Shown: positions 1 through 21,288 of the stretch, one piece after another
Position numbering within the stretch: position 1 is the stretch's first letter
Layout of the letters: every line of letters starts with the position of its first letter
Notes under the pieces: generated by a model
What the model was told of the DNA's origin: nothing
Seen by the model: only the letters and a program-made list of their open reading frames with translations
The model's database searches: none
Translations under genes and position numbers: made by a program
Assembly (NCBI GenBank): GCA_030064695.1
Contig: JASHYV010000017.1
Location: 1-21,288 of the forward strand
From: Thermoplasmata archaeon
Lineage (GTDB): Archaea > Thermoplasmatota > Thermoplasmata > UBA184
Length of the DNA stretch: 21,288 nucleotides
Direction: 5' to 3'

Positions 1-20
1 TCGAGCACCATCGACCCGCC

Positions 21-602
21 CTACGTCGGTCGGTCCAAAAGATGCTCGGTCACGCGGCGGTCGGCGAGCCAGTCGACCGTGCCGTAGCTCGCCGGTCCAC
101 CCCGGCGCAGCCGGCGCGCCACGGACCGGGCGACGGAGGCCGGCGACCGACCCGTGGTGTCGATCTCCCAGACCCGCAGCCCCGCGCGGAGCGCCTCGAT
201 GAGAACTACGTCCGTCGCCTCGGCCTCGACGTTCTGACGTCGATCGTGCGCGGTGCCCCGACGGGCGCGGGCGAGGCGGCGGGCGAGCTCGTCCGGCCGG
301 CAGCGCAAGACGATCGCGTCGCGCACGCGCAGGAGGTGGGAGAGGTGCCCCACCACGATCTCGAGACCCGGCGGCCACGCCTCGCGCCGCCGTCGGTCGA
401 GGTCAATCACCACGGACCGGGACCGGTGGCGACGGGGCGCGCCGAGCTCCGCGACTTCCACGACCGAGTGCCGCCGCGCGAGCACACGGCCCACGGAGCT
501 CTTCCCGGTGCCGGGCGTTCCCGTGAGCGCGACGGGGAGCCGAGGGGGCCCCGCGCGCGTGCGCCCTACGCGAACTTGAGGCCGGGGAACGCGCGGCGCC
601 AC
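21..602 (-). CDS. AK6/Fap7-type adenylate kinase
   Basis: This is a small P-loop kinase of the archaeal AK6 (Fap7, COG1936) family. Such enzymes interconvert adenine nucleotides, and the eukaryotic and archaeal members also assist small-subunit ribosome maturation. The P-loop GTPGTGKS lies near residues 28-35. It is followed by the family-typical VVxGHLSHLL stretch, an IVLRCRPDELARRL core strand and helix, and an ENVEAEATD-like LID region, here QNVEAEATDVVLIEAL. No ATG precedes the P-loop. The nearest in-frame start is a GTG at 602, which overlaps the end of the SHMT-like gene by 37 bases and gives 193 residues. That leaves about 20 residues before the first strand, more than usual, so a non-standard start closer to the P-loop is possible. 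It is the last gene of the tRNA-METTL5-csl4 operon. Family assignment is firm; the start is not. Confidence 0.86.
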   Translation of the reverse strand: MAPRVPRPQVRVGRTRAGPPRLPVALTGTPGTGKSSVGRVLARRHSVVEVAELGAPRRHRSRSVVIDLDRRRREAWPPGLEIVVGHLSHLLRVRDAIVLRCRPDELARRLARARRGTAHDRRQNVEAEATDVVLIEALRAGLRVWEIDTTGRSPASVARSVARRLRRGGPASYGTVDWLADRRVTEHLLDRPT

Positions 603-1801
603 GCGAGCACCTCCGCCGCGACCCGCTCCTTCCGGATCCCGCCGCGGACGAGCAGTTCGGCGAGACGCGGCATGTCGTCCGGCCCGAGCCCGAGGCGCGC
701 CGCCTCGGCGGTCCCGATCCGGCCGACCAGGTCGATCAGGAGCCGCTGCTTCTCCAGCCGGCGGGCGAGGGCGCCGGGTCCGATGCCGTGCTGCGCGCGG
801 AGCCGGGCGGCGTCCAGGTGGAGCTGGTGCGATCGCGAGAAGCCCTGGGCCTCCGCGATGAGCGGGACGCCGCGCTCGGATAGGGCGCGGCCGAGCGCCT
901 GCGAGTTCGCGACCACGGTCCGGGCGTACTCCGCGCCGACCCGTTCCAACTCGAGCAGCGTCTGGGCCACGGCCGCGATCCGGTTCCAGTGCGCGTTGTC
1001 GAAGATGCGCCAGACGAGCGCCGGGTCGATCTGCTGGAAGAGGTCCTCGCGGTCGGTCACGAGCAGCCCGCCCTGCGGGCCGGGGAACGACTTGTGCGTG
1101 CTGCCGAAGAGGACGTCCGCGCCCTCGCGCAGCGGGTCCTGGAACTCGCCGCCGGCGACCAGGCCGAGCACGTGCGAGGCGTCGTAGAACACGAGCGCCC
1201 CCTCCGCGTGCGCCGCCTCGGCGATCTCCCGGAGCGGATACGGGAAGAGGAAGAAGCTCTGGCCGAGCACGACGGCGTTCGGTTGCTCCGAGCGGATCGC
1301 GGCCACCGCGGCGGCCGCGTCGACCGAGTGCCCGGGCCCGTCGGCCGGCAGCGGTCGGACCGTGTAGCCGAACAGGGCCGGGATGTAGCCCGGTGCGTAG
1401 CCGTCGTAGCCGCCCTGACCGGGCTCGATCGCCAGCAGCCGCGACTTCGGCGGCAGGAGCGGCACGAGCGCGGAGAGCGCGGCGAGATGGCCGGAGAGCG
1501 GACGGACCGTGGCGTGGCGGCCGTGGAAGAGCCGCGCCGCGGCGGCGTTGCCGATCGCCTCGATCTCGTCGGTGTACCGGGTACCGGTGTACGAGTTGTC
1601 GAGCGACTCCCCGTCGCGCTCGAACGGGACCGGGAGCGTGTAGCGGCCGGCGAGGTCGCTCGCGAGGTACTTCCGGGCCGTGGGGGAGACGGCGTTCTCG
1701 CTGGGCAGGAGGTTGAAGACGTCGCGGCCCCGCCACCGATCGTGAGCGCGGACGAGCCGCTGGAGTTGAAGCTCCGCTTCGGAGGGCGCGGGCGCCGTCA
1801 C
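566..1801 (-). CDS. SHMT-like fold-type I PLP-dependent enzyme
   Basis: A 411-residue member of the serine hydroxymethyltransferase-like PLP enzymes. Visible SHMT hallmarks are LLPSEN (31-36), the PLP-binding DASH motif (Asp207, His210; DMAH in classical SHMT), the Schiff-base lysine in STHKSFPGPQGG (Lys237), and a RIGT motif (Arg361) matching the arginine that binds the substrate carboxylate. The segment that in classical SHMT carries the YAEGYPGKRYYGG pterin/folate and dimer loop is different here (about 53-80, with YTGTRYTDE). The core chemistry on an amino acid looks retained, but a tetrahydropterin co-substrate is less certain. I therefore do not assign glyA. Start: the GTG at 1801 overlaps the TGA of csl4 (GTGA), a coupling arrangement seen repeatedly here; an upstream in-frame extension would lie inside csl4. 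It sits between csl4 and the AK6 gene. Confidence 0.82.
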   Translation of the reverse strand: MTAPAPSEAELQLQRLVRAHDRWRGRDVFNLLPSENAVSPTARKYLASDLAGRYTLPVPFERDGESLDNSYTGTRYTDEIEAIGNAAAARLFHGRHATVRPLSGHLAALSALVPLLPPKSRLLAIEPGQGGYDGYAPGYIPALFGYTVRPLPADGPGHSVDAAAAVAAIRSEQPNAVVLGQSFFLFPYPLREIAEAAHAEGALVFYDASHVLGLVAGGEFQDPLREGADVLFGSTHKSFPGPQGGLLVTDREDLFQQIDPALVWRIFDNAHWNRIAAVAQTLLELERVGAEYARTVVANSQALGRALSERGVPLIAEAQGFSRSHQLHLDAARLRAQHGIGPGALARRLEKQRLLIDLVGRIGTAEAARLGLGPDDMPRLAELLVRGGIRKERVAAEVLAWRRAFPGLKFA

Positions 1802-2376
1802 GACGAGGAGGACGGCGGGGTCCCGGGACCCTGGGCGATCTTCCGGTGCTCGGTGTGCCCGCACCGCGGGCAGACCATCTGCTTCCCCTCCACCCGCATC
1901 AGCGCGTGGCAGACCTGGCAGCGCGCCGAGACGACGCCGAGCGTCGCGGAGGCGGTGGAGAGCTTGATCGACGGGCGGGGCTGGAGCACCTTCGCGAGCA
2001 GGATGTCGCCGATCGCGAACTCGCCGGAGAGCGACTCGGTGTAGCCGTCCTTCGCCTTCGAGATGTGGACCGTGCCCTCGGGGGAGCCGGGGATCCCGCG
2101 ATGGCTCGCGGCGAGCGTGAGCACCGTGCAGATCGCCATCGCCGTCTTGATCTCGTCGACCCGGGCGTACACGAGGTCGCCCTCCTGCAGCTCGGGCACC
2201 CCGTTCCGGGCCTCGACGCGGACCGTGCGGTCGCGGGGGTCGACCTGCGGCGTCCCGACGACGCTCGCGAAGATCCGGCCCGCGTGCTCGTAGGTTCCGC
2301 GTCCGGGGAGGAACTCCTCGGCGGCGCCCAGGTACTCCCCGGGCAGCACGAACTTCGGCAGCTCCTCGTTCGTCAT
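1798..2376 (-). CDS. csl4: Exosome RNA-binding subunit Csl4
   Basis: A 192-residue cap subunit of the archaeal RNA exosome, which recruits substrates and the DnaG-type partner to the Rrp41/Rrp42 ring. The order is classical: an N-terminal beta domain beginning FVLPGEYLGAAEEFLPG (9-25), a central S1 RNA-binding fold around EGDLVYARVDEIKTAMA (65-81), and a C-terminal zinc ribbon with Cys153, Cys156, Cys169 and Cys172 (CxxC...CPRC). The tail after the ribbon is short and Ser/Pro-rich. The ATG at 2376 overlaps the TGA of the upstream methyltransferase (ATGA), and its own TGA overlaps the GTG of the SHMT-like gene. Translation of the three genes is therefore probably coupled. Confidence 0.95.
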   Translation of the reverse strand: MTNEELPKFVLPGEYLGAAEEFLPGRGTYEHAGRIFASVVGTPQVDPRDRTVRVEARNGVPELQEGDLVYARVDEIKTAMAICTVLTLAASHRGIPGSPEGTVHISKAKDGYTESLSGEFAIGDILLAKVLQPRPSIKLSTASATLGVVSARCQVCHALMRVEGKQMVCPRCGHTEHRKIAQGPGTPPSSSS

Positions 2377-2996
2377 CGGTTCTCCGTGCGGATCATCCAG
2401 AGGTCGACCGCGAGGCGGACCCGGTCCTTCCGATGGTGCGGGAACAGGCGTCCCAGCTCCCAGGCGACCGGGCGCGTCGCGTCGACGTAGGCGGGTCGCA
2501 CGACCGCGCGTTCTGCTATAAAGGTTCGGGAGTCGGCGAGCGCGAACGCGTAGATCGCCGAGCCGGCGATCCGCTGCGCGGCGGCCCAGAAGGGCCGGTC
2601 TGCCCGAGCGCGTTGCGCGCCGAACGGTGGGTTCATCACGACCGTGTCCGCCGTGCCCGCGGCGTCCGCCACGTTCCGTTCCTCCCACGCCACGTCGACC
2701 CCGGCGGCTCTCGCTGCGAGTCGGCCCGCCGCCACGGCGCGAGGATCGACCTCGATCGCGCGTACCGACCGCGCCCCGAGGAGCGCCGCCCCGATCGCGA
2801 GGCGACCGGTGCCGGCGCCGAGGTCGACCACCCGGCGGCCCTCGAGGTCGCCGCGCTGGAGGGCCGCGTCGAGGAGCTCGGCGGCCGCCTCCGCCGGAGT
2901 CGCGACCTGCTCGAGCTCGGGACGTCCCCGAACGAACGGCGGGACGGCCTCGATGGCGCGGACGAGCTCCGAGCGGCGGTGGGGTGGAGGGGTCAT
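2373..2996 (-). CDS. METTL5-family RNA N6-adenine methyltransferase
   Basis: A 207-residue SAM-dependent methyltransferase of the archaeal COG2263 family, related to eukaryotic METTL5, which places m6A on small-subunit rRNA. The family signature PELEQVATP (26-34) precedes the Rossmann fold. SAM motif I is DLGAGTG (58-64), an acidic residue sits in AIEVDP (80-85), and the catalytic NPPFGAQ (122-128) is the NPPF form of adenine-N6 enzymes. The rRNA target is inferred from the family. The only plausible start is the ATG at 2996: the family N-terminus aligns from about residue 8, and no GTG or TTG follows nearby. That A is also the discriminator base of the tRNA-Leu just upstream, so the gene begins directly at the mature tRNA end with no room for a promoter or leader between them. 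Confidence 0.92.
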   Translation of the reverse strand: MTPPPHRRSELVRAIEAVPPFVRGRPELEQVATPAEAAAELLDAALQRGDLEGRRVVDLGAGTGRLAIGAALLGARSVRAIEVDPRAVAAGRLAARAAGVDVAWEERNVADAAGTADTVVMNPPFGAQRARADRPFWAAAQRIAGSAIYAFALADSRTFIAERAVVRPAYVDATRPVAWELGRLFPHHRKDRVRLAVDLWMIRTENR

Positions 2997-3112
2997 GCGG
3001 GGAGCCGGATTCGAACCGGCGCACGCCTTCGCGACAGGATCTCCTCCGCCTGGACCGGCGGGGTCCCGGGCGGTTTAAGTCCTGTGCCGTTGCCTGGCTT
3101 GGCTATCCCCGC
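2996..3112 (-). tRNA. tRNA-Leu(UAA), intron-containing
   Basis: The acceptor stem GCGGGGA pairs perfectly with TCCCCGC, followed by discriminator A and no encoded CCA. The D region shows A-box bases (TAGCCAAGCCAGG) with a GCC/GGC stem. The anticodon stem is CAGGA/TCCTG, and the 5' half of the loop reads CTTAAA, giving anticodon TAA at 3075-3077. A class II variable arm (CGC-GAAG-GCG) and a T arm GCCGG-TTCGAAT-CCGGC follow. The extra arm and UAA anticodon identify leucine. Without the 33-nt intron the mature tRNA is about 84 nt. The 5' end is only 5 nt after the PRC-barrel stop codon, and no TATA box is visible just upstream, so co-transcription with the flanking protein genes is likely. Confidence 0.95.
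3041..3073 (-). other. tRNA-Leu intron (33 nt) with bulge-helix-bulge-like fold
   Basis: This insert lies in the anticodon loop. The precursor folds as anticodon stem CAGGA/TCCTG, a short central helix CUU/AGG, 3-nt bulges AAA (5' strand) and AGA (3' strand), then an intron helix CCGCC/GGCGG enclosing a GGACC/GGUCC hairpin. That is close to the motif cut by the archaeal tRNA-splicing endonuclease, with a 3-bp rather than 4-bp centre. Placement after position 37 is drawn here; a one-base shift (after 36) also restores a 7-nt loop. Confidence 0.85.
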
Positions 3113-3117
3113 ACCGA

Positions 3118-3414
3118 TCAGCGCGCGGGGGGAGCGGCGGCGTCGGCTTCCTTCGGGCGCGCCGCCGCCTTCTTGACGGAGATGCGCTTCGGGAAGTACT
3201 TCAGCAGGACGACGTCGTTCACCGCGGAGACCCACCGGTACGGAACGTTGGCCGGACGGGAGTCCTCCACTAACATCGGGCTCGTTTCGGCGAGGTAGAG
3301 ACCGTCGACCTTCGACGCTTCGACGTCGACGACGACGTTGTCGACCTCGCCCAGAAGGCGGCCTTCGGGGGTGTACACTTGGCGACCCAGCAGTTCCGTC
3401 ATCTCGACGAGCAT
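3118..3414 (-). CDS. PRC-barrel domain protein (CdpB-like)
   Basis: A 98-residue single PRC-barrel protein. The barrel spans about residues 5-75, seen as GRQVYTPEGRLLGEVDNVVVDV, a short strand region, then VPYRWVSAVNDVVLLK. A Lys/Ala/Pro-rich tail follows. Small archaeal PRC-barrel proteins include CdpB1/CdpB2, which work with SepF in haloarchaeal cell division; others have unknown roles, so the division role is only a possibility. The ATG at 3414 is used, but a second ATG four codons later (3402) would also fit. A TATA-like AGGCATAAGAAGG lies upstream in the 69-nt gap to the DNA ligase gene. The gene ends 5 nt before the tRNA-Leu and probably heads that transcript. Confidence 0.85.
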   Translation of the reverse strand: MLVEMTELLGRQVYTPEGRLLGEVDNVVVDVEASKVDGLYLAETSPMLVEDSRPANVPYRWVSAVNDVVLLKYFPKRISVKKAAARPKEADAAAPPAR

Positions 3415-3447
3415 GGCCCGATTCTCGTCTCAGGACTCGGGGCGACC

Positions 3448-3458
3448 TTCTTATGCCT
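3448..3458 (-). promoter_or_regulatory. TATA-like promoter for the PRC-barrel/tRNA-Leu operon
   Basis: On the minus strand the A/T-rich element GGCATAAGAAG stands out in GC-rich surroundings. Start-site spacing of about 26 nt would place transcription near 3427, giving a leader of about 12 nt before the ATG at 3414. No comparable element precedes the tRNA or the METTL5 gene. Confidence 0.45.
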
Positions 3459-3483
3459 TTGGGCGGACGCGCGCCGCCGTCGC

Positions 3484-5280
3484 TCAGGCGGCGTCGGAGT
3501 CGCCGTCCGATTCGGCCGGAGCCTCCTGGCGCACCTGGGACCGGTACATCTCCAGCAGCTCCTGCGCGGTCGTCGCTTCGGTCGCGCTCTTGTCGTCGCG
3601 GAACCGCCCGGTGAACCGGGGGAACCGGAGCGCGAGCCCCGCGCCGGCCCGGACGGCGCCGACCGCGGCGCGGTGGATCGGGCTCACGGTGAGCTCGGCG
3701 CCGCGGACCTCGAGCACCAGCTTCGGGCGGAACCACTGATCGGGCGTGAGCTCCGTGTCGACCTCGGGCGGGTGCTGGGCCACTTCGAGCGGCTGGAGCC
3801 GCTTCGGCATCTCCGCCAGCTGAGCGTCGTCGAAGCCGCTGCCGACCTTGGTGAACGACTCGAAGCGGTCCTTCTTGGGATCGTAGACGGCCAGGAGGAA
3901 CGCGCCCCACCGGCCGGCCCGGCGGCCCCGCCCCGCGAACGCACCGACCACCACGCCGTCGATCGAGTCGGAGAGTCCGACCGTGTAGTCGCGCTTGTAC
4001 TTGATCCACCAGTAGCCGCGCGCACCGGCGCGGTAGGCGCTCTCCGGCTTCAGCGACTTCGCCATGACCCCCTCGCCTCCCGCCGCGATCGCCTCGTCGA
4101 GGAACGCGGTGGCCGCCTCGACCGAGTCGACGCGGCGCTGCTCGGCGAGCTTCACGCGGTCCCCGGACCGCACGATCCGCTCGAGGACCGCCCGCCGGTC
4201 CGGGAACGCGTCGGAGTACGTCGGCTTCCCACCGGCCAGCAGCACGTCGAACAGGTAGAGGCAGACCGGGATCTCCTCCTGGACCTTGTCCAGATCGTGC
4301 TTGCGGCCCCTCCGCCGCGAGACCGCCTGGAACGGCTGGATCTCCCCGGTATCGGGATCGACGGGCACGCACTCCCCCTCGACGATCGCGGGCTTCTCGC
4401 GGACCGCGCGGGGGATCTCCGCGACGAGCTCGGGGAACTGGGCGCTGATCTCGTCGAGCCGCCGGGAGAAGAGCCGGACCGGGCCCTCCTTCGGAACGTG
4501 GGCCTGGACCCGTAGGCCGTCGTACTTGAACTCCAGCGCCGTCGTCCCGCCCATCCGTTCGAGCACCGCCGCGAGGGTGGGCTCGCGCTCCGCCAGCATC
4601 GGCCGTACCGGTCGCCCGACGGTGAGCCCGATGCGGGAGAGGCCCGAGACGCCGTGCTCGACGAGCGTGGTGGCGACGAGCCCCAAGTCGCTCGACAGGT
4701 TGAACGCGGACTCGATGTCGCGACGGGCCTCCTTCGACCCGTCGGCGAAGGCGTCCGTGAGGGCGTCCAGGATCGTCATCTCCCGGACCCCGACGCGGAG
4801 GGTGCCGAGCAGGAAGCGGACCAGGAACTTCCCCTCGACCGGATCGGTGTGGGTGAGGAGGTCGGCGGCGATCTGGATCTTCGTCTCCTGGGAGCCCTCC
4901 CCCTTTGCCTCGGCGATCCGTCGGAGCTCCGCGTACACCCGATCGACGCCCAGGTCGGGCTCGGAGTCGAGCCGCTTCCGTCCGCGCAGCAGCTCGGCCG
5001 TCGTGGTGCCGAGGTCGCCCGTCTCCTTGGTCCGCCGGCGCACGTCCGCCTCGTCGCTGCCCGTCGCGATCGCGACGGCCCGGCGGGCGAACGAGTCGGC
5101 CACGCCGAGCTCGATCCCCTCGTATTCCGGTCGCAGCATCCCCTGGGCAAGGAAGAGGACCTCGGTGAGGGTTGGGGGCCGCAGCGGGCGGACGAGGTCG
5201 GAGAGGATCTTCCGCATCGCGAGCCGCTTCGGCTCGGCCTCGAGGCGTTCGAACGCCTCCGCGAGCTCACGGAACTTCAT
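3484..5280 (-). CDS. lig: ATP-dependent DNA ligase
   Basis: A 598-residue archaeal replicative-type DNA ligase. It seals nicks via a lysine-AMP intermediate in Okazaki-fragment joining and repair. Order: N-terminal all-helical DNA-binding domain (about 1-215), adenylation domain with catalytic Lys252 in FKYDGLRVQ (KxDGxR), then later nucleotidyltransferase motifs FDVLLAGG, GGEGVMAKS and WWIKYKRDY, and a C-terminal OB domain ending near RFPRFTGRFRDDKSATEATT. Length and motif order are those of the family. The start is the ATG at 5280, giving the usual N-terminus MKFRELAEAFERLEA; a longer reading frame upstream would run deeper into rpe. The first 14 bases overlap the end of rpe, so the two genes are probably co-translated. 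Confidence 0.96.
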   Translation of the reverse strand: MKFRELAEAFERLEAEPKRLAMRKILSDLVRPLRPPTLTEVLFLAQGMLRPEYEGIELGVADSFARRAVAIATGSDEADVRRRTKETGDLGTTTAELLRGRKRLDSEPDLGVDRVYAELRRIAEAKGEGSQETKIQIAADLLTHTDPVEGKFLVRFLLGTLRVGVREMTILDALTDAFADGSKEARRDIESAFNLSSDLGLVATTLVEHGVSGLSRIGLTVGRPVRPMLAEREPTLAAVLERMGGTTALEFKYDGLRVQAHVPKEGPVRLFSRRLDEISAQFPELVAEIPRAVREKPAIVEGECVPVDPDTGEIQPFQAVSRRRGRKHDLDKVQEEIPVCLYLFDVLLAGGKPTYSDAFPDRRAVLERIVRSGDRVKLAEQRRVDSVEAATAFLDEAIAAGGEGVMAKSLKPESAYRAGARGYWWIKYKRDYTVGLSDSIDGVVVGAFAGRGRRAGRWGAFLLAVYDPKKDRFESFTKVGSGFDDAQLAEMPKRLQPLEVAQHPPEVDTELTPDQWFRPKLVLEVRGAELTVSPIHRAAVGAVRAGAGLALRFPRFTGRFRDDKSATEATTAQELLEMYRSQVRQEAPAESDGDSDAA

Positions 5281-5962
5281 GCCGCGCACCCCGCTCGACG
5301 GACCGCCGCAGTCCGGCAAGGTTCTCCGCTACCGAGCCGCCGCCGAAAACCGACTGCCCGCAGACGAAGAACGTCGCACCGTGGGCAGCCGACTCCTCTG
5401 CGGTCTCCGGCGTGATCCCGCCGTCGATCGCCAGCTCGACCGAGCGGCCGAGCGCGTCGATGGCGCGTCGTGCGTCGCGCAGCTTCGGGAGCACGTCCCG
5501 GATGAACTTCTGCCCGGAAAAGCCGGGATGCACGCCCATCACCATCAGCTCGTCGAGCTGCGGCAGGAGAGGGAGGGCCGCTTGGAGCGGCGTGTCCGGC
5601 CGGAGCGCGAGGCCGACCTTCGCGCCGAGGCGATGCACCGCGTCGATGACCTCGATTGCCGAGGAGCGCGCCTCGATGTGGAAGACGAGCATATCGCCCC
5701 CGGCCTTCCGGAATGCTTCCACGTACCGCAGCGGGTCCTCGATCATCAGATGCACGTCGAGCGGTCGGCGCGTGCTGGCGCGGACCGCCGCCACGACTGC
5801 GGGGCCGAAGGAGAGGTTCGGGACGAAATGCCCGTCCATGACGTCGAGGTGGAACGCGTCGGCCCCGCCCGCTTCCGCCGCATGTACCGCCTCCCGGAGC
5901 GTGCCGAAATCGGCGCTCAGCAGCGAGGGCGCGAGCGTTAGGGGCCGTGAGGTCGGGGCCAC
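5267..5962 (-). CDS. rpe: Ribulose-phosphate 3-epimerase
   Basis: A 231-residue TIM-barrel enzyme that interconverts ribulose 5-phosphate and xylulose 5-phosphate. Visible motifs are APSLLSADF (11-19), metal-binding HLDVMDGHFVPN (38-49), DVHLMIEDP, the phosphate-loop region VMGVHPGFSGQKF, and AIDGGIT near residue 180. All agree with the family length of about 220-230. The start is taken as the GTG at 5962. A TATA-like TAAATAC lies about 25 nt upstream, which predicts a transcript beginning on or near that GTG. An in-frame GTG at 5974 is the alternative. The 3' end overlaps the DNA ligase gene. Confidence 0.93.
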   Translation of the reverse strand: MAPTSRPLTLAPSLLSADFGTLREAVHAAEAGGADAFHLDVMDGHFVPNLSFGPAVVAAVRASTRRPLDVHLMIEDPLRYVEAFRKAGGDMLVFHIEARSSAIEVIDAVHRLGAKVGLALRPDTPLQAALPLLPQLDELMVMGVHPGFSGQKFIRDVLPKLRDARRAIDALGRSVELAIDGGITPETAEESAAHGATFFVCGQSVFGGGSVAENLAGLRRSVERGARHEVP

Positions 5963-5982
5963 GGAGGCGCCCACCGTCCCGC

Positions 5983-5991
5983 CGTATTTAG
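5983..5991 (-). promoter_or_regulatory. TATA box of rpe-lig
   Basis: The minus-strand sequence CTAAATAC is an AT island about 25 nt before the rpe GTG at 5962. The spacing fits a leaderless archaeal transcript. Confidence 0.6.
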
Positions 5992-6024
5992 GCCGGCGCG
6001 CGCGGCCACGACCGGCGGGCGCGG

Positions 6025-6033
6025 GAGATAAGC
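6025..6033 (+). promoter_or_regulatory. TATA-like element for the divergent membrane gene
   Basis: GAGATAAGC on the plus strand is centred about 28 nt before the GTG at 6057. It supports leaderless expression of the downstream gene, divergent from rpe. Confidence 0.5.
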
Positions 6034-6056
6034 CGAGTGCGACGCTGCCCCCTCTC

Positions 6057-6680
6057 GTGGCGGCACCGGACGCACGGACCTCCAAGCGCCCTAGGAGCGG
6101 ACGAGGTCTCCCGTTGCGGGGCTATCCGCAGCTGACGCTCCCGGTGGGCCAACGGGTCGAGGGCGGCGGTCGAACGCCGGACGCCCTCGTTGCCGCGGCG
6201 ACGGACGCCTTCACGGCGGAAGGCTTCCAGCCGGAGACGCCCCTGCGCGCCGAGCGCCCTCCGGTGCCGGTCGTCGTCGCAGAGCGCAACCTGAGGCGGG
6301 TCGCGATGCAGGACTCGATGCGGGTCACGATCGGTGTGCTGGTGGCCGCGGGCGCGGCGATCGGGATCCTGGACGCGCTCGTGATCGGCACCTGGGCGAT
6401 CCTCGCGCTGTGGCTCGCGATCTTCGGCCTCGTCGCGGCGCTCCTCTGGCTCCGGTACGGGCGGCAGTACGAGACCGAGATGGTCATCGGAGTGGCGGTC
6501 GCCGCGGCGCGGGACGGAGCCCCCAGTTCGGATCTCCTCCTTACCGCCGGGCGCGTGCGCTCGATCGGCTTCGACGGGGCCCGGACCGCGATCCAGGTCG
6601 TCGACTGCCCGCTCGCTCTCACCGAGTCCCTGGCCGCGGCGGTGCGTCGGGTTCAGCTACGGGGACCGACCGCGCCGTGA
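6057..6680 (+). CDS. Small two-helix membrane protein, function unknown
   Basis: I do not recognise this protein. The 207-residue product has a basic, Pro/Arg-rich N-terminal part, a soluble segment (about 40-80), and two closely spaced hydrophobic helices (about 90-108 and 112-133, the pair reading VTIGVLVAAGAAIGIL then WAILALWLAIFGLVAALLW). A compact C-terminal domain of about 70 residues (VIGVAVAAARDG...LLLTAGRVRSIGFDG...VQLRG) follows, probably on the cytoplasmic side. The start is the GTG at 6057 because of the TATA-like element 28 nt upstream; a TTG at 6114 is possible. The plus-strand frame is preferred over the opposite-strand frame because it contains the coherent helix pair. The gene converges on the next one with only 15 nt between them. 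Confidence 0.6.
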   Translation: MAAPDARTSKRPRSGRGLPLRGYPQLTLPVGQRVEGGGRTPDALVAAATDAFTAEGFQPETPLRAERPPVPVVVAERNLRRVAMQDSMRVTIGVLVAAGAAIGILDALVIGTWAILALWLAIFGLVAALLWLRYGRQYETEMVIGVAVAAARDGAPSSDLLLTAGRVRSIGFDGARTAIQVVDCPLALTESLAAAVRRVQLRGPTAP

Positions 6681-6695
6681 TACCGACCCGGCCGG

Positions 6696-7328
6696 TCAGG
6701 TCTCTTCGAGTTCTACGTCGTCGTCCGCTTCGGAGTCGTCCCACTCCGTCGTGGGCGGACGGCGCGGCCGGGCGACGTTCCCGGCCGGGTCGGAATAGAC
6801 GCCACCGCGAAGGAAGAGGCCCAGGAAGATCGCGACCCCCCCGATGCCCAGCAGCACGATCGCCCCCGCCAGGATCAGGCTGAGCTGGGTCAGGGTGAGG
6901 CCGGAGTCGCTGGTCGTATACTCCTCGGAGAACGTGCCCGAGAACTGGATCTGTTTTCCGGCCAGGTTCGTGGTGCTGACGTTGTAGTACGTCCCGATCG
7001 CGCCGGACTTTGACCAGCGTCCACCGGTCGTAGTACTCCACGCATATAGGGCTGGACCGGTCGCACAGATTCCCTGGCCGCTCGGGCAGGTCCCCGCGGC
7101 CCAGACCGAGACGCTCGACGAACCCTTCGCCGACCACGAGAAGGACACGGAGCCGCTCGAGTCCGGAGTGACCTTCACCGTCGCGTTCTCCGTCACGTTG
7201 CCGGGCAGTACGAAGCTGACGTCGTACAGGTTCGTGGTCTGGACGCCGCCGAGCAAGAACAGCGACGCGACCATTCCGCCCCCGATGAGGGCGATGGCCA
7301 GCCCGACGACCACCAGTCCCCGGCGCAC
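6696..7328 (-). CDS. Surface-exposed membrane protein with acidic cytoplasmic tail, function unknown
   Basis: A 210-residue protein with an N-terminal membrane helix after an Arg-Arg (3-27), an outer domain rich in Ser/Thr/Gly/Tyr with N-glycosylation sequons (VTENATV, YNVSTT), a second membrane helix (about 149-169), and a tail ending in DDSEADDDVELEET. I do not recognise a named family; this two-helix plan is seen in many archaeal envelope proteins. The frame stays open to a GTG at 7418, but the extra residues resemble promoter DNA (AAAGCATATCAG). The GTG at 7328 gives a natural membrane anchor and lies about 29 nt after that element, so I chose it. Role unknown. Confidence 0.7.
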   Translation of the reverse strand: MRRGLVVVGLAIALIGGGMVASLFLLGGVQTTNLYDVSFVLPGNVTENATVKVTPDSSGSVSFSWSAKGSSSVSVWAAGTCPSGQGICATGPALYAWSTTTGGRWSKSGAIGTYYNVSTTNLAGKQIQFSGTFSEEYTTSDSGLTLTQLSLILAGAIVLLGIGGVAIFLGLFLRGGVYSDPAGNVARPRRPPTTEWDDSEADDDVELEET

Positions 7329-7351
7329 GAAAGGAACCGAGGAGGGGCCGT

Positions 7352-7364
7352 ACTGATATGCTTT
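7352..7364 (-). promoter_or_regulatory. TATA-like element for the 6696-7328 gene
   Basis: AAAGCATATCAGT on the minus strand is centred about 29 nt before the GTG at 7328. The spacing is compatible with a leaderless start. If the GTG at 7418 is the true start, this element is inside the coding region and is not a promoter. Confidence 0.4.
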
Positions 7365-7470
7365 GTCCGGCGTGCGGCCCGCGGTCCGGATCGCGGAGCG
7401 CGGTCCCGCTCGATCCACGAGAGTGGCGGCGGCTCGCGGTTTCCGTACTGCAGATATCCTTTGGCGCGAG

Positions 7471-7480
7471 CTTTAAGTAG
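7471..7480 (+). promoter_or_regulatory. TATA box of the C2H2 membrane protein gene
   Basis: CTTTAAGTAG is centred about 27 nt before the ATG at 7502, so transcription should begin at or within a base or two of the start codon. No Shine-Dalgarno sequence is needed or seen. Confidence 0.65.
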
Positions 7481-7501
7481 CGCTATCCCTGCAGGGTCCT
7501 C

Positions 7502-8659
7502 ATGGACCGACCCTCGCGACGTATCGGTCGACGGAATGCCGGGATTGCCTTAATGCTGGTCGGGCTCGCCCTGGGGCTCGCGCTGGTCGCCGCTTGGCCG
7601 GGGTCGCTCGCGACGTCGGGCACTTCCCACGGAGGGGCTGCGCCGGCCGCCGTGAAGGTCGACGCCACTCCGTCGCACACGGTCCACTCGAGCTCCGCCT
7701 CGCCGGTCCAATTCTTCTTGACGCTGACCACCCCGCTCGGGACGTACACGACGCTCCCGACGCAGCTCGTCGTCAACTTCACGGTAACGAACACGACGAT
7801 CAACACGGAGACCAGCACGCTGTGGCTGAACGTTACGGACTACACGGCGAGCACGCTCTGCGTGACCAACAACATCTCGTACATGATCACCAACTCGAGC
7901 GTGCCCACCGAGTACCTGAGCTTCTCGCTCAGCACGGCGTTCCTGGCCGGCGTGACGACCGCCTGCCCGAACTTCCTCGAGGACCAGGCGTTCATCAACA
8001 TCACCGGGTTCGTCTGGGACCCCGTGAACGGCTCGGCGACGGCCACGGCGGTGCAGAACGGGGTTTACGATCCGATCAGCGCGCTGATCCTCTCGACTCC
8101 GACGAGCCTGCTGCAGGTCACCCCGACCTCGGGCCAGCAGCAGACCTACTCGCTGCAGGCGAGCTACACCGCTCAGTACGTGGGTAAGGTCACGCTCTAC
8201 GTCTACTCGGGCACCGCGCTGGTGTTCCAGGCCAGCCTGCGCTGGAACGGAACGACCCCGACGGTCGTGACGTGGCATCAGTCGGTCTCGGGAGTCTATC
8301 CGTACACCTTGGCGGTGTTCACGGCGTACGGAACGTACAACACCACGGGATCGATCTTCGTTCCGGCCCTGACCCCGGTGTACTACAGCAACGCCACGTT
8401 CCACAACACCACGCTGATCCCCGGCCTCAGCTCGGGCGCGGCGGGCACGATCCTGCTCGTCGTCGGGCTGATCGTGGGTATGCTGGTCGCGACGGTCGTG
8501 GGCCGCCTCGTCTGGGGCGGATCCAAGGCGGCCGCGCCGGCCCAGCCCTGGGACCAGAAGGCGGCCACGTCGAACGTCTGCAGCGTGTGCGGCAAGTCCT
8601 TTGCGACTCCGGAGGAGCTCGCAGAGCACAGCAAGACCGAGCACGGCATCCAGTCGTAG
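7502..8659 (+). CDS. Membrane-anchored surface protein with cytoplasmic C2H2 zinc finger
   Basis: A 385-residue protein. The N-terminus has Arg-rich residues then a hydrophobic helix (14-32) acting as signal or anchor. A Thr/Ser/Asn-rich, beta-type outer domain with many N-glycosylation sequons follows (about 45-312; for example NFTVTNTT, NVTD, NITG, NGTT). A membrane helix lies at 315-334, then a linker, then a single C2H2 finger at 358-382 with Cys360, Cys363, His376 and His381 (C-x2-C-x12-H-x4-H). The finger would lie inside the cell. I know no assigned function for this combination. Sensing at the surface linked to an inner DNA-, RNA- or protein-contact module is a guess. A strong hairpin follows the stop codon. 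It lies just upstream of the peptide-binding protein gene, which has its own promoter. Confidence 0.82.
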   Translation: MDRPSRRIGRRNAGIALMLVGLALGLALVAAWPGSLATSGTSHGGAAPAAVKVDATPSHTVHSSSASPVQFFLTLTTPLGTYTTLPTQLVVNFTVTNTTINTETSTLWLNVTDYTASTLCVTNNISYMITNSSVPTEYLSFSLSTAFLAGVTTACPNFLEDQAFINITGFVWDPVNGSATATAVQNGVYDPISALILSTPTSLLQVTPTSGQQQTYSLQASYTAQYVGKVTLYVYSGTALVFQASLRWNGTTPTVVTWHQSVSGVYPYTLAVFTAYGTYNTTGSIFVPALTPVYYSNATFHNTTLIPGLSSGAAGTILLVVGLIVGMLVATVVGRLVWGGSKAAAPAQPWDQKAATSNVCSVCGKSFATPEELAEHSKTEHGIQS

Positions 8660-8690
8660 GCGCTCGCCTCGGGAACCAACCCTTTCCGGG

Positions 8691-8723
8691 GACGCCGGCC
8701 CTCCGGGTCGGCGTCTCGGGTCT
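8691..8723 (+). terminator. Hairpin terminator after the C2H2 protein gene
   Basis: GACGCCGGCCC (8691-8701) pairs with GGGTCGGCGTC (8705-8715) in an 11-bp stem with one G-T wobble and a 3-nt loop. A modest T-rich stretch follows (TCTTGTT). Confidence 0.6.
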
Positions 8724-8846
8724 TGTTCGAACGGGATCGTTGGGGCGCACTCGCAGTCCAGGTCCGGGGTCGGCCGATCGAGCGCTCGGGAAACTCAGAA
8801 GGCCCCCGTTTCTCGCCGGAAAGCCCGAGCGGATTCGCGGCTCGTC

Positions 8847-8860
8847 ATAGTATATATAGG
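8847..8860 (+). promoter_or_regulatory. Strong TATA box of the peptide-binding protein gene
   Basis: CATAGTATATATAGG is the longest AT-only run in the window and a near-ideal archaeal TATA box. Transcription should begin near 8880, leaving a leader of about 29 nt before the ATG at 8909. Elements 8660-8846 otherwise hold only the terminator hairpin. Confidence 0.75.
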
Positions 8861-8885
8861 AGCCTCGGGATGGCTCGGCTGTTCC

Positions 8886-8900
8886 CCTCCCGGGGAGGAA
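8886..8900 (+). promoter_or_regulatory. Shine-Dalgarno sequence inside a leader hairpin
   Basis: GGGGAGGAA (8892-8900) is a strong ribosome-binding site about 9 nt before the ATG. Its GGAGG (8894-8898) can pair with CCTCC (8886-8890) across a 3-nt loop. The leader could therefore hide or present the site. Most other promoters here look leaderless, so a strong site in a short leader is notable. Confidence 0.6.
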
Positions 8901-8908
8901 ACTGAGAC

Positions 8909-11900
8909 ATGCAAGGCATGGAAGAGGAAGCGAGAGCGCCGTTCCACTCGAACCGGCGGGCGATGTCCGGCGTGGTGGCAGCGATCATCATGGCCGTCGT
9001 GGTCGTGATCGGCGGAGTGGGCGCGTATGCGGCCCTCAGCGCGGTCCCGAGCTCGACGAGCACCACGAGCAGCTGTTCGCCGGCGTCGATCTGTAAGGGC
9101 TCGAGTTCGACGAACGATGTGACATTGTTCATCCCCTATACGGTCGGCTACGGGCAAACCTATTCTCAGATTTCTCTCGGAAGCTCCGTTCCTGCCACCG
9201 TCGGCGTGACGGGCACGGAAAAGATCACGAGCTTCGACCTGACTTGGGCGCCCGGCGTCTCCCAGTCGGGATCGACCGGCTCGTTCAGTTACGTGTACTC
9301 GACCACCGGGCTCTATACGCTGGTCGCGAACGCGACCGCCTCGAACGGTGCGGTCCACACCGGCTCGAGTGAGCTCGTCTCCCTGCTCGTCAACCCCAAC
9401 TCCGAGCAGGTCACCAATGGATACTCTCCCACGGTCACCGCGACGCTCACGAACTCGAGCAGCGGCCACTACGGCTGGGTCAGCGCAGGCGGCTCGGTCA
9501 CGCTGAGCGGCGTGTACTCGAAGCTCCCGGCGAACACGGCGTACACCGCCGCGGCCCCGACGCTGTCGGTGCCCGCGGGCGTGACCCAATCGAACCTCGT
9601 CTCGACCTCGACCTCGGTGAGCGCGACCTACACGTTCCCGAGCGCGGGCTACTACGGGGTCACGATGGTGGTCTCCTCGTCCAACGGCGGCGCGCCGGTG
9701 TATCAGAACTACACCTGGGGCATCTACGTGGGCTCTCTCGGCGTGAGCTTGGGCTGCGCGCTCTGCAGCTCGCCCACGGAGGCAAGCCCGCACTCGAACA
9801 CCTTCTACAACTACGAGGTCGTTCCGGGCGGCGCGGAGACGCTGGACCCGGCGGCCGACTACTACACGGTCGGCTACGAAGTGGGCCAGGCGTTCGACGA
9901 GACGCTGGTGGCCTTCAACGGCACCGACAGCGGCACGGGATACCAGAACTTCGTGCCCGAGGCCGCCACGTGCGTCCCCGGCAGCCCGCAGTGCGCGGCG
10001 CTCTACGGCGGCAACACGCTGGTCGATGGCAACAACTACACCTTCGCGATCGACCCGGCGGCCCACTTCTACGACCCGTCGACCGCGAAGAGCCGTGAGA
10101 TCTACCCCTCGGACGTGATGTTCAGCATCATCCGGGACCTCTTCGGGACCCAGATCTACGGCACCACCGGCGACTACGCGGGCTTCGATATCGCGGGTCC
10201 GCTGATCCCGTACTCCGGGCTGACCCCGTACGAGGTCAACTCGAGCTGGGACCTGGGCCCGGGCGACACGGGCCTGCACGCCCCGTACAACAACACCCCG
10301 CTCTACGTGCTGGACTCGATGGCGGTCAACGACTCCGCGTTCTGCCCGGCCGCCGCGCTGGCCGCGAACGGCTGCATCACCTTCCACGCGGATGCGGACA
10401 ACGAGTCCTGGCCGGCGCTGCTCCAGATCCTCGCGATCGGATCGCTGGGCGGGATCGAGGCGTCGGGCTGGTACAACGCGCAGGGGGCGACCGTCCCCGG
10501 CTTCGTCTGCAACGGTGGCAAGGACGCGCCCTGCCTGCTGCCGGGCGGCACCACCAGCACGACCCAGACGGCGTTCACGAACTTCGTGGCCACGGCGTCC
10601 CCGACCCTGTGGGACCCCGAGATCACCCAGTTCGCGGTCGGCTTCCCGAACCCGTACCCCAGCGTCGGCTTCTCGGCGGTCGGGAGCGGCCCGTACTACC
10701 TCGACTACGCGAACCCGGGCGTCGGCTACGTGCTGAAGGCGAACCCCGCCTACCAGCAGCCGACGGGGTGCGTGGGCGAGGCGGGCTGCCTGCCCGCGCC
10801 GGGCGGATACGTGGCGAACGTGATCACGTACTGGGAGGCCTCGGACACCACCGGTATCTCGGAGATCGAGGCCGGCTTCGCGGACACGGCGGCCTTTGAG
10901 ACGCCGGACTTCCCGACGATGCTGAGCCTGGTGGCGAGCGGACAGCTCGGCCTGCTCAACATCCCGACGTTGCTCACGGAGAACTACGGGTTCAACGAGT
11001 GGGTCAACCTGACCAACCTGGCGGAGTACGACACGGGCGTGACCATCAACCTGCCGGCCAACGCCCTCTCGTACGTCGGACTCCGGACGATCCTGGAGTA
11101 CGGCTATCCGTACACCACGGCCCAGACGCTCGGGAACGTGATCGACGGCATCGATGGCGGGAATCCGTTCGGCGGCTTCCTGCCGCCCGGCGAGTCGGCG
11201 TACTACAGCGGGGCCACTCCGTGGCCGAACTACAACACGACGACGCAGTCGTTCAGCAACCCGACGCTGTACAGCTCCTCGTCCTCGGCGCCCGAGGGGA
11301 GCGCGCAGTGGTACTGGAACCAGGTCTACAACGTGACCACGAGCCCGCTGTACGATGCGCAGCTGCACGAGGACGGGTTCACGTCCTCGAACCCGCTGTA
11401 CATCCCGGTCACCGGCCTCACGTCAGCCCCGAACATCAACGCGGTCGAGGTCGCCTGGGGCAACTCGATCAAGGCGATCACCGGCGGCGTGGTCCAGTTC
11501 CAGCAGTTCTTCATCCCGTCGACGACCGAAGAGTACTCGGTCATCGGCCCGGGCGTCACGCCCTGGGTGATCTGGCTGGAGCTCTGGGTCCCTGACTACC
11601 CGTCCCCGATCAACAACTGGGCGGGCGCCTACGGACCCGGCGGGCTGTGGGGCGCGTCGGACGCGCAGACGTTGACCTACGTCAACGCAGTGTACGGCGG
11701 CGACTACAACGACACCACGTGCGGCCACTGGGGCGACACGCTGGCGAACCTGACGTACTGGGCGGACTCGGCCTACAACGTGATCCCGCAGGACTGCCAG
11801 GGCACGGCGCTGAACGTCACGATCTACTTCGTGAACGTGGCGGCCTTCACCCTGGACACCAGCTATGCGACGGAGGTCTGGGGCCTCATCCAGGACGTCT

Positions 11901-12055
11901 ACAACAACCTGCAGTTCACCATCGGGTTCGATGCGGCGAACGAGGTGTTCACCTACGCGCCCTGGATCAACCCTGCGTCGATCAACACCAACGTCATGAT
12001 CGGCGGAGGCGGGGAGTTCTACTACCAGGAGCTCTCGGGGAACGGTCTGTACTAG
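8909..12055 (+). CDS. oppA: Peptide-binding protein of an ABC transporter, with pilin-like anchor and extra N-terminal beta domains
   Basis: A 1048-residue family 5 (OppA/DppA) substrate-binding protein; usual members have about 550-650 residues. Residues 1-18 are charged and end Arg-Arg-Ala. A hydrophobic stretch follows (MSGVVAAIIMAVVVVIGGVG, 19-38). This is the pattern of archaeal class III (type IV pilin-like) signal peptides, with likely cleavage after Ala18. A Ser/Thr/Cys linker precedes two beta-rich Ig/PKD-like domains (about 68-165 and 166-285), each with a YxxxxxGxY core. The binding domain starts near 290 and includes VPGGAETLDPAADYYT, ASPTLWDPEITQF and an end near FYYQELSGNGLY. 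The protein is rich in Tyr, Asn and Gly. The ATG at 8909 has a Shine-Dalgarno sequence; Met4 is an alternative start. It faces the oppBCDF operon in convergent orientation and is its obvious partner. Substrate class is inferred from the family. Confidence 0.9.
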   Translation: MQGMEEEARAPFHSNRRAMSGVVAAIIMAVVVVIGGVGAYAALSAVPSSTSTTSSCSPASICKGSSSTNDVTLFIPYTVGYGQTYSQISLGSSVPATVGVTGTEKITSFDLTWAPGVSQSGSTGSFSYVYSTTGLYTLVANATASNGAVHTGSSELVSLLVNPNSEQVTNGYSPTVTATLTNSSSGHYGWVSAGGSVTLSGVYSKLPANTAYTAAAPTLSVPAGVTQSNLVSTSTSVSATYTFPSAGYYGVTMVVSSSNGGAPVYQNYTWGIYVGSLGVSLGCALCSSPTEASPHSNTFYNYEVVPGGAETLDPAADYYTVGYEVGQAFDETLVAFNGTDSGTGYQNFVPEAATCVPGSPQCAALYGGNTLVDGNNYTFAIDPAAHFYDPSTAKSREIYPSDVMFSIIRDLFGTQIYGTTGDYAGFDIAGPLIPYSGLTPYEVNSSWDLGPGDTGLHAPYNNTPLYVLDSMAVNDSAFCPAAALAANGCITFHADADNESWPALLQILAIGSLGGIEASGWYNAQGATVPGFVCNGGKDAPCLLPGGTTSTTQTAFTNFVATASPTLWDPEITQFAVGFPNPYPSVGFSAVGSGPYYLDYANPGVGYVLKANPAYQQPTGCVGEAGCLPAPGGYVANVITYWEASDTTGISEIEAGFADTAAFETPDFPTMLSLVASGQLGLLNIPTLLTENYGFNEWVNLTNLAEYDTGVTINLPANALSYVGLRTILEYGYPYTTAQTLGNVIDGIDGGNPFGGFLPPGESAYYSGATPWPNYNTTTQSFSNPTLYSSSSSAPEGSAQWYWNQVYNVTTSPLYDAQLHEDGFTSSNPLYIPVTGLTSAPNINAVEVAWGNSIKAITGGVVQFQQFFIPSTTEEYSVIGPGVTPWVIWLELWVPDYPSPINNWAGAYGPGGLWGASDAQTLTYVNAVYGGDYNDTTCGHWGDTLANLTYWADSAYNVIPQDCQGTALNVTIYFVNVAAFTLDTSYATEVWGLIQDVYNNLQFTIGFDAANEVFTYAPWINPASINTNVMIGGGGEFYYQELSGNGLY

Positions 12056-12067
12056 GGTGACCCCGTA

Positions 12068-12120
12068 CCGGCGCCCTTCGGGGCGCCGGGTCCAACCCCT
12101 TCCTTTCTCTTCTTTTCTTG
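12068..12120 (+). terminator. Strong hairpin plus T-rich terminator after oppA
   Basis: CCGGCGCCC and GGGCGCCGG form a perfect 9-bp stem (12068-12076 with 12081-12089) around a TTCG tetraloop. A pyrimidine and T-rich run (12098-12119, with CTTTCTCTTCTTTTCTTG) follows. It ends the oppA transcript. The remaining bases to 12228 show no gene. Confidence 0.8.
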
Positions 12121-12228
12121 AGTCCGATGCGGGCTCCCGCCGCGACGTCGCGAGGGTTCACGACGACGGTAGGGGGCGCGGTCTCTCGTGACGGGCCGAC
12201 GAGCCCCTCAGGCGAGCCTACGGGGGGC

Positions 12229-12690
12229 TCACAGGAAGTTCCGCGGGTCCGGTCCGGCTCCTTCCTCGACCGGGACGACCCCGCCTTGCCGTAGCCGCGC
12301 GTGTTCCGGGCACCAGCGACCCACCTCGAAGGGATGGAGCCAGCTGCGGCGGAACTTGCCGCGGAGCTCGGGGCGGTAGGGGTGCCAGAGGTACTGGTAG
12401 AGCAGGTATTCGAGGTAGATCGCCGCCGAGATGGAGAGCACGAGCGGGACGAGCGCGCCGGCCTCGATCCAGCCGGCGACGATCCACCCGTCCACGATCA
12501 GGAGCGCCAGCCCGAGCCACCACTTGAACGCCTCCCCGAAGAGCCACTCCCTCCAGGAGGGACCCGGGTCCGCGTCCGCGAGCGCAGCCAGGCGGCGCCG
12601 CTCCGCGCGGCGGTCGGAGGGCTCGACCCCGTAGTCGGCGGTGGAGCCGAACGCGGAGTTGCTGGGCGGGTCGCTCGCGTCGGGCGTCAC
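12229..12690 (-). CDS. Small two-helix membrane protein of the opp operon, function unknown
   Basis: A 153-residue protein that I do not recognise. It has a charged N-terminal segment (about 1-50), then WLFGEAFKWWLGLALLIVDGW leading through two membrane helices (about 55-75 and 80-105). A cytoplasmic tail follows with LWHPYRPELRGKFRRSW and HPFEVGRWCPEH, an aromatic/His/Cys-rich signature with a single WCPEH. The GTG at 12690 overlaps the TGA of oppF (GTGA), which supports both the start and co-translation. As the last gene of the operon it may be an accessory subunit or assembly factor of the transporter; this is inference from position only. The longer open frame upstream lies inside oppF and is rejected. 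Confidence 0.72.
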   Translation of the reverse strand: MTPDASDPPSNSAFGSTADYGVEPSDRRAERRRLAALADADPGPSWREWLFGEAFKWWLGLALLIVDGWIVAGWIEAGALVPLVLSISAAIYLEYLLYQYLWHPYRPELRGKFRRSWLHPFEVGRWCPEHARLRQGGVVPVEEGAGPDPRNFL

Positions 12691-13964
12691 GGCGCCGGGG
12701 ACAGAGCTTCGGAGCCCGAGGGCTCCCCCTCCGCGAGCGGCGAGGCGACCGCTTCGGGAGCAGCCCCGGCCGGGGCCCCGGCGACGGCCGCGACGTTCTC
12801 GGGCGCCGGGTACAGGTGGCACGCGACCCAGTGTCCGGGCCGGGCCTCCCAGAGCGGGGGGTCGATCTTGGAGCAGACGGGCATGACCGCCGGGCAGCGG
12901 GTGTGGAAGTGGCAGCCCGACGGCGGCGCGGCCGGGCTCGGCACGTCGCCCGTGAGGATGATCCGCTCGCGGTGCAGGAGCGGGTCGGGGATCGGGATCG
13001 CGGAGAGGAGCGCCTGGGTGTACGGGTGCAGCGGCCGGTTGAACAGCTCGTCGGTCGTGGTGTGCTCGACGATCCGGCCGAGGTACATCACCAGCACCCG
13101 GTCGCTCACCGCGCGGACCACGGAGAGGTGGTGCGAGATGAACAGGTAGGCGAGCCGGTGCTCCTGCTGGAGCCGCTTCAGGATCCCGAGCACCTGGGCC
13201 TGGACGGAGACGTCGAGCGCGCTCGTCGGCTCGTCCAGCACGATGAACTCGGGCCGGAGCGCGAGCGCCCGCGCGATGCAGATGCGCTGGCGCTGTCCGC
13301 CGGAGAACTCATGCGGGAACCGCCAGGCGTGCTCGGGGGAGAGGCCCACGTCGGAGAGCAGCTCGTCGACGCGGCGGAGCCGGTCGGCGCGCGTGCCGAC
13401 GTGCTGGATGTCGAGCGGCTCCGAGATGACGTCCCGGATGAGGAGACGCGGCCCGAGCGAGCTGAACGGGTCCTGGAAGACGATCTGCAGCTTGCCGCGG
13501 AGGGGCCGCATCTCGCGCGCCCGCTTCCGGTAGATCGAGTACTGGTCGGCGATCTCGTCGAGCTCCTTGAGCGCCGAGCGCGCCTCCGCGCTCCAGGCCT
13601 TCGTGCCCCCGTTCTCCTGGGGACCGGAGTACGGGGAGATCACGTCGTAGTCGGAGTCGACCTTCTCCAGCACCGCGGGCGGGGCCCGATAGAAGGTGTG
13701 GCCCGAGGTCGGCTCGATGAGCCGCAGGAGGAGCCGGCCGACCGTCGTCTTGCCGCAGCCGGACTCGCCCACGAGACCGATCGTCTCGCCCTCCCGGATG
13801 CCGAACGAGACCCCGTCGACGGCGCGGACGTCCCCGACGTGCGAGGAGAACAGGCCGGCCCGGATGGGAAAGTACTTCCGGAGGTTGCGCACGGTGAGCA
13901 GCGGCGCGCCGAACCCGGCCTCGGCGGCCGACGGAGGGCCCATGGAGTCCGTGGCCATCCTCAC
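12687..13964 (-). CDS. oppF: Peptide ABC transporter ATP-binding subunit OppF/DppF
   Basis: A 425-residue ATPase of the peptide/nickel family. Walker A is GESGCGKT (66-73), the Q-loop is [11 protein letters not shown] (Gln164), the signature is FSGGQRQR, Walker B is [12 protein letters not shown], and the switch histidine is in ISHHLS. The C-terminal oligopeptide domain has [15 protein letters not shown] and a cysteine cluster (GCHFHTRCP...VC...VAC) like that reported to hold a [4Fe-4S] cluster in a bacterial DppD. Between the first beta lobe and the Q-loop is an insert of about 45 residues (about 95-150, Asp/Tyr then Ala/Glu/Arg-rich). A low-complexity Ala/Pro/Glu tail ends the protein. The GTG at 13964 overlaps the oppD TGA; an ATG two codons on (13958) is the alternative. 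Confidence 0.93.
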
Positions 13965-15808
13965 TCCACCGCCGGGGGCCCGTTATAAAGGAAGCAGGCC
14001 ACGTGGTGACCCTCCCCCTCCACGGTCGTGGGGGGCCGGCGCTCCTTGCAGACGGGCATGGCGTACGGGCACCGGGGGTGGAACCGGCATCCCGAAGGAG
14101 GATAGATCAGGTTGGGGACGCTGCCCGCGATCGACGCGAGGCTCTTCGAGGGCTGGTCGAATCGGGGGATCGACGCGAGCAATCCCTGGGTGTAGGGGTG
14201 CAGCGGGCGCACGAAGAGCTCGCGGACCGGGGCCATCTCGACGATCTGGCCGGCGTACATCACCGCCACCCGGTCGGCGACCTCGGCGATGACGGCGAGG
14301 TCGTGCGTCACCAGGAGGATCGAGGTGCCGATCCGCTGGCGCATGTCCTTCATCAGCTCGAGGATCTGCGCCTGGATCGTGACGTCGAGCGCCGTCGTGG
14401 GCTCGTCCGCCATGAGGATCTCGGGGTCGCCGGCGAGCGCCATCGCGATCATCACGCGCTGCAGCATCCCCCCCGACAGCTCGTGCGGGTAGCCGCGCGC
14501 GACCTGGACGGGGTTCGCGATCTGGACCCCCTCGAGCGCCGCGACCACCCGCCAGAACGCCTCCTCCCGGAGCGGCCGGCTCGTCCGGCGGCGCACGCCC
14601 CACATGCGGTACGGGAGCGATCGGAGCCGTACGCGCAGGCGGACGGCCGCGAGGCGGCTGCGACGCACCCGCTCCAACTGGCCCTTCCGCATCTCCGACA
14701 TGTAGGCGGCCCGCATCTCGCGGCTGACGACGCTCAGCTGCCGCTCCGAGACGAGGAATCCGCGCTGACCCGCCGAGAGCTTGAGCCTCCGTCGGGCCTT
14801 GTCGAGGTCCTTCTCGATGCGCGGGCCGATCTCCTCGGTCCCGGCGAACCGGGCCTGGCGCGCGAGGTAGAACGCCTGAGTGCCGAACGAGGAGAGATGC
14901 ATCGCGTCGCCCAGCGCCTTCGCGGCGGCCCGCATCCCGGCATCGTCGTGGGCCTCCGTCGCCCGGATGAGCTGCTGCCGTGCCTCCTGGAACCGGTCGG
15001 CATGGAGCTGCGCCGCTTCCGCGGCGAGCTGGGCCTCGACCGGACCGCCCTTCGCGTCGCCGCGGCCCTGGGCCCGGGCGAGGGCCCGGACGCCGAACGA
15101 CGGGTCCCCCGTGAGCGCGCCGAGCTCTTGCGCGGCCGCTTCCGCCGCCGCGAGATCCCCCTTGCGTACGGCGGTCACCAGGGCCGTCGCCGCCGGCCGG
15201 ACGTTCGGTCCGTCGGCGGTCGCGGCGAGGAGGCCGTCGACCACCTCCACCCCGCGGTGCTCGAGGATCATCTCGGAGACCTGGTCGGAGATCGGGAAGA
15301 TCGGGTTCATCGCCTGCGAGGGTTCCTGGAAGATCATCGCGATCCCGGCGCCGCGGATCGAGCCCACCCGGGCCAGGGCGGCCTTCACCTTCCGGAACGT
15401 GCGCTTGACCTTCACCCGGTTCGTGTTCTTGATGGGGACGAACCGGGCCTCCTCCGACAGGCCCCAGAGGAGGTCCGCGCCCCGGAAGAGCACCTTTCCG
15501 CTGACGACCCGACCGGGCGGGTCCGGGATGAGCCGCGTGATGGAGAACATGGAGACGCTCTTGCCGCAGCCGGTCTCCCCGACCATCCCGAGCGTCTCGC
15601 CCCGGCGCAGCTTGAACGAAACGCCCTCGAGCGCCCGCACCACGCCGTCGTAGGTGTAGAAGTAGGTCACGAGGTTCCGGACGTCCAGGACCACCGGGCT
15701 CGCGGGGCTCGCCGGCGAGCCCGCGGCGGCGGTACGGGGCGGCTCGGGGGCCGGTGCCGAGACAGAGAGGTCGGGGGTCGACGACACGCGCGGCGCGGAG
15801 GCGCTCAC
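13961..15808 (-). CDS. oppD: Peptide ABC transporter ATP-binding subunit OppD/DppD with large inserted helical domain
   Basis: A 615-residue ATPase; OppD is normally about 330-350. A Ser/Ala/Pro-rich leader (1-38) precedes Walker A GETGCGKS (77-84). The stretch to the Q-loop is lengthened by a basic segment (about 120-150). The Q-loop is [14 protein letters not shown] (Gln161). The signature LSGGM is at 444-448, Walker [13 protein letters not shown] at 464-475, and the switch His at 502. The usual family has about 80 residues from Q-loop to signature; here there are about 280, with the insert at about 186-418. The insert is Ala/Arg-rich and predicted helical, and it holds two similar units (about 210-250 and 280-323, each ending SFG...LARA/LARQ). 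All catalytic motifs remain intact. The C-terminus has [15 protein letters not shown] and [11 protein letters not shown] 15808 starts 4 nt after the oppC stop. Confidence 0.92.
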
Positions 15809-15812
15809 GCGC

Positions 15813-16976
15813 TTATCTCCTCAACCGGGGATCGAGCGCGTCGCGGAGTCCGTCGGCAAAGAAGTTCACGCTGATGGCGAAGAAGAAGATCGCGAGTCCC
15901 GGATAGAGCACCTGCCACCAGGGGATGAAGCAGGTGGCCCCCTTGACGCCGCAGTGGGTCAGGACGACGGGCAGCACCTCCGTCCCCGCGGCGGCGATCG
16001 AGCCCCACTCCGGCACCAGCGGATAGGGGAACAGCACGAAGCCGATGAACGTGATCGCGGCGAGCAGGAGGGGGATCGAGCCCACGTCCAGCGACATCTG
16101 GACGAACACCGGGTAGACGCTGTTGGGGATCACGTGACGGACTAAGATCCGGCCCCCTCCCGCCCCGCTCGCCTTCGCGGCCTCCACGTACCGCTGCTCC
16201 CGCACGACTAAGGCCTGGCTGCGGACGATGCGGGCGTAGAGCGGCCACCAGACGATGATGAACGCCACGACGATGAGCTCTAACGTCGTGTCGAACGACA
16301 CGAGGCCGATCGTTTTCCCGACGACGATCACCGCGATGACGAGGAGGATCGCGGGCACGGAGAGGAAGACGTCGGTCACACGCATCACGACCTCGTCGAT
16401 CCAGCCTCCGTAATACCCGGAGATCGCACCGAGGACCAGACCGGCGAGGGCGCCCACCGCGACGATCGAGACCGAAACGCCGATCGAGTTGACGGTCCCC
16501 TTCACCAGCAAATTGTAGTCGTTGTAGAAGAACGGAAGACTGGCGCCGGCGTCGGCCGCCGGGTAGACGAGCGAGCCGAGCGGGAAGGAACCTCCGGTGA
16601 GCGGGATGAGGGTGGCCGTCGGCGCGATGAAGTTGGGATACCCGACCGGGGTCATGATGCAGCCCGGACCGTACGACTGGACGTTGGACGGGTACGTGCA
16701 GACGGTGTTGGCGGCCTGGTAGCACGGGTTCGTGTCCTGGACGGGCAGGGGCGAGTTGGACGCGCAGTAGAGGGAGGGGTTCGAGCCCGACGCCGGATAG
16801 TAGAGACCGTAGACGAACAGGCCCACGAAGATCAGCAGGATGGCGAGCCCGATCATCGCGAGCGTGTTGCGTCGGAGGAAGTACCAGGTCCGCTTGTACT
16901 GCGACCAGCGGGCCTGCAGGCTCCGCCGGAACGGACTAACGACGGGCGCCGGCGCCCCCGACGATACCGTCGCCAT
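15813..16976 (-). CDS. oppC: Peptide ABC transporter permease OppC/DppC
   Basis: A 387-residue permease with about six membrane helices. It has the family N-terminus (RRSLQARWSQYKRTWYFLRRNTLAMIGLAILL), TM1 at about 37-57, and the coupling EAA loop YVEAAKASGAGGGRILVRHVIPN. It ends NFFADGLRDALDPRLRR, as OppC proteins do. Usual OppC proteins are about 290-310 residues. The extra length is an outer loop between TM1 and TM2 (about 60-155) with four cysteines (71, 85, 93, 106) and many Pro/Asn/Tyr. Two more cysteines lie in a late outer loop (HCGVKGATC). The ATG at 16976 has a GGGAGGG Shine-Dalgarno sequence 6-7 nt upstream, within the 12-nt gap after oppB. Confidence 0.94.
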   Translation of the reverse strand: MATVSSGAPAPVVSPFRRSLQARWSQYKRTWYFLRRNTLAMIGLAILLIFVGLFVYGLYYPASGSNPSLYCASNSPLPVQDTNPCYQAANTVCTYPSNVQSYGPGCIMTPVGYPNFIAPTATLIPLTGGSFPLGSLVYPAADAGASLPFFYNDYNLLVKGTVNSIGVSVSIVAVGALAGLVLGAISGYYGGWIDEVVMRVTDVFLSVPAILLVIAVIVVGKTIGLVSFDTTLELIVVAFIIVWWPLYARIVRSQALVVREQRYVEAAKASGAGGGRILVRHVIPNSVYPVFVQMSLDVGSIPLLLAAITFIGFVLFPYPLVPEWGSIAAAGTEVLPVVLTHCGVKGATCFIPWWQVLYPGLAIFFFAISVNFFADGLRDALDPRLRR

Positions 16977-16988
16977 CTCGAACCCTCC

Positions 16989-18230
16989 CTAGCCGAGGCG
17001 GACCCTCGGGTCCAGGTAGGCGTAGAGGATATCGACGATGATGTTCGCCGCCACGACGAGATAGGTGAAGAGGAGCGTGGTGCCGAACAGCACCCCAAAG
17101 TCCCAGTTGCGGGCCGGGCCCACGATGGCGTAGGCGAAGAGACGACCGACCCCCCAGAGGTTGAACACCTCTTCGATGATCGGGAAGCCCGTGATGAAGC
17201 CCGCGAAGGTGAGACCTAACACCGTGATCGTCACGTTGAGCGAGTTCCGCCCGGCGTGCTTCTTGATGACCGTGGACTCGGGAAGGCCCTTCGCCCGTGC
17301 GGTCCGGATGTAGTCCTGGTTCATCACCTCCAGCATGCTGTTTCGAACGAACCGAAGGAGCACCGCCACGGTTCCGTAGGCGATGACGAGCGCCGGGATG
17401 ACCATGCGCAGGAGGGTATCGGCGGCCAAGGAGTACTGACCGTGGATGAGGGCGTCGACAGTGGGGAAGCCGGTCGGCGTGCTGATGTAGCCGTAGAGCA
17501 GCCAACTCGGGTATCCGATGGGGCTCAGGTTCACCGTGCCGTAGAGGGGCGTGCAGGGAGGTTGGGGCCAGGATCCGTAGAAGTCTTGGAAGAGGGTGCT
17601 CGTTCCGCCGCACAGGACGGACTTGTCCGCCGGCCCGCCCAGCGCGAACGTGACCGCGGCCAGCGCGAGCGTACCTAGTAAGAACGTCGGGATCGCGAAC
17701 CCGGAGAACGACATGATCCGGGACGCTTGATCCACCGGACGGTTCCGATAGACGGCGGAGAGGTTCCCAAGCGGCAGAGAGATGACCAGGATGAAGAGCA
17801 GCGAGAGGAGCGCGAGCTCAATGGTATAGGGCAGGAACTGCCAGATCACGGAGGCCACGGACTGGCCCGCCAGCGCCGGTAAGCCGAACCCTTGCGACCC
17901 GGTCCCGAGCGCCGAGCCCTGGGAGACGTAGCCCCAGTTGAAGGTCAGCGCGTTGAAGATGTAGATCCCCCATTGTTCGAAGATAGGTTTGTTCAGCCCT
18001 AGGGCACTGATCGCGGCCAAGTAGGTCGGGTTGGGGCACGACTTCGAGGGGTCGGTGGGACAGGGGATCGTGGGGTCGCAGGGGTTGTTCTTTCCGCTGG
18101 GGCGGAAGAACGAGCAGGCGCGGGTGGCCACCGGCAGCGCGCTGATCAGCACGAACAGCACGGTCATGACCCCGATCACGACCGGGACCACGAGGGCGGC
18201 GCGGCGTACCACGTACACCCACATCCGCAT
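16989..18230 (-). CDS. oppB: Peptide ABC transporter permease OppB/DppB
   Basis: A 413-residue first gene of the operon. TM1 follows the typical MWVYVVRRAALVVPVVIGVMTVLFVLI. The coupling loop DYIRTARAKGLPESTVIKKHAGRNS and the end IVDILYAYLDPRVRLG are classical for the family. Two outer insertions are unusual: about 36-68 with Cys39, Cys51, Cys57 and Cys65, and about 198-245 with Cys207 and Cys226. The frame is open to 18275, but a TATA box at 18286-18295 would put that ATG only about 15 nt away, before any transcript start. The ATG at 18230, starting MRMWVYVVRR, is therefore chosen and leaves a leader of about 34 nt. MWVYVV at 18224 is an alternative. Confidence 0.93.
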   Translation of the reverse strand: MRMWVYVVRRAALVVPVVIGVMTVLFVLISALPVATRACSFFRPSGKNNPCDPTIPCPTDPSKSCPNPTYLAAISALGLNKPIFEQWGIYIFNALTFNWGYVSQGSALGTGSQGFGLPALAGQSVASVIWQFLPYTIELALLSLLFILVISLPLGNLSAVYRNRPVDQASRIMSFSGFAIPTFLLGTLALAAVTFALGGPADKSVLCGGTSTLFQDFYGSWPQPPCTPLYGTVNLSPIGYPSWLLYGYISTPTGFPTVDALIHGQYSLAADTLLRMVIPALVIAYGTVAVLLRFVRNSMLEVMNQDYIRTARAKGLPESTVIKKHAGRNSLNVTITVLGLTFAGFITGFPIIEEVFNLWGVGRLFAYAIVGPARNWDFGVLFGTTLLFTYLVVAANIIVDILYAYLDPRVRLG

Positions 18231-18285
18231 AGATTCGCTACCGTGCCACGCCCCGACGTGGGACCCCCGGGCCATCTGGGAGGCC

Positions 18286-18296
18286 CTATTTATTCC
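18286..18296 (-). promoter_or_regulatory. TATA box of the oppBCDF operon
   Basis: GGAATAAATAGG on the minus strand, in GC-rich surroundings. Transcription should begin near 18264, about 34 nt before the oppB ATG. Confidence 0.65.
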
Positions 18297-18312
18297 TCGC
18301 TAGTCGCGAAGT

Positions 18313-18342
18313 TCTCCGGCGAGGTACGAACGCTCCCGGAGA
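18313..18342 (-). terminator. Inverted repeat between pth2 and the opp promoter
   Basis: TCTCCGG (18313-18319) and CCGGAGA (18336-18342) are perfect inverted copies 16 nt apart. They lie directly after the pth2 stop codon and upstream of the opp TATA box. This could end the srp54-pth2 transcript or be a regulator site of the opp operon; no T-run follows, so either reading is weak. Confidence 0.35.
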
Positions 18343-18343
18343 C

Positions 18344-18685
18344 TCAGAGCAGCGGCAGGGCGCCCGTGATCGGATCGAGGTCCGCGGCGCGCGCGGGCCC
18401 CAGCCCGAGGCAGGTACGGGTGCCGGGCGCCACCTCGGTGAACCCCGCATCCTCGACCCAGACCGTCGGGATCCCCCGGGCCCGGGCGGCCCGGTCCAGG
18501 GCTTCCAGCTCGGGCAGGGTCTCCAGGACCACTGCGATCTTCTTCTGACCCTGCTGCCGCCAGGCTTCCAGGACGTCCGCCGATCGCCGTCCGGCGTGCT
18601 CGACCAGCATCACCGCAGCGTGGGCCACCTGGACCGCGGCCTTGCCGGCAGTGAGCCTCAGCTCCCCCCGCACGACGAGCACCAT
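18344..18685 (-). CDS. pth2: Archaeal/eukaryotic-type peptidyl-tRNA hydrolase Pth2
   Basis: A 113-residue enzyme that frees tRNA from prematurely released peptidyl-tRNA. Family motifs are the start MVLVVRGELRLTAGKAAVQVAHAAV (MxLVVRxDLxMxxGKxAAQxAHA type), QQGQKKIAVVLETLPELEAL, the DAGFTEVAPGTRTCLGLGPA block, and the terminal DPITGALPLL. The length is exactly that of the family. The ATG at 18685 has a GGGGAG Shine-Dalgarno sequence about 7 nt upstream. It is the last gene of the srp54 cluster, 34 nt after the DUF1616-like gene. Confidence 0.96.
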   Translation of the reverse strand: MVLVVRGELRLTAGKAAVQVAHAAVMLVEHAGRRSADVLEAWRQQGQKKIAVVLETLPELEALDRAARARGIPTVWVEDAGFTEVAPGTRTCLGLGPARAADLDPITGALPLL

Positions 18686-18719
18686 CTTCGTCTCCCCGGG
18701 GTTCGGGGCCCGACGGGTC

Positions 18720-19256
18720 CTACTCGGCGTAGGCTGCCTCCCGCTGGGATTGGAGCGAGGAGATCTCGGCGCGCACCCGCGCGACCTCTTCCTTGACCCG
18801 CGCGGCCTCGGACTCCGGGCCGGTCCTCAGTTGGTGCAGGAGCCGGCGCTCCTCCCGGGCGAGCCGGTCCAGTTCCCGGGAGAGTTCCCACGCTCCCTCT
18901 TCTCCCCCCGATGGCTCCAGCGGGTGCGGAGCCGGGGGCGTCCGGGCGAAGGCCCCTCGGACCCAACCGATCGCGAACGCGAGGAGAGCGACGGCCGTCA
19001 GCCCCGCCTCCAGCACCGGATCCGACCAGTAGGCTTGGAAGCCTCCGGGCGAAGCGGCGAGGAGAACCCCGCCTACGAGCACGGTCAGCCCCACGCTGAG
19101 CACGAAGGAGAGCGTCCCGATCTCCAGGAGCCGGCGGAGTCCGTCGGGGCCCCGGATCCGCCACTCCGGGAAGGTGGCCTTCGTCACGAAGTAGCCGGGA
19201 ACGAAGAAGACCAGGGCCAGCCCGGCGATCGCCTCCGGGACCGCGGCGAGGCTCAC
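18720..19256 (-). CDS. DUF1616-like membrane protein with C-terminal coiled coil
   Basis: A 178-residue protein with three membrane helices (about 8-28, 45-68, 80-99). The first part has FFVPGYFVTKATFP followed by a LLEIGTLSFVLSVGLT helix, resembling the start of DUF1616 archaeal membrane proteins; this is a resemblance, not a proven match. Residues about 120-176 are Glu/Arg/Leu-rich with heptad-like spacing, a probable cytoplasmic coiled coil. Function is unknown. It lies between srp54 and pth2, which may hint at a role at the membrane near translation, but that is inference. The GTG at 19256 is 19 nt after the srp54 stop. Confidence 0.72.
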   Translation of the reverse strand: MSLAAVPEAIAGLALVFFVPGYFVTKATFPEWRIRGPDGLRRLLEIGTLSFVLSVGLTVLVGGVLLAASPGGFQAYWSDPVLEAGLTAVALLAFAIGWVRGAFARTPPAPHPLEPSGGEEGAWELSRELDRLAREERRLLHQLRTGPESEAARVKEEVARVRAEISSLQSQREAAYAE

Positions 19257-19275
19257 GCCGGGTCCTCCGGTCGGG

Positions 19276-20616
19276 TCATTCGGCGGGCGTTTCCGGGGCG
19301 CCGAGTTGCTTCTCGAGCTGGCGACGGAGCCGACGGTTCGAGACCAGCCCGTGGGCCGCTTTCCGGGTCGTCTCGTAGTGCTTCAGGAGCGCCCGGATCT
19401 CCTGGGGCCGCTGGCCGCTCCCCTTCGCGATCCGGTGGATCCGGTCCGCCTTGATGACATGCGGGTTGTCGAGCTCCTCGGCGGTCATCGAGTCGAGGAT
19501 CGTCCGGAAGCGGCGCAGCCGCTTCTGGGTGTCGTCCAGCTTGGCCTCGTCGAACTTGGTCGAGCCCAGGGTCGGGACCATCGAAAGCAGCTTCGAGAAC
19601 GGCCCCATCTCGCCGAGGGACTGCAGCTGGGCGCGCATGTCGCGCAGCGAGAACCGCCCCGCCATCAGGTTCTTCGCCGCCTTCTCGGCCGCTTCCTTGT
19701 CCGAGAGCTCCTCGAAGTGCTCGAGCAGCGACTGGATGTCCCCCATGCCGAGCAGCCGGGAGACGAAGCGCGTCGGCTCGAATCGCTCGAGCTCGTCTAG
19801 GTGCTCCCCGGTGCCGATGAAGAGGATCGGGGCGCCGCTGACCGCGACGGCGCTGAGCGCCCCGCCGCCCTTCGCGGACCCATCCAGCTTCGTCAGGATG
19901 ACGCCCGTGAGGCCGACCGCCTTGTGGAACGCCTCGGCGCTCCGGCCCGCGGACTGGCCCATCGCGGCGTCGAGGACCAGGATCGTCTCCTCGGGCTGGA
20001 GCGCCTCGCGCAGCCGCTTCAGTTCGGCGATGAGCTCCGGGTCGATCCCGCTCCGACCGGCCGTGTCCACGAGGATCGCGAGGTGCGGAGGCAGCTGCTC
20101 CAGAGCGTGGCGGACGATGACCTCGGCGCGCTTCTCGCCTCGCTCGGCGTAGAACTCGCATCCGACCTTCTTTGCGAGCTGCTCCAACTGGTCGATCGCC
20201 GCGGGCCGGTGGACGTCGGCGGCGACCATCGCGACCCTCACGCCGTGCTTCTGGAAGTAGCGGGCGAGCTTCCCGGCGGTGGTCGTCTTGCCCTGCCCGA
20301 AGAGCCCCGCGAGCAGGATCTTCTTCGGTTTCAGCTCGAACGGGCGCTCCTTGCCCAGGATCCCCCGGATCTCTTCGTAGATGATCCGGATCAGGAAATC
20401 GCGGAGGCTGGCCCCCGCGGGGGGTTTCTCCTCCGTGGCCCGCCGCCGGACCCGCTGCGTCAGCTCGAGCGTGAGCTGGACGTTGACATCGGCCTGCAGG
20501 AGCGCCCGCTGGATGTCCCGGACGACCTCCGAGAGCAGCGCCTCGTCCACGACGGAGCCGCGCGCGATCTTCTGCAGCACCCCCCGGAGGGACTTGCCAA
20601 GCGAGTCGAGTACCAT
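19276..20616 (-). CDS. srp54: Signal recognition particle GTPase SRP54 (Ffh)
   Basis: A 446-residue SRP GTPase that binds 7S RNA and signal sequences and docks with FtsY for membrane targeting. The N domain is helical (1-90). In the G domain, G1 reads GLFGQGKTTTAGKLA (104-118; usually GLQGSGKTT), then AADVHRPAAIDQLE, DTAGRSGID, TKLDGSAKGGGALS, and FIGTGEHLDELERF. The M domain (from about 305) has GMGDIQSLLE, then HVIKADRIHRIAKGSGQRPQEI, as in archaeal SRP54. The ATG at 20616 gives the usual MVLDSLGKSLRGVLQKI. An upstream TTG at 20652 is rejected because the TATA box at about 20669 predicts transcription from about 20643. Confidence 0.96.
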   Translation of the reverse strand: MVLDSLGKSLRGVLQKIARGSVVDEALLSEVVRDIQRALLQADVNVQLTLELTQRVRRRATEEKPPAGASLRDFLIRIIYEEIRGILGKERPFELKPKKILLAGLFGQGKTTTAGKLARYFQKHGVRVAMVAADVHRPAAIDQLEQLAKKVGCEFYAERGEKRAEVIVRHALEQLPPHLAILVDTAGRSGIDPELIAELKRLREALQPEETILVLDAAMGQSAGRSAEAFHKAVGLTGVILTKLDGSAKGGGALSAVAVSGAPILFIGTGEHLDELERFEPTRFVSRLLGMGDIQSLLEHFEELSDKEAAEKAAKNLMAGRFSLRDMRAQLQSLGEMGPFSKLLSMVPTLGSTKFDEAKLDDTQKRLRRFRTILDSMTAEELDNPHVIKADRIHRIAKGSGQRPQEIRALLKHYETTRKAAHGLVSNRRLRRQLEKQLGAPETPAE

Positions 20617-20663
20617 GGACGTTCCGGCGGCGATCCCCGCCTGTCCGCCCAAGAGGTTTCCGG

Positions 20664-20674
20664 CCCTATAAGGC
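20664..20674 (-). promoter_or_regulatory. TATA box of the srp54 cluster
   Basis: GCCTTATAGGG on the minus strand. Expected transcription start is near 20643, giving a leader of about 27 nt before the srp54 ATG. Confidence 0.6.
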
Positions 20675-20733
20675 GGGAACTCCCGAGGTCGGTCCCCGCG
20701 CCGCGGGCCCGGGCTCCGCGTCCTGCAGCAACC

Positions 20734-20742
20734 GTCTTATCG
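20734..20742 (+). promoter_or_regulatory. TATA-like element of the GltD-like gene
   Basis: GTCTTATCG is centred about 28-30 nt before the ATG at 20769, which fits a leaderless transcript. It is divergent from the srp54 promoter in the 152-nt spacer. Confidence 0.5.
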
Positions 20743-20768
20743 GCTCCCCGGGCTCGATAGTCGTATCG

Positions 20769-21288
20769 ATGTCCGCGAGCGCGCCCGCCGCCCCCAAACC
20801 TACGCCGCCGAAGCTGAATCCGGTGCGCGTGCCGATCGACGAGGAGGGCGTCGCCGACCGGACGACCGACTTCCGAGAGGTGCTCCACGCGTATTCCCGG
20901 GAGGACGCGGTCCTGGAAGCGAAGCGCTGCATCCAATGCCGCCGGCCCTGGTGCGTCGAGGCGTGCCCGATCTCTCAAGACTGTCGAGAGTACATTCGGC
21001 AGATCGCTCTCGGCGACTTTGACTCCGCAGCGAAGGTCACCCTCCGGGACAACCCACTTGCGACCTGCTTGTGCAAGGTTTGCTACCATTACTGCGAGGA
21101 CGCCTGTGTCGTGAAGCGCAAGGGCGTGCCGGTCGCGATCCGACAGCTGAAACGCGCCGCGCTCGAGTTCGGCGCGAGCGACCTCGCCTATATCCCGTCC
21201 CAACCGAAGAACCAGCGAGTCGCCGTGGTCGGCGCGGGTCCGGCGGGGCTCATGGCCGCCTGGGAGCTCGGAGTGCGGGGGTACTCGG
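20769..21288 (+). CDS. GltD-like NAD(P)H:acceptor oxidoreductase, iron-sulfur flavoprotein (5' part, cut by the window edge)
   Basis: The first 173 residues are present; the frame is open to the window end. The N-terminal helical iron-sulfur domain of glutamate synthase small subunit, NfnB and dihydropyrimidine dehydrogenase type is clear. Cys54, Cys57, Cys62 and Cys66 follow the usual C-x2-C-x4-C-x3-C spacing, and ALGDFDSAAKV and KRKGVPVAIRQLKRAALEF follow the family layout. The second cysteine group differs: Cys100, 102, 105, 109 and 113 in TCLCKVCYHYCEDAC, in place of the usual C-x3-C-x5-C-x3-C. An FAD-binding VAVVGAGPAGLMAAWEL (151-167) starts the flavin domain. The subunit it serves (GltB-like, NfnA-like or stand-alone) cannot be told from this fragment. 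The start is the ATG at 20769, with a TATA-like element about 28 nt upstream. Confidence 0.9.
   Translation, partial: MSASAPAAPKPTPPKLNPVRVPIDEEGVADRTTDFREVLHAYSREDAVLEAKRCIQCRRPWCVEACPISQDCREYIRQIALGDFDSAAKVTLRDNPLATCLCKVCYHYCEDACVVKRKGVPVAIRQLKRAALEFGASDLAYIPSQPKNQRVAVVGAGPAGLMAAWELGVRGYS

Follow-up and report, generated by a model that had tools for sequence, protein, structure and literature searches.

Same-strand overlap between a tRNA and coding sequence is a known phenomenon, and the tRNA punctuation of mitochondrial transcripts is a related one. The tRNA-Sec gene (selC) is nested in or overlaps selB in Alphaproteobacteria and other groups, where the tRNA and the protein have been proposed to be alternative products, and the overlap has been described as highly conserved yet not essential (PMC8124441). 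There the whole tRNA lies inside an upstream open reading frame whose stop codon overlaps the next start codon, and in one lineage the end of tRNA-Sec lies at -2 relative to the start codon of selA (PMC8124441). A single A belongs to both tRNA-Tyr and tRNA-Cys in human mitochondria, with conflicting reports of the side on which the precursor is cut (PMC5544427). In Thermococcus kodakarensis, a tRNA-Lys lies in the 159-nt 5' leader of the TK0306 helicase gene, for which no start-codon overlap is described (PMC4247193).

In the window (the whole 21,288-nt stretch of DNA that was analyzed), an archaeal tRNA-Leu(UAA) gene shares its discriminator base with the start codon of a gene for a METTL5-family methyltransferase. 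As in selC/selB, a tRNA and coding sequence of one strand overlap, release of the tRNA would destroy a message, and the overlap is not essential across relatives; the tRNA-Sec that ends at -2 of selA is one step from this layout (PMC8124441). Unlike selC/selB, the upstream open reading frame ends before the tRNA, base 73 alone is shared with the downstream start, and the tRNA is an archaeal, intron-containing tRNA-Leu. The locus resembles the mitochondrial pair in that a discriminator A is shared and one cut cannot serve both partners, but here these are a tRNA and a start codon rather than two tRNAs (PMC5544427). It resembles TK0306 in that an archaeal tRNA is apparently co-transcribed ahead of a protein gene (PMC4247193). 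Among the papers listed by searches of the open-access literature, none was seen to describe a tRNA-Leu/METTL5 overlap. What is novel here is the single shared base that is both discriminator and start; tRNA/mRNA overlaps as such are known.

The window has a GC content of 69.7% and encodes archaeal proteins, and those relatives of its METTL5 protein that bear an organism name carry Thermoplasmata or Thermoplasmatota labels. The features of the locus are listed below. The array is tight on the 5' side of the tRNA, as the initial annotation had stated, with the PRC stop codon at 3120-3118 and 5 nt between it and tRNA base 1. At the other end, the METTL5 stop and the Csl4 start overlap in a 4-nt ATGA.

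Features of the tRNA-Leu(UAA)/METTL5 locus in the window
Feature	Coordinates	Strand	Basis
BRE/TATA-like promoter of the PRC-barrel gene, CCCAAAGGCATAAGAAGG	3446..3463	-	alignment upstream of PRC, 75 loci
PRC-barrel gene, 98 aa	3118..3414	-	Pfam PF05239, E 4.5e-9
tRNA-Leu(UAA) gene, intron-containing; base 73 at 2996; CCA not encoded	2996..3112	-	RF00005
tRNA intron, 33 nt, after position 37; ends assigned by hand	3041..3073	-	
Anticodon-arm sequence AGGACTTAAACC; possible internal TATA box (rival reading)	3072..3083	-	matrix match
METTL5 ATG start; its A is tRNA base 73	2994..2996	-	
METTL5-family methyltransferase, 207 aa, NPPF motif	2373..2996	-	
Exosome subunit Csl4	1798..2376	-	NCBIfam NF034126, 174 bits against a cut-off of 90

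Neither ARAGORN with default settings nor an Rfam gathering-threshold scan of the whole window listed a tRNA at this place, for which the intron is the probable reason. A cmscan of positions 2900-3200 gave an RF00005 match at 2996-3112 on the minus strand (44.8 bits against a cut-off of 29, E 1.3e-8), and ARAGORN run on the hand-spliced form, with the 33-nt intron removed, returned an 84-nt tRNA-Leu(TAA). Run on the unspliced sequence with introns allowed, ARAGORN called Ser(TGA). Automatic annotation may lack the window tRNA owing to the intron (3041-3073). The molecule has a cloverleaf, a long variable arm, a UAA anticodon and a 7-bp acceptor stem, in which GCGGGGA/TCCCCGC pairs 3112-3106 with 3003-2997 and thereby places base 73, an A, at 2996. 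A73 is a reported leucine identity element in Haloferax (PMC9976931). The tRNA genes of relatives, 104-126 nt long, have inserts at the same place as the window intron.

The downstream open reading frame (2996..2373) matches solved proteins that include PH1948 (4.7e-27), METTL5 (6h2u, E 1e-15) and Ta1320, and it is placed in the METTL5 family by this similarity, by its conserved N-terminus and by NPPF at residues 122-125. The two closest proteins in the database share 81% and 76% identity with it across 98-99% of its length. The initial annotation had claimed that the tRNA discriminator is the first base of the only plausible start codon of this gene. Our analysis confirmed both parts: A73 (2996) is the A of the ATG at 2996-2994, and the next in-frame ATG, GTG or TTG is at residue 56, past the conserved N-terminus. 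The mature tRNA and needed coding sequence therefore overlap on the same strand by one base, A73. The 90% identity cluster of this METTL5 consists of two sequences from four contigs, which weakly disfavors an assembly error behind the overlap. The window's nearest relatives, P0002 and P0003, which are protein records only, begin with MTP and may share the overlap.

To place the locus among its relatives, contigs were scanned with a profile from an alignment of 32 METTL5 homologues, and the best 80 of at least 277 confirmed matches were kept. Then 106 genomes of one hit's order were scanned; a METTL5 match at E <= 1e-40 was present in 92 and absent from 14. We read 90 order loci (L081-L170) from 89 genomes, leaving out three genomes with partial matches (G035, G039 and G071). 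Of the 90, 81 have the tRNA motif at most 450 nt ahead of METTL5. The nine loci without it include two distant ones (L168, L169) and three (L112, L147, L154) in which the tRNA found within 1500 nt upstream is a tRNA-Leu(CAA), not UAA. No tRNA motif was found within 450 nt upstream of METTL5 in the loci of other archaea (L023, L026-L080), some of which have little upstream sequence; among the contig-scan loci, L019 and L057 lack the N-terminal region. The comparison set was thus 82 distinct loci, the window and 81 others, all 81 being among the 90 order loci. Where the 5' end of the tRNA was mapped (78 loci), a PRC gene lies upstream in 76, and in the two exceptions the sequence reaches no more than 27 and 10 nt beyond the tRNA. 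The PRC stop codon is 4-8 nt from the tRNA in 63 of the 76. Csl4 follows METTL5 in all 43 loci with enough sequence. Judged by this gene order, PRC - tRNA-Leu(UAA) - METTL5 - Csl4 is an old array within one Thermoplasmata order.

The position of the METTL5 start varies within this array. Starts were assigned to the canonical codon nearest the conserved N-terminus, unless an in-frame ATG sits on base 73. By this rule, the METTL5 start falls on base 73 at 9 of the 82 loci (the window, L020, L024, L025, L161, L162, L164, L165 and L166), 3-46 nt past it in 19 (near-start loci) and 50-339 nt past it in 46 (far-start loci), and the remaining 8 (L005, L014, L091, L145, L149, L155, L157, L158) lack any canonical start in the stretch from base 73 to the conserved N-terminus. 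The search for a conserved fusion in related genomes, which had been suggested as a check, gave a divided answer: the fusion recurs, but in 65 of the 82 loci the assigned start lies 3-339 nt beyond base 73, indicating that it is not a conserved requirement, and conservation across the order was rejected. Most relatives thus show what the initial annotation had named as counting against its proposal, a gene start away from the tRNA.

Eight of the nine overlap loci belong to one sister clade of nine members (support 0.988 in a FastTree METTL5 tree). The window falls outside this clade, among lineages with ATC at base 73, so the overlap was gained at least twice or lost many times. The nine base-73-to-METTL5 distances of the sister clade (18, 18, 18, 24, 48, 63, 102, 105 and 114) have seven lengths and are all multiples of 3, the frame-keeping loci being related sequences and not independent events; the phases in the other 73 loci, window included, are 35/23/15. 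L025, L162, L164, L165 and the window have no second canonical start before residue 28, and L166 has a TTG at residue 11. Additional in-frame starts upstream of the conserved N-terminus make the use of base 73 less certain in L020, L024 and L161.

We next consider promoter signals, which differ among these classes. Before the PRC gene, the 75 aligned loci taken together show a BRE/TATA-like element, with an A+T fraction of 0.77-0.88 at -53 to -51 relative to the second PRC ATG, and a minority of the 75 have other A+T-rich boxes at this place. No comparable peak was found just upstream of the tRNA in 76 loci, where the highest value was 0.47 at -36; a value of 0.57 at -66 from the tRNA falls within PRC codons. 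The 46 far-start loci showed an A+T fraction of 0.71 at -28 to -25 from the METTL5 start (5,000 random placements between tRNA and start gave a mean of 0.24 and a maximum of 0.37) and a second rise to 0.63 at -10. Archaeal transcription begins about 23 bp past the TATA box (PMC4247193), so this spacing fits leaderless messages, and METTL5 in the far-start loci apparently has its own leaderless promoter. The 19 near-start loci have no such peak (0.25 at -28 to -25). The nine overlap loci reach 0.44 there, above the near-start value, because the tRNA bases at this place are T-rich in the sister clade.

The window itself has GTGC at -28 to -25 from the METTL5 start, and its GAAGGCGTGCGC at -34 to -23 scores -1.0 with the METTL5 promoter matrix, under the window's 95th percentile of 1.6. 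The initial annotation had noted no TATA box between the PRC stop and the tRNA, and the lack of a box is supported at the position used by relatives. The matrix is weak for single loci, since only 24 of 44 sites exceeded the window's 95th percentile in a leave-one-out analysis, and this level was also passed by 4 of the 9 overlap loci (tRNA sequence) and 2 of the 19 near-start loci; it was dropped as a single-locus test, and single genes may still have a METTL5 promoter. A Shine-Dalgarno-like word precedes the METTL5 start in 1 of the 46 far-start and 4 of the 19 near-start loci, and none was found 4-15 nt before the ATG in the nine overlap loci, window included.

The explanation that we hold to be the most likely, with confidence a little better than even, is that one transcript by default yields either the tRNA or METTL5. 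The overlap, the sole canonical start, the gene order, the element before PRC and the lack of an A+T-rich box at the relatives' position can all be read in the sequence, and such signals favor the presence of both tRNA and METTL5 on one transcript. With METTL5 beginning on base 73, the window lineage has no tRNA-METTL5 spacer and hence no room for the METTL5 promoter that many relatives have there. PRC-barrel, tRNA-Leu(UAA), METTL5 and Csl4 would then form a single transcription unit, read through from the promoter before PRC to Csl4. RNase Z removes the 3' trailer of tRNA precursors, and a cut after base 73 is standard for tRNAs without an encoded CCA. RNase P and RNase Z would release the tRNA ends, and the downstream RNA left by RNase Z would start with U74, leaving METTL5 without a start; Csl4, unlike METTL5, would keep its own. 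Each transcript would therefore give either a mature tRNA or a translatable METTL5 message, with METTL5 made from the uncut fraction. The initial annotation had proposed this mutual exclusion on one molecule, and it does follow provided that the genes are co-transcribed and the cut falls 3' of base 73. Its further suggestion, that tRNA supply could be tied to the expression of the downstream genes, gained no support for either METTL5 or Csl4. We read the overlap as a probable outcome of compaction that makes the products alternatives by default, and not as an evolved sensor.

How the uncut precursor would be translated is harder to picture without help, since the METTL5 AUG adjoins a stably folded tRNA (-38.6 kcal/mol for the spliced form) and no Shine-Dalgarno-like word precedes it. 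Ribosomes might reach the AUG on an unfolded precursor, after a ribosome terminating on PRC opens the acceptor stem, or from a start inside the tRNA. In the minimum-energy fold of a 175-nt precursor piece, the 5' acceptor strand pairs with METTL5 codons and the cloverleaf is not formed, but shuffled sequences pair equally well (z-score, -0.54).

A start inside the tRNA would remove the competition between tRNA and METTL5. The anticodon-loop CTTAAA would act as the TATA box of a METTL5-Csl4 promoter, and transcription would begin in the intron near 3049. The resulting message would have a leader of about 53 nt that contains the 3' half of the tRNA only, and it could not be cut as a tRNA. We regard this reading as the main rival, possible but doubtful. 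Within 3520..2990, the promoter matrix scores highest on the anticodon-arm sequence AGGACTTAAACC at 3083 (5.6 against a 99th percentile of 3.5), and 644 intragenic start sites have been reported in Thermococcus kodakarensis (PMC4247193). Chance alone, however, would supply about 0.8 such matches per 530 nt. The anticodon dictates this sequence, and the tRNAs of relatives score alike (median 5.4), including those at loci with a separate METTL5 promoter. The lack of a Shine-Dalgarno-like word near the window ATG also speaks against this reading. The hypothetical intron-start message has a folding z-score of -0.55, which, like that of the precursor piece, favors neither side. The proposed check for an internal promoter or another start came out mixed, finding no other canonical start before residue 56 but also this chance-level match in the anticodon loop.

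A second variant keeps the single transcript and adds a choice gated by ribosomes, which we consider improbable. A ribosome terminating on PRC would open the 5' acceptor strand, block RNase P and RNase Z and free the AUG; with PRC untranslated, the tRNA would fold and be cut out, and the METTL5 start would be lost. The geometry that this requires is widespread, given the 4-8 nt between PRC stop and tRNA in most loci, but compaction explains that too. If true, upstream translation would set the ratio of tRNA-Leu(UAA) to the rRNA methylase.

It is still less probable, in our judgment, that the base-73 ATG is coincidental and that METTL5 starts at a non-canonical codon elsewhere. When 54 other tRNAs were read from two relatives, G003 and G011 (two of the 54 of doubtful register), three had ATG at bases 73-75, so one isolated occurrence would not be surprising. 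In L119 and L129, an ATG lies on base 73 but outside the METTL5 frame, and the eight loci listed above lack a canonical start before the conserved N-terminus. Against coincidence, the window has no canonical start until residue 56, and the sister-clade spacers, whatever their length, are all in frame from base 73. It is the conserved frame and apparent use of the base-73 ATG that make it meaningful, not its mere presence.

Several observations touch on starts and tRNA ends elsewhere in the order. In six of the eight METTL5 genes without a canonical start, GTG or TTG occurs further on, at residues 11-15. Four database proteins (P0009, P0014, P0017, P0036) extend N-terminally, in frame, through what reads as the tRNA's 3' half (..AGSNPAPR) and suggest AT[A/C/T] at base 73; picked for being in frame and known as proteins only, they were not counted. 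For these proteins and for the genes without a canonical start, either the annotated starts are wrong or initiation is non-canonical. The idea that further tRNAs of the order start genes on base 73 was also considered and rejected, the open reading frames with ATG at base 73 at L196, L215 and L276 looking non-coding by eye. All 54 tRNAs of G003 and G011 have a pyrimidine at base 74 (30 C and 24 T, with two registers doubtful), and a few tRNA-Leu genes of other order genomes have G or A there.

Base 73 of the METTL5-linked tRNA-Leu(UAA) is T in 14 of the 82 loci, from 13 genomes (L003, L005, L012, L017, L021, L084, L092, L093, L097, L101, L113, L138, L143, L170), and G or C in none of the 82. 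Eight of the 14 form one tree group (support 0.82), and the rest lie in about five other places. T73 in G027 rests on a single reading. One genome, G097, carries two different METTL5 loci (L113, L170), both with T73, and its bin is probably mixed. Other tRNA-Leu genes were listed with a Leu covariance model, which was used for this purpose only. The three recognized in G003 among the best 30 of 40 matches (CAA, GAG, CAG) are all A73, and so are 27 of the 28 other tRNA-Leu genes taken from ten more T73 genomes and an A73 control. The lone exception, a GAG gene of G034 whose acceptor was read as TGCAGGG against GCAGGGG in relatives, was taken as a one-base register shift. The other tRNA-Leu genes read are thus A73 in 11 of the 13 T73 genomes, one of them after this shift. 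Each genome read has one Leu model match above 90 bits, the METTL5-linked gene, and a second Leu(UAA) gene may exist among the weaker matches. At the T73 loci, either U73 is accepted by LeuRS or base 73 is altered after transcription.

The weakest alternative, a leaderless METTL5 message made by cutting before base 73 and re-adding that base to the tRNA, as reported for overlapping mitochondrial tRNAs, whose cut side is given differently in different reports, draws on the start lying exactly on base 73 in two separate tree parts and on T73 beside otherwise A73 tRNA-Leu genes, but we judge it the least likely of all, for an unconstrained base 73 in a GC-rich genome should show G or C and none of the 82 loci does, the T73 loci have the METTL5 start elsewhere than on base 73, and we know of no discriminator-repair enzyme in archaea.

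A single transcript with alternative products therefore stays our preferred reading. A discriminator that is also a start codon offers a one-base, testable case of archaeal tRNA/protein competition for one RNA. The order provides a natural series for measuring what the overlap costs, with METTL5 starts 0, 3-46 and 50 or more nt from the tRNA, some behind an apparent separate promoter and some not, and the T73 relatives bear on the strictness of A73 for leucine identity. Since the genes of the array act on rRNA and RNA turnover, any coupling would link tRNA supply to ribosome-related functions.
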